Part shown: piece by piece, positions 1-64,000 of the stretch
Numbering within the stretch: position 1 is the first letter of the stretch
How the letters are laid out: the number at the start of each line of letters is the position of its first letter
DNA from: Rhodothermales bacterium
GTDB lineage: Bacteria > Bacteroidota > Rhodothermia > Rhodothermales > UBA10348
DNA: 64,000 nucleotides
NCBI GenBank assembly: GCA_017643395.1
Contig: JAEPNP010000001.1
Coordinates: 1,549,001-1,613,000, forward strand
Direction: 5' to 3'
Notes under the pieces: model-generated
Told to the model about the DNA's origin: nothing
The model's input: the letters and a program-made list of their open reading frames with translations, nothing else
Databases searched by the model: none
Translations under genes and position numbers: made by a program

Positions 1-750
1 CGTCATCGAGGTCATTCCAAGGCGCGCGGCGTCGATGGCATTCATCTGCGCCACGCCAGTCTGCCCGAGGTGCGCCGTCTGACCCATTCCGTGCTTGTTA
101 GCCTCGTCAATGAGGGCCTCCATGATTTCCGGGCGATAGGCTCCGAGTTTCAATCCCTCCACGCCCTTGGAGTGGGCGTACCGAACCCACTCTCGGGCGC
201 CCTCAGGCGTATCGACATCGCCTTCCCAGTCTTCTCCCTGCCCCGGGCGCGCATAGACAACCATGCGGGGTGCGGCGATTTCGCCGCGGGCGCTGCGCTC
301 GCGCTCTGAAAGGCTCCATTCCATGGGCCCGAATCCGACCCCACGGCCGGTGGTGATCCCGTGGGCCAACCACAGCTTGTAGACGTACTCCGCCTCCGGA
401 GCCTTGGGTACGCCGCCGGTGTGCAGGTGATTGTCCACGATGCCGGGCATGATGTACATGCCGTGGGCATCGATCTCGCGTGTGGCTCCCTGAGGACGCC
501 GCTCAGGGTCGATGGGCACACCGGCGTATCCGACGCCCACGATGCGGGTGATCGTGTTGCCTTCCACGACTATGTCGACCGGCCCCCGTGGTGGCCCACC
601 CGTGCCGTCGATCAGAATTCCGCCGCGGATGATCAGCCTCTCATGAGGGCCGTCTTTCTCTTCGGGCGTGAGGTCCGGGGCGGGTTTGACCTGGGCAAAA
701 ACAGATGCGGCGCCAAAGAGTAGCGCCAGAAACAGAGCGGTGGTACGCAT
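1..750 (-). CDS. Secreted amidohydrolase-family protein (3' part beyond window)
   Basis: Reading leftward from the ATG at 748-750 the frame stays open for 250 codons to the window edge, so the gene is cut. The product starts with a signal peptide ending near AASVFAQ (residue 20). It then has the N-terminal beta-sandwich typical of amidohydrolases (LIIRGGILIDGTGG, 39-52) and the metal-binding H-L-H motif in MPGIVDNHLHTGG (residues 108-110). A GLKLG stretch and the later TAHLG stretch sit where family members carry the lysine and further histidine metal ligands. Members hydrolyse cyclic amides, imides or peptides using one or two metal ions; the substrate cannot be told from the half seen. The signal peptide suggests periplasmic action. 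It is divergent from the oxidoreductase at 850. Confidence 0.85.
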   Translation of the reverse strand, partial: MRTTALFLALLFGAASVFAQVKPAPDLTPEEKDGPHERLIIRGGILIDGTGGPPRGPVDIVVEGNTITRIVGVGYAGVPIDPERRPQGATREIDAHGMYIMPGIVDNHLHTGGVPKAPEAEYVYKLWLAHGITTGRGVGFGPMEWSLSERERSARGEIAAPRMVVYARPGQGEDWEGDVDTPEGAREWVRYAHSKGVEGLKLGAYRPEIMEALIDEANKHGMGQTAHLGQTGVAQMNAIDAARLGMTSMT

Positions 751-849
751 GAGAGGTGGGGACTGTGTGGAGCCCGAAAGTAAACGATGCGCGGTGGGTT
801 GGGGAAAGGCGAGCCCCCTAGATTGCGGCGAGTCATTCAAACAGCCGAA

Positions 850-2082
850 ATGGATCGAGCCCCAGTCATCGTTGTCGGTGCCGGCCTCGCCGGGTTGACC
901 TGTGCGCGTCTGCTGCAGGACGCAGGCATCGCCGCGGTCGTGTACGAAGCTTCCGATGCCGTCGGTGGTCGGGTTCGCACGGACGAGATGGACGGCTTCC
1001 GACTGGACCGGGGATTTCAGGTGTTGCTGACGGCATACCCGGAGACCCAGGCCTTGCTGGACTACGAGGCGCTGGAACTGAGGACGTTTTTCGACGGCGC
1101 TTTGGTGCGCACGGAAGCGGGGTTCGAGCGCATCGCAGATCCGTTTCGGCAGCCGGGTGCTGCCCTGGCGACCGTATTGGCCGGCGTGGGCTCGCTGGCG
1201 GACAAGATGAAAGTCGCCCTGCTCCGTCAGGGTGTGCGTTCCGGCGAGCTCGAATCCGTGTTTGAGCGGGAAGAAATGACCACGGCCAACGCGCTCTCCG
1301 AGCGGTGGGGTTTCTCGCCGAGGATGATCGACACCTTCTTCCGCCCCTTCCTGGGAGGCATTCTCCTGGACGGCGACCTTCAGGCGTCCAGCCGCATGTT
1401 CGAGTTTGTCTTCCGCATGTTTTCGGAGGGGCAAGCCGCCGTTCCGGCCCGCGGCATGCAGGCCATTCCGGAGCAGTTGGCCGATGGGCTCACGGTGCAC
1501 CTCAACACGCCGGTTGGCTCCCTGCAATCCGGCGAGGTGGTCCTGCAGGACGGTACCAAGGTGCCTGTCTCTGCGGTGGTTGTTGCCACGGCGGCTCCGG
1601 CCGCCGCGCGATTGGTGCCGGAGGTCGTGCATACGTCTGGAAGACGGGTCACAAACCTGTATTTCTCTGCCCCCGAAGCGCCTGTATCCGACCCCGTTCT
1701 GGTGCTGAACGGAACGGGCAGCGGCCAGGTCAACAATCTGGCTGTGATGACTAATGCCGCACCCGAATATGGTCCCGGCGAACGCGCGCTGGTTTCGGTA
1801 ACGGTGCTCGGGGCACTCTCGGGCTCCCCGCAGGACGTGCAGGACGAATTGAGTCAGTGGTATCCAGCTGCGGTGGCGTGGCAGCATCTGCGCACCTACG
1901 ACATCGAGTACGCCCTTCCTGAGCAGGCTCCGCCGTTTCTGTCCCCACCGCATCGGGCCGTGAAATATGCCGACGGCTTGTTTGTCTGCGGTGACCATAG
2001 GGACACGGCCTCCATCAACGGTGCCATGGCCTCTGGCAGACGTGCCGCCGAAGCGGTTCGGGAGTTTCTGGCGGCCCGCTAG
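850..2082 (+). CDS. NAD(P)/FAD-dependent oxidoreductase (amine oxidase / phytoene-desaturase-like)
   Basis: The 410-residue protein opens with a Rossmann dinucleotide-binding fold: VVGAGLAGL (GxGxxG at about residues 10-15), then an acidic residue in VVYEAS, then the GGRVRTDE motif typical of flavin amine oxidases, protoporphyrinogen oxidase and phytoene desaturases. The C-terminus carries the FAD-closing motif GLFVCGDHRDTASINGAM. I chose the ATG at 850 because the Rossmann strand begins a few residues later. An upstream in-frame ATG at 787 would add a basic, unsupported extension. There is no signal peptide, so it is probably cytosolic or membrane-associated. The substrate is unknown; carotenoid or porphyrin-like oxidation is possible. 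Its stop overlaps the convergent gene at 2079 by 4 bp. Confidence 0.85.
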   Translation: MDRAPVIVVGAGLAGLTCARLLQDAGIAAVVYEASDAVGGRVRTDEMDGFRLDRGFQVLLTAYPETQALLDYEALELRTFFDGALVRTEAGFERIADPFRQPGAALATVLAGVGSLADKMKVALLRQGVRSGELESVFEREEMTTANALSERWGFSPRMIDTFFRPFLGGILLDGDLQASSRMFEFVFRMFSEGQAAVPARGMQAIPEQLADGLTVHLNTPVGSLQSGEVVLQDGTKVPVSAVVVATAAPAAARLVPEVVHTSGRRVTNLYFSAPEAPVSDPVLVLNGTGSGQVNNLAVMTNAAPEYGPGERALVSVTVLGALSGSPQDVQDELSQWYPAAVAWQHLRTYDIEYALPEQAPPFLSPPHRAVKYADGLFVCGDHRDTASINGAMASGRRAAEAVREFLAAR

Positions 2083-3308
2083 CGGTCGCCTTGTTCGAGC
2101 ACCCAACGTTTCGAGCCGTCCTCGCGCAGGGTCCAGCCTGCATTGAGGGTCAGCGTGTAGCCGTCTCCCAGGATCGGCGACGCGAATGCACCGGGGGCAG
2201 GCACCACAACACCGCTCCAGTCCTGCCGGATGAGCGCCCCGCCGTCCACCTCCAGCACCCCCCACGCGTCGGACAGGCGCAGACCCTGATAGACTTGACC
2301 GTGGTCCGGCAGCGTCTCCACCTGCCCCGGGTCGAAGCTCACCTGCATCTGTCGAAAGCCGAGGAAGAGATGGGGGTGCGTGACGTAGCGCTCCAGCTGC
2401 ATTTCATGCCTTCTCTGCCGTTCAGCCTCCAGGGCATCTTCTGTGGCCGCCAGGTGGGTGGCTCCAAGTGAATCAAAGTCAGGATCAGCTGCGGGCCGGA
2501 TCGGGAGCAGGCCCGGGAGGTCGGTGTCGGGAGCGATGTGGTCACGCCAGTCCGCCCGCATTTCGTCCAGGATGAGACCCCATGCCGGACCAGTTGCGTA
2601 CGCGAACGTGCGAACGAATGAAGCGGCGTCCTCGGCCTCTTCCAGGTCCCGTGCTGCCGCCTCCCTTGCCGCTTCCAGGTCAAGGCCGGAAAGCCGGAGC
2701 CCCGTGTACTGGGCAAGACCCTCATGGAGGAGCAGGGCGTTCTCGGCGGACGCGGCATCGGGGAATATTGCCAGACGCGCGTTGCGGGCAGCGAGCGCAT
2801 CGCCCACCCGGGATGCGTCACCGCGTAGGGCGGCGGCAAGCGCACGCATCTCCAGAATGAGCCAGTAGCGTCCGTCCCTGGAGCCCAGGTGCGGATTCGA
2901 GCCGCCCTCCTGCGGCAGCCCGGCCTGAGGTTGTATGCGGTGGAACGCCTCGTGCGACAACAGGCGACGTAGCCCCGTTTCGGTCTCAGGAAGCGGCCAG
3001 GCCATCATGGTCCACCGGTGTTCACCCCAGTCGGTGGCGGTGTTGGCAATGGGCACCGAGTCGGGCAGCACACCCTTCCAGAAGCCGGCTTCCTCGGCAA
3101 AGCCGGGGGCCGGACGGGTGGCCCACGCCAGGCGCGAATCGGGATCGGCGATCATCAGCGGCCCATCCAGGGACACACCCCAGAGGTGTCCGGAGTCCTC
3201 CTCAGCGAGCCTTGTGAGAGCGGTAGCCACCAAGCGGGCATCTTGCCAAGACGGCTGAGCCGCCAGGGGAGGCGCGAGCAGCAGGATCAGGAGAGGGAGA
3301 GCACGCAT
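2079..3308 (-). CDS. Secreted protein with HExxH and HEGLAQY motifs, putative zinc metallopeptidase
   Basis: The 409-residue product has a clear signal peptide (MRALPLLILLLAPPLAAQP). Residues 119-123 read HEAFH inside LLSHEAFHRIQ, matching the HExxH zinc-peptidase signature. About 70 residues on is LLLHEGLAQYTG (H195-E196), which resembles the third-ligand glutamate segment of gluzincin peptidases. These two motifs are the only functional clue; I do not recognise a named family. The ATG at 3306-3308 was preferred over an in-frame ATG six codons upstream because it gives a cleaner signal peptide. It is likely periplasmic or outer-membrane associated, and convergent with the oxidoreductase at 850-2082. 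Confidence 0.6.
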   Translation of the reverse strand: MRALPLLILLLAPPLAAQPSWQDARLVATALTRLAEEDSGHLWGVSLDGPLMIADPDSRLAWATRPAPGFAEEAGFWKGVLPDSVPIANTATDWGEHRWTMMAWPLPETETGLRRLLSHEAFHRIQPQAGLPQEGGSNPHLGSRDGRYWLILEMRALAAALRGDASRVGDALAARNARLAIFPDAASAENALLLHEGLAQYTGLRLSGLDLEAAREAAARDLEEAEDAASFVRTFAYATGPAWGLILDEMRADWRDHIAPDTDLPGLLPIRPAADPDFDSLGATHLAATEDALEAERQRRHEMQLERYVTHPHLFLGFRQMQVSFDPGQVETLPDHGQVYQGLRLSDAWGVLEVDGGALIRQDWSGVVVPAPGAFASPILGDGYTLTLNAGWTLREDGSKRWVLEQGDR

Positions 3309-3345
3309 GGTGAGATAACGGGGCAACTGAGCGAATCTTGCCCCC

Positions 3346-4164
3346 CTACCGTCTGACAGCTCTGCTCCCCTGCGTCAGCGCCCCTCCGGGTACGTCTGGC
3401 TCGAAGACCGCGGGGTGAGACACCAGGCCCGCTGAGGAGTCCGGCACCAATACGTTGAAGTGGAGATGCGAGCGACTGGTGAAGCCAGTGAGGCCTGAAA
3501 GTCCGATCGGCTGTCCACGTTTCACAGAGTCCCGCAAGGCGACCAGACTGCCGCCGGGCTGCAAATGCACGTACTGCGTGTAGAGGCCCGACTGCGGGTG
3601 GAAGAGCGTGATGTAATTGGCGTGATCGCGGTACTTGCGGTTGTTGCCGCCTGCTGTGTTCTCGTCAACGAGTCCGATGACCATGCCGTCGGCGGCGGCC
3701 GTCACGGTGTCCCCGACCGCAAGGGCAAAATCCAGCGCATACCGGGCAAACGGATAGTTGTGGGAGAACGAGCCGTAGTATCCCTGAATGACCCGGTACC
3801 AGCGTCCTGCCGGAAAGGGCAGGGAGAGGGTCTCCGCGCGCACCGGCCAATCGAGCGAGCCAAAAGTGAGGCTGCCGCGAACGGCGCTCGAAAGAGACGT
3901 CGAGTCCAGGCCTGGAGCGTGCACACGAATCGGCTTCTCGGACAACGGCGCCAGGACGAATGCGGTGTCCAGGGCAATCGCGTCCGAAGTCAACTGCACC
4001 CGCATGGGGCTGGGAACCGTGTTGTGCACGGTCACCACAAGCGAGTCGCCCCGGAGTTCACGATCCATGCGCACGTCATTCTGGCGAGTGACGGGCTCCG
4101 GGAGCGACTGGCAGCCGGCTAGCAGGATGACCAGAAACAGGCGATACACGCCCCGAAGATACAC
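3346..4164 (-). CDS. M23-family metallopeptidase lipoprotein (LytM-like)
   Basis: The C-terminal half carries the lysostaphin/LytM fold: HNYPFARYALDFA supplies the first H...D zinc ligands, followed by TVTAAADGMVIGL, a YVHLQPGGSL strand, and the HLHFNV (HxH) motif near the end. M23 enzymes cut peptide cross-links in peptidoglycan, or act as inactive activators of amidases. Using the GTG at 4162-4164 as start gives a 17-residue lipoprotein signal ending in ILLAGC, with Cys at position 18. The frame is open further upstream (ATG at 4206), but that start would overlap the divergent gene at 4205 and give an overlong signal. The product is therefore probably anchored in a membrane facing the periplasm. 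Confidence 0.85.
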   Translation of the reverse strand: MYLRGVYRLFLVILLAGCQSLPEPVTRQNDVRMDRELRGDSLVVTVHNTVPSPMRVQLTSDAIALDTAFVLAPLSEKPIRVHAPGLDSTSLSSAVRGSLTFGSLDWPVRAETLSLPFPAGRWYRVIQGYYGSFSHNYPFARYALDFALAVGDTVTAAADGMVIGLVDENTAGGNNRKYRDHANYITLFHPQSGLYTQYVHLQPGGSLVALRDSVKRGQPIGLSGLTGFTSRSHLHFNVLVPDSSAGLVSHPAVFEPDVPGGALTQGSRAVRR

Positions 4165-4204
4165 CCCGGTTATGCGCTGGATCTGGTCTGCCGATACCGG
4201 AGGC

Positions 4205-4819
4205 ATGCCAAGTCTCGTTGCGTTTCTGACATTGCTGTTCAGCCTGGTCGCAGGCATGAAGGACCCCTGGTCTCCGCTAAGGGCGAGGGCCGACGCCGGC
4301 TCGTCCTACGATCGTCTGCAGTGGGGCATGATGAACTGGTTCGGAGCACAGGGTCTGTCATACAAAACGCTTCTGGCGGATCCCGCGGTCGATGCCGAGT
4401 TGGGCCGAAAACTCATCACTGAGGAGGCCCTGGACGGCAACTGGATGGCCGGGCCTATCTATCTCTACAAGCTCGAAAGACCGTCTCCCGATCGCTGGAA
4501 AAAGCTTGCCGAAGCGGGCCACCCCATGGCTGTTTCCATGCACGCGCTGGACGTGGCTCTGTCTCACTGTGGTGATGGCGTCGTTCCGGAGCCGGAGATC
4601 GTGACCTTTCAGGCCCGGTACCTGCCACGCATGGATCTAATGGGTCAGTTGGACCGAATGCCGAGGAATCCCAACGCTCGCTCCCGACGCATCGAGGGGG
4701 TGACCAAGGAATATCTGACAACCGTGTATTTCGTCGAAAACATCAACCTGCACGTGCCGGAGATCTGCGGCAACGCCAGCCAGATCCTCCAGTACCTGGG
4801 CTACACGGATCCGGCTTGA
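4205..4819 (+). CDS. Two-cysteine protein of unknown function, paralogue of the gene at 10329
   Basis: The 204-residue protein has a hydrophobic N-terminus (MPSLVAFLTLLFSLVAG), either a signal peptide or a signal anchor. It aligns with the protein encoded at 10329-10979. The segment after W-K-K (LAEAGHPMAVSMHALDVALS) matches AAAAGDLHSIELMAMLEARR there without gaps over about 43 residues. The cysteines at 122 and 188 match 138 and 203. The A-x-A-G plus helix pattern recalls Sel1/TPR-like helical repeats, but no named domain is recognised. The start is the ATG at 4205, preceded by CCGGAGG; the frame is open far upstream only as the antisense of the M23 gene. A disulfide between the two cysteines is an inference. 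Confidence 0.7.
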   Translation: MPSLVAFLTLLFSLVAGMKDPWSPLRARADAGSSYDRLQWGMMNWFGAQGLSYKTLLADPAVDAELGRKLITEEALDGNWMAGPIYLYKLERPSPDRWKKLAEAGHPMAVSMHALDVALSHCGDGVVPEPEIVTFQARYLPRMDLMGQLDRMPRNPNARSRRIEGVTKEYLTTVYFVENINLHVPEICGNASQILQYLGYTDPA

Positions 4820-4824
4820 CCGGA

Positions 4825-5226
4825 TCACTCGCCGACAGGCGATGCTACTGCCCGCTCCAGGGCATGCCATGCCAGTAACGCGCAACGTGCTCGGGTTGGT
4901 TGGTCCTTGACCGCCACGAGCGCAAGCAGGTCCTCCGTCGGGGCCGCATCGAACAGTCGACTCCGCATGGAAGGCAGCGCCTCCACCGGCACGCCACGTG
5001 CTGCTTCCGTCATCATGGAGGCGGACGCCTTGGACAGCGCGCAACCAAACCCGTGGAAGTGAACGGCGCGCACCACACCGGCTTCGACACGGGCCCACAC
5101 GGTGTATTTGTCGCCGCACAGGGGATTGTACCCGCCGGCGCTGTGCGTGGCATCCGCCAGCTCCCCAAAATTTCGGGGGTTGGCATCGTGGTCGAGAATG
5201 ACGGCCTGTGCCAGTTCGGCTTCCAT
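4825..5226 (-). CDS. NifU/IscU-family iron-sulfur cluster scaffold protein (SufU-like)
   Basis: The 133-residue protein has the IscU/SufU fold with all three cluster-binding cysteines and the conserved aspartate: YNPLCGDKYTVW (C37, D39), GFGCALSKASAS (C62) and RARCALLAWHAL (C115). Such scaffolds assemble Fe-S clusters and pass them to apoproteins. It is the last gene of the operon 7964 to 4825, after the two molybdenum-hydroxylase subunits. Its ATG shares a base with the TGA of the preceding gene (TGATG), which implies translational coupling. This position suggests it serves the 2Fe-2S subunit of that enzyme, though a general housekeeping role is equally possible. Confidence 0.87.
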   Translation of the reverse strand: MEAELAQAVILDHDANPRNFGELADATHSAGGYNPLCGDKYTVWARVEAGVVRAVHFHGFGCALSKASASMMTEAARGVPVEALPSMRSRLFDAAPTEDLLALVAVKDQPTRARCALLAWHALERAVASPVGE

Positions 5227-7499
5227 CAAACCAGCCTGATGGGCAGCGTGCGCACAGGAGTGCCGGTGGCCTGCAGGATCGCCCCGGTGAGGGCGGGCGC
5301 CAGCGGCGGCACACCAGGCTCGCCGACGCCTCCCGCCGGCAACCGGGATTCCACGATGTGTACGTGCGTCTCCGGCGTCTCGTCGAGAGCCAGGAGCCGA
5401 TAGGTGTCGAAGTTACCCGTTGTGACTGCCCCATCGGCCGCCTCGATGCCATCCTTAAGGGCGAGCGTCAGTCCGAAGACCACCGCCCCCTCCATCTGAC
5501 TCCGGATGCGGTCCAGATTGACGGCGATGCCGCAATCCACAGCGCAATCTACCCGGTGAACACGGATCTGGCCGTTCTCGACGGAGGCGTGTACGGCGTG
5601 GGCCACATAGCTGGAGAAGCTGAAGTGGCCCGCGATGCCCATGCCGTGCCCGGGCGGGAGCTCTCGGCCCCATCCGGCCTCGTCCGCGGCAAGGTTGATG
5701 ACGCCCTTCAGTCGTGCCGTATCCAGCACCGGCGGACGCGGATACAAATCAGCCATCTCACGGTCCGGCCCAATCAGTTCCAGCAGCACTTCGCGAGCGT
5801 CTCTTCCTGACGCATGTGCGATCTCCGAAGCGAACGCATTGACCGAGAAGCCCTGCTGGATGTTGTACACCGAGCGCAGCCAGCCAATGCGCTGATGGGC
5901 GATGGCCTCACAGGCCTCCACACGCATACTGGGAATGACGTACGGACAGGTTCGCGCCCCTGAGCTGAGTTCGCCGGCTCCCGGACCCATGACGTTGGGC
6001 TGGAAGGTGGATCCGATCGTAGGGAAGGCTACGCGATGCAACCAGCCCGTGACCTGCCCGGAGGCATCCAGCGATGCCTTCATGTACTGAGCGCTGGGTG
6101 GGTGAAAGTAGTCGTGGCGCAGGTCGTCCTCCCTGCTCCAGGTCACCTTCACCGGCGCCCCGACCGCACGGCTGAGCAGGGCCGCCTCGACACAGTAGTC
6201 AGGCTTTGACTTGCGACCGAATCCGCCACCCAGGAACGTGACGTGCACGGTGACCTGTTCGGGGTCCACCCCAAGCGCGCCGGCCACGGATGCCCGTGCA
6301 GTTTGCGGTGCCTGAGAGGGTGCCCAGACCTCACAGCTGCCATCGTCCTTGACGTGCGCCACCGCGTTGGGAGGCTCCATGGGTGCGTGAGGGAGCATGG
6401 CCACATGGTACACGGCCTCCACGGTTTGAGCAGCGTCATTGAAGGCCTCGTCCACATCACCTGACTCTCGGACCACGTTCCCGGGAGCGGTTACGGAGGA
6501 TTCCAGGGCGGCACGTTCTCCCGCGCTCGACCAGGACTGGTGCTCGGACTCTTCCCATTCGGTGACCAGCTCATCTCGCCCGCGGAAGGCCGCCCACGTA
6601 TTGTCTGCGATGACCGCCACACCTCCCAACGCCTGGAAGGCGGGGGGCAGCGTGGCGTCGGGAAGTACCACGACATCGCGCACGCCGGGCACGGCGCGGG
6701 CGGCGGAGTCGTCTACCCGGCGCAGGCGTCCACCCATGACGGGTGAACGCTGGATCGCCGCGTGCACCATGTCCGGCACCTGCACATCGATCCCGTATTC
6801 GGCGGAGCCCGTTACAAAAGCCCGATTGTCCCGGCCCTGGATGTCCGTGCCGATGTAGCGCCACTCCTCCTGAGGGCGGAAAACCGGATCGCTCGGTACG
6901 GCTTGAGACGCCGCGGCCTGGGCAAGCTCGCCGAAAGAGAGGCGCCTGCCGTCGCTGTGCAGCACCTCGTGCACGCCCATCCTGCATTCCTGCGTGTCCG
7001 TCTGCCAGGTCTCGGCAGCTGCGGCCAGAAGCATCAATCGGGCGGACGCACCTGCACGACGCCAATCGTCAAAGTGATTCCGAATGGAGCGGGAGCCATC
7101 CGTGTTCTGGTTGCCGAAACGGGGGTGGCCGTCTGCCTGAAGAATGTGGCAGCGATCCCAGTCGGCACCCATCTCGTCGGCGATCACCGCGGGCACGCTC
7201 GATCGAATTCCCTGTCCCATTTCTGAGCGCGAGCAGACCAGGAAGACGTCGCCGTTCGTGTTCAGGCCAATGAATACGTTGGGCTGAAACTCGGAATCGC
7301 TCAGGGATCCGACCGGCTCTGCCCGGTCCGGCCATTGTGCCAGGTTGTCGCTGCGACACCCCGAAAAGACGCCGAGAACAAATACCGACCCTGCGCCCAG
7401 GGCGGTGGTCTTCAGGAAGCGTCGTCGCGATACGTTGAGGATCTGCAGCGATTCGGACGGGGTCGGGGCCTTCAGGCCCGAGAGTTCAAGTGCGTACAT
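5226..7499 (-). CDS. Molybdopterin-binding subunit of a xanthine-dehydrogenase-family hydroxylase (isoquinoline 1-oxidoreductase beta-like)
   Basis: The 757-residue large subunit belongs to the xanthine oxidase superfamily. It has a twin-arginine export signal (SRRRFLKTTALG, residues 24-35) followed by a hydrophobic stretch and a lipobox-like FSGC (C48), so the folded cofactor-loaded enzyme is probably exported by Tat. Family motifs include FLGGGFGRK, the SREDDLRHDYF stretch, and the C-terminal GVGEPGVPPLAPA, whose glutamate is the catalytic base in this family. The lack of an FAD domain and the pairing with a small 2Fe-2S subunit fit the IorAB / aldehyde or N-heterocycle oxidoreductase type. 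The substrate is unknown. It begins 3 bp after the small subunit. Confidence 0.88.
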   Translation of the reverse strand: MYALELSGLKAPTPSESLQILNVSRRRFLKTTALGAGSVFVLGVFSGCRSDNLAQWPDRAEPVGSLSDSEFQPNVFIGLNTNGDVFLVCSRSEMGQGIRSSVPAVIADEMGADWDRCHILQADGHPRFGNQNTDGSRSIRNHFDDWRRAGASARLMLLAAAAETWQTDTQECRMGVHEVLHSDGRRLSFGELAQAAASQAVPSDPVFRPQEEWRYIGTDIQGRDNRAFVTGSAEYGIDVQVPDMVHAAIQRSPVMGGRLRRVDDSAARAVPGVRDVVVLPDATLPPAFQALGGVAVIADNTWAAFRGRDELVTEWEESEHQSWSSAGERAALESSVTAPGNVVRESGDVDEAFNDAAQTVEAVYHVAMLPHAPMEPPNAVAHVKDDGSCEVWAPSQAPQTARASVAGALGVDPEQVTVHVTFLGGGFGRKSKPDYCVEAALLSRAVGAPVKVTWSREDDLRHDYFHPPSAQYMKASLDASGQVTGWLHRVAFPTIGSTFQPNVMGPGAGELSSGARTCPYVIPSMRVEACEAIAHQRIGWLRSVYNIQQGFSVNAFASEIAHASGRDAREVLLELIGPDREMADLYPRPPVLDTARLKGVINLAADEAGWGRELPPGHGMGIAGHFSFSSYVAHAVHASVENGQIRVHRVDCAVDCGIAVNLDRIRSQMEGAVVFGLTLALKDGIEAADGAVTTGNFDTYRLLALDETPETHVHIVESRLPAGGVGEPGVPPLAPALTGAILQATGTPVRTLPIRLV

Positions 7500-7502
7500 G
7501 AT

Positions 7503-7964
7503 CTAGGCCCCCTTCTCTGCCGCCAGCAGAATGGCGGCTTTGATGCGCTTGTAGGTCCCGCAGCGGCATAGATTACCCGACTGGTTGCGATCCACGTCAT
7601 CCGGCGTTGGATTCGGGGTGTCCTGCATCCACGCCGCAGCCCGCATGAGCTGACCGGATTGACAGTAGCCGCATTGGGGGACGTTGAGTTCGTTCCAGGC
7701 CAGCTGTAGGGGATGCGAGCCGTCAGGTGACAGCCCCTCGATCGTGGTGATCTCGGAACCGGCCACTCCGGCGATGGCCGCAACGCAGGAGCGCTGCGCA
7801 CTACCGTCCACGTGCACTTCGCATGCGCCGCAATAGGCGCTTCCGCAGCCGAACTTGGTGCCGGTCAGTCCGAGGATATCGCGGAGCACCCAGAGCAGCG
7901 GCATGTCCGCCTCGGCTTCGACGGTGTGCAGCTCCCCGTTGACGGTTAGGGTATAGGTGGGCAT
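7503..7964 (-). CDS. (2Fe-2S)-binding small subunit of molybdenum hydroxylase (isoquinoline 1-oxidoreductase alpha-like)
   Basis: The 153-residue protein has the two-domain architecture of the small subunit. A plant-ferredoxin-like cluster site has cysteines 40, 45, 48 and 60 ([13 protein letters not shown] and QRSC). An all-helical second cluster domain has C98/C101 ([10 protein letters not shown]) and C133/C135 (NLCRCGTY). Together the two clusters carry electrons away from the molybdenum centre, probably to a cytochrome or the quinone pool because no FAD subunit is present. It is the first gene of the three-gene operon. It lacks its own signal peptide, as expected if it rides through Tat with the large subunit. 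It is divergent from the kinase gene at 8016. Confidence 0.93.
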
Positions 7965-8015
7965 GTGTATTGGGGTCTCTTGACTCCAACGTATTCAACG
8001 CAGGCTCCGGGGGCA

Positions 8016-8783
8016 ATGGAGCGCAAAGTGGGACTGGTCTGGTTTTTGTCGTCAAGTCGGGCCGACCAGCCCCCGTCCGACCCCCGCGTGAGCCCCACTC
8101 GCTTCAATCCCTCCGCAACGCACCCGCAGTCTCATCCGGGCGGTGTTTTCCTCGCTGTACTCGGTCCGGACGGCTGTGGCAAGAGTTCAGTCATAGACGC
8201 ATTGGTTCAGGAACTCGGAAACACATTCCGGGGAACGCGGCGCTTTCACTTTCGGCCCTCGCTGGGCAGGGGCGATGGTCCGGTGGTAACCGACCCCTAC
8301 GCAGCGCCTCCCCGTTCACCGGCCGGGAGCGTCGCCAAGCTGGCGTACTACTGGGCCGACTACGTATTCGGTTACCTGATGCGAATCCGAGCGGGGAGGC
8401 AGTCAGAGTTGGTGGTATTCGATCGCTACGTGCATGACATCGCAGCCGACCCGATTCGATACCGATACGGAGGGCCGATGTGGGCAGTGCATGCGCTTGA
8501 GCGATTGGTGCCTGGGCCCGACCTGTGCCTGGTGCTGGATGCGCCGGCGGAGGTCCTTCAGGCCAGGAAACAGGAAGTGACTCTCGAGCAGTCCCGGCAA
8601 CAGCGTGACGCATATCGCAGGCTGGCCGAACGCGTGCCTGAGGCGCATTTGCTCGATGCGTCCAGGCCCCTCGACGAAGTGGTTGAACATGCACGCTGCC
8701 TGGTGCTCAGGCAGGCGGCCTCCGGCCCACGTCCTGCTCTTCGGCGAACGCGAGCAGTGCGCGCCTCTGCCGAACGCGCCTGA
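8016..8783 (+). CDS. Thymidylate-kinase-like P-loop kinase
   Basis: The 255-residue protein has a P-loop at residues 50-58 (AVLGPDGCGKSS). It also has a DRY-like motif in VVFDRYVHDIAADP, and LCLVLDAPAEVL followed by a basic lid region, the pattern of dTMP kinase and related nucleotide kinases. The insertion of aromatic and basic segments (FHFRPSLGRG) resembles the divergent kinases found in surface-polysaccharide gene sets rather than the housekeeping Tmk. The ATG at 8016 was chosen; the open frame extends back to a GTG at 7965. The roughly 40 residues before the P-loop look disordered, so a later start remains possible. Confidence 0.75.
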   Translation: MERKVGLVWFLSSSRADQPPSDPRVSPTRFNPSATHPQSHPGGVFLAVLGPDGCGKSSVIDALVQELGNTFRGTRRFHFRPSLGRGDGPVVTDPYAAPPRSPAGSVAKLAYYWADYVFGYLMRIRAGRQSELVVFDRYVHDIAADPIRYRYGGPMWAVHALERLVPGPDLCLVLDAPAEVLQARKQEVTLEQSRQQRDAYRRLAERVPEAHLLDASRPLDEVVEHARCLVLRQAASGPRPALRRTRAVRASAERA

Positions 8784-8826
8784 TTGTGCCCAGGCTGAGG
8801 CCTCGCCTGACGTTGCATACACTACG

Positions 8827-8852
8827 GAAATCGGCTCTGTGAATCCGATTTC
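8827..8852 (+). promoter_or_regulatory. 8-bp inverted repeat in the nhaA upstream region
   Basis: GAAATCGG (8827-8834) and CCGATTTC (8845-8852) are perfect 8-bp arms around a 10-nt loop, 105 bp before the nhaA start. It could be the terminator of the kinase gene (but no T-run follows), an operator, or a leader hairpin of nhaA. Confidence 0.4.
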
Positions 8853-8869
8853 ACCGAGGGGTATGCATC

Positions 8870-8887
8870 AAAACGTTCAAAACGTTC
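8870..8887 (+). repeat. Tandem 9-bp repeat upstream of nhaA
   Basis: AAAACGTTC occurs twice in perfect tandem (8870-8878, 8879-8887). Each copy contains the palindrome AACGTT. Tandem short palindromes before a transporter gene are typical of binding sites for a regulator, but none is known here. Confidence 0.4.
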
Positions 8888-8957
8888 GTCCCATCGGTTA
8901 CAAGTTCAAGCGCCGTTCGAGATATTCGGGGTCGGCGATACTCCACACACCGATCCC

Positions 8958-10283
8958 ATGGCCAAACTCGACATCCTCCCTGCAGACCGTCCCGTCGACG
9001 GTTTGATGCGTCCTTTCCAGCGCTTCTTCCGTCTTGAAGCAGCTTCTGGACTGCTCCTGCTGGCGACCGCTGCCATCGCCCTGATCTGGGCAAACAGTCC
9101 GTGGGCCGATGCCTACTTCAGTCTGTGGCAGACCCGTGTCGTGGCCGGAGCAGGGCCGCTGATGGTCGACAAGCCATTGCTGCTGTGGGTGAACGACGGC
9201 CTTATGGCCATCTTCTTTTTCCTGGTAGGCCTGGAGATCAAGCGTGAGGTCCTCGTTGGTGAGCTGCGCAGTCCCCGCAAGGCGATGCTGGCCATCATGG
9301 CGGCTATCGGGGGCATGGTTGTTCCGGCCGGCCTCTATGTGCTGGTCACGGGGGGCACGCCGTTTGTCAACGGTTGGGGCATCCCGATGGCAACGGACAT
9401 TGCATTTGCCTTGGGTGTGCTGGCGTTGCTGGGCTCCCGGGCCCCCGTGTCACTGAAGATTTTCCTTACGGCGCTGGCGATCATCGACGACCTCGGTGCC
9501 GTCATGGTTATCGCGCTGTTCTACACCGCAGAAATCAAGATGACCGCGCTCGGCGTGGCCGCGGTGGCCCTCGTCATCCTGATGGTGGGCAACCGGCTGC
9601 GCGTGCATCGAACCGCGTTCTATGTGGTGTTCGGGCTGGTTCTCTGGCTGGCGTTCCTGAAGTCCGGCGTGCATGCAACCATCGCCGGTGTGTTGTTGGC
9701 ACTGACCATTCCGGCCTCGCGTCGCATCGACACCACAGATTTTGCCAGTAAGGCCGATCGATTCATGGGCATTCTGCGGGGAGACAACACGACCGACCGC
9801 GCGGATGCCGTTCATGCCCTCGAGGTACTCTCGCGGGGAGCCGAAACCCCGCTGGCACGCTTTGAGCATAGCCTGCATCCGTGGGTGGCCTACTTCATCA
9901 TGCCTGTCTTTGCCCTGGCCAATGCGGGTGTGGCGCTGGGTGGAATGAACTGGGGAGAGGCGCTCGGCCACCCGGTCACGGTCGGCCTGGTGCTCGGCCT
10001 CTTCGTCGGCAAGCAGCTCGGCGTGACGCTCTTCTCGTGGCTCGCAGTACGCCTGGGTTGGGCTTCTCTACCTGAGGGTGTCACCTGGAGACAGGTTTAC
10101 GGCGTCTCTCTGCTGACGGGTATTGGATTCACCATGTCCCTGTTCATAGCGAACCTGTCGTTCGCAGAGCCGGCGATCCTGGATCTGGCCAAGATCGGCA
10201 TTCTCGGTGCCTCGTTGGTGGCCGGAGTCGGTGGCTATCTGGTGCTCAAGAGCTCGCTTTCCAAAGAACCTGCGCTTGAATAG
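8958..10283 (+). CDS. nhaA: Na+/H+ antiporter NhaA
   Basis: The 441-residue integral membrane protein matches NhaA throughout. It has the N-terminal FFRLEAASGLLLL helix, LIWANSPW, and FFFLVGLEIKREVLVGELR. The ion-binding region is PMATDIAFALGVLALLG (D147), and the paired aspartates D177-D178 lie in TALAIIDDLGAVMVI, equivalent to D163-D164 of the E. coli protein. It ends with the GIGFTMSLFIANLSF helix. It exchanges sodium (or lithium) for protons across the inner membrane to control pH and salt, which suits a marine or saline organism. It is about 50 residues longer than the E. coli protein, mainly in a cytoplasmic loop around residues 255-290 (ADRFMGILRGDNTTD). Confidence 0.97.
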   Translation: MAKLDILPADRPVDGLMRPFQRFFRLEAASGLLLLATAAIALIWANSPWADAYFSLWQTRVVAGAGPLMVDKPLLLWVNDGLMAIFFFLVGLEIKREVLVGELRSPRKAMLAIMAAIGGMVVPAGLYVLVTGGTPFVNGWGIPMATDIAFALGVLALLGSRAPVSLKIFLTALAIIDDLGAVMVIALFYTAEIKMTALGVAAVALVILMVGNRLRVHRTAFYVVFGLVLWLAFLKSGVHATIAGVLLALTIPASRRIDTTDFASKADRFMGILRGDNTTDRADAVHALEVLSRGAETPLARFEHSLHPWVAYFIMPVFALANAGVALGGMNWGEALGHPVTVGLVLGLFVGKQLGVTLFSWLAVRLGWASLPEGVTWRQVYGVSLLTGIGFTMSLFIANLSFAEPAILDLAKIGILGASLVAGVGGYLVLKSSLSKEPALE

Positions 10284-10304
10284 CAGGGCTCGACGGCCGA
10301 TACC

Positions 10305-10322
10305 GGGGACTCACCAGTCCCC
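10305..10322 (+). terminator. GC-rich hairpin between nhaA and the next gene
   Basis: GGGGACT (10305-10311) and AGTCCCC (10316-10322) form a perfect 7-bp stem with a CACC loop. There is no T-run, so it may be a weak terminator of nhaA. Its 3' arm ends only 6 nt before the ATG at 10329, so it could also hide the ribosome-binding region of that gene. Confidence 0.4.
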
Positions 10323-10328
10323 AATCGC

Positions 10329-10979
10329 ATGTACAAGCTTGTGCCGGCGGCTCTGCTGTCGATTGTCGCGCTCTCTTTCCTGGCGGTGAATCCAACGCCG
10401 CTGGCCAAGGCCATGGATACCTTCTCGGACCAGCGGCCCGATAGCATGACCCCTGAGGGGTACAGCCAGGCGCTTGAACGACATGAGTCCGGAGAGACAC
10501 GCTGGACCCTGCAGGTGGGCATGCATCACTTCTGGGGAGGGTTCCTTCCCGAAGGGGTGGAGCGGGACAGCCTGTGGGGACGGGACCTCATTCGCCAGGC
10601 GATGGAAGCGGGCAATCCGCACGCCGGGACCATGTGGTACCACTTCGTAGATCGAACCCACGAAGGTCTGAAGGCGGCCGCAGCGGCCGGGGATCTTCAC
10701 TCCATCGAGCTGATGGCGATGTTGGAGGCCCGTCGTTTTTGCGAAGTCGGCGAAATGCCTCCTGGCCATATGGAGGCTTTTCTGGAGGACTACCGTGACG
10801 TCATGACGCCGGAGCACTATCGCCGGCACATGGGCCAGCACGGCGTGTTTGGTGGTGCCATGACGGTGGAGGAGCGCCATCGCGAGGCCCGGTCGAACAT
10901 CCTGAACGGCATCCCGGACCGCTTCCGGTCAGTCTGCGATCACACCACCAGCTTCGAAAGGCTCCTGCCGAAAGACTGA
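10329..10979 (+). CDS. Secreted or anchored two-cysteine protein of unknown function, paralogue of 4205-4819
   Basis: The 216-residue product has an N-terminal hydrophobic segment (LVPAALLSIVALSFLAV) and then a soluble, mostly helical domain. From about residue 98 it aligns with the protein at 4205. AAAAGDLHSIELMAMLEARR matches its counterpart without gaps, and C138 and C203 fall at the same places, about 65 residues apart. The A-rich helix pattern (EAGNPHAG, AAAAAGDLHS) is Sel1-like. No catalytic motif is seen. It lies downstream of nhaA with a hairpin between them, so it is probably a separate unit. Function unknown. Confidence 0.7.
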   Translation: MYKLVPAALLSIVALSFLAVNPTPLAKAMDTFSDQRPDSMTPEGYSQALERHESGETRWTLQVGMHHFWGGFLPEGVERDSLWGRDLIRQAMEAGNPHAGTMWYHFVDRTHEGLKAAAAAGDLHSIELMAMLEARRFCEVGEMPPGHMEAFLEDYRDVMTPEHYRRHMGQHGVFGGAMTVEERHREARSNILNGIPDRFRSVCDHTTSFERLLPKD

Positions 10980-11006
10980 GGTCTTGCGCACACCACGGCG
11001 GGATTA

Positions 11007-11028
11007 TATGTTACTAATCAGTAACATA
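11007..11028 (+). promoter_or_regulatory. Palindromic operator for the downstream ArsR-type regulator
   Basis: TATGTTACT and AGTAACATA are perfect 9-bp arms separated by AATC, 13 bp before the SRPBCC gene. ArsR-family repressors bind AT-rich dyads of this size, and the regulator is encoded second in the same operon, so autoregulation is likely. A GGAG ribosome-binding site follows at 11031-11034. Confidence 0.75.
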
Positions 11029-11041
11029 AAGGAGTCCGGCC

Positions 11042-11476
11042 ATGCTGACACAGGACACGAAGTACGATCTCGACATCGATATCGAGATCACGGTCGACGC
11101 GCCGATCGAGCGTGTCTTCGAAGCGCTGATTCACCGAATGGGTGCCGGAAACAAGGGAGCAGAGAATGCGCCCATGCCCATGGTGCTGGAGCGACGGCCG
11201 GGTGGTCGGTGGTTCCGCGACCTCGGGGACGACGCCGGTCATCTTTGGGGCCACGTACAGTCCATCCGGCCGCCTAGTCTGCTGGAGATCTGCGGGCCGC
11301 TCATGATGTCGGCGCCCGTCACCAACAATGTCATTACCCGCCTCAAGGAAACCGATGCCGGAACGGTAGTCACGTTTCGCCACACGGCACACGGTCCTGT
11401 GGAGCCCGAATGGGAAGACGGCATGCGAGAGGGATGGGCGGAATGGCTTGGTGACGTCAAGGCCGATTCGGAGTAG
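11042..11476 (+). CDS. SRPBCC-domain protein (AHSA1-like)
   Basis: The 144-residue protein has the START/Bet v1-like fold of the AHSA1 type. DIDIEITVDAPIERVFEAL starts the family, then GGRWFRDLG, GHLWGHVQSIRPP, and a C-terminal helix EDGMREGWAEWLGDVK. The family binds hydrophobic ligands, but the ligand here is unknown. It is well known for sitting next to ArsR regulators, as here: the stop TAG overlaps the GTG start of the ArsR gene. The start at 11042 is supported by the GGAG sequence 7 nt upstream. Cytoplasmic. Confidence 0.88.
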   Translation: MLTQDTKYDLDIDIEITVDAPIERVFEALIHRMGAGNKGAENAPMPMVLERRPGGRWFRDLGDDAGHLWGHVQSIRPPSLLEICGPLMMSAPVTNNVITRLKETDAGTVVTFRHTAHGPVEPEWEDGMREGWAEWLGDVKADSE

Positions 11477-11796
11477 TGTGCGCAGACGATCTGGATCCGG
11501 TCTGGAAAGCCCTTTCCGACCCCACACGTCGCCGCATTCTGGACTACCTGCGTGAGGGCCCCCGCATCACGGGGGAGATTGTCGAGCAGTTTCCCGAGTT
11601 GTCCAGAGTCGGTGTGGTGAAGCACATCGATGTACTCAGGGATGCCGGACTGATCCTGGTTCGCAAGGACGGTCGCCGGCGCATCAACCGACTGAACCCC
11701 GTGCCCATTCGACAGATCTACAATCGATGGGTGCGTGGATTCGAGGGGCTTTGGAGCGGGGTGCTCGCCGACCTGGCGGAGGACCTGACGGGATGA
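11476..11796 (+). CDS. ArsR-family winged-helix transcriptional regulator
   Basis: The 106-residue protein has the classic ArsR opening VWKALSDPTRRRILDYLREG, then a helix-turn-helix with recognition helix around LSRVGVVKHIDVLRDAGLI and the wing RKDGRRRINRLNP. There is no ELCV-type metal-binding cysteine motif, so it is not a metal sensor of the classic type. The C-terminal helix YNRWVRGFEGLWSGVLADL is typical of the subfamily paired with SRPBCC proteins. It starts with GTG overlapping the upstream TAG (TAGTG). It probably represses the operon through the palindrome at 11007-11028. Confidence 0.92.
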   Translation: MCADDLDPVWKALSDPTRRRILDYLREGPRITGEIVEQFPELSRVGVVKHIDVLRDAGLILVRKDGRRRINRLNPVPIRQIYNRWVRGFEGLWSGVLADLAEDLTG

Positions 11797-11823
11797 GGCG
11801 GGTTCCTCGACGCAGCTTGCTGT

Positions 11824-12972
11824 TCAACCCCCGCTGATGCGGGTACCGTCCTGTATCAGGTCGGAGGGAAATCGCACCACACGATCTCCGTCTTCCAGAC
11901 CCGCTTGAATCTCGGCCCATTCAGGGGTGATGACACCGGGTGTGACGGAGGTCAGTGCAGCTCGACCGTCCTGAACGGCGTACACCTGCCAGGAGTCTGC
12001 ATCGCGGAAAAGCGCGGTCGAAGGCACGCGAAGGACATTCTCCTTTCGGTCCGCCTGAATGGCGGCGTCTACCCGGAACCCTGCACCGAGTCCAGCCGGA
12101 CTCTCCCCAAGGTCCACCACGACGTTGACGCGCTGCTCCTCCACTCCCAAAGAGGAGATCTTGGTGAACGCGGCGGGTTCCACCAGCCTTACCGAGCCGG
12201 TGAGCACGCGACTGCCGCCCCATCCATCGATCCGCACGGCCTGTCCGGCCCGCACCCGGACGGCGTCCTGCGATCGCACGTCAATAAGCACCTCCAGGCC
12301 GCCGGCATCTCCGACCACCAACAGGGGCTCGCCGGGCCCGACCAAACGGGCCGAGCGCTCCGGAATACGAAGTACCTGGCCGTCTGCCGGAGTGCGCACG
12401 AGTAAATCTCCTCCCTGGCGAGCGGCAGCTTGCGAAGCCTGCAGGTCCGCACGCGCTGTGGACAACCCGCTCCGCGCGGCCTCCAACTCCCGCTCGGCGC
12501 TTGCCATGGCCAATTGGGCGCGCTCCAGTTCGGCCGCGCTGATAATGCTGTCCTGTGCCAGCGCGTCAGAACGGCTGAGATCTCGCCTGGCCTGGCTCAG
12601 AACCGCATCGGCCTGTGCCACCCGGGACTCCAGGGCTTCGGTCTGGGCGGCACCCGCGGCTATGCGGGCATCCAGCACGGCGGCCTGTCGCGGATCGTTG
12701 GGCGCGGGTGTGATACGTGCCACCACCTGACCCGTCGCCACCCGTTCGCCTTCCCGCAGTTCGATGCGACTGACCGTCCCACCAACAGGTGCCGTGATGA
12801 CAAACTGCTCGCGGAGCCGGGTCACGCCGTCCTCGGAGACGGTCTGCACAACGGGTCCCTGTTCCACGACGGCTACCTCCGTCGACACGGCGGTGTCTCG
12901 CCCCAATAGCGCAGCGGCCGCAACCACAACAACCAGCACGGCCCCAATGATGTAGCGCCTCTTCATGTTCAT
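11824..12972 (-). CDS. HlyD/RND-type periplasmic adaptor of an ABC exporter
   Basis: The 382-residue membrane-fusion protein has one N-terminal transmembrane anchor (YIIGAVLVVVVAAAALLG). A barrel-sandwich half follows (VITAPVGGTVSRIELREGERV), then a long helical hairpin rich in Ala, Glu and Arg (about residues 95-195), the second sandwich half (LVRTPADGQVLRI) and beta-barrel domains to the end. Adaptors of this kind bridge an inner-membrane ABC permease to an outer-membrane channel. No TolC-like gene is in view. The start ATG overlaps the permease stop (ATGA at 12969-12972). It is the last gene of the four-gene operon running leftward from 18462. Confidence 0.9.
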   Translation of the reverse strand: MNMKRRYIIGAVLVVVVAAAALLGRDTAVSTEVAVVEQGPVVQTVSEDGVTRLREQFVITAPVGGTVSRIELREGERVATGQVVARITPAPNDPRQAAVLDARIAAGAAQTEALESRVAQADAVLSQARRDLSRSDALAQDSIISAAELERAQLAMASAERELEAARSGLSTARADLQASQAAARQGGDLLVRTPADGQVLRIPERSARLVGPGEPLLVVGDAGGLEVLIDVRSQDAVRVRAGQAVRIDGWGGSRVLTGSVRLVEPAAFTKISSLGVEEQRVNVVVDLGESPAGLGAGFRVDAAIQADRKENVLRVPSTALFRDADSWQVYAVQDGRAALTSVTPGVITPEWAEIQAGLEDGDRVVRFPSDLIQDGTRISGG

Positions 12973-15332
12973 TCGCGAGTTTTCAGAACCTTGATCAGGT
13001 CCATTCGGTGCAGCCGACGCCGCACAATGAGACCGCTCAGTACACCCGCGGCAATGGTGATCCCGGCGGCCCAGAGAAAGGTGCCGGCATCCACCACCAT
13101 GGGCACGCGGTAGCTCTCGTTCTGTATGGCCGTTGCGGTCAGGAAGGCCAGCGCGTAGCCCATCGCCCATCCAATTGGAATGGCGGTGAGCGTGATGAGA
13201 CCCTGCTCACCCAGCAGGATGGTGCTCACCTCTCGCTCCGTAAAGCCCAGCACACGCAGGCTGGCCAATTCGCGGCCGCGTTCCGACAGGGCGATGCGGG
13301 CTCCGTTGTAGATCACCGCGACGGCAATGACGCAGGAGAAGCCGAGGATGAAGAACACCGAGATGAGCAGGCTCTCGTCCATCTGTTTCTGGAACGACGC
13401 CAGCATCTGCGCAGGTGATGCCACGCTGGCGACCACCGGCAGGTCACGCAACTGGCGGCCAACTTTCTCCCCCGCGCCATCGTCAATGCGCAGGAGGGCC
13501 ATATTCGCGGACGGGGGACCGGCCCTGAGCCGGTTGAGTGCCTCGCGGTCCATGTAGGCGGAGAGTCCCAGGAAGTCCTCTACGACTCCGGCAACCGGCG
13601 CACTGACGCGCCGCCGCTCGCCATCCAGAAATTCCATGGTGACTGACGTTCCGGGCTCAAGACGAAGCTGGTCCGCCAACATGCGACTCATGACGACGCC
13701 GGATACAGGTATGGGGTGTCGTCTGCCGGAGCGCCCCACGACGTGGCGCAGCGCGGAGCCCGCGGGCAATCCGAGAATGGCGTTCTCTTCCTGAACGGGG
13801 CCATGCACAAACCGCACAGGTGCCGTGCTTACGGTCTCGACGTGCTGAACCCCGTCCAGTCCGCCCAGCGCATGGGTGACGTCGAGTCCGACCGGCCGGT
13901 TGAAGGTGACCGAAATATCCTCTCGTTGGGAGAGGTCGAACTGCAGCCTCATCAGCAGGTCTACACCGTCAAACATGAACATGCCGACGACCAGGATTGC
14001 AACCGCATAGGCCACGCCGAGTGCGGAAAGTCCGCTGCGCACCGGCGTGCGCTCTACGTTGCGCAGGATCATGCGTGCAGCCGGTGGCACGAGCTTGCCG
14101 ATACCGAGTCGCTCGACCGGTCCGGGCTTGAACGAGGCCGGTGGCTCCGGTCTCATGGCCTCGGCAGGGGGCAGCTTGACAGCCCGCCTGACGCCGCTGA
14201 GCGCCCCCGCCGTTGCTGCAAGCACCGAAATGACGAGGGCCACCAGTACCAGGCCCGGATTGGCGATAAAGACCAGCTCCGGGAATCCAAAGAACTGGCC
14301 GTACAACTCCACCATGGATTGTCCGAGTGCCACACCCGCCCCGATGCCCACCAGGGCACCCAGAAACACCGCAGCCAACGCAAACCGGAAGTAGTACCCG
14401 CCGACCTCCCAGTCCGAATAGCCGAACGCCTTCAATACCGCGATCTCGGTGCGCTCGGTGGCGATCATGCGGCTCAGCACCATGTGGAGCAGGAAGGCGG
14501 CGATCCCCAGAAAAACCGCAGGGATTACGCCGCTGGTTGCGCGATTGGAATCGAGCTCGGCCTGCAGAATGAAGTGGGAGGCCTGCTCAGCACGCGGGTA
14601 GGCACCCTGCCCGCCGAAGGGCTCCAGAATGCGATCGACCGCAGCCAGCACGCCTGGCAATGCGGCCTCCGTCTCGACCTGGATCAGCACCTCGTTGAAG
14701 GCGCCGTCCAACTGAAGCAGGGGGCCGAGTGCGTCCCGATCCATCCAGACAATGCCGTAGCGCTCATCGTCAGGGTACAGGGAGCCGGGCGGCACTGCGT
14801 ACGTGTGCTCGGGCGATATGGCCGTGCCGACCACCAGCGCCTCGAAGCGAATCCCGTTGAGTGACATCGCCAGCGTATCTCCCGGCTGGTAGTCGGTTGC
14901 GGCCGCAAACTTGTCGCTGAGGATGACTTCGCGCCCCCGGTTCGGCTGGACATAGCGGCCGGAGGTCAGGTGCAGATCCGACAGGGACCGACGCCTGTCC
15001 GCGGGAACCGAGTAGACGCGGCCCAGCGCAGGCATGGAGAGACCGGGCACAAACAGGTTGGCGGTTGAGCCCACCCGGGAGGAGACGGACGTCACGCCAT
15101 CGACCGCCGAGATGCGAGCCAGCACGGCCTCCGGTGCGGACTCGAGCACGGCCCAGGCGTCCGGAAAGCGCGTCTGACTGTAGTACTCGGCCTGCGCCGT
15201 GACCAGCGACTGGTACGTACCACGAAGCGTGAGCACGGTCATGATGCCGACGGCGACCACCGCAGCGATGGAGAGTACGGGACCCCGTGTGCGCCACAGT
15301 TCCCGAACGAGTCGTCTGTTAAGCATACGCAT
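12969..15332 (-). CDS. FtsX-like ABC transporter permease (MacB/LolC/DevC-related)
   Basis: The 787-residue protein has the doubled FtsX architecture. There is an N-terminal membrane helix (LSIAAVVAVGIMTVLTL), a large periplasmic domain, three helices around residues 265-385, a linker helix (ALGVAYAVAILVVGMFMF), a second periplasmic domain and three C-terminal helices (VFFILGFSCVIAVAVIYNG onwards). Such permeases do not form a normal channel but couple ATP use in the cytoplasm to movements in the periplasm, expelling lipids, peptides or antibiotics through an adaptor. The ATG at 15332 shares a base with the ATPase stop (TGATG); GTG codons one and two codons earlier are alternatives. Confidence 0.9.
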   Translation of the reverse strand: MRMLNRRLVRELWRTRGPVLSIAAVVAVGIMTVLTLRGTYQSLVTAQAEYYSQTRFPDAWAVLESAPEAVLARISAVDGVTSVSSRVGSTANLFVPGLSMPALGRVYSVPADRRRSLSDLHLTSGRYVQPNRGREVILSDKFAAATDYQPGDTLAMSLNGIRFEALVVGTAISPEHTYAVPPGSLYPDDERYGIVWMDRDALGPLLQLDGAFNEVLIQVETEAALPGVLAAVDRILEPFGGQGAYPRAEQASHFILQAELDSNRATSGVIPAVFLGIAAFLLHMVLSRMIATERTEIAVLKAFGYSDWEVGGYYFRFALAAVFLGALVGIGAGVALGQSMVELYGQFFGFPELVFIANPGLVLVALVISVLAATAGALSGVRRAVKLPPAEAMRPEPPASFKPGPVERLGIGKLVPPAARMILRNVERTPVRSGLSALGVAYAVAILVVGMFMFDGVDLLMRLQFDLSQREDISVTFNRPVGLDVTHALGGLDGVQHVETVSTAPVRFVHGPVQEENAILGLPAGSALRHVVGRSGRRHPIPVSGVVMSRMLADQLRLEPGTSVTMEFLDGERRRVSAPVAGVVEDFLGLSAYMDREALNRLRAGPPSANMALLRIDDGAGEKVGRQLRDLPVVASVASPAQMLASFQKQMDESLLISVFFILGFSCVIAVAVIYNGARIALSERGRELASLRVLGFTEREVSTILLGEQGLITLTAIPIGWAMGYALAFLTATAIQNESYRVPMVVDAGTFLWAAGITIAAGVLSGLIVRRRLHRMDLIKVLKTRE

Positions 15333-16072
15333 CACCACTCCACCTCCGAGATGTCGGCCCTCTCCGCGTGTTCGATGCGCTCTACGATGCGTCCGCTGCT
15401 CATGTGCAGAACCCGATCCGCCAACGCGCCGATGGCCGCATTGTGTGTGATAACTGCCGTGGTCGTGCCCGTTTCCCGATTCACCGTGTCGAGAACGCGG
15501 AGCACCCGACGCCCGGTGGACAGGTCCAGGGCGCCGGTCGGCTCATCGCACAACAGGACGTCGGGACGTTTGGCAACCGCGCGTGCAATCGCCACCCGCT
15601 GCTGCTCGCCGCCCGACAACTGAGCGGGGAAGTGGTCCTGCCGGTCAGCGAGCCCAACGAGCTCGAGGGCCTCGGAGGGCGGCATCGGGTCTCGCGCGAT
15701 TTCGGTGACCAGTTCCACGTTTTCCCGTGCCGTCAGGCTCGGAATGAGGTTGTAGAACTGGAAAATGAAGCCGACGGACTCGCGGCGATAGCGCGTCAGC
15801 TCGCGAGGCGTCGCAGCGGTGAGTTCCGTGTCGCGGTACCAGGCCTCCCCGGAGGTTGCGGTGTCCAGGCCGCCCAGGATGTTCAGCAGGGTGCTCTTGC
15901 CGCTGCCGGAGGCGCCCAGCAGAACGACCAGCTCTCCCTCACACAATTCCAGATCGATATCGCGGAGCGCATCGACGGTGACCTGTCCCATTTCGTAGGA
16001 CTTGCACAGACGTCGTGTCCGATAGACGGCCGCGCGCCGGGGGAAAGCGCTCTCGTCCGGGGCAGGGTTCAC
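15332..16072 (-). CDS. ABC transporter ATP-binding protein (LolD/MacB/DevA type)
   Basis: The 246-residue ATPase has Walker [10 protein letters not shown], the Q-loop [20 protein letters not shown], which is typical of the LolD/MacB class, signature [14 protein letters not shown], Walker [13 protein letters not shown] and the H-loop histidine in AVITHNA. The subfamily pairs with FtsX-type permeases, and one lies directly downstream. The GTG start overlaps the stop of the S9 peptidase (GTGA at 16069-16072). This ties the peptidase and the exporter into one translation-coupled operon, which is unusual. Confidence 0.95.
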
Positions 16073-18462
16073 TTCACATACGTGTCCATCCAGTCAACAA
16101 AACGGGCCCACATATCGAGTTTGTGCTCAATGGCACGCGGCGTATGGGACTCGTATGGGTACTCATACAGGACGGCAGTCTTCCCGTGTTCAGTCAATGC
16201 GTGAATCATTCGCCTAGACTGTACGGGAAACGTGCCGGTGTTGTTGTCGTCGCCGCCATGGTAGAGCAGCAGCGGCGTATCGATCTGGTCTGCCCTGAAG
16301 AAGGGCGACATTTCGATGTACGTGTGCGGGGCTTCCCAGATGGTTCGACGTTCGGCCTGGAAGCCGCTCGGCGTCAGGGACCGGTTATAGGCCCCATCGC
16401 CCGCGATGCCTGCCTTGAAGAATGGTGCGTTGGCCAGAATGTTGGCTGTGGCGAACGCGCCGTAGCTGTGGCCTCCGTGGCCGATTCGGTCGATGTCGAC
16501 GACTCCCAGTCCGTCTACCGCCCGGATGGCGGCGTACATGGCGTCCACAAGACTGCCGATGTACGTGTCGTTGTAGTTCTCGCCGACGATGGGAATGTCC
16601 GGATACACCAGGGCGTAGCCGGCTTTCAGCCAGAGGTCACTCCAGCGCAGCCAACTCATGTGGGTGAATGCGTTGTGGTTTCTCCTTCGGATGGCGGCGT
16701 GCTCATAGCCTTCGGCCGTCGTGTACTCGCGCGGATACGTCCAAAAGATGGCCGGGACCCTGGTGCCAGGCTCATAATCCACCGGCAGGCTGACCCGGCC
16801 CTGCACCTGCAAGCCGTCACGGCGCTCAAAGGAGAAGTCGATGCGCTCTGCGGCGGTCACTTCGGGGAAGGGGTCCTCATTCGCGGTGAGCTGGATCCAG
16901 CGCTCGCCTTCGACGAGATAGGTCTGGGGGTAGAGGGTGACGGATTCCCGCTGCACCAGCAAACGGGACATGTCGTCGTCCAGCGCTGCCAGGGGGCGGT
17001 CCCACGACGTGCGGGTTCCCTCGAACACGCGGGTGGATTCACCATCGAGCACGATCCGGTCGATGAACGGTTGCGGTTTGAACTCGGCATTGTATCCGGG
17101 TCCCTGCAGGAATGCAGCAGAGCCGTCCGAACTGAGCACGGCGTATTCGATGCCGTTGCCCGTGCGCCGGGTGACCAGGTCTCCGGGGAGCGAGGTAGGG
17201 TCGTCCGTTTCGTGGAAGTCGACGAGCATGTGCCGGGCATGCGGGTCCCCCCGCCACCACGCCACGCCGGACTTGCCGCCTTGCCGGACCTCCGCAAAGA
17301 CGGTCTGGCCGTCCCTGCTCAGAGAGGCGCTGCTGATGCGGCCCTGAGAGTCGGCCAGGGTGTCGGCAGCAGTAAGATCCCAGGGCGCGGCCGCTCGGCG
17401 CACCGTGTCCGGGCCATCGTCCGAGTTCTGAAGGAACAGCAGTCCTGAGCCGTCGGGGGCCCAGGAAAAGTCCCTGGGCTCGTTTCCACCGTTACCGCCT
17501 CCGCCTTCCCGCAACGGTTGGTACGACAGTTCCCTCTCTTCACCCGTGGTGAGGTTGAGCAGTACGGTCCGTCTCGGAAATCCACGGTAGCTGGTCCGGT
17601 AGCTGAACGGTCGTTCGATGCGGGAGGCAATAGCCCAGGCGCCGTCCGGACTGACGCGCACCGATTCCCACATGGACGCGGAGCCAACTTCTCGTACCCG
17701 ACCGCGAGCGTCGACCGCAGCGAGTTGAGAAGTGGTGTAGTGCTCAAAAAGGGCCTCTTCCCACGGGTCTTCCAGCAGGTTGGGCCAGGTTCGAGATGAG
17801 GTCGGTTCCGTCCGCGTCCGGCGCACGATCGGACCGGAGGGAACAGGATTCCAGGCCGGCTCCGGACCCCGGTCCTCCGGCACGAACAGCGTCACCACGG
17901 AGCCGTCGGGCAGCCACTGAACCATGCGGGAAACCGTGCTTCGAGCGCCTACGGTGGCCAGCACACGGCGCGAGGACATGGAGCGCGCCCTTCCGGTTGC
18001 GGCATCGGCGGTCCAGAGTTCGGTGTGGTTCGGCAGGTGGGCGAGAAACGCGATGCGGTTGCCGTCGGGCGACCAGACCATGTCGGACACAAAGGTGCCC
18101 TCGGGCAGCGTAACGGGGCGCATGGTCCCGGAGTCGAGGTCAAAAAACGACAGGCCGTTGGTGCCCCATGTCTCCAGGTGCCAGATCCGGTCGGTGGCCG
18201 GTCTAAGCTCCAGCTCGCCCAGCCGGTAGGTCTTCCGGGACATGCGATCCAGCGTCGACAGCTCGGTCTGGCGGGGCACCAGCACGTGGCGTGCGTTCGG
18301 GCTGACATTGCTCAGAGAGACGTAGTTCTTGTCGGTCTGCAGGGCCCGTGCGATGGACTCCGGAGGCTGGACATAAACCGCGTGATCCGGGTTTTCGGTG
18401 GGGTGGTCCTGGGCGACGGCCGGCGTCGTCAGCAGGAGTGCGGCGAAGAGGAGGAAGCGCAT
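16069..18462 (-). CDS. Secreted S9-family prolyl-oligopeptidase-like peptidase (S9D, glutamyl-endopeptidase type)
   Basis: The 797-residue protein has a signal peptide ([19 protein letters not shown]). A beta-propeller of [10 protein letters not shown] / [10 protein letters not shown] type blades follows, then a C-terminal alpha/beta-hydrolase. The nucleophile is Ser666 in [14 protein letters not shown], the acid lies in YHGGDDNN, and the histidine in [12 protein letters not shown]. The HSYGAF form and overall length fit S9D glutamyl endopeptidases. It probably cleaves oligopeptides in the periplasm. It heads the operon with the ABC exporter and is divergent from blaI across a 125-bp region containing the dyad at 18521-18578. 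A BlaI-controlled role in clearing toxic or signal peptides is inferred. Confidence 0.9.
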
Positions 18463-18520
18463 GCAGCTCAGCAGGAACGATGTGGGGCGGCAGTATACAG
18501 GCGCGCGTCGTGCATATCTT

Positions 18521-18578
18521 TTAATTCATTAGTTGCAACAATCGGCAAAACGGTCGTATAGTTGCGCTAAAGAATTAA
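18521..18578 (+). promoter_or_regulatory. Candidate BlaI operator and promoter in the divergent region
   Basis: TTAATTCATTAGTTGCAAC (18521-18539) is followed 21 bp later by GTTGCGCTAAAGAATTAA (18561-18578). The second is its near-perfect inverted copy, with one gap. The element TATAGTTG (18557-18564) resembles the Bacteroidota -7 box TAnnTTTG, with a TTG-containing segment about 20 bp upstream. The dyad would overlap the blaI promoter and lies 59 bp from the peptidase start on the other strand, so a dimeric repressor here could control both operons. Confidence 0.55.
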
Positions 18579-18587
18579 GAGTTGCTG

Positions 18588-18986
18588 ATGGCACGCTCGA
18601 AATCACCGACCCTGACCGACGCTGAACTTCGCCTCATGCGCGTTCTGTGGCGCAGAGGTCCGTCTACCGTCGCCGAAGTCACCGATGCACTGAAAGGAGA
18701 CGACAAGGTGGCCTATTCCACGGTTCAGACCACCATGCGCATCCTCGAAGAGAAGGGCTATCTGACCCACCACAAGGAGGGACGTGCGTTCGTGTACTCC
18801 GCGCAGGTAGGCGCCGGACAGGCTCGCCAAAGCGCATTGCGCTACGTGCTGGATCGCTTCTTCAACAACTCCCCCGAACTCCTGCTCATGAATGTCATCG
18901 AGTCCGAGGAAATCGACCTGGAGAACGCCGAACAGATTCGGGATCTCCTGCGAGCCTCCGGCCTGGATGAGGAGGTATCCTCATGA
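18588..18986 (+). CDS. BlaI/MecI/CopY-family transcriptional repressor
   Basis: The 132-residue protein is a full-length BlaI homologue. The N-terminal winged helix starts LTDAELRLMRVLWRRGPSTVAEV, with the recognition region YSTVQTTMRILEEKGYLTHHKEGRAFVY; a C-terminal dimerisation and cleavage region follows. BlaI repressors are inactivated by proteolysis initiated by an M56 (BlaR1) partner, and that partner is encoded directly downstream with an ATGA overlap. The ATG at 18588 is used; a TTG two codons before is less likely. It probably binds the dyad at 18521-18578. No beta-lactamase gene of class A is adjacent, so the regulon is something else. Confidence 0.93.
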   Translation: MARSKSPTLTDAELRLMRVLWRRGPSTVAEVTDALKGDDKVAYSTVQTTMRILEEKGYLTHHKEGRAFVYSAQVGAGQARQSALRYVLDRFFNNSPELLLMNVIESEEIDLENAEQIRDLLRASGLDEEVSS

Positions 18987-20788
18987 CGTTGCACCAACTG
19001 GCCTCCGGACTGGCGGAGGTTCTCGGCCACGGACTGTGGGCTTCTGTACTCATTGTCGGACTCGCCGCTCTTGCGGTGCGCGTGCTCGATACGCGCGGTC
19101 GCTCGAATGCCACGACGCGACATACCATCTGGACGGCCGCCCTGGCCGGTGTGTTGCTGCTGCATCTGGCGCTGGCTTCGCCCTGGCGCGCGGTTGACGG
19201 GGTAGAGACGTGGTCCGTTCCGGAAACGCAGGTAGCGGAGATCCTGCCCTCGACCGATGTTCTTCCGGAAGTGCTTCCGGCAGTTCAGGTCCCCGAGGGA
19301 CTGACTCTTCCTCAGATCGCGGGGCCGGTGCTTCTGGCTCTCGGTGTGGTCTGGCTTCTCGGTGCCTTGCTCGCCCTGGCCCGCATTGTGCAGGCCGTGC
19401 GATCGGTCCGTCGCCTAAAGCGCGGTGCGAGCGCGTTGCCGGAAGACCTGACGGATTGGCTGCAGGCCCGCATGCCGGGTGGCACGCGTCCTGTTCAATT
19501 TTCCACGGCGGCCGTGGCCTCGCCGGTTGCCACGGGCTACCGGAACCCCATGGTGCTTCTGCCCCCGGGGTTGCTCAGCAAGGCGGACCGGGAGACGCTG
19601 CTACAGGTGGCCCTGCATGAGGCTGCCCACATTCACCGGCGCGACGACTGGGCACTGCTCTTTCAGCGGGTGACCGAAGCGGTGCTGTGGTTCAACCCGG
19701 CGGTGAGGGCACTGGGCCGCTGGATGCAGAGCGAACGGGAGGCCGCCTGCGACGAGTGGGTGGTTACCCGCACGGGGCGGACGGGCGACTACGTGCGCTC
19801 GCTGAGTCGCATGGTGGAGTTGCGTCTCCTGGGCGGCGACCTCATGACCGCTCCGGGACTTGCAGCCCGCGAAAGCGACATCGTCAAGCGGGTGCGGCGC
19901 CTGCTGGAGGACGGGGCGACCGTTTCTGCGAATGCCATGAAGGGTCGAACCGGCGTGGCCGTCGCGATCATCGCCCTTGTGGTTGCGCTCTCTGTGCTCA
20001 AGGCGCCGGCCCTGAGCATCGTGTGGAATAGTGACTCCGATCCCGAGGTCACGCCGGTGGCGCTTGTGGCAGACAGCCCCCTGGCACCGCTGCCGCCGCT
20101 TGCTCCGCTGCCACCCCTGGCGCCCATTCCGGATGCCCCGGCCGAGCCGCCTGAACCGGCGGAGGTCCCCGCGGCTCCGGAGCCCGTGGAGCACCCGGAG
20201 CCCCCGGTAGCCCCTGATGTTGCCGAGGATCCGGCCCTGCCGGCCGATGCTCCAGGCGTCCCGCTTCAGGTCATCGAGCCGCTCGCTTCGTCGGCGCCGC
20301 TTGTCGTGATTGACCTGGCCCCGCCTTCGATGGCCACGGCTCCGGCTATGCCCGATCAGTTGGAAGAAGGTGGGTTTTCGCAAGACCTGACCGTCAAGGG
20401 ATGGCTCCGGCTGTTGCGTGTGGCCAAGGGCATCCCGTCCAGCGGGGATCGGGCTCGTCTGCTGCTGGACGCGACCAGCAAGATTCCGGCCAATGCCGAA
20501 GTCCACAAAGCACTCATCGACGCAGCGGCCTCCATTCCTTCCACCGGGGATCGTGCCCGCGTGCTGCACGCCTACAATCGCAATGTGGACCCGGCCTCCG
20601 CGCAGTACCTCGACCTCATCAGCGCGGCGCGCACCATTTCGTCCTCCGGTGACCGGGCCAACCTGCTGATAGCCATCATCAATCGGGCTCCTCGCAACGA
20701 GGCCATCGAAGAGGCGCTGATTGACGCGGCCGAGTCCGTTCCATCCACCAGTTCCCGGGAGCGTGTCCTGCGCGCCCTCATCCGATAG
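18983..20788 (+). CDS. BlaR1-like M56 membrane metallopeptidase with C-terminal SSGD repeats
   Basis: The 601-residue protein has the M56 layout: membrane helices near residues 19-35, 51-66 and 112-133, a cytoplasmic zinc-peptidase domain with HEAAH (212-216) and REAACDEW (252-259), and a fourth helix at 322-340. The sensor part is not penicillin-binding. A proline/alanine-rich linker (about 365-425) leads to four copies of a 34-residue helical repeat, (I/V)PS(S/T)GDRARVL, with key positions at 489, 523, 557 and 591, exactly 34 apart. The fourth copy lacks the Asp. The protease would destroy BlaI on signal. The start overlaps the blaI stop (ATGA) and follows GGAGG. Confidence 0.93.
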   Translation: MTLHQLASGLAEVLGHGLWASVLIVGLAALAVRVLDTRGRSNATTRHTIWTAALAGVLLLHLALASPWRAVDGVETWSVPETQVAEILPSTDVLPEVLPAVQVPEGLTLPQIAGPVLLALGVVWLLGALLALARIVQAVRSVRRLKRGASALPEDLTDWLQARMPGGTRPVQFSTAAVASPVATGYRNPMVLLPPGLLSKADRETLLQVALHEAAHIHRRDDWALLFQRVTEAVLWFNPAVRALGRWMQSEREAACDEWVVTRTGRTGDYVRSLSRMVELRLLGGDLMTAPGLAARESDIVKRVRRLLEDGATVSANAMKGRTGVAVAIIALVVALSVLKAPALSIVWNSDSDPEVTPVALVADSPLAPLPPLAPLPPLAPIPDAPAEPPEPAEVPAAPEPVEHPEPPVAPDVAEDPALPADAPGVPLQVIEPLASSAPLVVIDLAPPSMATAPAMPDQLEEGGFSQDLTVKGWLRLLRVAKGIPSSGDRARLLLDATSKIPANAEVHKALIDAAASIPSTGDRARVLHAYNRNVDPASAQYLDLISAARTISSSGDRANLLIAIINRAPRNEAIEEALIDAAESVPSTSSRERVLRALIR

Positions 20789-20793
20789 GTCCC

Positions 20794-21987
20794 ATGCGAG
20801 TCGTTCGAATTGCCACTGTCTGCCTGCTGGCCCTGCTGGTCGCCGCTCCGGCTTCCGCCCAGTCGGACCGCAAGATGAACTGGAGAATGACCCACGACCA
20901 TGTGGACTTCTCGGTGCGCATGGATGGTGAGGTCGAGTTTGCTTCCGACTATCGTTCGGTCACGCGCATGTCGCGGGATGCCTACCTGCGCATCCGAAAG
21001 GAAGAGCGACGTCGCGACTGGCGCCTGGACGTAGAGCGGGAGGGATCCACCATCGTGTACGACTTCCGTCGCAACGGCGATCGGATTCCGGCTGCGCAGG
21101 CTACCGAAGAAATCGGCGACCTGATCCTCTGGGTCGTGCGGGAGACGGGCATTGACGCAGAGCGTCGTGTGCGGCAATTGCTAGCCGACGGTGGTGCCGA
21201 TCTGGTTTTTGACGAGATCGAGATCATTCAGTCCAGCAGCAGCTCACGACGCTACCTTCAGCACCTTGTAAATCTGGGTGACCTGGAGGAGTCGGAACTG
21301 GTCCGGGCAGCGGTCCTCGCGGAGGACGAAATCCCGTCCAGCGGAGACCGGGCGCGCTTTCTGATCAACACCGTGGATCATTTTGCGGGTCATGTCCGGG
21401 CGGAAGCGGCGTGGAGCAAGACTGCCGGTTCGGTGCCTTCCTCCGGGGATCGCGCGCGCACGCTGATGGCGGGCCTCGAGGCCGAACTGGACGCGACCCA
21501 CATACTGACCGCCGCGAAAAGCATCCCGTCTTCGGGTGACAAGTCCCGCGTGCTCTTGCGGGCCATTGGCAAGGAGATGGCTCCGGCTGACATGGTGCTT
21601 CTGCTCCAGGCAGCGACTTCCGTATCGTCCTCGGGGGACCGAAGCCGGGTCCTGATAGCCGCGGCACCCCATATGGCTGCCGAAGAGGCAAGCCGAGCGG
21701 CCTATTTCGAGGCCGCGCGTGGCATCCCGAGTTCCGGAGACCGGGCTCGAGTGCTCCTTGCCGTGATTGAGAACGTTGAGCTGGATCAGCCTTCCTGGCT
21801 GGCACTTTTTCAGGCCACAACCAGTATCTCGAGTTCCGGCGACAAGGCCCGTGTACTCATGCGCGCCGTGCCGTTCGTCGAGGGAGAGCGCATGGAAGAG
21901 GCGTTTCTCGAGGCGGCCGAGTCCATTCCGTCCTCGGGAGATCGCACACGGGTGCTGACCGCGCTGGTGCGTGGCGCTCAGCCATAA
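20794..21987 (+). CDS. Secreted protein with seven SSGDR repeats, partner of the BlaR1-like protein
   Basis: The 397-residue protein has a signal peptide (cleavage near APASAQ, residue 23). An N-terminal domain of about 130 residues is rich in beta strands (VDFSVRMDGEVEFASDY). Seven helical repeats carry SSGD(R/K)xRVL, with the Asp at 185, 219, 249, 282, 316, 350 and 383, a spacing of 30-34. A degenerate eighth copy is at about 147-160 (QSSSSSRRYLQHLV). The same repeat makes up the extracytoplasmic tail of the M56 protein encoded 5 bp upstream, so the two probably interact or are parts of one split sensor. Function undescribed as far as I know; co-transcribed with blaI. Confidence 0.85.
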   Translation: MRVVRIATVCLLALLVAAPASAQSDRKMNWRMTHDHVDFSVRMDGEVEFASDYRSVTRMSRDAYLRIRKEERRRDWRLDVEREGSTIVYDFRRNGDRIPAAQATEEIGDLILWVVRETGIDAERRVRQLLADGGADLVFDEIEIIQSSSSSRRYLQHLVNLGDLEESELVRAAVLAEDEIPSSGDRARFLINTVDHFAGHVRAEAAWSKTAGSVPSSGDRARTLMAGLEAELDATHILTAAKSIPSSGDKSRVLLRAIGKEMAPADMVLLLQAATSVSSSGDRSRVLIAAAPHMAAEEASRAAYFEAARGIPSSGDRARVLLAVIENVELDQPSWLALFQATTSISSSGDKARVLMRAVPFVEGERMEEAFLEAAESIPSSGDRTRVLTALVRGAQP

Positions 21988-22038
21988 ACGCATCCGGTCA
22001 AGGCTAGTCCCCGGGCAGTCCGGTGCGTAACCTGCCCC

Positions 22039-23295
22039 GTGGCGCTAACCGAATTTGATCTGGGGCTTCTGAACGGGGACGAGGGTCCTGCCGCGCGCAT
22101 GGCCATGTCCATCCTGCAGCGCATGCTGCCGGTATTCGGGGTCGACTCCTTCATGGATATCGAAGCCGCCCACATAGACTCCACAGTCTACATGGGGGTG
22201 GCCACCATGGAGTACGCCGAGCGGCTTGCGGAGATGGGCGCGCGCGTGCGTGTGCCCTCCACACTGAACGTGACCGGCGTCGACGAGCACGGGTGGCAGG
22301 ACTGGGAGGTCCCGGAAAACGTCGCCCAGAACGCTCTGCGCCAGATGAAGGCCTACGCGTCCATGGGCTGCATCCAGACGTGGACCTGCGCGCCGTACCA
22401 GACCGAGCATCGGCCGACGTTTGGCCAGCAGATTGCAGCCGGAGAATCCAACGTAATCGGCTTTTACAATTCCGTGATCGGGGCCAGGACGGAACGCTAC
22501 CCGGATTTGCTCGACATCTGTGCGGCCATCACGGGCCGCGTGCCTGCTGCGGGGCTGCACCTGGATGAAGGACGACGGGGTACCACCTTGCTCCGCCTCG
22601 ATGCGGTTCCGGTAGCGCTACAGGAAGACCCGGCGTTCTGGCCGGTCCTGGGTCATCTTCTCGGGCGATGGGCTCCGGACGGCATTCCGGTCGTGGACGG
22701 GTTAACCGTAACCCCCAGCGATGACGACCTCAAGGCGGTCTGCGCCGGTGCCGCCAGTTCCGGCGCCATCGCCCTCTTCCACCTGGTCGGGATCACGCCA
22801 GAGGCGCCTTCCACACGCGATGCTTTTCAGGCCCCTCCCCCAGCTGCCAGGCGGGTCAGTCTAGATGATCTGAGGAAGGCCTACCACGAGCTGAGCACCT
22901 CTTCCGGAAGCGCTCTTGACCTGGTGGTGCTGGGCAGTCCACACTTTTCCTACGACGAGTTCCGGGCGCTGGCCGGACTGGTTCAGGGGCGACGCAAGGC
23001 GGATCAGGTGGAGTTTCTGATTACCTGCAGCCGTTCGGTGCGCATGATCGCGGAGGCGGCCGGACTACTGGCTCCCATCCGGGAATTCGGAGCTCGAATA
23101 ACGGTGGACACCTGCCCGTTGACCTCCCCCATGTTGCCCGAGCGCATCAAGCACCTCATGACGAACTCGGCCAAGTACGCGTACTACTCTCCCGGATTGC
23201 TCGGCGTAACCGTCAGCTACGGTCGGCTGTCCGACTGCGTAGAATCCGCAGTTGCGGGCCGTATCGAACGTGAAGAGGGGCTGTGGCGCGCATAG
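22039..23295 (+). CDS. Aconitase X catalytic (large) subunit
   Basis: The 418-residue protein matches the aconitase X catalytic domain (COG1679 type). It opens with LLNGDEGPAARMAMSILQRM, followed by DIEAAHIDSTVY, the SMGCIQTWTCAPYQ and GESNVIGFYNSVIGARTERY stretches, and DTCPLTSPMLP near the end. Cysteines in the CIQTWTC, ITCS and DTCP segments are probable Fe-S ligands by analogy with the family. Characterised bacterial members dehydrate cis-3-hydroxy-L-proline, and archaeal ones dehydrate phosphomevalonate. No proline or mevalonate genes are nearby to decide. It starts at GTG 22039 and overlaps the small subunit by 13 bp. Confidence 0.9.
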   Translation: MALTEFDLGLLNGDEGPAARMAMSILQRMLPVFGVDSFMDIEAAHIDSTVYMGVATMEYAERLAEMGARVRVPSTLNVTGVDEHGWQDWEVPENVAQNALRQMKAYASMGCIQTWTCAPYQTEHRPTFGQQIAAGESNVIGFYNSVIGARTERYPDLLDICAAITGRVPAAGLHLDEGRRGTTLLRLDAVPVALQEDPAFWPVLGHLLGRWAPDGIPVVDGLTVTPSDDDLKAVCAGAASSGAIALFHLVGITPEAPSTRDAFQAPPPAARRVSLDDLRKAYHELSTSSGSALDLVVLGSPHFSYDEFRALAGLVQGRRKADQVEFLITCSRSVRMIAEAAGLLAPIREFGARITVDTCPLTSPMLPERIKHLMTNSAKYAYYSPGLLGVTVSYGRLSDCVESAVAGRIEREEGLWRA

Positions 23296-23708
23296 TCGAG
23301 GGGAAACTGGTGGTGCCGGGCGAGGCTGCGGGAATCACGCTGGCCAGCAGTGAGCCGCTCAGTTTCTGGGGTGGCTACGACCAGGCTTCCGGCGAGATCA
23401 TCGACCGAAGACATCCGCTGTCGGGCGAGTGCGGGGCGGGCCGAATTCTGGTATTGCCTTACACGCGTGGCTCCAGCACATCGACGGCCATCTTGCTGGA
23501 GTCGGTGCGCGCCGGCGTTGCTCCGGCTGCCCTTGTCACCGATCGCGCGGATCTGTTCCTGGCACTCGCTTCCGTGGTGGCGCATGAGATGTACAAGGCA
23601 TCGTTCCCAATTCTGGCGGTTTCGCCGGAGCAGTTTGGCGACATCCCGTCGGGAGTGCGGGCCCGACTGCTGGGAGCCTCGCTACACCTGGAGCCCGTCA
23701 GGTCGTAA
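23283..23708 (+). CDS. Aconitase X swivel-domain (small) subunit, DUF126 type
   Basis: The 141-residue protein is the separate swivel domain that completes aconitase X. It shows LSFWGGYDQASGEIIDRRHPLSG, then GRILVLPYTRGSSTSTAIL, where the conserved GSST serine binds substrate in the family, and a closing P-rich strand. Separate large and small subunits mark this as the type II form. It begins with GTG at 23283 inside the end of the large-subunit gene. Its 3' end overlaps the convergent zinc-ribbon gene by 11 bp. Together the pair forms one [Fe-S] dehydratase in the cytoplasm. Confidence 0.92.
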   Translation: MARIVEGKLVVPGEAAGITLASSEPLSFWGGYDQASGEIIDRRHPLSGECGAGRILVLPYTRGSSTSTAILLESVRAGVAPAALVTDRADLFLALASVVAHEMYKASFPILAVSPEQFGDIPSGVRARLLGASLHLEPVRS

Positions 23709-23907
23709 TGAGGTCGAGGATGTTCTCCAGCCGGGAGTTGGCCGTGCGATACATTTCCGTGTAGCCGCATCGTTGACAGGATACCGTCGAGAACTTCTTG
23801 TTCTCGATGTCAAAGATGGATGCCAATCCGCCGCCCGAGGCGCGAAAGCGATCTGTAGAAAACTCGCTGTGCCTGCATTTGGGGCACTTCCAGTTCGGGT
23901 GATTCAT
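23698..23907 (-). CDS. Small zinc-ribbon protein (nucleic-acid-binding DUF2082 type)
   Basis: The 69-residue protein has two CxxC knuckles, WKCPKCRHSEF and VSCQRCGYTEMY, about 33 residues apart, a zinc-ribbon fold. The end, RTANSRLENILDLI, is typical of the small predicted nucleic-acid-binding Zn-ribbon family. I start it at the ATG 23905-23907, right before MNHPNWKCPKC; longer readings only translate the end of the upstream gene. It is the last gene of an operon with EttA and the kinase-acetyltransferase fusion, which hints at a link to translation or nucleic acids, but this is only context. Confidence 0.8.
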   Translation of the reverse strand: MNHPNWKCPKCRHSEFSTDRFRASGGGLASIFDIENKKFSTVSCQRCGYTEMYRTANSRLENILDLITT

Positions 23908-23933
23908 CTCAGGAGGGTTGAGTTCTGCCCCGT

Positions 23934-24971
23934 CTACGAGTCGGCCGGCCCAGGGATGCGGTGCGTGAGTTTCACCACGCCTTCCTCGGCCTCCTCCACA
24001 TGAAAGCCGATCCGGCACAGCCGCTGCACGAGGCTTCGGCGCTCGCCGTCCACAAACGCCACGAGTTCGTGCACGCCCTTCTCCCGGGCGACGTCCATGA
24101 TTTCTCTCACCAGCCGCGTCCCCAGACCCTGGCGTTGGTATCCATCCAGCACCGCAACGGCCAATTCAGCGGTGCGCGAGCCTTCGGGCCGTACACAGCG
24201 CGCGACTCCGATTCCCTGCTCCTCACCCATCTGATCCACGAGGGTGGCGCCCACGGCGATGTGGTTCACCTGATCCACCCGCGTGAGGTAGTCCAGCTGG
24301 GACGCGGTTGGCCGAAAGCTGGTCGCGTGGAACCGTGCGCGAAGCGTCTCGGGAGACGCCAGGGCGATCGCTCTCGCGTACAGCTCTCGATCGGTTGCCC
24401 GCAGGGGGCGCAAGCGGACTTCCCGACCGTCGGGTAGACGCCACAAGGCGGTGTGTTGCCTTCGCGCACGGTCCAGCAGTTCCATCACCTGCTCCCGGGT
24501 CCGAAGTCGCAGGCAGCGTCCTCCCCACTCTCTGATTCGGCGTTCGGTGGCCGGGACCCGCGTCAGGCGGAAGGTCAGCGTATACCAGAGGAACTCCAGA
24601 TCGAACTCATCCGAGCAGCCGTCTGGCACGTTGTCCCGGTTGTCCTCCAGCCACCACCTTCGCATGATGCCCCAGGTGCACCGCCAGACAGGAAGGTCCA
24701 GCCAGATGACCAACTGCGCGCGCGGGAGCCGGACATGCAGGGTGCTGGAATAGTTGCCGTCAATCACCCAGCGATCTTCCGCTGCCCAGCGGGCAATCGT
24801 ATCGACGTACTCGGTGTGCGGGGTCTTTACCCACCCGGGCTGCCAGAATGCCTTGTCCATATGGCGGACCGGCAGGCCGAGCGCCACACCCAGACGCGAG
24901 GAAAGCCAACTCTTGCCGGCCCCGGGACTCCCGATCACGGCGATGCGGTCCGGGAAGTCCACAGGGTTCAT
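23934..24971 (-). CDS. Fusion of FlaR/adenylate-kinase-like P-loop kinase with a GNAT acetyltransferase
   Basis: The 345-residue protein joins two domains. Residues 1 to about 172 are a P-loop kinase of the FlaR ('DNA topology modulation') type: AVIGSPGAGKSWLSSRLG, then LPVRHMDKAFWQPGW, WVIDGNYSSTLHVRLPRA, and a lid with several arginines. Residues about 178-345 are a GNAT domain of the Pat-like class: VRLRPLRATDRELYARAI, then AVAVLDGYQRQGLGTRLV (acetyl-CoA-binding loop Q-x-x-G-x-G) and RLCRIGFHVEE. Both halves keep their active motifs. Substrates are unknown. The gene begins 2 nt after the EttA stop, in an operon of translation-related genes. Confidence 0.85.
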   Translation of the reverse strand: MNPVDFPDRIAVIGSPGAGKSWLSSRLGVALGLPVRHMDKAFWQPGWVKTPHTEYVDTIARWAAEDRWVIDGNYSSTLHVRLPRAQLVIWLDLPVWRCTWGIMRRWWLEDNRDNVPDGCSDEFDLEFLWYTLTFRLTRVPATERRIREWGGRCLRLRTREQVMELLDRARRQHTALWRLPDGREVRLRPLRATDRELYARAIALASPETLRARFHATSFRPTASQLDYLTRVDQVNHIAVGATLVDQMGEEQGIGVARCVRPEGSRTAELAVAVLDGYQRQGLGTRLVREIMDVAREKGVHELVAFVDGERRSLVQRLCRIGFHVEEAEEGVVKLTHRIPGPADS

Positions 24972-24973
24972 GG

Positions 24974-26643
<1,670 letters not shown>

Positions 26644-26647
<4 letters not shown>

Positions 26648-27075
26648 GGCGCTTCCTCTTCCGTGTCTTCGGCGATGTCGGCGAGCTGCATGCGCCGCCG
26701 CACCTCCTGTATGAGTTTCTTTGTATCCAGTCGGCGGGGACGCCACACCCGAAGCTGGACTTCGCCGCGATGCGTGCCGGGTACGGCCTGCAGCAGTGCG
26801 TCCTTCTTCGGGCGTATGCAGATGCGGTCACGCACCAGACCCCGTCGCATGGTGATGGAGGACAATGCGGCCGGTTCGATCTTTATGATCCGGTCCTTCT
26901 TTCGAAGGCCCCCGAACTGTGCTTCCTCCAGATCAAGCACGAGAAACTCCTCGTCCAGGTAAACGGCTCCCTCGATTTCCGTAAAGCCCCCGTGGATATC
27001 GGGAAGGGTGAAGTCAATGGCGGGGATGTTCACGGGCGATGGGGTCCCGGGATTTTCGGGCCGTTTGCGGTGCAT
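26644..27075 (-). CDS. Conserved small protein of unknown function upstream of ettA
   Basis: The 143-residue protein has no signal peptide or membrane helix. The middle reads as alternating beta strands (IEGAVYLDEEFLVLDLEEAQFGG and DRIIKIEPAALSSITMRRG), a pattern like a PH-like or small beta-barrel domain. A basic patch follows (RVWRPRRLDTKKLIQEVRRRM), then an acidic tail (EDTEEEAP). I do not recognise a family. The ATG at 27075 is used; a GTG at 27033 just before NIPAIDFTLPD is possible. It is the first gene of the four-gene ettA operon, with 28 bp to the divergent channel gene. Confidence 0.65.
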
Positions 27076-27103
27076 ATTGCCGTCTCACCCGACAACAAGG
27101 TCA

Positions 27104-27526
27104 ATGACCGCCGCGTTCCTGCTCTCCATGGTGCTCGTGTGTGCCACCACCTACCTCCACACCAATCTGGTCATGAGGCGCGTGCCCGCATGGTGGAAGG
27201 ACGATCATCGGCCCCTCACGGTGATGCTGGGCGTGTCTGCCATCGTCCTGGTCCATGTGGTGGAGGCCGGACTGTACGCGGCGGGCTTCTACGCGGGCTC
27301 GGCGATGGGGTTGGGAAGCTTTGTTCAGGAGGCCGGCATGGGGCCTTCCGACTACTTCTACTTCTCCCTGGTTACCTACAACACGCTTGGTCTGGGAGAT
27401 ATGCACCCGACAGGTGCCCTCCGTATGCTGGCCGGGGTCGGCGCCATCAACGGATTCCTCCTGATCAGTTGCTCGGCCTCCGTGGTGTTCCGCCACATGT
27501 GGACGCCGACTAGCGGATCACAATGA
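27104..27526 (+). CDS. Small potassium-channel-like membrane protein (Ion_trans_2 type)
   Basis: The 140-residue protein has a hydrophobic N-terminal helix (AAFLLSMVLVCATTYLH), a second helix (VMLGVSAIVLVHVVEAGLYA), and a pore-like segment YFYFSLVTYNTLGLGDMHPT. A last helix follows (AGVGAINGFLLISCSASVVF). The pore segment resembles the K+ channel filter TxGxGD, here TLGLGD, preceded by the usual aromatic pore helix. The start at ATG 27104 was chosen because the first helix begins there; the upstream open frame is antisense to the neighbouring gene. Ion selectivity cannot be known from sequence. The 3' end overlaps the haloperoxidase gene by 17 bp. Confidence 0.75.
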   Translation: MTAAFLLSMVLVCATTYLHTNLVMRRVPAWWKDDHRPLTVMLGVSAIVLVHVVEAGLYAAGFYAGSAMGLGSFVQEAGMGPSDYFYFSLVTYNTLGLGDMHPTGALRMLAGVGAINGFLLISCSASVVFRHMWTPTSGSQ

Positions 27527-29651
27527 CGGGCCGACTTTGCGATCCGCGGCGCACCACGTAGAGACCGGGGGCCAGGTGCCGGGTAGTGATGCTGGCTCCG
27601 AACCCGACGCGACGCCCGAGTGTGTCAAATAACTCCACGTCGCCGGTGCCGGATACCTGGATCGGCATCCCGATCTGCACCGGGTTCGGGTACACCTCGA
27701 AGCCGGGGAGTTCCGGCGACTCCTCGACGGCCGCCGCCAGCGTGCCCGAGAAATACTGCTCCGCGTGGGCGAATGCCTGGATGCCGATGCGCTCGCCGAT
27801 GATGCGGCCTGGAATGTCGTCCGCCGGCGGGTGAATGCCACCCCAGATCCGGGACAGGCTGGTCTGGTCCGAGGCGTCCCGATAGGTGGCCCACTGCAGC
27901 ACAACGTCTACACTCGGGCCGTCTTCGAACACCAGAAACTCGTTCTTGCGTGCGACGAACTCGCCGACACCGCCAGGGAAGAATTCGTCCCCGGTCAGCA
28001 ACGTCATGACCTCTGCCGCAGCCCGAGAAAAGGTGGAGTGTCCGGATACGTAGCCCGCGAATGGAGGCGTCACAAATGTGGGGCGCTGATAGGACCACCA
28101 GTTCTCAGCGAGAATCCAGTCCACGCCCGCCACATCCGTCTCCGGATCGCGGATGAAGTCAGGGCCCCGCCAGGCGTACAGCTTGACCTTGCCGATATGC
28201 TGACCGAGCACGCCGGCCAGTGGATCTCCGGCCTCGACCACTTCGATGTAGCCGGGCACCAGCGGGATGCCCTGCGGGTGGTAGTTGTCCAGGGATGGGT
28301 CCGAGCTTTGGCCGCGCTGAGCCATCGTGCGGATCGCGGAAATCGGCCGGATGTAGTCATACCAGCCCTTGATGCCCCAGGCCGTAACCGCCGCGTCATG
28401 CATGGCCCCGCCGAGCGTGAAGTAGGCCTTGACGTCCCATTCCAGCGGGTCCACCACCTCGCCGGTACCGGCGAATCGCCGCTCGAACAGCGGATGGTCA
28501 TTCACATAGTTGAGAATGCTGTACCAGTGGCCGGGTGGCGTCTCGGAGTCGGGGCCGTCTGCCCAGAATTCCGCCAACACGCGTGCGTAGTCTGCCCGCG
28601 GCACCACATTCGGGGGGTAGGGCTCGCCAGTGTGAGGATTGACTCCGTGTCCGAAACTGGCGTCGCCTCCGTCCAGGTAGTCGTAGAACGCCTCGTACTC
28701 CTCGACGGTACGGGGAAAGTAGAGTACGTTGCCGATCGACGCGGGGGAGATGTCCCACATGACACCATCGGCCGGATCCAGGTGCGACGACCACGTCGCT
28801 ACCATGGAGAAGCCCCGCTGGTACCCATTGTAGTCCGGTCCGATCAGGTCTTCTTCCAGGTAAGGCGGGGCGCCCGGATCGTGGTATACCCAGTACTGGC
28901 CGCCGTCCCGCTCAAATTGCTGCAGATCGTGCGCGCTCAGGGAGAAGGGTGTCACCGAACCCCACTCCGGTCCCAGGAAGGCGGGGGTGTTGTCGTCGAT
29001 GGTATTGTTGCCCTGATCAATGAACACCTCGAGTCGCAGTGGCTGCCAACGGTTCGGATCCACCAGCTGGGGGCTTCCCGGGCGGTCCGGACGCAGCGGC
29101 GGGTTGACGGCCTGATAAAAGCGTGGTTCGTACCCCTCGGCCTCGTTGGAGCCATCCGCCAGACCATGGGCGATCAGGCACGACGCCATGTAGTTGCCGA
29201 ATGCGCGGCCGTCGCCGCTGGAGTAGTCCGTTCCACTGAACGCCGCATCGAACCCGAGAGCCTGGATCAGGCTGTCGGCGAGCGGCCCGCTTTCTTCGAT
29301 TCCGGGAGACTCCGCAAAGCGGTGCTGAAGGACACGATAGACACCGAAAGAGATAGCCTGCCGGCGAAATTCCTGCTGCGCGGCCGCGGACGCGGGGACG
29401 GCAAAGGCGCTCACGGGACATTCGGACCGGCCGGCCATGTAGGTGCCGGCGACAGGGTCGAGAATTGCCCAGGCATCGTACATCGCGACCGACGTATGGA
29501 ACAGGTTTCGGGCATGCACGGTGGGTCGGGCAAAGTCCTTCCGGATGTGCTGCAGAAGCACTTCGTTCCATGCACGGGCCACGGAGTGCTGCGCCTGCAC
29601 CGTGGGTGCGAGCAGCGACCCCATCGCCAGTACCAGTAGAAAGCGTCTCAT
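27510..29651 (-). CDS. Secreted vanadium-dependent haloperoxidase-type PAP2 phosphatase/peroxidase with type IX sorting tail
   Basis: The 713-residue protein has a signal peptide (MRRFLLVLAMGSLLAPTVQA). The vanadate or phosphate pocket is complete in three motifs: K-x6-R-P in IKGWYDYIRPIS, SGHS in GYVSGHSTFSRAA, and SR-x5-H-x3-D in SRIWGGIHPPADD. Vanadium haloperoxidases oxidise halides with peroxide, and some relatives are acid phosphatases. The C-terminal 80 residues form a Por/type IX sorting domain (FEVYPNPVQIG, ELFDTLGRRVG, HLAPGLYVVR), so the enzyme is exported across the outer membrane. The ATG overlaps the stop of the sterol-desaturase-like gene (ATGA). The substrate is unknown. Confidence 0.9.
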   Translation of the reverse strand: MRRFLLVLAMGSLLAPTVQAQHSVARAWNEVLLQHIRKDFARPTVHARNLFHTSVAMYDAWAILDPVAGTYMAGRSECPVSAFAVPASAAAQQEFRRQAISFGVYRVLQHRFAESPGIEESGPLADSLIQALGFDAAFSGTDYSSGDGRAFGNYMASCLIAHGLADGSNEAEGYEPRFYQAVNPPLRPDRPGSPQLVDPNRWQPLRLEVFIDQGNNTIDDNTPAFLGPEWGSVTPFSLSAHDLQQFERDGGQYWVYHDPGAPPYLEEDLIGPDYNGYQRGFSMVATWSSHLDPADGVMWDISPASIGNVLYFPRTVEEYEAFYDYLDGGDASFGHGVNPHTGEPYPPNVVPRADYARVLAEFWADGPDSETPPGHWYSILNYVNDHPLFERRFAGTGEVVDPLEWDVKAYFTLGGAMHDAAVTAWGIKGWYDYIRPISAIRTMAQRGQSSDPSLDNYHPQGIPLVPGYIEVVEAGDPLAGVLGQHIGKVKLYAWRGPDFIRDPETDVAGVDWILAENWWSYQRPTFVTPPFAGYVSGHSTFSRAAAEVMTLLTGDEFFPGGVGEFVARKNEFLVFEDGPSVDVVLQWATYRDASDQTSLSRIWGGIHPPADDIPGRIIGERIGIQAFAHAEQYFSGTLAAAVEESPELPGFEVYPNPVQIGMPIQVSGTGDVELFDTLGRRVGFGASITTRHLAPGLYVVRRGSQSRPVIVIR

Positions 29652-30880
29652 GTGCTCTTGGAGATCAGGGGAGATCCAATGACGGTGATCACAAAATAGG
29701 CGGCGACGCCGAGCGCCGTGACGGGGCCGCCGATGCCAAACCAGCTGCCCGACCAGAGGAGGAAGCCCAGGCCCAGCAGTCCGCGCGCGGATTCCAGCCA
29801 GGGTGCCCATGCCAGACCGTCCATCATGGAGGTGAAGCCGAAGATGCCCAGGAATACAAACCCGCCGTACACAAAGAGGTCGCCGGTCTCAAGCGCTCCG
29901 AAGTTCCAGAGCAGGAGCATCAGCAGCGCAATGGTGCTCAGAAACTGAAACCAGGACCACCGAAGCAATGCCGGCCCTGCCGGCACGGCGTATTTCTGGA
30001 AGTTGTAGGGGTCCTCGATCTTGTGGATCGGAAACCGGGCCTCTACGTCTGGTGGCCGCCAGCCGGTTGGCATGAACCAGATGCGGGCTTTGTCGCGCCA
30101 GGATTCGGTGCGCCAGGCGTCTTTGCTCAGCAGCCAGATGTGCTGGAAGTTGATGCGGATCGGATTCCATGTGGCTGCAGGACGCGTGATGCCATAGACC
30201 GGGGGCACGTCGTCAAGCTCCTCCTGAAAGGTGCCGAACATGCGGTCCCACCAGGGAAAGATCTGTCCCAGGTTCTTGTCCAGGTATTCCGGGTTGATGG
30301 CGTGGTGCACCCGGTGCTGGCTGGGTGTGATGATCACGTACTCCAGCCAGCCCAGTTTGGGCACGTGACGCGTGTGATACCAGAACTGGAGAAACAGGTG
30401 GATCGGCGCGAGCACGTTGATCACCTGGGCCGGTACTCCCAGAAGCGCTGCCGGAATCAGGAATATGGCGTAATACCCCAGCAGGTTGGAGATGCTCTGG
30501 CGCAGCGCGCACGCCAGATTGAACTCCTCGCTGGAGTGGTGAATCACATGGTTGTTCCAGAAGAAATTGACCGAATGATTCAGGCGATGGGACCAGTAGC
30601 CGGCAAAATCGAGGGCGACGAACCCGATCAGGTAGACCCACCAGACGGCCTCCAGTTCGAACAGTGCCATGCTCCCCAGAACGAAGGGATAGGAGAGGAT
30701 GACCAGCACGACCCCCAGCGAGTCCTTGACCACATTGGTCACCCCCGAGCTGAGACTGGAGATGGTGTCCATGCTGTTCAGGGTCTGCACACCGCGTCGG
30801 GCACCGTACAGGGCTTCGACGACAATCAATCCCGAGAACAACGGGATCGCAACCAGCAGGGCGGTGGCGTAGGTCTCCAT
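29648..30880 (-). CDS. Sterol desaturase/fatty acid hydroxylase superfamily membrane protein
   Basis: The 410-residue integral membrane protein carries the eight-histidine di-iron signature: HRLNH, HVIHHSSEE and HRVHHAINP, with FWYHTRH between them. Members insert oxygen into lipids or sterols. The layout with extra C-terminal helices (LLRWSWFQFLSTIALLMLLL) resembles the alkylglycerol monooxygenase branch. In a bacterium of this kind the substrate may be an ether lipid, carotenoid or hydroxy fatty acid. It is translationally coupled to the haloperoxidase downstream, an unexpected partner. Confidence 0.9.
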   Translation of the reverse strand: METYATALLVAIPLFSGLIVVEALYGARRGVQTLNSMDTISSLSSGVTNVVKDSLGVVLVILSYPFVLGSMALFELEAVWWVYLIGFVALDFAGYWSHRLNHSVNFFWNNHVIHHSSEEFNLACALRQSISNLLGYYAIFLIPAALLGVPAQVINVLAPIHLFLQFWYHTRHVPKLGWLEYVIITPSQHRVHHAINPEYLDKNLGQIFPWWDRMFGTFQEELDDVPPVYGITRPAATWNPIRINFQHIWLLSKDAWRTESWRDKARIWFMPTGWRPPDVEARFPIHKIEDPYNFQKYAVPAGPALLRWSWFQFLSTIALLMLLLWNFGALETGDLFVYGGFVFLGIFGFTSMMDGLAWAPWLESARGLLGLGFLLWSGSWFGIGGPVTALGVAAYFVITVIGSPLISKST

Positions 30881-30928
30881 GGGGGGCAGGTCAGCCCGAA
30901 TCCACCCCGAGCGCGCCGGGATGTTTCG

Positions 30929-31384
30929 TCAGCGCATTGCCGCCATGCACTCGATTTCCACGCGGGCGTTGATGGCGAGGCCATTGGAGCCCACAGCGCT
31001 GCGCGCCGGCGGATTTTCCGGGAAGTAGGTGCGATAGATCTCGTTCATGGCTCCCCACTCGGCCATGTCTTCCAGGAACACGGTGCACTTCACGACCTCA
31101 TCCATGGATGAACCGTAGCGCTCGAGGGCGGCCTTGATGTTCTCCATGGTCTGTCGCGTTTCGGGTTGGATGCCACCCTCCACGAGCACGAACTGGCCGG
31201 GCAAGTTGCCTACCTGGCCGGCCAGGTACAGCATGTTGTCCACGCGCACGGCTTCCGAGAACGGCACGCCCATTTCCAGGTATTCCGGCGTGTTGAGGTA
31301 CTCGACATCGGCCCCGGCCGGCACCTCATCGGGAGGCGTTCCGCAGGCTGTCACGAGCAGGAGCAGAGGAAGTAAGCGCTTCAT
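30929..31384 (-). CDS. RidA-family lipoprotein (YjgF/YER057c/UK114 domain)
   Basis: The 151-residue protein begins with a lipoprotein signal (MKRLLPLLLLVTACG, Cys at 14) and continues with a full RidA domain. It shows NTPEYLEMGVPFSEAVRV, LYLAGQVGNLPG, TRQTMENIKAALERYGSSMDEVVKCTVFL, and the ARVEIECMA end that includes the ligand-binding arginine. Cytosolic RidA proteins deaminate reactive enamines and imines. A lipid anchor puts this one in the periplasm, so its substrate or role must differ. It is 48 bp upstream of the sterol-desaturase-like gene on the same strand. Confidence 0.88.
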   Translation of the reverse strand: MKRLLPLLLLVTACGTPPDEVPAGADVEYLNTPEYLEMGVPFSEAVRVDNMLYLAGQVGNLPGQFVLVEGGIQPETRQTMENIKAALERYGSSMDEVVKCTVFLEDMAEWGAMNEIYRTYFPENPPARSAVGSNGLAINARVEIECMAAMR

Positions 31385-31435
31385 GGATCCGGAGGGAATC
31401 GGATTGGGAGGTTCTCGCTGCGTGGTCCCCGCAAA

Positions 31436-32143
31436 CTACACTGAAAAGGCGTAGAGCCTGTGTATTTCGGTGGGTGCCTCGTACAGGAGCTCGGGCGGCT
31501 GATGGAATCCGGCCTCGACCGCGTGGTAGGTCATTTCGGCGCGCGACTTCGGATGGTCGGCGCTGGAGACGTGACTCCAGATCATTTCCAGATCCCGGGG
31601 AGTCAGCTCCGTCCAGGTCTCCTGACGCCACCTGTGATTTCGTTCCACGTTGGTTTCCGGGGACTCATCTTCTCCGCGGAAGACGTCGTAGATCAGCAGC
31701 AGACCACCCGACGTGAGTCTGAGCCGACACGCACGGAAGAAGTGGGTGATGTCCTCTCCGATCAGGTGGTGCAGGGAGTAGCCGGCCACGATCGCATCAA
31801 ATTCCGCGGCGCGGGATTCTCTCAGAAACGCCAGATAGTCGGCCTCAATCAATCGGGCTTTGACTCCTACGGCAATCAGGTTGTCTGCGGCGGCGTCCAG
31901 GGCCACCGGGGAGAGGTCAACCCCCGTGTACCCAACCAGAGGGAGCCCTCTGAGCGTGCCGGCCATCACCGACGCATCGCCACAGCCGACATCCAGGATT
32001 CGTTTTGCGCGCGACTCCCTGAGAGCAACACCAAGAGCCTGGTGGATAGCGCCATGAAACATGTAGTCATGCTCGATGACGCGCTTGTACAGGTCCCAGC
32101 CGTCAAAGAATCGCTGGATCGCTTCCCCGTCGTGGCCGCTCAC
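31436..32143 (-). CDS. Class I SAM-dependent methyltransferase
   Basis: The 235-residue protein has the Rossmann methyltransferase motifs. RILDVGCGDASVMAGTL is motif I, the acidic end of strand two is YTGVDLSPVAL, DAIVAGYSLHHL is motif IV-like, and SGGLLLIYDVFRG is strand five. No signal peptide is seen. The substrate is unknown; the YSLHHL motif recalls small-molecule or quinone methylases. It starts at GTG 32143, one nucleotide after the TGA of the TPR-like gene, so the two are coupled. Confidence 0.88.
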   Translation of the reverse strand: MSGHDGEAIQRFFDGWDLYKRVIEHDYMFHGAIHQALGVALRESRAKRILDVGCGDASVMAGTLRGLPLVGYTGVDLSPVALDAAADNLIAVGVKARLIEADYLAFLRESRAAEFDAIVAGYSLHHLIGEDITHFFRACRLRLTSGGLLLIYDVFRGEDESPETNVERNHRWRQETWTELTPRDLEMIWSHVSSADHPKSRAEMTYHAVEAGFHQPPELLYEAPTEIHRLYAFSV

Positions 32144-32144
32144 C

Positions 32145-33593
32145 TCAGTTCGAACCGAGTGTGCTCATGGGCTGGGCCAGGGGGCGGCCAGGGGTGTGCA
32201 GCCCCGCCTGCCGCCAGGCTTCGCCGGCATCCCGCCCGGCGCGCTCCAGTTGGCGTGCGAGAAGTTCGTATCCCGGCTTCACGATGGCCGGTGGGCCGAA
32301 GGCAAACGGGAGAGCGGCATCCTCCAGGGCGGCCTCCTCGAGGAGCGCGAGCCCATCGTCCGTCTGGCCTTCCTTGATCAGCCACAACCCACGTAGCTGC
32401 TTCAACTGCAGCCGGCGGCCGGGATAGTCGCCCCAGTCCGAGCCGTGCAGCAATTCAGCTATGCTGTGGTCCTGTTGCATGAGTTCCGCAAGGGCGTCGG
32501 TGACCATGTAGGTGAAATACGGTCCGCCGTACACGCTGCTGGGATTACTCAGGGTTTGCTCCCGGGGCGGCTCCGCCTGCCACCGGCTGGTCAGTGTCCA
32601 GTCTTCGGTATCCACCACATGCCGTGCCCGCATGGTGACGAAGTAGAACCAGTCACCGCTGTCTCCGGAGAGGATCTGCTCATGGCAGGCGTCCATCAGG
32701 GACTCCGCGTCCGGGAGCTGGCCCAGCATCAGATGGCCGTAGTGGCGCCAACTCGAATAGTGGCCGCACGCGTTCGGCGGCTGCCCCGAGTCCGCCCGCA
32801 TGGCGTCCTGCACGTCCATCGCCCGGATGTTGGCAGTGACCACACGTTCCCACTTGCCCATGGCCACGAAGATGTGACTGGTCATGTGCTGCGCGTGTGC
32901 CGCTTCCGGGGCGATCTCTGCGTACGCGTCCGCCGCGGGAAGCCCGAGCGGGGCGTGCACAGGGTCGTCGAATGAGTGGATCAGGTAGTGGGCGGCGCCA
33001 GGGTGATCCGGATTGCGATCGAACACCGGCTGCGCAGTGGCGGCGGCGCGCATGTAGGTCGCGAAATCCCGCTCCCCGTTTGTCGAGCCGAGGATCGCCA
33101 GGGACAGAAAGGCGCGCGCCTCGTCGTCTTCCGGGAAGGCCGCGTGCAGTGTCGTCATGGCGTCCAGATAGGCCAGGTCCTGAGCGCGCTTGTCGCCATC
33201 TCCGAAGAGCGCCTCCACAGCATCCAGATAGCGTGCCTCCCGCTCGGTGCCCGCCTTGTCGCGACGGGCCTCGGGAGAGGGCGCGAGGCGAGCGAGCACC
33301 GCGCGCGCATCATCCTCCCGCTTGGTTCGCCACAAAGGGTAGTTGTTGGCCATTGCTTCTCCCCAGTAGGCCATCGCAAAACCCGGATCGGCCTCCTGAG
33401 CCTGTCGGAAGGCCCTGGCCGCGGGCCCGAATTCGAAGCTGTGAAGCAAGAGCACACCCCGAATGAAGGGCTCCTGGGCTGCATCAGATCCGGAATTGGG
33501 AAAGTCGATGGTGCCTAGACCGGGCACCGTGACGGGCTGGGCGGAAGCGGGCACCGCCAGAAGCAGCAGCGCAGCCAGGGGGAGGTATTTCAT
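32145..33593 (-). CDS. Secreted TPR-like helical-repeat protein of unknown function
   Basis: The 482-residue protein has a signal peptide (MKYLPLAALLLLAVPASAQP). Helical repeats follow of tetratricopeptide character, such as PFIRGVLLLHSFEFGPAARAF and AQEADPGFAMAYWGEAMANN. The middle has unusual His-rich stretches (HPGAAHYLIHSFDDPVH, APEAAHAQHMTSHIFVAMGKW) with several conserved-looking His, Asp and aromatic residues. This general family (TPR protein with AHYxIH and QHMxSHIF motifs) is widespread but not characterised to my knowledge. Periplasmic. It is the first gene of an operon with the methyltransferase. Confidence 0.75.
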   Translation of the reverse strand: MKYLPLAALLLLAVPASAQPVTVPGLGTIDFPNSGSDAAQEPFIRGVLLLHSFEFGPAARAFRQAQEADPGFAMAYWGEAMANNYPLWRTKREDDARAVLARLAPSPEARRDKAGTEREARYLDAVEALFGDGDKRAQDLAYLDAMTTLHAAFPEDDEARAFLSLAILGSTNGERDFATYMRAAATAQPVFDRNPDHPGAAHYLIHSFDDPVHAPLGLPAADAYAEIAPEAAHAQHMTSHIFVAMGKWERVVTANIRAMDVQDAMRADSGQPPNACGHYSSWRHYGHLMLGQLPDAESLMDACHEQILSGDSGDWFYFVTMRARHVVDTEDWTLTSRWQAEPPREQTLSNPSSVYGGPYFTYMVTDALAELMQQDHSIAELLHGSDWGDYPGRRLQLKQLRGLWLIKEGQTDDGLALLEEAALEDAALPFAFGPPAIVKPGYELLARQLERAGRDAGEAWRQAGLHTPGRPLAQPMSTLGSN

Positions 33594-33653
33594 GGCGTCG
33601 GGAGATGGGAGCCGGTGGCTCTGAGTTCAATCTCCGCGACCCAGGCTCACGCA

Positions 33654-34088
33654 TCAAGTCCCCTTGTGCGCGTATTTGCGGTCATAGAAGGCAAGGAGCG
33701 CATCGCCCCGGGCATCGGTCATCCACCCGGACACGACGAGTTTGAGCAGGAAGGTGTAGCCGTAGAAGGCGATCATCGGCAGCGTGGACAGCAGGTAGGC
33801 GCCGATCAGGTTGTCCGGGACGGGCAAGAGGAAGGCACCGCCGACACAGACCGCAAAACCCGCAATCCAGCCCCACTTCCGCAGTTGAACCAACTTCCAC
33901 ATCATGAGCGGAGCAAAGATTGCTGCGGCCACAAACGCCAGCGAAGCCATGAAGGCCGCAGGGCCGGCAAATCCCGCGGCGTACAGGACGGAGGACGCCA
34001 GCGGCCAGGTCAGCCAGCGATGGAGTTGCTCCAGCGGTCGGGGGACCGGGTGCATGACATCGGAATCCAGAAATACGGGAGCAGCCAT
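33654..34088 (-). CDS. Small integral membrane protein of unknown function
   Basis: The 144-residue protein has about four hydrophobic helices (WPLASSVLYAAGFAGPAAFM, SLAFVAAAIFAPLMMW, WGWIAGFAVCVGGAFLL, LLSTLPMIAFYGYTFLLKLV) and a charged cytoplasmic end (YDRKYAHKGT). No family is recognised. The ATG at 34088 is used; ATG at codon 12 (HPVPRPLEQLHRW) is an alternative. It stands alone between two same-strand genes. Confidence 0.6.
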   Translation of the reverse strand: MAAPVFLDSDVMHPVPRPLEQLHRWLTWPLASSVLYAAGFAGPAAFMASLAFVAAAIFAPLMMWKLVQLRKWGWIAGFAVCVGGAFLLPVPDNLIGAYLLSTLPMIAFYGYTFLLKLVVSGWMTDARGDALLAFYDRKYAHKGT

Positions 34089-34159
34089 GCCCCGTGTATC
34101 GGCGTGGGTCAGCCGCCCACAAGGGCGACGAGGCGGGCGGTTACGTCATTAGGGTGTAA

Positions 34160-34804
34160 CTACCCCCGCAGATACCCCGCGGCCCGCAGCGCGTCAGGAA
34201 ACGGCGGCTCCAACGGGCGACATTGCCCGGAAACCATGAGCCAGGCGTCGTCACAGGTGGCTGTCACATACTGGTGGTAGTGGTCCGTAACCAGAATACC
34301 AGCCCCCCTGACGGCCGCGGCGCGGATGGCCTCAATCATCTGGTCAATGATGAGAGGCTCTACACCGGAGAACGGCTCATCAAGCAGCACGTACGGCCGG
34401 CCGAGCGACAGCACGATCAGAAGCGTCAGCAGCCGGCGCTCGCCACCGGAAAGCTCGATCACTCGCTGCTTGTGGACCCGATCCAGCAGCGGGTGCTCCA
34501 CACCTGCAGTTCGGGCCAACTTCCCGGCCGGCAGATGCGGTGGCAACATGGGATCCTGGGGCAGATACGCGACGTGGCGGAACCGCTTGCTGCGTTGCAG
34601 TCGGTGCAATCGCAGATCGCCAATTCTGGTGATGCCGGAGTTTGCCCGAATCTGGCCTGCCGCCACCTTGAGGGCCGTCGATTTTCCGCATCCGTTCCTG
34701 CCGATGAGCCCGCACACGCGGCCGGGTCGTACTTCGAGGTACACTCCCTTGAGAATCGTGAGCTCGCGCACCGAATAGAACAGGCCGTCGAGAACCAGAC
34801 TCAC
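34160..34804 (-). CDS. ABC ATPase, LptB-like short form
   Basis: The 214-residue protein is a complete nucleotide-binding domain: Walker A GLIGRNGCGKST, signature LSGGERRLLTLL, Walker B YVLLDEPFSGVEP and H-loop ILVTDHYHQY. The DEPFSGVEP and TDHxxxxx forms resemble LptB, the lipopolysaccharide-export ATPase, but it is shorter at the C-terminus and its neighbours are not lpt genes. The GTG start overlaps the stop of the small membrane protein (GTGA, 34801-34804). This pair may be a whole minimal transporter, or the ATPase may serve a permease elsewhere. Confidence 0.85.
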   Translation of the reverse strand: MSLVLDGLFYSVRELTILKGVYLEVRPGRVCGLIGRNGCGKSTALKVAAGQIRANSGITRIGDLRLHRLQRSKRFRHVAYLPQDPMLPPHLPAGKLARTAGVEHPLLDRVHKQRVIELSGGERRLLTLLIVLSLGRPYVLLDEPFSGVEPLIIDQMIEAIRAAAVRGAGILVTDHYHQYVTATCDDAWLMVSGQCRPLEPPFPDALRAAGYLRG

Positions 34805-35082
34805 AGCACCTGCCCCGCCAGGACACCGAGGGCCACGAAGAGCGTGGTGCCCGCGCCCAGCGGCTGCCAGCGCACAACCCCCAGATTGTCGAAAAAGGGC
34901 CAGAGGCGTCTGCGCCGCACGTCCCACCACGTGTAGGGCCACGCAAACAGGCCCGCGAGCACCAGTGACGTCGGAATGGTCTCCGGCTCAAAGTAGCCGC
35001 CGAGGGCCGTCATCCCGATCATGAACAGGCCCATTCCGGTGGCGGCCAGAACATGTCGGATGAAGAGGTAGCGCCACGCCAT
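34801..35082 (-). CDS. Small membrane protein paired with an ABC ATPase
   Basis: The 93-residue protein has three hydrophobic helices (FIRHVLAATGMGLFMIGMTAL, TSLVLAGLFAWPYTWW, LGAGTTLFVALGVLAGQVL) separated by a basic loop (DVRRRRLWPFF). I start it at the ATG 35080-35082; the longer open frame adds a non-hydrophobic piece without support. It has no known family. Translation is coupled to the ABC ATPase downstream, so it may be its membrane partner, though it is far smaller than any known permease. Confidence 0.6.
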   Translation of the reverse strand: MAWRYLFIRHVLAATGMGLFMIGMTALGGYFEPETIPTSLVLAGLFAWPYTWWDVRRRRLWPFFDNLGVVRWQPLGAGTTLFVALGVLAGQVL

Positions 35083-35120
35083 GCCGGAGGATAGGGCGAA
35101 ACCCCAAATCCGGGCAGGTG

Positions 35121-35150
35121 TTGTCGCGGGACAATAAGCCGGGCGCCCGG
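35121..35150 (+). promoter_or_regulatory. Two adjacent short palindromes in a divergent intergenic region
   Basis: TTGTCGCGGGACAA (35121-35134; 5-bp arms) and CCGGGCGCCCGG (35139-35150; perfect 12-bp palindrome, followed by TCGTTTT) lie between the small ABC-partner gene and the GLPGLI gene. They could be operators of the divergent pair or a hairpin in the GLPGLI leader. Confidence 0.35.
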
Positions 35151-35190
35151 TCGTTTTGAGGGCGTCTTCCACCCCACAACGACATCAGCC

Positions 35191-35940
35191 ATGAAGTCGA
35201 TCGTCTCCCTCCTGGCAGCCCTGTTGCTGCCGATGGCCGCGTTTGCCCAGCAGGGCGCAGTTCGCTACGACGCTACTATCAAACTGGACATCCAGCTTCC
35301 TCCGGGCATGGAGGAAATGGCCGCCCAGATCCCGGACTCCCAGACCTCGGGTCGCATGCTCTACTTCACGGAGGCTGCGACGCTCATGAAAGATGCCCCG
35401 AAGGCCGAGTCCGACGACGACGGACCGATTGAGATCGGAGGCGACAACTTCCAGTTCCGCCTTGACAACCGCCGTCCCGAGCAGGAGACCTACATCAGCC
35501 TGGAGGACGGGTCCATGATCGACAAGCGCGAGTTCATGGGTCGCAAGTTTCGCGTGATGGACCAGACTCCCGAATACTCCTGGCGACTGACCGGGGAGCA
35601 GAGCGAGTACATGGGGTATGCCATGATGAAGGCAGTCGGCCAGCGGGACACCACGGTCGTGGAGGCATGGTTCACGCCAGACATTCCGGTTTCGGCCGGT
35701 CCGGATGGTATGGGCGGACTGCCGGGCCTGATACTCGTGGCCTCGGTCGATGAGGGTCGCCGCACCTACACCGCTACTTCCGTGGACCTCGAAATGTCGG
35801 TGGCCGGGATGATTACTCCTCCCAAAGGCGGCCGTGAGGTGACCCGTGAGGAGTTCGACGCGATCGTGGAGGAGAAAATGAAGGAGATGAACGCGCAGCG
35901 TAGCGGAAGCGGCGGCATGCGGGTAATGATCAGGCACTGA
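35191..35940 (+). CDS. GLPGLI family secreted protein
   Basis: The 249-residue protein has a signal peptide (MKSIVSLLAALLLPMAAFAQ). Beta-rich segments (VRYDATIKLDIQLP, GRMLYFTEAATLMKD) lead to the name-giving motif in GMGGLPGLILVASVD, preceded by VVEAWFTPDIPVSAGP. The end is basic and Met-rich (EEKMKEMNAQRSGSGGMRVM). GLPGLI proteins are typical of Bacteroidota, of unknown function, and often sit beside outer-membrane barrels with carboxypeptidase-regulatory domains, as here (next gene 64 bp on). A role as periplasmic partner of those barrels is inferred from this recurring order. Confidence 0.93.
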   Translation: MKSIVSLLAALLLPMAAFAQQGAVRYDATIKLDIQLPPGMEEMAAQIPDSQTSGRMLYFTEAATLMKDAPKAESDDDGPIEIGGDNFQFRLDNRRPEQETYISLEDGSMIDKREFMGRKFRVMDQTPEYSWRLTGEQSEYMGYAMMKAVGQRDTTVVEAWFTPDIPVSAGPDGMGGLPGLILVASVDEGRRTYTATSVDLEMSVAGMITPPKGGREVTREEFDAIVEEKMKEMNAQRSGSGGMRVMIRH

Positions 35941-36004
35941 TTCCGGGCAGCCGCCCATCGGACAGACGCGTCCACCCCAAGGAATCACCTATCCCGAACC
36001 TGCC

Positions 36005-38773
36005 ATGCGCCGGATTCTGCTACTGTTTGTCCTGGTCGCCTTTCCCCTGGTTTCGCACGCACAAAGTCGGTTTGACGTGCGCGGCGTGGTCGTAGACTCG
36101 GCGGGCGTCGGTCTGCAGGGTGCAACCGTGGTGGCCCTTACCAAACCCGACTCGGTCATCTCCAAATTCGCGGTTTCGGCCCGTGACGGGCGGTTCGCAC
36201 TGCGGCGCCTGGACCCGGGCTCGTACGTCCTGCAAATCACGTTCGTCGGCTTTCAGTCGGTGGAGCAGGATCTGGAGATCGCGGATGCGGACATGGAGCT
36301 GGAGCCCATCGCCCTTACCGAATCGGTGGGCGAGCTGGCGGAGCTTGTCGTGTCCACGGACCGGATTCCCATGCTGGTGAAAACGGACACACTGGAGTAT
36401 GTGGCTGCGGCGTTCGGTGTCAGGCCCAACGCCACGGTGGAGGACCTGTTGAAGCGGTTGCCCGGCATCGAGGTGGAGGATGACGGAACCATCAAGGCGC
36501 AGGGCGAGGACGTGGAAAACGTGCTTGTCGATGGCAAGGAGTTCTTCGGAAATGATCCCCGGATCGCGACGCGCAACCTGCCTGCCGAGGCCGTGGACAA
36601 GGTGCAGGTCTACGACAAGCAGTCCGACATGGCCGAGTTCACGGGCGTGGATGACGGCAACGAGGAGAAGACCATCAATCTTGAGTTGACCGAAGACGCC
36701 AAACGCGGTGCGTTCGGCAATATCACTGCAGGGTTCGGGGATACAGAGCGGTATGACGGTCAGGCGAACATCAACCGCTTCACGCCGACGGTGCAGCTGG
36801 CGCTACTGGCGAACGTCAACAACATCAATCGGCAGGGTTTCGGCTTCAACGAGTACATGCAGTTCATGGGCGGAATGGGCGCCATGATGGACGGCGGCGG
36901 CATGATGATGAGCTCCGGCGTACCCCTGGGCAATGATTTGAGCGATGGGTTCTCGGAGACCCTGTCCGTGGGTGTCAACGCCAGCCGGGACTTCGGGAGT
37001 CGCACCTCAATCAGAAGCAGCTACTTCCTGAGCAGCCTGGAGAATCTGCAGGATCGTTCGATTCTTCAGCAACAGCTGTTGGGCGCCGCGACCTCATCGC
37101 GCATTCAGGAAGCCAGTTCGCAGACAAGCGACAACCTGGCGCACCGTGGCAACCTCTATGTGAAGCATACCCTGGCCGAAGGCCACGACCTGCGCCTGCG
37201 GGGCAACTTCACGGCTTCCAATTCGGGGCTGGTCAGCGGGGGCTTCCGGGAGACCTTTACCTCGACAGGCCTGACCCAGAACACGGCGCAAACCAGCTAC
37301 CGGTCCGACGGCAATGTGCTCGGGGGCGATGCGCGCCTCACGTGGCGCAAGCGTCTCGGCTCGAAAGGCACGGCGCTGGTAGGTGAGGCCACAGCCAACC
37401 TGAACGACAATGATGCCGAGGCAGGTCTGGCCAACACAACCGGTCTCTTCGAGGCGGGCGATGTGGTCTCCTACGAGGAGATTCTTCAGGAGCAGGAGAA
37501 CCTGGGCAATACGCTCAGGCAGTCTCAGAAGCTCAGCCTGAGTCAGCCGCTGAAGGGCAAGCGGGTGCTCGAGGCGTCGGTCGAGCGCCGGCAGGTTAAC
37601 GAGGACCAATCCAAGTCCATTTGGGACACGGTGACGGGGGTGCGTGAGTTGAATGATGCGCTCTCGTCCGGCTTCGACCGCACCTACACCTACTATCAGG
37701 GCGGCCTGCGTTTCAACCAGAATCGTGATACCTGGCGCTTTGGCCTGGGTCTCCAGGTTCAGGAGTCGCAGCTGGACGGCACTGTGCTGGACAGGGACGA
37801 GACCATCTCCAGCGGGTATACGCACTTCCTGCCCAGCGCCAACGTGCACTACACGTTCCGACAGGGCATGAACATGGACCTGCGCTACAACACGTCGACG
37901 CGGGAGCCCTCCATGAACGAACTGCAGCCGTTCGTGGACAACAGCGATCCTCTGAACATCTACGTGGGCAATCCTGCGCTGCGGCCGGAGTACCGGCATT
38001 CAGCCGGGCTGCATTTCATGTACTTCGACCAGTTCAGCTTCATCAACCTGTTCGCATTTCTGAACCTGACCTATACCGACAACAAGATCGTGCGTTCACG
38101 CACGGTGGATGAGCAGTTCCGTCAGACGGTAACCAGCGTCAATTCCACCGGTGACGACTGGGCCTTCCGCGGGCAGGTCAACTACGGAATGCCCATCCGG
38201 CCCATCCGCGCCAAGATCAACCTGTCCAATCGGGCGATGTGGTCGCGCGGACTTGAGTTCATCAATGGCGAAGAGAATGACAGCCGCATTCTGCGCAACA
38301 CTATTGAAGCCCGCCTGGAGAACCGCAGCAAGGACCTGTTCGACCTCGGCGGTGGTTCGCGTTTCACCATCAATGAGGTGAACTACTCGTTGAACGAGCG
38401 CCTGAATCAGAGCTATGTGAACCGCACCTTCTTCGGCGAGGTGACGTGGTATCCGTCGGACACCTGGGAGGTCGGCACCAAGCTCAACTACCGGCTCTAT
38501 GATCAGGACGTGTTTGGAGCCGGGGAAAATGTCGCGCTCTGGGAAGCGTCCGTGTCCAAGACCCTGCTGAGGCAGCGCGCCGAGGTCCAGCTGGTCGGAC
38601 TCGACCTGCTGAACCAGAATCAGGGTGTCAACTTCTCCAACGGCTCAACCTACATCCAGGAGGAGCGTATCGAAACGCTGGGTCGCTACCTCATGCTGCG
38701 CTTTGTCTACCACCTGTCGGATGTGGGCAATCGCGGAGCAGGTCGTGGGGGCATCGAGATTCACGCAGACTGA
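36005..38773 (+). CDS. Outer-membrane beta-barrel protein with carboxypeptidase-regulatory domain and TonB-type plug, Met-rich loop
   Basis: The 922-residue protein has a signal peptide (ILLLFVLVAFPLVSHAQS). A carboxypeptidase-regulatory-like domain follows (VRGVVVDSAGVGLQGATVVAL, about 20-105), then a plug-like domain (EDLLKRLPGIEVEDDG, VDGKEFFGNDPRIATRNLP, DKVQVYDKQSDMAEFTG). The long barrel of the OMP_b-brl_3 type ends GRYLMLRFVYHL. Residues 285-302 form an odd loop in which 8 of 18 residues are Met (MGGMGAMMDGGGMMM). It probably takes up or exports something with TonB energy; no TonB box was identified. It lies 64 bp after the GLPGLI gene and before a similar barrel gene. Confidence 0.9.
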   Translation: MRRILLLFVLVAFPLVSHAQSRFDVRGVVVDSAGVGLQGATVVALTKPDSVISKFAVSARDGRFALRRLDPGSYVLQITFVGFQSVEQDLEIADADMELEPIALTESVGELAELVVSTDRIPMLVKTDTLEYVAAAFGVRPNATVEDLLKRLPGIEVEDDGTIKAQGEDVENVLVDGKEFFGNDPRIATRNLPAEAVDKVQVYDKQSDMAEFTGVDDGNEEKTINLELTEDAKRGAFGNITAGFGDTERYDGQANINRFTPTVQLALLANVNNINRQGFGFNEYMQFMGGMGAMMDGGGMMMSSGVPLGNDLSDGFSETLSVGVNASRDFGSRTSIRSSYFLSSLENLQDRSILQQQLLGAATSSRIQEASSQTSDNLAHRGNLYVKHTLAEGHDLRLRGNFTASNSGLVSGGFRETFTSTGLTQNTAQTSYRSDGNVLGGDARLTWRKRLGSKGTALVGEATANLNDNDAEAGLANTTGLFEAGDVVSYEEILQEQENLGNTLRQSQKLSLSQPLKGKRVLEASVERRQVNEDQSKSIWDTVTGVRELNDALSSGFDRTYTYYQGGLRFNQNRDTWRFGLGLQVQESQLDGTVLDRDETISSGYTHFLPSANVHYTFRQGMNMDLRYNTSTREPSMNELQPFVDNSDPLNIYVGNPALRPEYRHSAGLHFMYFDQFSFINLFAFLNLTYTDNKIVRSRTVDEQFRQTVTSVNSTGDDWAFRGQVNYGMPIRPIRAKINLSNRAMWSRGLEFINGEENDSRILRNTIEARLENRSKDLFDLGGGSRFTINEVNYSLNERLNQSYVNRTFFGEVTWYPSDTWEVGTKLNYRLYDQDVFGAGENVALWEASVSKTLLRQRAEVQLVGLDLLNQNQGVNFSNGSTYIQEERIETLGRYLMLRFVYHLSDVGNRGAGRGGIEIHAD

Positions 38774-38878
38774 CTGTGACCGTTCGGGAGCGGAATTGCG
38801 CGGTATTCGCCACGCTTCCGTGACAACCCGGGTGACGGATTCGAGGTAGACGGCCCCATTCACCACCGGAGTCCGACC

Positions 38879-41716
38879 TTGCTTCGTCGCCTGCTGCTCT
38901 TCTCGGTTGCCCTGCTCGTGTCGCAGGATGTATTCGCCCAATCGATTCCGGTTACCGGCCGCGTGGTTTCGGCCGATGACGGGCAGCCGCTTGCCGGGGT
39001 AAACGTGGCCATATCGCCTCTGTCAGACTCCACCCGTGTGGTCGGTGAGGCTGCCGGAGCAGACGGGCGCTTCCGCGTCATGCTGCGGGAGCCCGGGGTA
39101 TACCGGATTCGCATCACGTTCGTAGGCTTTGAGCCCGCGCTGCGGGTGCTCTCGATCCCTGAAGAGGGTCGCGAGTTGGATACCGTTCGTCTCGAGGTCC
39201 GTGCCGTCGACATGGACGATGTGGTCGTCGAAGCCGTGCAGGATCGCGTGGTGGTCCGGGGTGACACGACCGAATATGCCGCCGGAGCCTATCAGGTGAA
39301 CCCGGATGCCAACGCAGAGGATCTGCTGGCCAAAATGCCGGGCGTGGTCGTGCGAAATGGACAGGTGGAGGCCGGCGGCGAACAGGTGAGGCGTGTGCTG
39401 GTGGACGGCAGGGAGTTCTTCGGAGACGATCCGACCGCCGCCCTGCGCAATCTGCCCTCGGAAGTCATCGACAAGATTCAGGTGTTCGAGCGCATGAGCG
39501 ATCAGGCGCAGTTCACCGGGTTCGACGATGGAAACGGGGAAATGACGATCAACATCATCACGCGGGCGGACCGTCGAAACGGGCAATTCGGCAAGGTCTA
39601 CGGTGGCTACGGATCCGAAGACCGGTATCAGGGCGGTGGCAATGTCAACATGTTTGACGACACCCGACGCATCTCCATCATCGGCATGTCCAACAACGTC
39701 AACCAGCAGAACTTCTCGACGGAAGATCTGCTCGGCGTTGTAGGCCAGGCCGGCGGTCGGGGAGGCTTCTCTGGCGGGCCCCGCGGCGGCGGCGCGCGCG
39801 GCGGCCGAGGTGGAGGCGGCGGGGATCGCGGTGGATTCCGCGGGGGCGGCGGCAACGCACGCGACTTCATGATCGGCGATCAGGGCGGGGTCAACCGCAC
39901 CAACTCCATCGGCATCAACTACTCCGACGAGTTTGGCGATGCCTTCAAGATGACCGGTTCCTACTTCTTCAATCAGTCTGAGAACACGACGGCCAACTTC
40001 CTGGACCGTGAGTACTTCCTGGACGGCGGCGGCAGTCAGTTCTACGACGAGTCGAACGATGCCGCCTCGGACAACATGAACCACCGGTTGTCGATGCGCA
40101 TGGAGTACACGATCAACGAGCGCAACTCCATCATCTTCACACCCCGTCTTTCGGCCCAGATGAATGACTCGCAGTCGTTCGTGTCGGGACTGAATACGGA
40201 CGCCGGCGGTGGTCTGCTGAGCGAAACGGTGAACGATTTTCTGACCGAGAACAGCGGCTGGAACGGCTCGGCGAACCTGTTGCTACGGCACCGCTTCACC
40301 AAGCGGGGACGCACCCTTTCCCTGAACCTGACGGGGCGCGTCGACGATCGATCCGGGGAGACCCGGCAGGCCTCGGAGAATGTCTTTTACGACGGTACCG
40401 CCCAGGACGCGTCGTTTTCACAACTCACCGACAACCTGCAGAGCGGCTACACCGTCGCGACCAGCCTGGTGTATACGGAGCCGGCTGGGGAGCGGGGACA
40501 GATTCAGGTCAGCTACCGCCCATCGTTCTCCATGAACGATGCGGATCGTTTGGCCAGCATGTTTGATATCGCGACCGGAGGGTATACCGTGCCCGCGCCG
40601 GCCCTGTCGAGCAGGATCGACAATGAGGTGCTGACCCAGCGGGCGGGCGTATCCTACCGATTGCGCATGGACCGCGGGTTTTTCTCGGCGGGGCTTTCGG
40701 CGCAGACTGAATCCCTCACGGGCGATCAGGCATTGCCGCGGGTGGCTGAGGTGGACAAGTCCTTCACTTCGCTGCTGCCGCAGGTGATGTTCATGATCGG
40801 CGATCGGCGCACCAACAATCTGCGACTGTTCTACCGCACCTCGACCAATACGCCGTCCATCACTCAGCTCCAGGACGTGGTGGACAACAGCAATCCGCTG
40901 CAGCTCTCAAGCGGCAACCCCGACCTGGAGCAGAGCTACAGCCACAACCTGGTGGCGCGGTTCAACAAAACGAGCCCGCGGAAGGGCCGGGTCTTCATTG
41001 GGTTTGTCAGCTTCCAGGCTGCGCAGAATTTCGTCGGCTCCGAAACCATCGTTGCTGCCACGCAGACACGGCTGGACAACGGCCTAGTACTGGCTCCCGG
41101 CTCCCAGTACACGCGGCCGGTAAACCTGGACGGCTACTGGAACGCCCGAAGCTTTTTCACGCTGGGTACCCCGATCGGTCCGCTGAGTAGCAACCTCAAC
41201 CTGAACGGCGGGCTCAGCGTGTCCAACACGCCGGGTTTGGTCAACGGGCAGTCCAACGATGCGGATGTCCAGGTCATGACCGCCGGGGCTACGCTCGGCT
41301 CCAACATCTCCGAGCGCGTGGACTTCACGCTCACGCACGAGTCCACATTCAATACCATCCGCAACAGTGTCTCACCCGAGCTGGATTCGGACTATGTCCA
41401 GCATACCTCAGGGGTGCGCATGAACCTCATGCCGAGTGCCAACTGGGTGCTGGAGTCGAGCTTTGCGTACCGGGCGTTTGACGGGCTTGAGGACAGCATC
41501 GACAACGCCTCCCTGCTGCTGAATGCAGGCCTGGGCTACAAATTCCTGCAGGGCAACGGGGGCGAGCTTCGGTTTGCCGTGGTCGACATTCTGAACCAGC
41601 AGACCAGCGTGGGCCGCTCCGTCAACAGCTTCTACGTGGACGATATGTCCAGCAATGTGCTGGGTCGCTACGTGATGCTGAACTTCACCTATACGCTCAG
41701 AAACTACCGGTTCTGA
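38879..41716 (+). CDS. Outer-membrane beta-barrel protein with carboxypeptidase-regulatory domain, Gly/Arg-rich insert
   Basis: The 945-residue protein is a paralogue of the barrel at 36005: signal peptide (LLLFSVALLVSQDVFAQS), regulatory domain (VTGRVVSADDGQPLAGVNVA), plug (ANAEDLLAKMPGVVV, VDGREFFGDDPTAALRNLP) and barrel ending LGRYVMLNFTYTL. A segment around residues 292-326 is almost only Gly and Arg (GGRGGFSGGPRGGGARGGRG), at the same place where the paralogue has its Met-rich loop. It starts at TTG 38879 with a GGAG about 10 nt before. Its stop touches the convergent gene at 41717 with no spacer. Confidence 0.9.
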   Translation: MLRRLLLFSVALLVSQDVFAQSIPVTGRVVSADDGQPLAGVNVAISPLSDSTRVVGEAAGADGRFRVMLREPGVYRIRITFVGFEPALRVLSIPEEGRELDTVRLEVRAVDMDDVVVEAVQDRVVVRGDTTEYAAGAYQVNPDANAEDLLAKMPGVVVRNGQVEAGGEQVRRVLVDGREFFGDDPTAALRNLPSEVIDKIQVFERMSDQAQFTGFDDGNGEMTINIITRADRRNGQFGKVYGGYGSEDRYQGGGNVNMFDDTRRISIIGMSNNVNQQNFSTEDLLGVVGQAGGRGGFSGGPRGGGARGGRGGGGGDRGGFRGGGGNARDFMIGDQGGVNRTNSIGINYSDEFGDAFKMTGSYFFNQSENTTANFLDREYFLDGGGSQFYDESNDAASDNMNHRLSMRMEYTINERNSIIFTPRLSAQMNDSQSFVSGLNTDAGGGLLSETVNDFLTENSGWNGSANLLLRHRFTKRGRTLSLNLTGRVDDRSGETRQASENVFYDGTAQDASFSQLTDNLQSGYTVATSLVYTEPAGERGQIQVSYRPSFSMNDADRLASMFDIATGGYTVPAPALSSRIDNEVLTQRAGVSYRLRMDRGFFSAGLSAQTESLTGDQALPRVAEVDKSFTSLLPQVMFMIGDRRTNNLRLFYRTSTNTPSITQLQDVVDNSNPLQLSSGNPDLEQSYSHNLVARFNKTSPRKGRVFIGFVSFQAAQNFVGSETIVAATQTRLDNGLVLAPGSQYTRPVNLDGYWNARSFFTLGTPIGPLSSNLNLNGGLSVSNTPGLVNGQSNDADVQVMTAGATLGSNISERVDFTLTHESTFNTIRNSVSPELDSDYVQHTSGVRMNLMPSANWVLESSFAYRAFDGLEDSIDNASLLLNAGLGYKFLQGNGGELRFAVVDILNQQTSVGRSVNSFYVDDMSSNVLGRYVMLNFTYTLRNYRF

Positions 41717-42505
41717 TCACTCTTCCTCTTTCTTGATGTTCTTGAGGGAGCGGTCGACAAACAGGTAGTGGAGCAGTCCTGCGGAGCCTCCAGCCACAAA
41801 GCCGATGACCGCGGCCGGAAGCGGCGGTCCGGACAGCATGGAAAGCTCAAAGGCGTCGAGTTCCACGAGTATCGCCGAGAGGACCGCGAACACTGCCGCG
41901 CCGACCGCTGGCGAAAGGATGCGGTTGAGTACCGCCGGCCCGCGCACGTACTTGCGGGCCAGCATAAAGGACAGGCCTCCCAGGATCCCCGGAACCACGA
42001 GCTGTCCGCCCATGGATACCCCCTGGGTGAACGATCCACCTTCAAGGAGGGAGCCTACCACACCGACGCCGCCGAAGACTCCCGCCGCGATTCCGAACAG
42101 CTGTGCCTCCCAGCGAGAGGGCGGCTGAATCGAGTTTCTGACAATCAGTGCGCCCATGGCAGCCCCCGCGAAAGCGGCAGGGACCAGCATCAGGGTGCCC
42201 CCGGAAGTCCAGGGGATGTCGACGTCTGCAGGCATGGTAGCCAGGGAACCGGCCAGGAAGGTGAAAAGCGGAAAGCCGACCCCCATGCCCAGGGCACCGC
42301 GCCACACATCCTTTCCGGGGGTGAGGCGAAATACGGTGACGCCCACTATGGACGCGATGATTGCAGGGAGTACGACCTGACCGCCGGCCGATGTCGCCGG
42401 CGCATACGCCCAAGTTTGAATCAATGCAATTGTAACCGTCAGCGCATAGGCTACGGCCACGCAAATGCAGGCGACGACTGGCGCCTTGCTAGGGGATGAT
42501 ATCAT
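41717..42505 (-). CDS. Multi-helix membrane protein of unknown function
   Basis: The 262-residue protein has seven or eight hydrophobic helices rich in Gly and Ala (VACICVAVAYALTVTIALIQ, GGQVVLPAIIASIVGVTVF, GALGMGVGFPLFTFLAGSLA and others) and a charged tail DRSLKNIKKEEE. It looks internally doubled: AGGQVVLPAIIASI near residue 40 and MGGQLVVPGILGGL near residue 165. This suggests two related halves. No family recognised. It sits between barrel genes 38879 (convergent) and 42584 (same strand). Confidence 0.65.
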   Translation of the reverse strand: MISSPSKAPVVACICVAVAYALTVTIALIQTWAYAPATSAGGQVVLPAIIASIVGVTVFRLTPGKDVWRGALGMGVGFPLFTFLAGSLATMPADVDIPWTSGGTLMLVPAAFAGAAMGALIVRNSIQPPSRWEAQLFGIAAGVFGGVGVVGSLLEGGSFTQGVSMGGQLVVPGILGGLSFMLARKYVRGPAVLNRILSPAVGAAVFAVLSAILVELDAFELSMLSGPPLPAAVIGFVAGGSAGLLHYLFVDRSLKNIKKEEE

Positions 42506-42583
42506 GGTGAAGGAGGGGGCTTCACTATATCAAACGTAAAAACCCCCGGAAACCCGCCACCCCGGTAGAAACACGTAGAGGAT

Positions 42584-45232
42584 TTAAGGTTGGCGACCCC
42601 GTTCCGGCTGAAACGTGCGGAACTGCCAGCTCAGCGAGAAGAGGACGTGCCGGCCCAGGCGGTTCACGCGCTGCTGGGTAAGGAACAGGCCGTCTTCGGT
42701 CTGGCGCAGGGTGTCGCCGGAGTTCAGCAGATCGTTGAACATGACCGTCGCGAAGATCTGCTCGGCAAAAGGTGGACGCCAGATGAGACCGGTATTCAGA
42801 TTGCTGGTACGGGTATTCCGTCCGGCGCCCGTGCGGTTGTAGGCCGAACCGGTAAAGGAGGCGTTCACGCCCACGCCCTTGCCTGCCTGGAATGTGAACG
42901 TGGCGCTCCCCGTATGCGAAGAGTAGCCACGAGCCGGGCTTTGTGGCAGGTCAGAATCGACGGAGGACCAGGAAAACGAATAGTTGGTGTTGGCAAACAT
43001 GCGACGGGTCATGCGGATGCGCCAGCTCAATCCGCTGCCGAGCGCACGGGTTCGGGCCTCGGACCGGGTTCCGTTGATGGACTCTGGCCGCACACCGACG
43101 CTTCCCGAGAAGCGCGCATTAAGGCCGCCGAGCTGACCAAAACGAGCGAGGCCGGTGCTCATCCGCAGCGAATACGCCGTACCGAGGGTCGCGGGCCTGG
43201 ACAACTGTCCGCCGGCTGGAATGAGTATGCCGAACACCTCGCGATCGGCCGCACCGGCGTACCAGGTTTCCGAGCCTTGCAGGTTCTCGCTCGCTGAGGC
43301 TTCCAGGGACACGTTTCCGGTGTAGGACGACTCCGGAATGCGCACGTTTATGCGAAAATCCAGACTGTGGTCGCGCATGGGTCGCAGGTCCGGGTTGCCC
43401 ACCCGCAGAAACAACGGATTGGAGTTGTCAACGACCTGCTGGAGGTCGTCTGCGGACGGGGACGCCCCCGAAATCGAGTAGCCCATCCGCAGGGAGCCGA
43501 AATCGGTGATGCTGACATTTCCGCCGAGGTTTCCGCTGACCACCAGGTCCGATTCACGAAACGCCGGACGGCCGGAGAAATCGTCCTCCAGGCGGCGCAC
43601 GTTGCTGTTGGCAACCAGTCCGAATTCCAGACCGCGCTGACCCGTGGCAATGCCGTAGTTCAGACTGGCCCCATAGGAATTTGTGGTGCTTCGGTAGTCG
43701 GAGGTAAGCGTGGAGTCGAGCGCCAACATGTTGAGTGCCATCCCGGAAAGCGCGCGGCGATCCTCGAAGCGCCCATCGGTGCCTCCACTGACTCCCACGC
43801 TCAGATACCTGGTTTCCCCAAGGCGCCGCATGTACCCCACGTCCCCAGACAGCGCCAACGAGCGGTTTTCCGAGTCCGTCTGCGTGATCTCCGCGGGAGC
43901 TGCGCCGATGACCGAACTCTGGGAGCCGTCTGTGTGATCGTCGGAGAACGACACGTTGCTGCCGAAAGAAAAGCCGGACCGCTCCCCAGGGTTGTACTGC
44001 CAATTCGCGGAAAAACCGCCCGTCACGGACTCGGACCCGAACGCATTGGTGGTTTCGATGCCGCGCGCGACGCCGCTCAGCGGATCCACGGACTGACCAC
44101 GGAAAGCTCCGTCCGTCCGCGTGCTCATGACCAGCAGGCGGGGATTCCAGGAGAAGTAATGGGAATCAGTCTGGTGAGAAACCGAACCCGAAAGGGTGTT
44201 CGAGAGCCGGTCGGACGTGTTGGTTCTCACCTCGGCGTAGGCATCGGACGGTTCCTCATTGCCAAGGAATGTGCGCGTGAGTTCCGTCGTGCCCCGGTTG
44301 ATGCCGTCGTTCGCAGACCATGTCATGCGCACCTGTGTGCGCTCGTTGAACGTGTTGTAATAGCTGAGCGAACCCTTGTTGGACCGTGCGATGCCACCAT
44401 CCGATGGGGTTGTGGTATTCTCGCTTCCGATGGAGGCCCTGAGTTGGTGAGGCGGCTCCATGCGGTTCAATCCGGAATCCAGTGAGTATCGGTCGGCCGA
44501 TCCCCCCCCCGCGCCCACAGACAGGAGCAGCGCCCGTCGCTTGTTTGGATCGGTGACCAGGTTGATGACCTGCTCCCGACTGCCGTCGTCAACACCGGAG
44601 AACCGGCGGTCGTCCGGCAACTGGTCATAGACCTGCAGCGCCTCGATCATTTCGATGGGCATCGTGGTCAGCGCGGTCATGACATCCTTGCCGTAGTAGG
44701 CTTTTCCGTCGATGAGCACACGGTCCACAGGCCGGCCGAGATACATCACCACGCCACCCGACATCTCGAATCCGGGCAACGCCTCGATCAGGGATTCGGC
44801 GTACGTGTATCTCGGCACAAAAAAGCCCCCAGCAAAGAACTCGACGGTATCACCGCGGATCACCATGCGCTCGCGCCGGGCCTGAACTTCCACCGCGTCC
44901 ATGTCGAGCACCTCGGGCTGCAGGGTGACGACGCCAAAATCCAGGTCGCCGTCGATCTGAAGCGTATCCGCGAATGCCCGGAAGCCCACGTGTGAAATGC
45001 GAATGGCAGTGGGTCCCGTCCACGGTAGCTCCAGCCGATAAAACCCACGGCGATCCGTGGATACCCCCGCAGTTCGCGTCGAATCGGAGAGTTGGCGGAC
45101 CAACACGTTCGCGCCGCGCAGCCCATCGTCAAAACCCGCCTCCAACACCCGGCCGGTCAGTTGCGCCACCTGACCGGCTGCGGGGTCCGGGGCCGTCACG
45201 AGAACCAACAGGGAGAAGATGATCAGGCGCAT
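42584..45232 (-). CDS. Outer-membrane beta-barrel protein with carboxypeptidase-regulatory domain and plug
   Basis: The 882-residue protein is the third member of the family in this window. It has a signal peptide (LIIFSLLVLVTAPDPAAG), a regulatory domain (LTGRVLEAGFDDGLRGANVLV), and a plug (YAESLIEALPGFEMSGG, VLIDGKAYYGKDVMTALTTMP, DKLINL-like region VINLVTDPNKRR). The barrel ends GRHVLFSLSWQF. It lacks the Met-rich or Gly/Arg-rich insert of the two paralogues at 36005 and 38879. The ATG at 45230-45232 gives the right signal peptide; a longer frame extends 30 codons upstream without support. It probably works as a TonB-type transporter or assembly platform in the outer membrane. Confidence 0.9.
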   Translation of the reverse strand: MRLIIFSLLVLVTAPDPAAGQVAQLTGRVLEAGFDDGLRGANVLVRQLSDSTRTAGVSTDRRGFYRLELPWTGPTAIRISHVGFRAFADTLQIDGDLDFGVVTLQPEVLDMDAVEVQARRERMVIRGDTVEFFAGGFFVPRYTYAESLIEALPGFEMSGGVVMYLGRPVDRVLIDGKAYYGKDVMTALTTMPIEMIEALQVYDQLPDDRRFSGVDDGSREQVINLVTDPNKRRALLLSVGAGGGSADRYSLDSGLNRMEPPHQLRASIGSENTTTPSDGGIARSNKGSLSYYNTFNERTQVRMTWSANDGINRGTTELTRTFLGNEEPSDAYAEVRTNTSDRLSNTLSGSVSHQTDSHYFSWNPRLLVMSTRTDGAFRGQSVDPLSGVARGIETTNAFGSESVTGGFSANWQYNPGERSGFSFGSNVSFSDDHTDGSQSSVIGAAPAEITQTDSENRSLALSGDVGYMRRLGETRYLSVGVSGGTDGRFEDRRALSGMALNMLALDSTLTSDYRSTTNSYGASLNYGIATGQRGLEFGLVANSNVRRLEDDFSGRPAFRESDLVVSGNLGGNVSITDFGSLRMGYSISGASPSADDLQQVVDNSNPLFLRVGNPDLRPMRDHSLDFRINVRIPESSYTGNVSLEASASENLQGSETWYAGAADREVFGILIPAGGQLSRPATLGTAYSLRMSTGLARFGQLGGLNARFSGSVGVRPESINGTRSEARTRALGSGLSWRIRMTRRMFANTNYSFSWSSVDSDLPQSPARGYSSHTGSATFTFQAGKGVGVNASFTGSAYNRTGAGRNTRTSNLNTGLIWRPPFAEQIFATVMFNDLLNSGDTLRQTEDGLFLTQQRVNRLGRHVLFSLSWQFRTFQPERGRQP

Positions 45233-45318
45233 GTGGCGGGAGGGTGCACCAAAAAGACAGACGAAGCATCGGGAAGTCTCCCGGATGGGCGCACGGGAAT
45301 GCCGGATCGTGTTCGCCG

Positions 45319-45915
45319 TCAATGTCGAGTACCCAGGAGGTCCGCTACGCGCTCACGAAGCGCGGGAACGACCTCGGCCTCAAACCACGGATTTGACCGG
45401 AACCAGCGGATGTTGCGCGGGCTCGGATGGGGAAGAGGCAGGCGATCCGGCCAGTAGTCCTCCCAGGACTGTACCGTTCTGGTCAGCGTCTGCCGCGGTC
45501 CCGGGAGGTGGTACTTGAGCGCATAGGCGCCCATGATCACCGTCAAATGTACGTTTGTGAGTGGAGCCAGCACGCGCTCTCGCCAGGTTGCTGCACATTC
45601 CGGCCTCGGTGGCAGGTCCCCGGATTTGCCAGTGCCCGGGTAGCAGAAGCCCATCGGCACAATGGCGAATCTGGTGGGGTCGTAGAACGTGTCCCGGTCC
45701 ACGCCCAGCCAGTCGCGCAGGCGATCTCCGCTCGGGTCATCGAACGGGATTCCCGACTCGTGCACACGGCGGCCGGGCGCCTGACCCACAAGCAGAATGG
45801 GTGCATGGGTCGTGGCTCGAATCACCGGCCTCGGTCCCATCGGAAGATGCTCGGCGCATACCGTGCAGGCCCGCACTTCGACCAGCAGTTCCTGGTATGC
45901 CGCCTCTACAGCCAA
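45319..45915 (-). CDS. Uracil-DNA glycosylase family protein
   Basis: The 198-residue protein has the UDG-superfamily fold. APILLVGQAPGRRVHESGIPFDDPSG contains the GQAPG active-site loop and the DPSGxRLRxWLG continuation seen in family 4/5-like glycosylases. Later HPSPRNIRWF carries the second catalytic motif with histidine. A CxxC (VRACTVCAEHLP) near the N-terminus may belong to an Fe-S or zinc site, but four cluster cysteines are not evident. Enzymes of this fold remove uracil or damaged bases. It starts at TTG 45915 inside the end of the upstream ICMT gene. Confidence 0.85.
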   Translation of the reverse strand: MAVEAAYQELLVEVRACTVCAEHLPMGPRPVIRATTHAPILLVGQAPGRRVHESGIPFDDPSGDRLRDWLGVDRDTFYDPTRFAIVPMGFCYPGTGKSGDLPPRPECAATWRERVLAPLTNVHLTVIMGAYALKYHLPGPRQTLTRTVQSWEDYWPDRLPLPHPSPRNIRWFRSNPWFEAEVVPALRERVADLLGTRH

Positions 45916-46364
45916 CGCCTGGTGCGATCGACGTAAAGCATGTACTCCTCACCGAACTTCTCGGCCAACGTGCGTTCCTCCGGCAGAATCTGGAACCGAT
46001 TCATGTAGGCCACGAAAGCCGGCAGCACGATCACGCCGGCCAGATTTCCCAGGTACACCACGATCGCTGCAAGAAAGAAGAAGATGCCGAGGTACATCGG
46101 ATTCCGCAGCACGGAGTAGATGCCTTCCGTCACCAATGTGTTGGTCTTCTCCGGGCGATGGGGATCGACCGTGGTTCTGGCCCGGGCGAACTGGTAGAGG
46201 CCGATGACCGCGAACCCCGCCCCGAACACCAGGAGGGGAATGATGGCAAAGTAGTTGGGCCTGAGCAGCGTCAGGTTGGGGAGCAGGTCACGGATCAGCC
46301 ACGCCGCGCCAACGGCCAGGCCGGCCACGATGACCGGGGGGATCTTCAGTTCAAGTGCGTTCAT
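45906..46364 (-). CDS. Isoprenylcysteine carboxyl methyltransferase-like membrane protein
   Basis: The 152-residue protein has four hydrophobic helices. It carries the ICMT/phospholipid methyltransferase signature TLVTEGIYSVLRNPMYLGIF and the end motif EERTLAEKFGEEYMLYVDRTRRW, which hold the SAM pocket. Bacterial members methylate lipids or small molecules, and the substrate is unknown. The ATG at 46362-46364 gives MNALELKIPPVIV; the open frame further upstream is not coding. It overlaps both neighbours of its operon (14 and 10 bp). Confidence 0.85.
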   Translation of the reverse strand: MNALELKIPPVIVAGLAVGAAWLIRDLLPNLTLLRPNYFAIIPLLVFGAGFAVIGLYQFARARTTVDPHRPEKTNTLVTEGIYSVLRNPMYLGIFFFLAAIVVYLGNLAGVIVLPAFVAYMNRFQILPEERTLAEKFGEEYMLYVDRTRRWL

Positions 46365-46734
46365 CACCGCGGGGGACGGAAGCGGGGAGTGACCAGAAAC
46401 GGTGGTATGCCGAGACAAGGACCAGGAGGACGAGGAGTTCCTCCGCCGTCGAGCGATCATTGCCGGCCAGCAGCAGCGCGGTGGTGACAAGGCCTGCCAC
46501 CAGCGCGAGCGGAGTCAGCCACCAGACCCGGTTGTTCGTGCGATGGAATTCGAGCTGCTGACGAAACGTGCGCGGTTCCAACCGATGCCGTGCCAGGCTG
46601 TCTGAGATTGCAAGCAGGAAGAGTAAGCCGAAGAAGATCGCCAGCATGCGCACGCCACCCTCCGCCTGGTACGCGAACAGGGCTGCGATGAGGAGCAGCA
46701 CGGACATGGCGGCGATGCGGATGGCGGTGATCAC
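46351..46734 (-). CDS. Small membrane protein of unknown function
   Basis: The 127-residue protein has about four hydrophobic helices (AIRIAAMSVLLLIAALFAYQ, MLAIFFGLLFLLAISDSLA, LALVAGLVTTALLLAG, ELLVLLVLVSAYHRFW) joined by basic loops. It has no known family. The GTG at 46734 is my choice of start; ATG at 46707 is the alternative. It is the first gene of a three-gene overlapping operon with the ICMT-like and glycosylase genes, and divergent from trhO. Confidence 0.6.
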   Translation of the reverse strand: MITAIRIAAMSVLLLIAALFAYQAEGGVRMLAIFFGLLFLLAISDSLARHRLEPRTFRQQLEFHRTNNRVWWLTPLALVAGLVTTALLLAGNDRSTAEELLVLLVLVSAYHRFWSLPASVPRGDERT

Positions 46735-46841
46735 AGCGATTCGATTAGAGTTTCTGACGTGGGAATGTCCATCGATAGTTCTATCGGCCCAGCAAAACCA
46801 ACGCCTCCTGCACGCGTGCACCTTTGCGCTCGCCCTAACCT

Positions 46842-47774
46842 ATGCCCCATTCGATGGTCATTTCTGCTCTTTATCGGTTCGCGCGGCTGGACGGCCTGGC
46901 GGAGCTGAAGTCGCGCATCCAGGGTGCGATGGAGGAGCACGGGGTGAAGGGTACCATCCTGTTGGCCGAAGAGGGGATCAACGGGACGATCGCGGGTACT
47001 CGAACGGGCGTGGACGCGGTGCTGGGAGTGATCCGGGCGGATCCGCGTCTCGCCGCTGTCGAACACAAGGAATCCTACGCCGAGGAGATTCCGTTCCGAC
47101 GGGCCCGGGTTCGACTCAAGAAGGAGATCGTCACACTGGGGGTGCCGGGAGTGGATCCTACGTTGTGTGTGGGTCGGTACGTCGACGCCGCACAATGGAA
47201 TGCGCTGATCTCGGATCCGGAGGTCCTGCTCATCGACACCCGCAATCGCTACGAGGTGCAGATGGGCACCTTCGAGGGCGCGGTTGACCCGGACACGACA
47301 TCCTTCAGGGAATTCCCGGACTACGTGTCCGAGCACCTCGATCCGCGGCGACACCGCAAAGTGGCCATGTTTTGCACCGGCGGCATTCGCTGCGAGAAGG
47401 CCACCTCCTATCTGCTGGAACAGGGGTTCGAGGAGGTTTACCACCTCAAGGGCGGCATCCTCAAGTATCTCGAGGAAGTGCCGGAGGAAGGCTCACTCTG
47501 GCGTGGTGAGTGTTTTGTGTTCGATGAGCGGGTCGGCGTCAACCACGCGTTGGAGCCGGGTTCCTACGACATGTGCCGGGCCTGCCGCATGCCTTTGTCC
47601 GAGGCGGAGACCGCATCGCCCATGTTTGAGGAAGGGGTAAGCTGCCCGTACTGCCACGATGATCGCAGCGATGAGGACCGCGATCGCTACCGGGAGCGCC
47701 AGCGACAGATGATGCTGGCCGAGCAGCGCGGTGTGGAGCACCTCGGCGCCACGTTCACGTCGTCCGAAAGTTGA
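46842..47774 (+). CDS. trhO: tRNA uridine(34) hydroxylase TrhO (YceA-type rhodanese)
   Basis: The 310-residue protein matches TrhO. The N-terminal acylphosphatase-like half ([17 protein letters not shown]) is followed by a rhodanese domain ([19 protein letters not shown]). The active-site loop is [16 protein letters not shown], and a C-terminal zinc-like cysteine set follows ([17 protein letters not shown]). TrhO makes 5-hydroxyuridine at the wobble position of tRNA using oxygen. The C-terminal tail ([17 protein letters not shown]) is typical. It overlaps the convergent acetyltransferase gene by 20 bp. Confidence 0.96.
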
Positions 47775-48603
47775 CATCGAGCACGTCCGCGACCGGGCGG
47801 TAGCCGACTTTGCTGTAAATGCCGTTGGACGTCGGGTTGGAAAGGTCCGTGTACAGCGTGCAGAAGTCGTACTGCTCCAGAAGTCGCCTGGTCAGGGTTG
47901 CCGTGGCTGCCGAAGCGTAGCCTCGGCCGCGTTTCTCGGGCGGCGTGTAGACGTGCGCCACACGCACGCCGTGGTCGGTTGGCGCAACCCAGGCAATCAT
48001 GGAGCAGGCCTCACCATGTTCCCAGACATGTACCGCTCCTGCATCCAGCATCTGTCGGAGGCGCTTGTCCTGATGCAAAGGCAGCAGCCCCGCCTCTTTC
48101 ACGAACTCATTGCTCCAGGCCAGCAGCGTGTGCCATTCGTCTTCCCGAGCCTTGCGCAGCCTCCCTTCCGGCAGCCGGGAGGGCATGTCCACATGCACAG
48201 CCTGGTACAGGCGCTGACGCAGGCCGACGACAGGTTCGGCCCCGGTCAGGGCCTGCCAGGCCGCACCGAACAGCACCGCCTCGCGCTCTGGTCCCAGCAC
48301 CGCGGGAAGGCCGGAGGGGTAGGTGGCAGACACGTGCCGGGCCAGTTCGGGAATCGCTCTCGCCGGCATCTCGGAGAGGCCGAGCTTGTAGGGGGGCGTG
48401 CGCCAGGCCATGCCGCGGACCGCATCGCCCGAAAAAACGCCGGCTACGAGGTAGGGCGGCTCATAGACGTGACTCCCGGAATCAAGCTGCCGGAGAATCC
48501 CGATGGGCAGTCCAAGCAGCGCTTCCCGCGTGTGCATCCACGGCTCCAGGACCCGGCGGGCTTCGCCGAAATCCTCAAAGCGATGCACGCGGAGCTCAGG
48601 CAC
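47755..48603 (-). CDS. GNAT-family N-acetyltransferase
   Basis: The 282-residue protein keeps the GNAT core in its C-terminal third: [21 protein letters not shown] holds the acetyl-CoA loop (R-G-R-G-Y-A), followed by [22 protein letters not shown]. The N-terminal part is diverged and may set the substrate, which is unknown. It starts at GTG 48603, overlapping the end of the preceding gene by 8 bp, and belongs to the operon led by the S9 peptidase at 51434. Confidence 0.9.
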
Positions 48604-49423
48604 GAGCTCTCGATCGGGCAGCAGCGATAGCGGCGTCGTCCTCCTGAATCGCTTCGTCCAGAGCGACTACGGGCTCCACCTGCTCGGCAGCCGCTTCGTG
48701 GTCTTGGGCGGCCACGGGGTCGTGCATGACTCTGCAAATGTCGTCGGCGACACCACCCATCTCGCGGAGCACTTTGTCACGCCAGCGCCGGTCCAGATAC
48801 TCGATGCCCGGGGCGGCGATGAAGAGCACTGCGAAGAACACCATGAACAGCGCCAGGACGGACCCGAGCACCCCGCCGGCAATGGCACCCGCGAGCAACG
48901 CGAGTATGGCGCCGTACCCCCACCCTTCGGCGCGAGGACTGCCCAGACCGACCCTGCGCTGGAAATTGATGAACTGCTTGCCTTCCGCTGAGCGGATGGT
49001 GAGCGTCGTCACGACTCCGAGCGAACTCGTGTGCCGCCACTCGCGCGTCTTGCCCAAGGTCTCCGTGACCCCTCGGCCATACAGGGCCGGAGCGCCCCAG
49101 GCTTCGTTCATGTCATTGGAGTACTCCTTCCGCATACGGTAGACCACCTGCTCCCACTCGTCGTCGTCGAGTTCACCCTCCACCACACGTTCGATGAACA
49201 CGTGCGTCTTGGTGTGGCCCGAAGTGTCGCGGCTCGACACCTGATTGTCGGCTTCGTGCAGGGCGGCCCGCAGGTACTGGGGCGGGATGCCCGCATCCGC
49301 GGCAATGTGCTCAAGATCCTTGAGGGTCAGGCCGGGCTTGTCGCCCTCATCCATCAAGTGGAGCTGCGTGGCACGCTTCAGCAGTGCCTGGATTTCTTCC
49401 TCGGAAAACGTGCGATTGGGCAT
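48596..49423 (-). CDS. Membrane protein with N-terminal helical domain, unknown function
   Basis: The 275-residue protein begins with a helical domain (FSEEEIQALLKRATQLH, LTLKDLEHIAADAGIPPQYLRAALHEA). A lipid-binding-like beta region follows (WRHTSSLGVVTTLTIRSAEG), then two hydrophobic helices (AILALLAGAIAGGVLGSVLA, MVFFAVLFIAAPGI) and a charged cytoplasmic tail. Similar N-domains are common in Gemmatimonadota and Rhodothermota proteins, but their function is unknown. The ATG at 49423 lies one base after the S9 peptidase TAA, so it is coupled. Confidence 0.7.
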   Translation of the reverse strand: MPNRTFSEEEIQALLKRATQLHLMDEGDKPGLTLKDLEHIAADAGIPPQYLRAALHEADNQVSSRDTSGHTKTHVFIERVVEGELDDDEWEQVVYRMRKEYSNDMNEAWGAPALYGRGVTETLGKTREWRHTSSLGVVTTLTIRSAEGKQFINFQRRVGLGSPRAEGWGYGAILALLAGAIAGGVLGSVLALFMVFFAVLFIAAPGIEYLDRRWRDKVLREMGGVADDICRVMHDPVAAQDHEAAAEQVEPVVALDEAIQEDDAAIAAARSRARA

Positions 49424-49424
49424 C

Positions 49425-51434
49425 TTAGCGGGCGTGCGGCGGGCCTCCGTATTGCTCAAACCATGCCAGCGTGTAGAGCACTTTGCTTACCAGTTGGCTC
49501 GGTTTGCCGGCGATGTTATGCGATGCCCCGGGAATTGTTACCAGCGCCGTGTCGATCTGTCGCCATTTCAAGGCGTGGTAGAGCTGCCGGGATTCGGAGA
49601 CGGGCGTGCGGCGGTCATCGGTCCCAACGAGAACCATGGTCGGCGTGGTGATATTGCCCACCTTGGAGATCGGGGAGAACTTCCAGTAGTTCATGGGCTC
49701 CTCCCAGGGCAGCCCTTCATACCGGTAGGTGTAGTAGCCAAACCAGTTGTCCGCGACCAGAGTCTTGGAGATCCAATTCATGACGGGCTTGGCGACCACG
49801 GATGCGGCAAACCGGTCGGTACTTCCGACAATCCAGGCCGTCATGATGCCGCCGGCGCTGCCACCGGTTACGTACAGACGATCCTCATCGATGTATCCAC
49901 GGGCGATGACGTCGTCGACTGCGCTCATGACGTCGTCGTAGTCCTGGCCCGGGTAGTTGTGGTAGAGCAGGTTGGCGAATTCCTCGCCATAGGACGTGGA
50001 GCCACGGGGGTTCGGATACAGGACAACATATCCCGCCGAGGCGTAGAGCTGCATTTCTGCCGAGAAGCGGTCCCCGTAGTTGGAGATCGGGCCACCATGG
50101 TTTTCCACCAACAGCGGATACTTCCGGGTGGGATCGAAGTCCGGCGGACAGACGATCCAGGACTGCACGCGGCGGCCGTCAAAGCTGGACTCACTCCAGA
50201 TGGCCTCCACCGGATTCAGTGCGGCCTGCAGGTCACTGTTCAGGTCCGTCAGCAGACGGAGCCCATCGCCCGTGGAGACGGCCACATCCGAGACGTGCGT
50301 CCCCGTCGAATACGTCCATGCGACCGTGCCGTCATCGGAGACGCTGTAGTTGCCTCCGCCGTAGGGACGACCGACAGCGGTGCCGCCCAGGTTCGAGGCC
50401 ACGGTTTGCATGTCTCCCTGGTCGAATCGGCCCACGTGAGTGATGCCCTCGCGGTCGAACTGGGCGAACAACGCGCCGTCGGCCCACGTCGGGTTGGAAA
50501 AGGAGAGGTCGCCACCGTCCATCATGCGGCTGCGTCCCCCGGTCGGGCGCATGACGTAGAGGTTGGTGTTCTGGAACGTCTGCTCCCTGTCGTCAAACCC
50601 CGTATAGACGATGCGGCCGTCGCCGACGGCGGGATTCGAGTCGGGGCCGAACCGATCGGTCAGTTGCGTGATGTCGCCGTCCAGGCTGACCGCGTAGATC
50701 TCCGATTCGCGTCGCTGGTAGACGGCGTCCTCACCTCGGTTGGCGCTGAAATACAGGGCGTCGCCGTCTGTCGACCACGCAGGTGCGCCGTGGTTGAAAT
50801 CGCCGGTGGTGATCTGCCGGGGCGTGCCGCCGTCCGCCGTCACCACGAAAATGTGACGGTACCCGGGCTCGATGTAGCCGCGGCCGTCGGCCTCGTGATA
50901 GACGCGGGTCTCCACGTGCGGGGAAGCGGCCCACTCGGCTCCGCGCGGTTTGGCCGGCATGCGCACGCCCAGCGTTGCCTCAGCGGCCGGTACGGTCATG
51001 GTGAAGGCGATCTCGGATCCGTCCGGTGACCAGGCCAGGCTTCCCGGGGAGCGCTCCAATTGGGTGAGTCGTGCGACGACGCCGGTGTCGGCCCACCAGA
51101 CGTGTATTTCGCTGCCGTCATCCGAGCCGGTGACGAACGCCAAGCGGGTTCCGTCCGGACTCCAGCGTGGTTGACTCTCTCCCTGGTCCCCCGAGGTCAG
51201 CTTGCGATGCCGGGATCCGTCCGCGCGAACCGTCCAGATGCGACCTTCACGGCGGTCGCGCATGATGGACATGCCGTTGCGCACGTAGGCCACCGTCTGG
51301 CCGTCCGGGGAAATCTGCACGTCGGAGGCCCACTCCAGGTCAAAGACATCCTCAGGGCCGAAAGGAGTTTGCTGGGCAGCCGCGGGGGCGGCTGCGGGGG
51401 CGGCCAGGAAAGCGGCGAGAAGCAGGAGTCGCAT
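49425..51434 (-). CDS. Secreted S9-family peptidase (DPP-IV / acylaminoacyl-peptidase-like)
   Basis: The 669-residue protein has a signal peptide (LLLLAAFLAAPAAAPAAAQ). A beta-propeller follows (VQISPDGQTVAYVR, PRWSPDGTRLAFV, LAWSPDGSEIAFT and others), then a C-terminal alpha/beta-hydrolase. VENHGGPISNYG forms the oxyanion region, Ser lies in YVTGGSAGGIMTAW, Asp in LVGTDDRRTP and His in IPGASHNIAGKPSQ. It cleaves short peptides in the periplasm and belongs to the peptide-scavenging set typical of this phylum. It heads the operon with 48596 and the acetyltransferase. Confidence 0.93.
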   Translation of the reverse strand: MRLLLLAAFLAAPAAAPAAAQQTPFGPEDVFDLEWASDVQISPDGQTVAYVRNGMSIMRDRREGRIWTVRADGSRHRKLTSGDQGESQPRWSPDGTRLAFVTGSDDGSEIHVWWADTGVVARLTQLERSPGSLAWSPDGSEIAFTMTVPAAEATLGVRMPAKPRGAEWAASPHVETRVYHEADGRGYIEPGYRHIFVVTADGGTPRQITTGDFNHGAPAWSTDGDALYFSANRGEDAVYQRRESEIYAVSLDGDITQLTDRFGPDSNPAVGDGRIVYTGFDDREQTFQNTNLYVMRPTGGRSRMMDGGDLSFSNPTWADGALFAQFDREGITHVGRFDQGDMQTVASNLGGTAVGRPYGGGNYSVSDDGTVAWTYSTGTHVSDVAVSTGDGLRLLTDLNSDLQAALNPVEAIWSESSFDGRRVQSWIVCPPDFDPTRKYPLLVENHGGPISNYGDRFSAEMQLYASAGYVVLYPNPRGSTSYGEEFANLLYHNYPGQDYDDVMSAVDDVIARGYIDEDRLYVTGGSAGGIMTAWIVGSTDRFAASVVAKPVMNWISKTLVADNWFGYYTYRYEGLPWEEPMNYWKFSPISKVGNITTPTMVLVGTDDRRTPVSESRQLYHALKWRQIDTALVTIPGASHNIAGKPSQLVSKVLYTLAWFEQYGGPPHAR

Positions 51435-51772
51435 GGGGACCAGGGTTGGTGGTCCGCCAAGTTACGGCCTGGGCGTCGGGCGTCGCGGCGGTGCCGGGCG
51501 GCTTGGGCGTGCGCGCCGCGGCGGTGCAGGGCGGCAACCAACGAAATAAAATCGGGGCTCGATTCCACGTTTGGCAGGTCGCGGCGGCGGTCAAAGTGTA
51601 GAATCAGGGTCGGATTCCACGTTGGGTAGTTCGGGGCCACAGCACAGGTGGAGAATTGGGGTCAGATTCCACGTTTGCGGCAAATGGCCCCCGGCGCGCA
51701 CCGTGCCCCCCGGCTTCGCAACGCTCCAATCCCGCGGAGCCTGCCCAGGGGCGCCGCGCCGCGTCGCAAGAC
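51435..51772 (+). other. Gene-free stretch with repeats
   Basis: These 338 bp between two same-direction genes hold no supported gene. Two copies of a GC-rich motif CGCGGCGGTGC(C/A)GGGCGGC lie near 51483 and 51517. The 52-bp repeat array follows, and then a stretch with no recognisable feature up to the end of the beta-lactamase-like gene. Open frames through the array on either strand are low-quality and judged non-coding. Confidence 0.6.
51549..51677 (+). repeat. Tandem 52-bp repeat array (three copies of a GATTCCACGT core)
   Basis: The core GATTCCACGT recurs at 51561, 51613 and 51665, exactly 52 bp apart. The two full units (51561-51612 and 51613-51664) share most positions, including a GTAGAAT / GGAGAAT plus GGGTC end. 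Each core is preceded by an A-A-T-C/T GGGG-type stretch that pairs imperfectly with GATTC (for example GAATC...GATTC, a small hairpin). This resembles REP-like or other short intergenic repeats rather than a CRISPR. Confidence 0.8.
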
Positions 51773-53209
51773 CTAGTCGGTATCCCCCGCGGGTTCGAAA
51801 GCCTTCAGGACCTCACGCGTCAGGTCCCATCGATTGAATCCCTGCCGACCATAGTCGAGCCCACGCCGCACGATAACCAGGTCATGGCTTGGCACGATGA
51901 TGACGAACTGGCCGCGGTTGCCGGCGGTGGAGTAGGCATCCTTCGGAACGTCGTCGCGGCGGTCCGGCACTAGCCAGAACTGCCCGCCGTAGTCGTTGCC
52001 TCGCCGCGCGGAAGCCGGGGCGGGGGTGCGCACAAACTCGATCCAATCCTCCGAGATGAGGCGCTCGCCGTCCCAGACGCCGTCGTTGGCATAGAGCAAT
52101 CCAAAACGAGCGAGATCCCTGGCATTCGTGTAGATCTGACTGCTCATGATGAAGTCACCGAATCGATCCGTGGACAGCAGCGTGTTGCGCATCCCGATCT
52201 TGTCCAGCAGCCTGCGCCGGGGAAACTCGAGATACGCCTGGTCATCACCCAGCGCCTGCTTCATTGCGAGCACGGCCAGAATGGTGTCGTAGTTCTCGTA
52301 GTCCCAGAACGTGCCTGGCTCGCGGATCAAAGCGCGGTCAAGTGCACCGTTGACGCTCGATGCCCCGGCCCAATAGGACAAACCGGAACCGGTGGCGTAT
52401 TCCATCCCGCGGCTGTCCACGGGATACAGACCACTGGACATGTGCATCAGGTCCCGCAGCGTGACGCGATGTCTCGGGTCTGTTTCGGGCGATGCGGCCC
52501 GCGGCAACCAGGGAAGGTTGAGGGGGCCGTCCAGCGTGAGCGCGCCCTCATCAACCAGCATGCCGATCAACGTCGACGCAATACTCTTTGCCGTAGACCA
52601 GGTCCGGGTTCGCGTACCCATGTCGAAGCCGTCCCGGTACCGCTCGTGCACGATTTTCCCCTCGTGCACGATCAGCAGGCTGATCGTCGTTTGCTCGTCG
52701 CTGGCGCGGTCGAACGCCCAGTCTGACGCAGCCTCCAGCGCAGCTGCATCGATGCCCGCATGGAGGGGCTCACTGATCACGAGGTTGCCGTTTGGCCAGG
52801 GCGTGGTGGCCGGGTCGAAGTCCGGGTAGGGCAACGTCAGCTCCGGCAGGGACGGGATGTCTTCGTAAGTCTGGTCGGGTGCCATGATGACGCATCCGAT
52901 GCCTTCCCGGAATGCGGCCCGCATCGGCGGCACGCCGCCCGGCACGCCGATGGTTACGGCGCGCCGTTCATAGTCCACGGAGTAGTCGCCGCCGCGGGCA
53001 GTGCCGATGGGGTTGCGCAGGTACTTCAACTCGCGATCGTACACCTGGCCGATGTCCCTATCGGACGTAAACAGGCCGTTGCACGTCAGAATGGCCTGTA
53101 CGCCCTGCTGAATCATGTCCCGATTGAACTTGAAGTAGTCGTAGGACTCCTCCTGCTGCGCCTGGGCGGTCAGCGGGAGCATGAGGGCGGCGAGAAGCAG
53201 GCGGCGCAT
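51773..53209 (-). CDS. Secreted beta-lactamase-fold serine hydrolase (class C / PBP4* type)
   Basis: The 478-residue protein has a signal peptide (MRRLLLAALMLPLTAQAQ). The catalytic motifs are S-x-x-K in TWSTAKSIAST (205-208), Y-x-N in FWDYENYDT (304-306), and a KTG-equivalent in AGNRGQFVII. Such proteins are esterases, peptidases or D-amino-peptide hydrolases rather than true beta-lactamases. An extra domain of about 130 residues precedes the hydrolase (FKFNRDMIQQGVQAILTCNG), which may help substrate choice. It lies 46 bp downstream of the DUF5715-like gene. Confidence 0.88.
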   Translation of the reverse strand: MRRLLLAALMLPLTAQAQQEESYDYFKFNRDMIQQGVQAILTCNGLFTSDRDIGQVYDRELKYLRNPIGTARGGDYSVDYERRAVTIGVPGGVPPMRAAFREGIGCVIMAPDQTYEDIPSLPELTLPYPDFDPATTPWPNGNLVISEPLHAGIDAAALEAASDWAFDRASDEQTTISLLIVHEGKIVHERYRDGFDMGTRTRTWSTAKSIASTLIGMLVDEGALTLDGPLNLPWLPRAASPETDPRHRVTLRDLMHMSSGLYPVDSRGMEYATGSGLSYWAGASSVNGALDRALIREPGTFWDYENYDTILAVLAMKQALGDDQAYLEFPRRRLLDKIGMRNTLLSTDRFGDFIMSSQIYTNARDLARFGLLYANDGVWDGERLISEDWIEFVRTPAPASARRGNDYGGQFWLVPDRRDDVPKDAYSTAGNRGQFVIIVPSHDLVIVRRGLDYGRQGFNRWDLTREVLKAFEPAGDTD

Positions 53210-53255
53210 GGCGGTAACGGCGGGTGGGGCCGCAATATACCGCCGGCTCAGGGGC

Positions 53256-54125
53256 TTAGGGGGCTACCACGGCGGCTGGGGCACCCTGCCCATCGGCCGT
53301 TGCCGTGATGTGGAACACAGGCTGTCTGCGCTCCATGGTCACCATGACCCGGCCCTCATCCTGGAGCTCACGCAAGACGGCTCCGAGGATGGACTGCAGC
53401 TCGCGCGCCACCCGGGCTGTGCCGACTTCGATGGCAAAGGCCTCCATGCGTCGCAGACCGGACTCCAGCCAAGGGGCGTCGACGGTGTCGAGCGTGAGCA
53501 CAGGCTTCAGCGGAGCCCGGTAGCCGGCATAGGTGATATCCAGGGTCGTGCCGAACTGGTGAGTTGACGTGCCGCGGGTCGCGTTGCGGTTCCTTCGGCG
53601 CAGGCGCTGCTGATCCTCTTCGGTGCGCAGAACCGACGTGATCTCAAATCGAATGGGCGGTAGTCCGCGCTCCTCCAGCCGGGCGTGAAACCGGGTGCCC
53701 ATCTCGTTGAGCAAACCCACCATTTGGGGGACTACAAAAGGCATGGAGTGGTCCAGGTCGCGGATGGCCCAGAATCGGGAGTCCTGCAGGGGGACCAGTC
53801 TGCCGGACTGCACAAAGATGTCCAGCGCAGCCTGGGTTACCGGTTGCGGCACGCCGACCGAACGGGCCACTTCCAGGTGGTCGTCATTCTGGAACCGCCT
53901 CAGGGCAGCCGCCTGCCGGGATGTCATGAGCGGCACCGGCCACAGCAGCCGCTCTATTGAATCCGCAAAGGCTGTGATCCGAGCCACATCGCGCTCGAAG
54001 ACATGCTCCGTTTCTTCGGGACTGAGCGAGTCCTGGGCGGGATCAGGCGGCTTGGGTTGGCAGCCACCGAGCGTGGCAGCTGCGACGAGCAGGATGCCTG
54101 CAGCATTCCGGACGGCTTGGTTCAT
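53256..54125 (-). CDS. Lipoprotein with D-Ala-D-Ala carboxypeptidase-like (DUF5715/M15-like) fold
   Basis: The 289-residue protein has a lipoprotein signal (GILLVAAATLGGCQPK). The rest shows LPPIRFEITSVLRTEEDQQRLRRRN followed by TSTHQFGTTLDITYAGY. This matches the His and Asp pattern of VanY/M15-like peptidases (S-x-H-x-x-G-x-x-x-D), the layout of the DUF5715 family. It may bind or cut peptidoglycan stem peptides in the periplasm; whether all zinc ligands remain is uncertain. The ATG overlaps the TetR stop (ATGA). Confidence 0.75.
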   Translation of the reverse strand: MNQAVRNAAGILLVAAATLGGCQPKPPDPAQDSLSPEETEHVFERDVARITAFADSIERLLWPVPLMTSRQAAALRRFQNDDHLEVARSVGVPQPVTQAALDIFVQSGRLVPLQDSRFWAIRDLDHSMPFVVPQMVGLLNEMGTRFHARLEERGLPPIRFEITSVLRTEEDQQRLRRRNRNATRGTSTHQFGTTLDITYAGYRAPLKPVLTLDTVDAPWLESGLRRMEAFAIEVGTARVARELQSILGAVLRELQDEGRVMVTMERRQPVFHITATADGQGAPAAVVAP

Positions 54126-54661
54126 GCCGAGCCTGGAGCGAGCATGGAGACTCTCAGGGCGTCCAGCCTGCGACGCACGTCGACCGGGTCTTTGTGCGAG
54201 ACCGTCTGGCCGGCTACCTGATAATAATAGACCATGTTTGCGCGCAGGTGAGCCTGGTCTCCAGTGAAACCCAGCGATTGGAATACGTCGATGCAGTAGG
54301 CAAGCCGCAAGCGATCGATCTCGGCGACGAGTTCGTTCACCCAGCGAGCCTGTCGCGCCCATAAGCGCATCGCCACATCAGGAGTTCCATCCTTGGAGGT
54401 TGTGAATGCGATCAACTGTTGGAGACGATCCGCGGCTGACTCGTACGCCCTCGACTCCAAGCGCTTCAGATGCGAGAGCTGATCCGCGTGCCACTCCACC
54501 GCAGTCTGCCGCAGAAGATCTTCGCGATCCTTGAAGTGCCAGTAGAAGCTTCCTTTGGTGACCCCAAGGCGCCGGGCCAAGCGCTCGACCTTTACGTTCG
54601 GAGATCCATGCTCCAACAGCGCAACCAGCGCGGCGTCAATCCAGTCCTTGCGGTCGGCCAC
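54122..54661 (-). CDS. TetR-family transcriptional regulator
   Basis: The 179-residue protein begins DRKDWIDAALVALLEHG and has the TetR helix-turn-helix VERLARRLGVTKGSFYWHFKDREDLL. A variable ligand-binding helical domain completes it. I start it at GTG 54659-54661 because the two palindromes at 54691-54728 lie just upstream and must be outside the gene. The longer open reading would place its own operator inside its coding part. It probably represses itself and the divergent membrane-protein gene at 54766; the ligand is unknown. Confidence 0.9.
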   Translation of the reverse strand: MADRKDWIDAALVALLEHGSPNVKVERLARRLGVTKGSFYWHFKDREDLLRQTAVEWHADQLSHLKRLESRAYESAADRLQQLIAFTTSKDGTPDVAMRLWARQARWVNELVAEIDRLRLAYCIDVFQSLGFTGDQAHLRANMVYYYQVAGQTVSHKDPVDVRRRLDALRVSMLAPGSA

Positions 54662-54690
54662 AGGCTTTTCGAACGCTACGCAACCGATTC

Positions 54691-54728
54691 CATACGGTTC
54701 CGTATGTTCGCCATACGCTACCGTATGG
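54691..54728 (+). promoter_or_regulatory. Pair of TetR operators 21 bp apart
   Basis: CATACGGTTCCGTATG (54691-54706; 6-bp arms) and CCATACGCTACCGTATGG (54711-54728; 7-bp arms, 4-bp centre) share the half-site CATACG/CGTATG. Their centres are 21 bp apart, two helical turns, so two TetR dimers could bind the same face of DNA. They sit between the TetR gene and the divergent gene at 54766. Confidence 0.85.
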
Positions 54729-54765
54729 TAGTGTCTGACCATGCCTCATTCAGAACCCCACGACC

Positions 54766-55308
54766 ATGAACATCAACTGGCTCTATGTCGGACTGGCGGC
54801 ATTCGCGGTATACGCGGTGATCTTCGGCCGAGCGCTAAAAAAGAAGGCCTTGACTCGCACGGGCCTGGCGGTCGGGCTGGGCAACATGCTCTATGTCGTC
54901 TTGAACCTCGTGGCCCCGTTTCGTGGAGTGCTCGACCCGTCCTACGCGGGCTACCGTGCCGGGGTGTTTGACATTTCCCCGGGCTGGATGGTGACGCTGG
55001 TGAGCGGGTCCATCGTGGTTCTGGCCCTGACCGGGGCCTGTCTCGCCGTACGGGGGGGGCGCGGCCGGCGCATGGTCCTGCTGGCGGCAGTGCAGGTATT
55101 TCTTCTCGGCACGATCGGAATACCGGAGATGATCTCCGTCATGGCGGACATCGACCAGTACGTCATCGAACTTGGCGAGTATCTCCGCATACCGGGCGCT
55201 GTTGCCGGCGGTCTTGTAATCGGCCTACTGGTGGCTCCGCCGGCACTGGGGCTGGTCTGGTCACTGCGGAGGATATCGCCCGAGTCCGGAACCGTCAGTT
55301 CCTCCTGA
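54766..55308 (+). CDS. Integral membrane protein of unknown function, probable TetR target
   Basis: The 180-residue protein has about five hydrophobic helices (WLYVGLAAFAVYAVIFG, GLAVGLGNMLYVVLNLVA, MVTLVSGSIVVLALTGACLAV, MVLLAAVQVFLLGTIGI, AGGLVIGLLVAPPALGLVW). No family recognised. It starts 38 bp from the right TetR operator, so it is probably repressed by it. It could be a small-molecule exporter or protective membrane protein, as is usual for such divergent TetR targets, but this is inference only. The 3' end overlaps the convergent acetyltransferase gene by 14 bp. Confidence 0.7.
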   Translation: MNINWLYVGLAAFAVYAVIFGRALKKKALTRTGLAVGLGNMLYVVLNLVAPFRGVLDPSYAGYRAGVFDISPGWMVTLVSGSIVVLALTGACLAVRGGRGRRMVLLAAVQVFLLGTIGIPEMISVMADIDQYVIELGEYLRIPGAVAGGLVIGLLVAPPALGLVWSLRRISPESGTVSSS

Positions 55309-55879
55309 GCCGCGCCTCCAGAATCTCGCGGCTGCGCGGCCACTCCTCTCTGAGAATGCTGTAGTACACAGTGTCTCGAAGCCTGCCGGACCCGGTGACC
55401 ATGTGGTGCCGCAGCGTGCCTTCCTCCGTGCATCCAATGCCCAGCATCGCGCGTCGCGACCGGAGATTGAGCGCATCGGTCTTCAGTTCCACCCGATTGA
55501 GCCTCAGCGTCTCGAAGCAGTAGCCGAGCATCAGAAGTTTTGCCTCTGTGTTTACAAAGGTGCGCTGCCACTGTGGAGCCACCCACGTCCAGCCGATCTC
55601 AAGACGCTTGTGCGCCAGGGCGATGTTGCCGAATCGCGACGAACCGACCACACGATCCTCACCCCTCAGCACGGTGGCGAACGGGTACATGTGACCTGCG
55701 TCCCGCCCGGCCAGTGCCTCCTCCACATAAGCGAGAAGCTGGGCTCGCGTTTCGATGGTCCGCCCGGTCAATTCCCAGATGCCGGGCTGCAGTCCGACTT
55801 CGCAAAGCCCGTCCAGGTGGTCCAGAGAGAGCGGCTCCAGACGGACGTTTGCGCCTTCCAGCGTGACGTTCTCGATCAC
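55295..55879 (-). CDS. RimJ/RimL-type GNAT acetyltransferase
   Basis: The 194-residue protein is a complete GNAT of the RimJ/RimL type. NVRLEPLSLDHLDGLCEVG opens it, VVGSSRFGNI holds beta four, IGWTWVAPQWQRTFVNTEAK includes the acetyl-CoA site, and LRLNRVELKTDALNLRSRRAM closes it. It may acetylate ribosomal protein N-termini or small molecules; the substrate is unknown. The GTG start overlaps the stop of the M20 gene (GTGA), so the two are coupled. Confidence 0.9.
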   Translation of the reverse strand: MIENVTLEGANVRLEPLSLDHLDGLCEVGLQPGIWELTGRTIETRAQLLAYVEEALAGRDAGHMYPFATVLRGEDRVVGSSRFGNIALAHKRLEIGWTWVAPQWQRTFVNTEAKLLMLGYCFETLRLNRVELKTDALNLRSRRAMLGIGCTEEGTLRHHMVTGSGRLRDTVYYSILREEWPRSREILEARLRRN

Positions 55880-57378
55880 GGGTCTATCGGCTCTGTAAGG
55901 ATGGCCAGGAAAGTGCGGATGCCATCGATGTAGTTGCCCACCCGGATGTTCTCGTTGGGCGAGTGCTGGTTGTTGTCGGCGTTCACCGTCGGAACCGTCA
56001 CCGCCGGGATGCCGAGCGTCGTCACAAAGGGAGAGATCGGAATCGACCCGCCCGACATGCGTTTTCGCACTGGATCCCGGTCAAAGGCCCGCTGCATGGC
56101 ACCTGTCAGCCATCTGCCCACTCGACTGCCGTAGGGAGTACGGAAGGCCTGATAGGCAATCGCGTGGTCCATGCGGACGATGCGGTCATGGGTTGCCCGC
56201 TCCGCATCGCTCGGCTCACGGTCCGTGACCACATGGAATCCCTGCTCCTGGATGTGCGTGAGGATCAGCGCAATCAGCCGCACCGGGTCAGTTTCCGGCA
56301 CAATGCGCACGTCGATCTCCGCCGTCGCCGTTGGTGGAATGATCGTACGTACCCGGTCGCCGACCCACGCCGAGGCCAGGCCGCGAACGTTCAGGCTCGG
56401 GTACTGGATGGACTCCTGATAGGTGGAGGCGATGCCGTCCGGAGCAGCGATGCCCATGGAGGCCCGGATGGCGGGTTCATCGTCCGGGACCTGCGCGAGG
56501 ATATCGCGCGTGGCCTGGTCCAGTTCGACCCCATCGTAAAAGCCGGGTATCGTTACACGACCGGCGGGGTCCTTCATCGAAGCGATCAACTGGGACAACC
56601 GCACAGCCGGATTCGGCACGTAGTTGCCCCAATGGCCCGAGTGTTGGGCCACTTTCGGACCGAACACGGTGAGGGTTATGGTGGCGATGCCCCGGGCCCC
56701 GAACGTCAGGCTGGGCACATTCGACGGGTGCCGAGGCCCGTCATAAATGATCAGCATGTCCGCGGCCAACTCCTCGCGGTACGTTTCCACGGCAGGCGGC
56801 AGATGGGGCGAACCCAGCTCCTCCTCGAAGTCCATGATCACCTTGATGTGGTGTGTCTGCTCCAGGCCGTGCTCGGCGGCCGCGTCCAGCGCAGAGAGAA
56901 ACATGCCCACAGGTCCCTTGGCGTCGCTGGCCGAGCGCGCGTAGATGCGCCAATCGGGATCGATCATACCCCCGAGCCGCTCCCAGGGGATGATGGTGTC
57001 CCCGTCCTTCAGCACCGGGTCGTAGGGAGACGGCTGGAACCACTCGGTGGAATCGACCGGCTGGCCGTCGATCTGCAGGTAAATGAGCACCGTGGGATCG
57101 TCCGGTCGTGGCGACGCGCGCTCCGCCAGAACCAGGGGCGGCCCTCCGGTGTCGAGCACGCTGGTCTTGAAGTCGCGCTGCTGAAAAGCGGCCTGCATCC
57201 AGGCCACGTTGCGCTCTACATGCTCGTGATAGTGCGCGTCATTGGGGATGCTGAGCAGTTCCCTAAAGAGCGCCCAGTCCGCGGCATCAGCAGCAATCTC
57301 AGCCAGCCGTTCAGAGGACTGACCTGCGGCCGGGAGCACCAGCAGACCGGTGAGGAGGACAGCGAGGGGCTTCATCAT
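55876..57378 (-). CDS. Secreted M20-family metallopeptidase with altered first metal ligand
   Basis: The 500-residue protein has a signal peptide (LAVLLTGLLVLPAAGQS) and the M20/carnosinase layout. The metal and catalytic motifs are ARSASDAKGP (D152), DFEEELGSPH (E185-E187), and the C-terminal histidine in NADNNQHSPNEN. The first motif, normally H-x-D, reads LIYLQIDGQPVD: Gln102 replaces the usual His while D104 stays. A subgroup of related secreted M20 proteins may share this change, so the protein need not be dead, but its metal centre must differ. It probably cleaves dipeptides in the periplasm. Confidence 0.85.
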   Translation of the reverse strand: MMKPLAVLLTGLLVLPAAGQSSERLAEIAADAADWALFRELLSIPNDAHYHEHVERNVAWMQAAFQQRDFKTSVLDTGGPPLVLAERASPRPDDPTVLIYLQIDGQPVDSTEWFQPSPYDPVLKDGDTIIPWERLGGMIDPDWRIYARSASDAKGPVGMFLSALDAAAEHGLEQTHHIKVIMDFEEELGSPHLPPAVETYREELAADMLIIYDGPRHPSNVPSLTFGARGIATITLTVFGPKVAQHSGHWGNYVPNPAVRLSQLIASMKDPAGRVTIPGFYDGVELDQATRDILAQVPDDEPAIRASMGIAAPDGIASTYQESIQYPSLNVRGLASAWVGDRVRTIIPPTATAEIDVRIVPETDPVRLIALILTHIQEQGFHVVTDREPSDAERATHDRIVRMDHAIAYQAFRTPYGSRVGRWLTGAMQRAFDRDPVRKRMSGGSIPISPFVTTLGIPAVTVPTVNADNNQHSPNENIRVGNYIDGIRTFLAILTEPIDP

Positions 57379-57456
57379 TCGGGCGATGGGTGGGTCGGCA
57401 ATATCCGCAAAACCTCATCGTCAGGTGTGATTGTGAGCTTTCTGGACATGCCCGCG

Positions 57457-60400
57457 CTAGTTACCCCCTCGCCCAGGTGTCCAGGGCGCCCCTGCGGCCT
57501 CCAGCGCTTCTTCGGCAGCCTGCACGGTCTGCACAAAAGCCTGATACCGACCGGCAAAGTCAGCAAACTGCGTCGCTGCCAGATGCAGCCCTTCACGCTG
57601 CGTCATGGTGGGAGGCTGTGTGGTGTCGAACAGGCTCCCGGCAGCCCGACCTGCGCGGCCCCGGATGGAGGGCGGCGTGAACTCGGAGTACGAACCCCGC
57701 ACCCGATCACCGCTCAGTTCCTGCCTCAGGTTGAAGAGCGCGCCCTGAAGCGCGTCGACCTGCGCAAACAGCGCCGGCGTAGCAGCCGGAGCCAACTCCG
57801 CTGCGGCGCGCATATGGCGAATCCGATCGCCGAGCTGTCCCAGCTCCGCGTTTGTCATGTCGATGCGCCGCACGATGTCCCGAGCCTGCTCGTGGAGGCG
57901 GGCGGTCGTGGCGTGGTCGCCCGGGTAGACTGGGCGTAGGTCGAACTCAGCAGGCTCCCCCAATGCTCGGGCACCATCGCGCGAAAGTACGACCAACTGC
58001 GCAGCGTACCGACCCGGCGCCACGAGCGGGCCCTGGGCAGACCCGGACCAGGGCGTCACAAAGTCGGGCACCGTCAGGTTTACGGGATCGGGAGCCGGTA
58101 AACGCATGTCCCAGCTGGTGCGGTGCACGCCGGCCCGGTTGGGCAGGTCCAGCCAGCGCACGGTGCGCCCCGAGGCATCGCGGATAGCCATCAGTACTCG
58201 CGGCGAAGCCTCGGACATCTCCTCGCCGATGCGGTCCCACCCCGGGAACGGCACATCGCCCGCCTGCTGCCGGATTTCCTTCTCGGCGGCATGACGCTCC
58301 TGGCGCATGGTCTGGGGCGCCTCCGGCAGGTAATAGGTGATCAACGCACCGTGATCTGGGTTCGGTGTCGTGAAGTCGTCGTCCCCTAGTGTGGGTTTGC
58401 CGGGAGCCTGCATCGGCACGCTGGGGATGTACCAGTGCGCGTCGCGAACGGGCAGCACACCGCCCTCCGGTACGCTGCCGGCCGCGCGCAACGGCGCGTA
58501 GTCGTCCAGCACATAGAACCCGCGGCCGAACGTGGCGCCGACCACATCATCGTCCCGATCCTGGATGACCACATCTCGGAAGGCAATGGTCGGAGCGCCG
58601 GGCACTCGGTGCCAGTTCTCCCCGAAGTTGGCGCTGAAATAGAGCCCGTTCTCGCCAGCCAGGAACAGCAGGTTCTCCTGCTCCTGATCCTGCCGGATCA
58701 TCCACGCGATGACCCCATCGCCCAGATCTCCACGGATTGAGCGCCAGGAGCGCCCGCGATCACCGGAGTAGAACAGGTACGGGGTGAAGTCGCCCTTCTT
58801 GTGCACATCCGCCAGCGCAAAGACGCCGTCGGCGGCGTGGGCTGACGTTTCGACGTCGTTGATGAAGGCCTGCGGATCGACGCCCGGGAGCGGAGCTGCT
58901 TCGCTCCAGTTTTCACCGCCGTCGCCGGTCACCTGAATCAGTCCATCGTCCGTGCCGACGTAAATCACGCCGGCCGCGACAGGAGATTCCGACATGCCCG
59001 TGATCGTGGAGTATTTGGACATGGCGCCGTTGTGGTAGAGCGCGTCCACGCTCCAGACCCGACCCATCATCTCGAGCTCGTAGCGATTCTGGTCGCGTGT
59101 GAGATCTCCGGAAAGGGCCGTCCAGGAGTGACCCTGGTCATCGCTCGCCCAGAGCCGCTGACTGGCCACGTACACACGATTCGAGTGTGGGCTGATGCTA
59201 ATGGGAGCATCCCAGTTCCATCGCTCCGCGGGCTCGCCGGGCGCGGCCTGCGGCTGGATGTCGATGACCTCCTCGGTAATCTTGTTGTGGCGATACCAGT
59301 TGCCCTGCTGGGTCGCCATGTAGGCGATTTCGTCATTCTCGGGATCGAACGCCACGCCCTGGCCGTCCGCGCCGAGCGGCACGTACCAGTCGCGATTGCG
59401 AACGCCTTCCCGGTTCAGGGTCCGGCTCGGACCCATCAAGGTGCCGAGGTCCTGCGCGCCGCCCAGCACATCGTAGAAGGGAGCCCGGTTGTTCACCGCC
59501 ACCTTGTAGAACTGGCTGATGGGCAGGTTGGGGAAGTGACGGAAGGTCTGGCCCTCGTCGAACGTCTCGTACAGACCGCCGTCGGTGCCGACCAGCATGT
59601 GGTTCGCATCGTGCGGGTCGATCCACATGGCATGGTTGTCCGAATGCTTGCCCCAGCCTGTTTCAAGCTCCTCAAACGTGTGGCCGCCGTCACGCGTCAC
59701 GTGCAGCCAGACATCCATCTGGTAGACCGTGTCGGGGTCTTTCGGATTTGCCTCCAGCTCCTGGTAGTAGTGCGGGCCGGTGCCCCCCGAGGTGTAAGAG
59801 GAGCGGCGCTCGAAGGACTCGCCCTGGTCATAGGAAATATGGAATCCACGGGTCGAGCTCTCGCCTTCCAGCGTGGCAAACACCCGGTCCGGATCGGCCG
59901 GCGTGACCGCAAGGCCGATCTTGCCGATGTCGGCGGTGGGCAGCCCGGCCGTGATACGACGCCAGGTCGTGCCGCCGTCTGTGGACTTGTGAATGCCGGA
60001 GTTGGGACCACCGGCGAGCAAGGACCAGACGTGACGCCGCCGCTCGTAGGTGGCTGCGTACAGCACGTCCGGGTTTTCCGGGTGGAATTCCACATCGGTC
60101 ACACCGGTATTCTCGTCGATGGTCAGCACGGCATCCCAGGTGGCGCCTCCGTCATCACTTCGATAGAGGCCACGATCGCCCCCTGCGGACCAGAGCGGGC
60201 CTTCGGCAGCCACGAAAATGCGATTCGAGTTGCGGGGATCGATGAGAATCTTGCCGATGTGCTCGGATGCTTCGAGGCCCATGTGCTCCCAGGTCTTGCC
60301 GCCGTTGCGGGAACGGTACACGCCGTCTCCCCAGGCCACATGTCGACCGGAGACGTTTTCGCCGGTGCCGACCCAGACCACGTCGGGGTTGCTTGGGTCG

Positions 60401-60672
60401 ACGGCGACGTCTCCGATGGAGTAGCTGGGCTTGTCGTCAAAGATGGGCGTGAACGTGACGCCCGCATTGGTCGTCTTCCAGACGTTGCCCGAGCCGACCG
60501 CGATGTACCACGTGCGGGGTTTGTCCGGGTGCACGGCAATGTCTGCGATGCGGCCTCCCATCACCGCGGGGCCGATGGCGCGCAGTGAGAGCGCCTTGGA
60601 GATTTCCTCCGCCGTTTGTGCGGTCACAGGGAGGGTGAGGAGGGCGATGAGCAGGGTGAGGACGGAACGCAT
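57457..60672 (-). CDS. Secreted BNR/VPS10-type beta-propeller protein
   Basis: The 1071-residue protein has a signal peptide (SVLTLLIALLTLPVTAQT). Many Asp-box/BNR-like repeats follow: GNVWKTTNAGVTFTPIF, GVYRSRNGGKTWEHMG, GLYRSDDGGATWDAVL, GIHKSTDGGTTWRRI, and later GLIQVTGDGGENW, YSGDRGRSW and FSANFGENW. This is the sortilin (VPS10)/photosystem-stability-like propeller fold. The last 200 residues are helical. Proteins of this type are abundant in Rhodothermota and Acidobacteriota; none has a settled role, though glycan or peptide binding is likely. The ATG at 60670-60672 is chosen; the open frame 16 codons upstream is unsupported. Confidence 0.88.
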   Translation of the reverse strand: MRSVLTLLIALLTLPVTAQTAEEISKALSLRAIGPAVMGGRIADIAVHPDKPRTWYIAVGSGNVWKTTNAGVTFTPIFDDKPSYSIGDVAVDPSNPDVVWVGTGENVSGRHVAWGDGVYRSRNGGKTWEHMGLEASEHIGKILIDPRNSNRIFVAAEGPLWSAGGDRGLYRSDDGGATWDAVLTIDENTGVTDVEFHPENPDVLYAATYERRRHVWSLLAGGPNSGIHKSTDGGTTWRRITAGLPTADIGKIGLAVTPADPDRVFATLEGESSTRGFHISYDQGESFERRSSYTSGGTGPHYYQELEANPKDPDTVYQMDVWLHVTRDGGHTFEELETGWGKHSDNHAMWIDPHDANHMLVGTDGGLYETFDEGQTFRHFPNLPISQFYKVAVNNRAPFYDVLGGAQDLGTLMGPSRTLNREGVRNRDWYVPLGADGQGVAFDPENDEIAYMATQQGNWYRHNKITEEVIDIQPQAAPGEPAERWNWDAPISISPHSNRVYVASQRLWASDDQGHSWTALSGDLTRDQNRYELEMMGRVWSVDALYHNGAMSKYSTITGMSESPVAAGVIYVGTDDGLIQVTGDGGENWSEAAPLPGVDPQAFINDVETSAHAADGVFALADVHKKGDFTPYLFYSGDRGRSWRSIRGDLGDGVIAWMIRQDQEQENLLFLAGENGLYFSANFGENWHRVPGAPTIAFRDVVIQDRDDDVVGATFGRGFYVLDDYAPLRAAGSVPEGGVLPVRDAHWYIPSVPMQAPGKPTLGDDDFTTPNPDHGALITYYLPEAPQTMRQERHAAEKEIRQQAGDVPFPGWDRIGEEMSEASPRVLMAIRDASGRTVRWLDLPNRAGVHRTSWDMRLPAPDPVNLTVPDFVTPWSGSAQGPLVAPGRYAAQLVVLSRDGARALGEPAEFDLRPVYPGDHATTARLHEQARDIVRRIDMTNAELGQLGDRIRHMRAAAELAPAATPALFAQVDALQGALFNLRQELSGDRVRGSYSEFTPPSIRGRAGRAAGSLFDTTQPPTMTQREGLHLAATQFADFAGRYQAFVQTVQAAEEALEAAGAPWTPGRGGN

Positions 60673-60778
60673 GGCGAGAGAGTCTGACGCGTGGAGGCTC
60701 AGAATACGCGCAGGGTCCAACCGGGTCTAGAGTCCCCGGCAAACCGGTCGATACCCCGAGGGCACACCTTGCTCTCCC

Positions 60779-63601
60779 ATGCGAGTCCTCCGTCTCGTCG
60801 CGCTTGCGGCGGCGCTGATTGTAGCGCCTGCCAAGGCCCAGGTCCTCGACCTGGGTAGTGAGTTCGTGCTGTTCGTGGATTCCACCAACAGCGCCATTCC
60901 GGATGTGGAGCCCGCGCTCGACGTGGATCCCGACGATGCGGGCAATCCGGTCCTGCGCCTCGACTACGGGCACTGGGCCAGCGTGGCCCTGGCGTTCGAC
61001 GAGGATGTCGGCGCCGATATGACCGGCATGCTCGACAAGACGCTGTTTCTCCGCATGCGGGTCGACACCACGTTTGCATCCCGCGGACCCTGCCGGGCGG
61101 ACGGCGGCAATTGCCTGTCGCTGATCCTCTTCGATTCGTTCTCCCAGCTCCAGACGCGTGAGGCCATACACGACGGCACGGGCGATGCGGGCATGCGCCT
61201 CAAGTGGTTCATTCCCGATTCCCTGCGGGACGGAGCGTGGCACTCGTTGGCCATCCCCCTGCCTCCGGCAACCCTGGCCGAGCTCGAGGCCCAGCGCGCG
61301 AACCTTCCCGCGCTGGCGCAGTCCTGGTACTACACCGGGGCCTTCACTGGCACGTTCGGGATCGGGTGCTGCGGATCGAGCATGCCGACTTCGCAGGACT
61401 CCCTGTGGCGCGAATTCGACTGGAGGCGTGTGGCCCGCATCGGCGTGCATTTTGACTGGTCCGACCAGGAGGCGGGCTCGGTCTACCTGGACGACCTGTA
61501 CATCGGAGATGCCCTTACGGACGTGTCGGATTGGGGCCTTGCAGTGGCCGTCGAGCCGAGCGCAGTCTCGCCCGAGGATCAGGCCGACGATCAGCCTGCA
61601 TCGATCACGCTGCGTTGGAGCGGGCGCCGTGGTGCGCCGCATCAGGTTCAGATTTCCACAGATCCCACCTTCGCCTCCGTGGATCGAGACATGCAGGTTT
61701 CTGCGGACTCCCTGCGTTCGGAAAACCTCTCAGCCTACACGACCTACCACTGGCGCGTGCGCGCGTTCGGTCGCAATCAGCCCACGGCATGGAGCGCAGC
61801 CCGATCGTTCACGGTCGGCGGCATAGGGGCTCCCTCCCTCTCCGCGCCCGCGGAAGCGGCCGTGGCAGATACCCAGCCCAGCTTCAGCTGGACCGAGGTC
61901 AGCGGAGGAATCTCCTATAGACTTCAGGTAGCCACGGATGCGGCATTTACCAGCCTGGTCGTCGACGAGGCCGGCATCCCCGCGCCCCCGTCGGCGGGTT
62001 ACTCACTCGATCCCGGCACCACCTACTTCTGGCGGGTGCGGGCCGAATCTGTTGCCGGTCCCGGGCAATGGTCCACGACAGGCAGTTTCTCGACACGGCA
62101 GGTCCCTCCCGGCGCGCCCTCAGGAAGGTGGCCAGTGTCCGGCACTGTGGATGTGCCCATCACTACGGAACTGCACTGGGACCCCGCCACTCGGGCCGAC
62201 TCGTACGATTTCCAGCTTTCACAACACGCTTCATTCGACTCCCTGGATGCCTCCGCGTCGGTGACCACCACCAGCATGCCGCTCAGCGGCCTCGGGAAGG
62301 GCATCACCTATCACTGGCGCGTCCGGGCGGTCAACACGGGTGGGACCAGTGAGTGGGTGGCCTACTGGTTTCAGACCGAGATGGAAGCGCCGCCGGCGAC
62401 ACGCACGGCCTGGCCGTCGGACGGGGCCGTCGAAACGCCGCTCCGGCTCTTTCTGCGCTGGGATCCAGCCTATCAGGCGCAGACTTATCGCGTGCAGGTT
62501 TCCCAGTCGGTCACCTTTGATCAGGTGTTGGTCGACTCGTCCGGCGTTGCGTCCGATTCGCTGCGAATCGGGCCGCTCAAACCCTATCGTGTGCATTTCT
62601 GGCGTGTCATGGCGGCCAACCGGGGCGGGGAGAGTGCCTGGAGTCCCATCGCAAGTTTTCGCACGTCATCGAACGCGGAGCCGACCGCCGTGGACGATCT
62701 GGGCCAGGTGCTGGAGGACGTGCCGGCAGAGTTCGCGGTGCTCAACAATGACACCGATCCGGAGGGCGATGCGCTCTCCATCGCGTCCCTGACCAGTCCG
62801 GCGTTCGGTTCGGCGTCCATCCGGAACGATACGCGTATTCGCTACCAGCCGGCGCTGGAGTTTTCGGGCGCGGATTCGCTGCGCTACACCGTCTCGGACG
62901 GGCGCGGTGGTGAGGCGAGTGCGTGGCTGCGTATCACGGTATTGCCCGTCGATGATCCGCCCCCGGCCCCGGACATTTTGCTGCCCCAGGCCGGCTCGCA
63001 TGTGTTCATCGAGGGTGACCCGAATCGCCTCCTGCGCGTCACCTGGAACGCAGTGCAGGACGTGGACAGCCCGGAGGTGCGGTACCGCTGGGAGTTCGCC
63101 GCACTGCCCGGCATGTCACCGGTACTTATTTCGCGCGATGTCGGCACCGCCACCATGATCGAGGTGCCTTTCGGCGACCTGGCAGCGGCCCTGACTGCGG
63201 GAGGGATGGCCACGGCCACCTCCGGGACCGCATTTCACCGGGTTGTCGCGACCGACGGACAGAATCTTTCGTTTGGCCTGGCAGCGGCTGTCTCTGTAAC
63301 GCGGGGTCTCATGACCGATGTCGCCTCGGTGGAGTTGCCAACCGAGTTTCGCGCCGGCGTGGCGTTTCCGAACCCGTTCGGCAGGCAGGTGACCGTGCCG
63401 CTGGCCGTCCCGTCCGCTGCTCCCGTGGATATCCGAGTATCCGATGCGCTTGGTCGCGTGGTCTGGAGCGGCGAGCGCCATCTGTCTGCGGGCCATCACC
63501 AGGTCGAGGTGCCGCTGGATACCGTTCCAAGCGGTTTCTACGTCATCGACCTGATCTGGAAGAGCGGCCGGCAGGCCGTGGCTGTCATGAAGGCGCGCTG
63601 A
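60779..63601 (+). CDS. Large secreted adhesin-like protein with fibronectin-type repeats, Ig-like domain and type IX sorting tail
   Basis: The 940-residue protein has a signal peptide (LVALAAALIVAPAKAQ) and an N-terminal carbohydrate-binding-like domain (about 25-260). At least four fibronectin-III-like repeats follow, each with a T-Y-x-W-R-V-R-A type strand: TYHWRVRAFG, TYFWRVRAES, TYHWRVRAVN, VHFWRVMAAN. Next is a tandem-95/cadherin-like domain (LEDVPAEFAVLNNDTDPEGD ... VSDGRGGEA). The end is a type IX sorting domain (VAFPNPFGRQVT, RVSDALGRVVW, VPSGFYVIDL). It is probably a cell-surface or released binding protein. No operon partner. Confidence 0.85.
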   Translation: MRVLRLVALAAALIVAPAKAQVLDLGSEFVLFVDSTNSAIPDVEPALDVDPDDAGNPVLRLDYGHWASVALAFDEDVGADMTGMLDKTLFLRMRVDTTFASRGPCRADGGNCLSLILFDSFSQLQTREAIHDGTGDAGMRLKWFIPDSLRDGAWHSLAIPLPPATLAELEAQRANLPALAQSWYYTGAFTGTFGIGCCGSSMPTSQDSLWREFDWRRVARIGVHFDWSDQEAGSVYLDDLYIGDALTDVSDWGLAVAVEPSAVSPEDQADDQPASITLRWSGRRGAPHQVQISTDPTFASVDRDMQVSADSLRSENLSAYTTYHWRVRAFGRNQPTAWSAARSFTVGGIGAPSLSAPAEAAVADTQPSFSWTEVSGGISYRLQVATDAAFTSLVVDEAGIPAPPSAGYSLDPGTTYFWRVRAESVAGPGQWSTTGSFSTRQVPPGAPSGRWPVSGTVDVPITTELHWDPATRADSYDFQLSQHASFDSLDASASVTTTSMPLSGLGKGITYHWRVRAVNTGGTSEWVAYWFQTEMEAPPATRTAWPSDGAVETPLRLFLRWDPAYQAQTYRVQVSQSVTFDQVLVDSSGVASDSLRIGPLKPYRVHFWRVMAANRGGESAWSPIASFRTSSNAEPTAVDDLGQVLEDVPAEFAVLNNDTDPEGDALSIASLTSPAFGSASIRNDTRIRYQPALEFSGADSLRYTVSDGRGGEASAWLRITVLPVDDPPPAPDILLPQAGSHVFIEGDPNRLLRVTWNAVQDVDSPEVRYRWEFAALPGMSPVLISRDVGTATMIEVPFGDLAAALTAGGMATATSGTAFHRVVATDGQNLSFGLAAAVSVTRGLMTDVASVELPTEFRAGVAFPNPFGRQVTVPLAVPSAAPVDIRVSDALGRVVWSGERHLSAGHHQVEVPLDTVPSGFYVIDLIWKSGRQAVAVMKAR

Positions 63602-63612
63602 GCCACCGCCGA

Positions 63613-63633
63613 GTCCGCGGTCTGACCGCGGAC
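63613..63633 (+). terminator. Strong GC-rich hairpin between convergent genes
   Basis: GTCCGCGGT (63613-63621) and ACCGCGGAC (63625-63633) make a perfect 9-bp stem with loop CTG, flanked by further weak pairing (GCCGA...CCGGC). It lies between the stops of two convergent secreted-protein genes and could end transcription in both directions. It has no T-run of note. Confidence 0.65.
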
Positions 63634-63654
63634 CCGGCGATGGGGACCGTCTTA

Positions 63655-64000
63655 TTACTTGAGCAGGGTCATCGCTCGCGTCACCGAAGCGGACCCGGCC
63701 GTGAGGCGATACAAATAGACGCCTCCCGGCAGCCCGTCAGCCAGCCAGGTGACTTCATGGTCTCCTGCGGCAAACGGCCCGGATGCAAGCGTTGCAACCC
63801 GGCGTCCGAGCGCATCAAATACCTCCAACTCTACCGTTGCAGGGGCGGGGAGGCTCCACGCGATCAAGGTCTGCGGGTTGAATGGGTTGGGGTAGTTCTG
63901 GTCCAGTTGAAACGCCACGGGGGTGGCGGGATCGTCGACGCTCGTGGCCAGGCCCAGCCAGTTGAATCGCACGATCTCCAGTTCATAGACACCGACCGGC
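63655..64000 (-). CDS. C-terminal part of a secreted protein with type IX sorting domain (5' part beyond window)
   Basis: The frame is open to the right edge of the window, so the gene continues beyond it. The last residues seen form a complete Por/type IX sorting domain: QLDQNYPNPFNPQTLIAW, ELEVFDALGRRVATL, HEVTWLADGLPGGVYLYRL, with end TRAMTLLK. Upstream of this there are only about 30 residues (YELEIVRFNWLGLA), so the catalytic or binding part cannot be judged. It is convergent with the adhesin-like gene, with a hairpin between their stops. Confidence 0.85.
   Translation of the reverse strand, partial: PVGVYELEIVRFNWLGLATSVDDPATPVAFQLDQNYPNPFNPQTLIAWSLPAPATVELEVFDALGRRVATLASGPFAAGDHEVTWLADGLPGGVYLYRLTAGSASVTRAMTLLK

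Follow-up and report, generated by a model that had tools for sequence, protein, structure and literature searches.

A BlaI/BlaR1-type locus of a Rhodothermales bacterium with a secreted beta-domain and solenoid protein as its putative signal-input part

Gene arrangement, repressor and operator-like sites

The window, i.e. the whole stretch of 64,000 nucleotides that was analysed, contains three genes on the forward strand that form one unit, to which the features described below belong unless stated otherwise. The first gene, blaI (18588..18986, ATG at 18588), codes for a BlaI/MecI-type repressor of 132 amino acids (aa). It overlaps by an ATGA with the gene of a BlaR1-type membrane metallopeptidase of family M56 (18983..20788, 601 aa) carrying C-terminal repeats, and 5 bp past the stop codon of the latter lies the gene (20794..21987, 397 aa) of a secreted protein composed of a beta domain and a solenoid. 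The ORF coordinates confirmed this arrangement, which had been described in the original prediction. An S9 peptidase gene is orientated divergently to the blaI unit.

BlaI matched the Pfam family PF03965 (E = 1.6e-31, 109.4 bits, gathering score 22.6) and was aligned without gaps to the solved MecI. In this alignment, N102-V103 (codons 18891..18896) are matched with residues N101-F102 in MecI, which mark the cleavage position known for BlaI (S. aureus BlaI site as given in PMC9834060). The asparagine is retained and followed by a hydrophobic valine, and cleavage at this position is predicted.

Two operator-like sites precede blaI. Site 1, TTAATTCATTAG (18521..18532), is located beside a -35-like TTGCAA picked by eye, while site 2, TTAATTCTTTAG (18567..18578, reverse strand), is inverted relative to site 1 and lies 9 bp ahead of the blaI ATG. 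The exact motif TTAATTNNTTAG occurs only twice in the 4.5-Mb assembly, both times in the intergenic region upstream of blaI (reversed control, 0). With up to one mismatch, two sites were found in the window; shuffled sequences contained 0.10 on average and none of 100 shuffles contained two. In seven related loci the core TTAATTNNTTA coincides with the blaI start or precedes it, and all eight loci of this BlaI subfamily with available upstream DNA possess the operator core in this position. The pair of inverted TTAATTNNTTAG sites is the putative operator, presumably one unlike the classical BlaI/MecI motif. In the whole genome, eight sites with one mismatch were counted against 13 in the reversed control, and in view of this lack of an excess a wider regulon for this BlaI was dropped. 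As no further copy of the exact motif exists in the assembly, a local response would be expected.

The M56 protease and the secreted protein

The M56 protein matched PF05569 (E = 5.6e-26, 91.8 bits, cut-off 31) and contains the zinc motif HEAAH, of the form HExxH, at residues 212-216 (19616..19630). Its family profile (A5) matched S. aureus BlaR1 (8exs/8exp) with an E-value of 4.9e-20, the LHExAH of the family being aligned to the LHEYAH of 8exs. By hydropathy, the last membrane segment is predicted at residues 325-343 (19955..20011). For BlaR1, PMC9834060 reports an N-out/C-out topology and an extracytoplasmic location of the region past the last membrane segment. The tail of the M56 protein (residues 473-601, 20399..20785) consists of four 34-residue repeats, as evidenced by repeat anchors, self-identity and a genome search. 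A Pfam match to the penicillin-binding (Transpeptidase) domain was obtained neither for the M56 protein nor for the secreted protein, but for the positive control L096, and the M56 protein reached 53.7 bits with NF000326 (BlaR1 beta-lactam sensor), for which an equivalog requires 400. According to Pfam, the penicillin sensor is thus absent from the M56 protein, as had been claimed.

The secreted protein begins with a signal peptide (residues 1-22, 20794..20859) that was assigned by eye and has its hydrophobic peak from residue 3; export to the periplasm is probable. An AlphaFold2 model with a pLDDT of 90.9 comprises an eight-strand beta domain (residues 27-98, 20872..21087; model m9470006d1013, block pLDDT 86-95 from residue 31), followed by linker helices and an alpha-solenoid (residues 100-394, 21091..21975) with seven SSGD repeats and a degenerate one. 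Like solenoids of the ARM/HEAT/TPR type, that of the secreted protein has two-helix repeats. Its structural matches were many but moderate, and the best of them, with Z 13.4 and an rmsd of 9.9 across 263 residues, is in the range common for helical repeats; the fold comparison yielded generic solenoids only. Unlike these solenoids, the protein matched no Pfam family (E <= 5, HMMER filters on), including HEAT, ARM and TPR, and no NCBIfam model, and its predicted structure had no match in the PDB at E <= 1e-3. The positive control for HEAT detection by Pfam, L005, gave HEAT_2 with E = 5.3e-91. A weak match to NF011698 (E = 0.1) was below the cut-off and set aside. Among sequences of solved structures, the lowest E-value obtained with the beta profile was 0.028, for a designed protein.

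A repeat common to both proteins

The repeats of the M56 tail are anchored at D489, D523, D557 and position 591, a serine, with a constant spacing of 34, 34 and 34 residues. In the secreted protein, the anchoring Asp residues 185, 219, 249, 282, 316, 350 and 383 are spaced by 34, 30, 33, 34, 34 and 33 residues, and the eighth, degenerate repeat (SSSSSRRYL at 151) is situated 34 residues ahead of the first. Self-identity at lag 34 amounted to 0.347 in the M56 tail (shuffled best-lag mean 0.138, largest 0.225) and to 0.229 in the secreted protein (0.113 and 0.180, respectively), values that none of 2000 shuffles attained in either case. The periodicity is not due to chance in either protein. When the secreted protein was compared with its own genome, the protein recovered only its own sequence and, with E = 4.7e-23 and 43% identity, the tail of the M56 protein, without further matches at E <= 1. 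Anchors, self-identity and genome search agree with the earlier claim that the M56 tail and the secreted protein have this repeat in common.

Split and fused relatives

Four more genomes from this order have the split three-gene unit, which makes five genomes from three families with the gene order kept. At all five loci the secreted protein has a signal peptide (by eye) and a complete ORF. The genes for M56 and for the beta-plus-repeat protein are adjacent in five of the six genomes of the order in which the latter was found, which removes the doubt that the two might never be neighbours in relatives. The module is uncommon in the order: of the 114 genomes searched, nine had a match to the beta profile and only six of these revealed repeats.

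A version with M56, beta domain and repeats in one chain, previously mentioned for other phyla, does exist. It was encountered, with 5-11 repeats and beside blaI, at six of 23 loci examined in the Acidobacteriota group; the isolate Acidicapsa dinghuensis, a culturable relative, has such a fused form. The loci read do not comprise 13 of the 34 beta-matching genomes, which have the beta part only and did not appear in the repeat search; two rows were dropped, namely G505/L105 (judged by eye to match by chance within an ORF of radical-SAM-like type) and L097 (gene running past the contig end). The models of the secreted (27-98) and the fused (370-443) beta domain agree in their eight strands, which follow one another identically and differ little in length, and the four lowest-E matches of the fused model in the PDB are S. 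aureus BlaR1. In the L096 receptor the beta domain is inserted between M56 and a true Transpeptidase domain, and in 12 further M56 proteins (including L108) it is a receptor part without repeats.

In the two phylum-level groups sampled, the repeat did not behave as a general-purpose element. A repeat-only profile matched in 6 of 296 genomes of one group and in 8 of 247 of the other, exclusively within the module, an adjacent M56 tail or one remnant of a fused gene. This remnant (G637) measures 68 aa. On the other hand, the assumed tie of the module to M56 proteins did not hold: among 22 beta-plus-repeat proteins examined, LytS/LytTR genes adjoin five and an ECF sigma gene three, while three, one of them (G680) in the same order, are without a visible regulator nearby. 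In 19 of the 22 genomes the protein is fused to or located beside a signalling gene set. The members scanned gave no Pfam or NCBIfam match over the cut-off outside the M56/M48 peptidase part. PF04963 for the relative L045 (E = 0.0029, 17.8 of 22.9 bits) was below the cut-off and set aside. Plasmid-borne relatives of the C-terminal part of L028 were not found.

In the beta-domain tree, 6 of 17 inner branches are well supported; its deep branches are poorly settled and, therefore, splitting is not told apart from fusion. In the M56 tree, which has long branches (L006, L007) and sequences of odd make-up (L022, L025), a clade of the split proteins with L026-L028 was not rejected (p-AU 0.477), which is no proof of the clade.

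The core triplet of the repeats is uniform inside each array and different between arrays. This analysis covered arrays with five or more repeats found and thus excluded L048, L049, L050, L090 and the M56 tails. A second core analysis also left out the near-copies G001 and L027; one of its rows for the G001 M56 protein, SQT, was a false pick outside the tail. The material was too scant to support a core match between tail and partner, as the SGD type, which is common in the order, prevails at four of the five split loci and the only informative core is the one PGE repeat that G054 has next to a PGD array. Concerted evolution of tail and partner repeats, assessed by the mean identity of 26-residue units at four split loci, was not supported either. 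The tail repeats of G000 showed an identity of 0.43 to their own partner and 0.45 to the orthologous tail, i.e. the partner is not closer, and the degenerate tail of G054 showed 0.26 to its partner.

Discussion

BlaR1-type receptors are known for the sensing of beta-lactams. The locus described here probably (we would put it at roughly 0.6) encodes a regulated-proteolysis system of the BlaR1/BlaI type in which the penicillin sensor has been replaced by a module of beta domain and solenoid; here this module is a separate protein secreted to the periplasm, with four repeats kept by the M56 protein. As originally proposed for the repeat part, the module occupies the place of that sensor. Since relatives from another phylum combine these parts in a single chain, the secreted protein looks like a detachable external signal-input part. 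BlaI would bind the inverted operator pair (18521-18578) and repress the operon to which it belongs and perhaps the divergently orientated S9 peptidase gene as well. In the periplasm the secreted protein may receive the signal, for which envelope stress was originally suggested, with the uniform core ladder as contact surface. Judging from the fused relatives, it may dock on the repeats of the M56 tail, in line with the association proposed earlier, and through this putative contact two chains would do what one chain does in Acidobacteriota. Cleavage of BlaI between N102 and V103 by the M56 domain, suggested by the MecI alignment and the known action of BlaR1, would lift repression, and the response would comprise this operon and perhaps the S9 peptidase. 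What speaks against this reading is that the tail repeats are no closer to those of their own partner than to the orthologous tail and are degenerate in G054, that 3 of the 22 beta-plus-repeat proteins have no regulator nearby, that the module is uncommon in the order, that the beta-domain tree does not separate splitting from fusion and that the operator motif with one mismatch is not in excess in the genome.

With BlaR1/BlaI and MecR1/MecI of S. aureus and B. licheniformis the system has the pair of blaI and M56 genes in common. The HExxH motif aligns with that of S. aureus BlaR1, the asparagine is shared with the cleavage position of S. aureus BlaI, and the input part follows the last membrane helix as in BlaR1. 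By contrast, the penicillin-binding domain is missing, the input consists of beta domain and solenoid on a second, secreted chain, and Val/Leu instead of Phe follows the asparagine. The Acidobacteriota receptor possesses all three parts, the blaI neighbour and the same strand order, but on one chain instead of two. L005 and L007 of the same genome are also M56/BlaI pairs with a non-penicillin C-terminal part. However, their HEAT repeats or TonB C-terminal domain are known Pfam families (HEAT_2, TonB_C) on a single chain, they lack a beta-profile match and they are placed elsewhere in the M56 tree. PMC9834060 describes a BlaR1 homologue of M. tuberculosis devoid of the sensor domain, for which the authors put forward a PASTA kinase as possible substitute sensor. 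An M56 protease of this kind, without penicillin sensor as in our case, must take its input from elsewhere; what differs here is the co-transcribed secreted protein, which has repeats in common with the M56 tail.

The secreted protein might instead be a product of the response, namely a solenoid that M56/BlaI induces and that protects the envelope or binds a substrate, while M56 senses something else via its own tail. Its gene is the last of the unit to which the exact operator motif is restricted, stand-alone beta-plus-repeat proteins without a regulator in view do exist (3 of 22 genomes), and in S. aureus the products of the system lie in the same divergon (PMC9834060). We nevertheless consider this unlikely, as the whole module is built into the receptor chain in six Acidobacteriota-group genomes, the beta domain without repeats serves as receptor part in the 12 further M56 proteins, and the module also adjoins two other regulator classes. 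It is even more doubtful that the protein acts as a negative co-receptor, which would attach to the M56 tail and hold the protease inactive until a ligand releases or titrates it. CpxP-like periplasmic inhibitors of envelope sensors are a precedent, the location in one operon and the same repeats are compatible with it, and autoregulation would provide feedback; yet in fused receptors the module is a permanent part, as would rather be expected of an input domain. That there is no functional link at all, the repeats being structural and the adjacency a vestige of a broken fused gene, is very improbable. Although G054 and G033 have tail repeats that are degenerate in part, the signal peptide (by eye) and the complete ORF at five of five split loci in three families count against it, a decaying fragment would not maintain the uniform core of the secreted arrays, and the true remnant (G637) looks different.

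The preferred reading, a replaced input part, bears on a question which the 2023 BlaR1 structure paper (PMC9834060) raised for M. tuberculosis, namely how M56 proteins without penicillin sensor receive their signal. Here, a conserved replacement input part is seen in one-chain and two-chain forms, together with a predicted operator, a predicted cleavage site and two soluble parts open to purification, which makes the question directly testable. New in this work are the inverted operator-like pair, the retained cleavage-site asparagine of the repressor and the core triplet that is uniform within arrays but differs between them. Among the matches listed (titles, abstract starts) for open-licence PMC full text, which mostly does not cover subscription papers, no description of the module was present.

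That this part is also encountered next to histidine kinases and ECF sigma factors suggests a sensor module missed by annotation pipelines. Tentatively, it may be a portable periplasmic receptor for three unrelated outputs: M56/BlaI proteolysis, LytS/LytTR kinases and ECF sigma factors. In each repeat, the three residues that follow the invariant serine would then form a lineage-specific, array-uniform ladder that reads a regular polymer, such as a cell-wall or surface glycan, or pairs matching solenoids, for instance the secreted protein with the M56 tail. As an evolutionary signature, a core that is uniform throughout an array is unusual and suggests a repeat-by-repeat contact with something regular.

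Organization of the three-gene unit

The unit consists of blaI (18588-18986), a gene for a BlaR1-type M56 protease (18983-20788) and a gene for a secreted protein of 397 amino acids (20794-21987), exactly as described in the original prediction. In Pfam scans, the first product is clearly a repressor of the Penicillinase_R family, and the second is clearly an M56 peptidase, in which no penicillin-binding domain was detected. The secreted protein has an N-terminal signal peptide (recognized by eye) and did not reach the cut-off of any Pfam or NCBIfam family. In both the M56 tail and the secreted protein, self-identity at a lag of 34 residues exceeded that of all 2000 shuffled sequences. A search of the whole genome (G000) with the secreted protein at E ≤ 1 retrieved only the protein itself and the M56 tail.

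A gene for an S9-family peptidase (16069-18462, minus strand; PF00326, signal peptide by eye) is divergent from blaI and shares with it an intergenic region containing an operator-like pair. In classical systems, this place is held by blaZ. A look-alike, also divergent, exists in the same genus (L024, 498-3059); the gene was not seen in the remaining split loci. Downstream of the unit, a two-part aconitase X is encoded (AcnX, 22039-23295; swivel domain, 23283-23708), and a gene pair resembling it in sequence follows the unit of G001. G000 has three other M56 genes, whose products carry HEAT repeats, a TonB_C domain or no recognized tail. The first of these (L005, G000:C2:55500-63500, 917-4414, minus strand) has, C-terminal to the M56 domain, a long run of genuine HEAT repeats (HEAT_2, E 5.3e-91) and is adjoined by blaI; it is another solenoid-tailed M56 receptor, placed elsewhere in the M56 tree.

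Relatives and predicted structures

A protein search of 60 relatives yielded four genomes, G000 included, while a genome-collection scan yielded five loci. Three of the latter are from Acidobacteriota and encode M56, beta domain and 8-11 repeats in one chain with blaI adjoining, which bears out the fused form that the original prediction describes for other phyla. With a beta-domain profile, matches were obtained in 11 of 394 genomes from the window's phylum, in 9 of 114 from the order Rhodothermales and in 34 of 247 from the Acidobacteriota group around Acidicapsa. We read all nine loci of the phylum from outside the order, 20 of the further 33 in the Acidicapsa group and, within the order, seven regions from five genomes with loci not yet read.

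The AlphaFold2 model of the secreted protein, made with six related sequences (mean pLDDT 90.9, pTM 0.82), comprises strands at residues 27-98 followed by helices at 100-394 that form a solenoid of two-helix repeats. Fold comparison gave generic solenoid matches only, with no PDB match at E ≤ 1e-3. In the model of L028, a fused acidobacterial protein of 794 amino acids (pLDDT 74.7, pTM 0.47, the relative placement of domains not to be trusted), the membrane/M56 part precedes the same eight strands (370-443) and helix pairs of the same kind. Its four PDB matches of lowest E are all Staphylococcus aureus BlaR1 (8exp, 8exs, 8exq and 8ext).

Distribution and genomic contexts of the module

The possibility that the repeat is a common general-purpose type was not borne out. 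A repeat-only profile gave 26 matches in 6 of 296 phylum genomes and 28 matches in 8 of 247 genomes of the Acidicapsa group, all of them in the module, an adjacent M56 tail or one remnant, so that the repeat is confined to the module in the two groups sampled; the profile was built from module proteins, and very divergent versions could escape it. The remnant (G637) is 68 amino acids long, and the gene downstream of it is similar to the one that follows in the fused G591 locus.

Beta domain and repeats occur together in one protein in 22 genomes read. Eleven have M56/BlaI, five in the split form (G000, G001, G033, G054, G681) and six in the fused form (G422, G423, G424, G439, G567, G591). In five genomes of the phylum (G140, G195, G206, G346, G354; loci L044-L048), the gene is immediately followed by those for two LytS-type kinases and a LytTR regulator, with Pfam assignment from the L045 example. 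The module may supply the input that these two-component systems lack. In three (G290, G419, G512), the gene is preceded by an ECF sigma gene and by the gene for a small protein, taken for an anti-sigma factor; Pfam confirmed the sigma domains of L049 and L091, and the two putative anti-sigma proteins that were scanned had no match. In G616, G680 and G501, the last on a contig of 6 kb, no regulator is in view.

Another 12 M56 proteins from the Acidobacteriota group (L108 weakly) and M56 proteins from the order (G027, G030, G680) contain the beta domain but no repeats. In the M56 proteins L098, L099, L101-L104, L108, L109, L192, L194 and L195, the beta domain is followed by a charged tail, helical-looking and coiled-coil-like by eye, instead of the solenoid. 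L051 and L052, lipoprotein-like proteins of 120-121 amino acids, consist of just the beta domain; no regulator is in view. In L096, M56 (residues 32-346) is followed by the beta domain and then by a Transpeptidase domain (541-797): the solenoid occupies the place of the penicillin sensor.

The split sensor originally proposed is the best-supported reading, although the LytS/LytTR and ECF sigma contexts make the module broader than M56. We infer docking of the secreted protein on the M56 tail, and likewise a signal, BlaI cleavage and the direction of regulation; envelope stress as the signal is a guess.

Operator-like pair and BlaI subfamily

Upstream of blaI, TTAATTNNTTAG is present at 18521-18532 (plus strand) and, inverted, at 18567-18578 (minus strand). 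The 4.5-Mb assembly has no other exact copy (reversed control, 0); with one mismatch, there was no genome-wide excess (8 versus 13 in the control). Eight of 25 BlaI proteins form a subfamily with Asn at the aligned cleavage position followed by Val or Leu, and L190 BlaI is a further Asn-retaining member by eye. The core TTAATTNNTTA occurs no more than 90 bp upstream of blaI in the window and in L022, L024, L025, L026, L027 and L096; in L190, it overlaps the called start of the gene. These are all the subfamily members for which upstream DNA is available (L028 begins at a contig end). None of the other 17 blaI loci examined has the core. N102-V103 of the window BlaI aligns with N101-F102 of MecI, and the cleavage site of S. 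aureus BlaI is given as Asn101-Phe102 in PMC9834060. In the M56 tree, the split proteins, L026-L028, L096, L092, L094, L098, L099 and L102 constitute one group of 13 rows (support 95/91), apart from the other M56 proteins of G000.

Uniformity of the repeat core

In a set of 16 arrays (112 repeats in all), the residues at the three positions following the invariant Ser agreed to 83% within an array versus 28% between arrays, compared to 26% versus 22% outside the core. At positions -1, +1, +2, +3 and +6, the observed difference (0.27-0.61) was reached by none of 300 permutations; positions -4, +7, +9 and +14 likewise surpassed every permutation, each with a difference below 0.1. Agreement was 75-78% versus 26-27% in a leave-one-array-out scan blind to the core positions. 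The uniformity might stem from a regular ligand that the repeats contact, from packing between loops or from recognition between solenoids. Ser together with Asp/Glu at +3 can form a helix cap, but capping leaves the uniform +1 and +2 unexplained. Recent duplication of whole repeats was rejected, as the helices would then be alike too, but they differ.

The core types are SGD, PGD, DGD, DHY, DYY, DYE, NYD/SYD, DFE, SSE, DHS/DHT and DHH; L094, L095 and L047 are less uniform. L191 (G680, 4535-5941, plus strand), a beta-plus-repeat protein of SDH type with no M56 or other regulator in view, belongs to the window's order, which therefore contains two core types.
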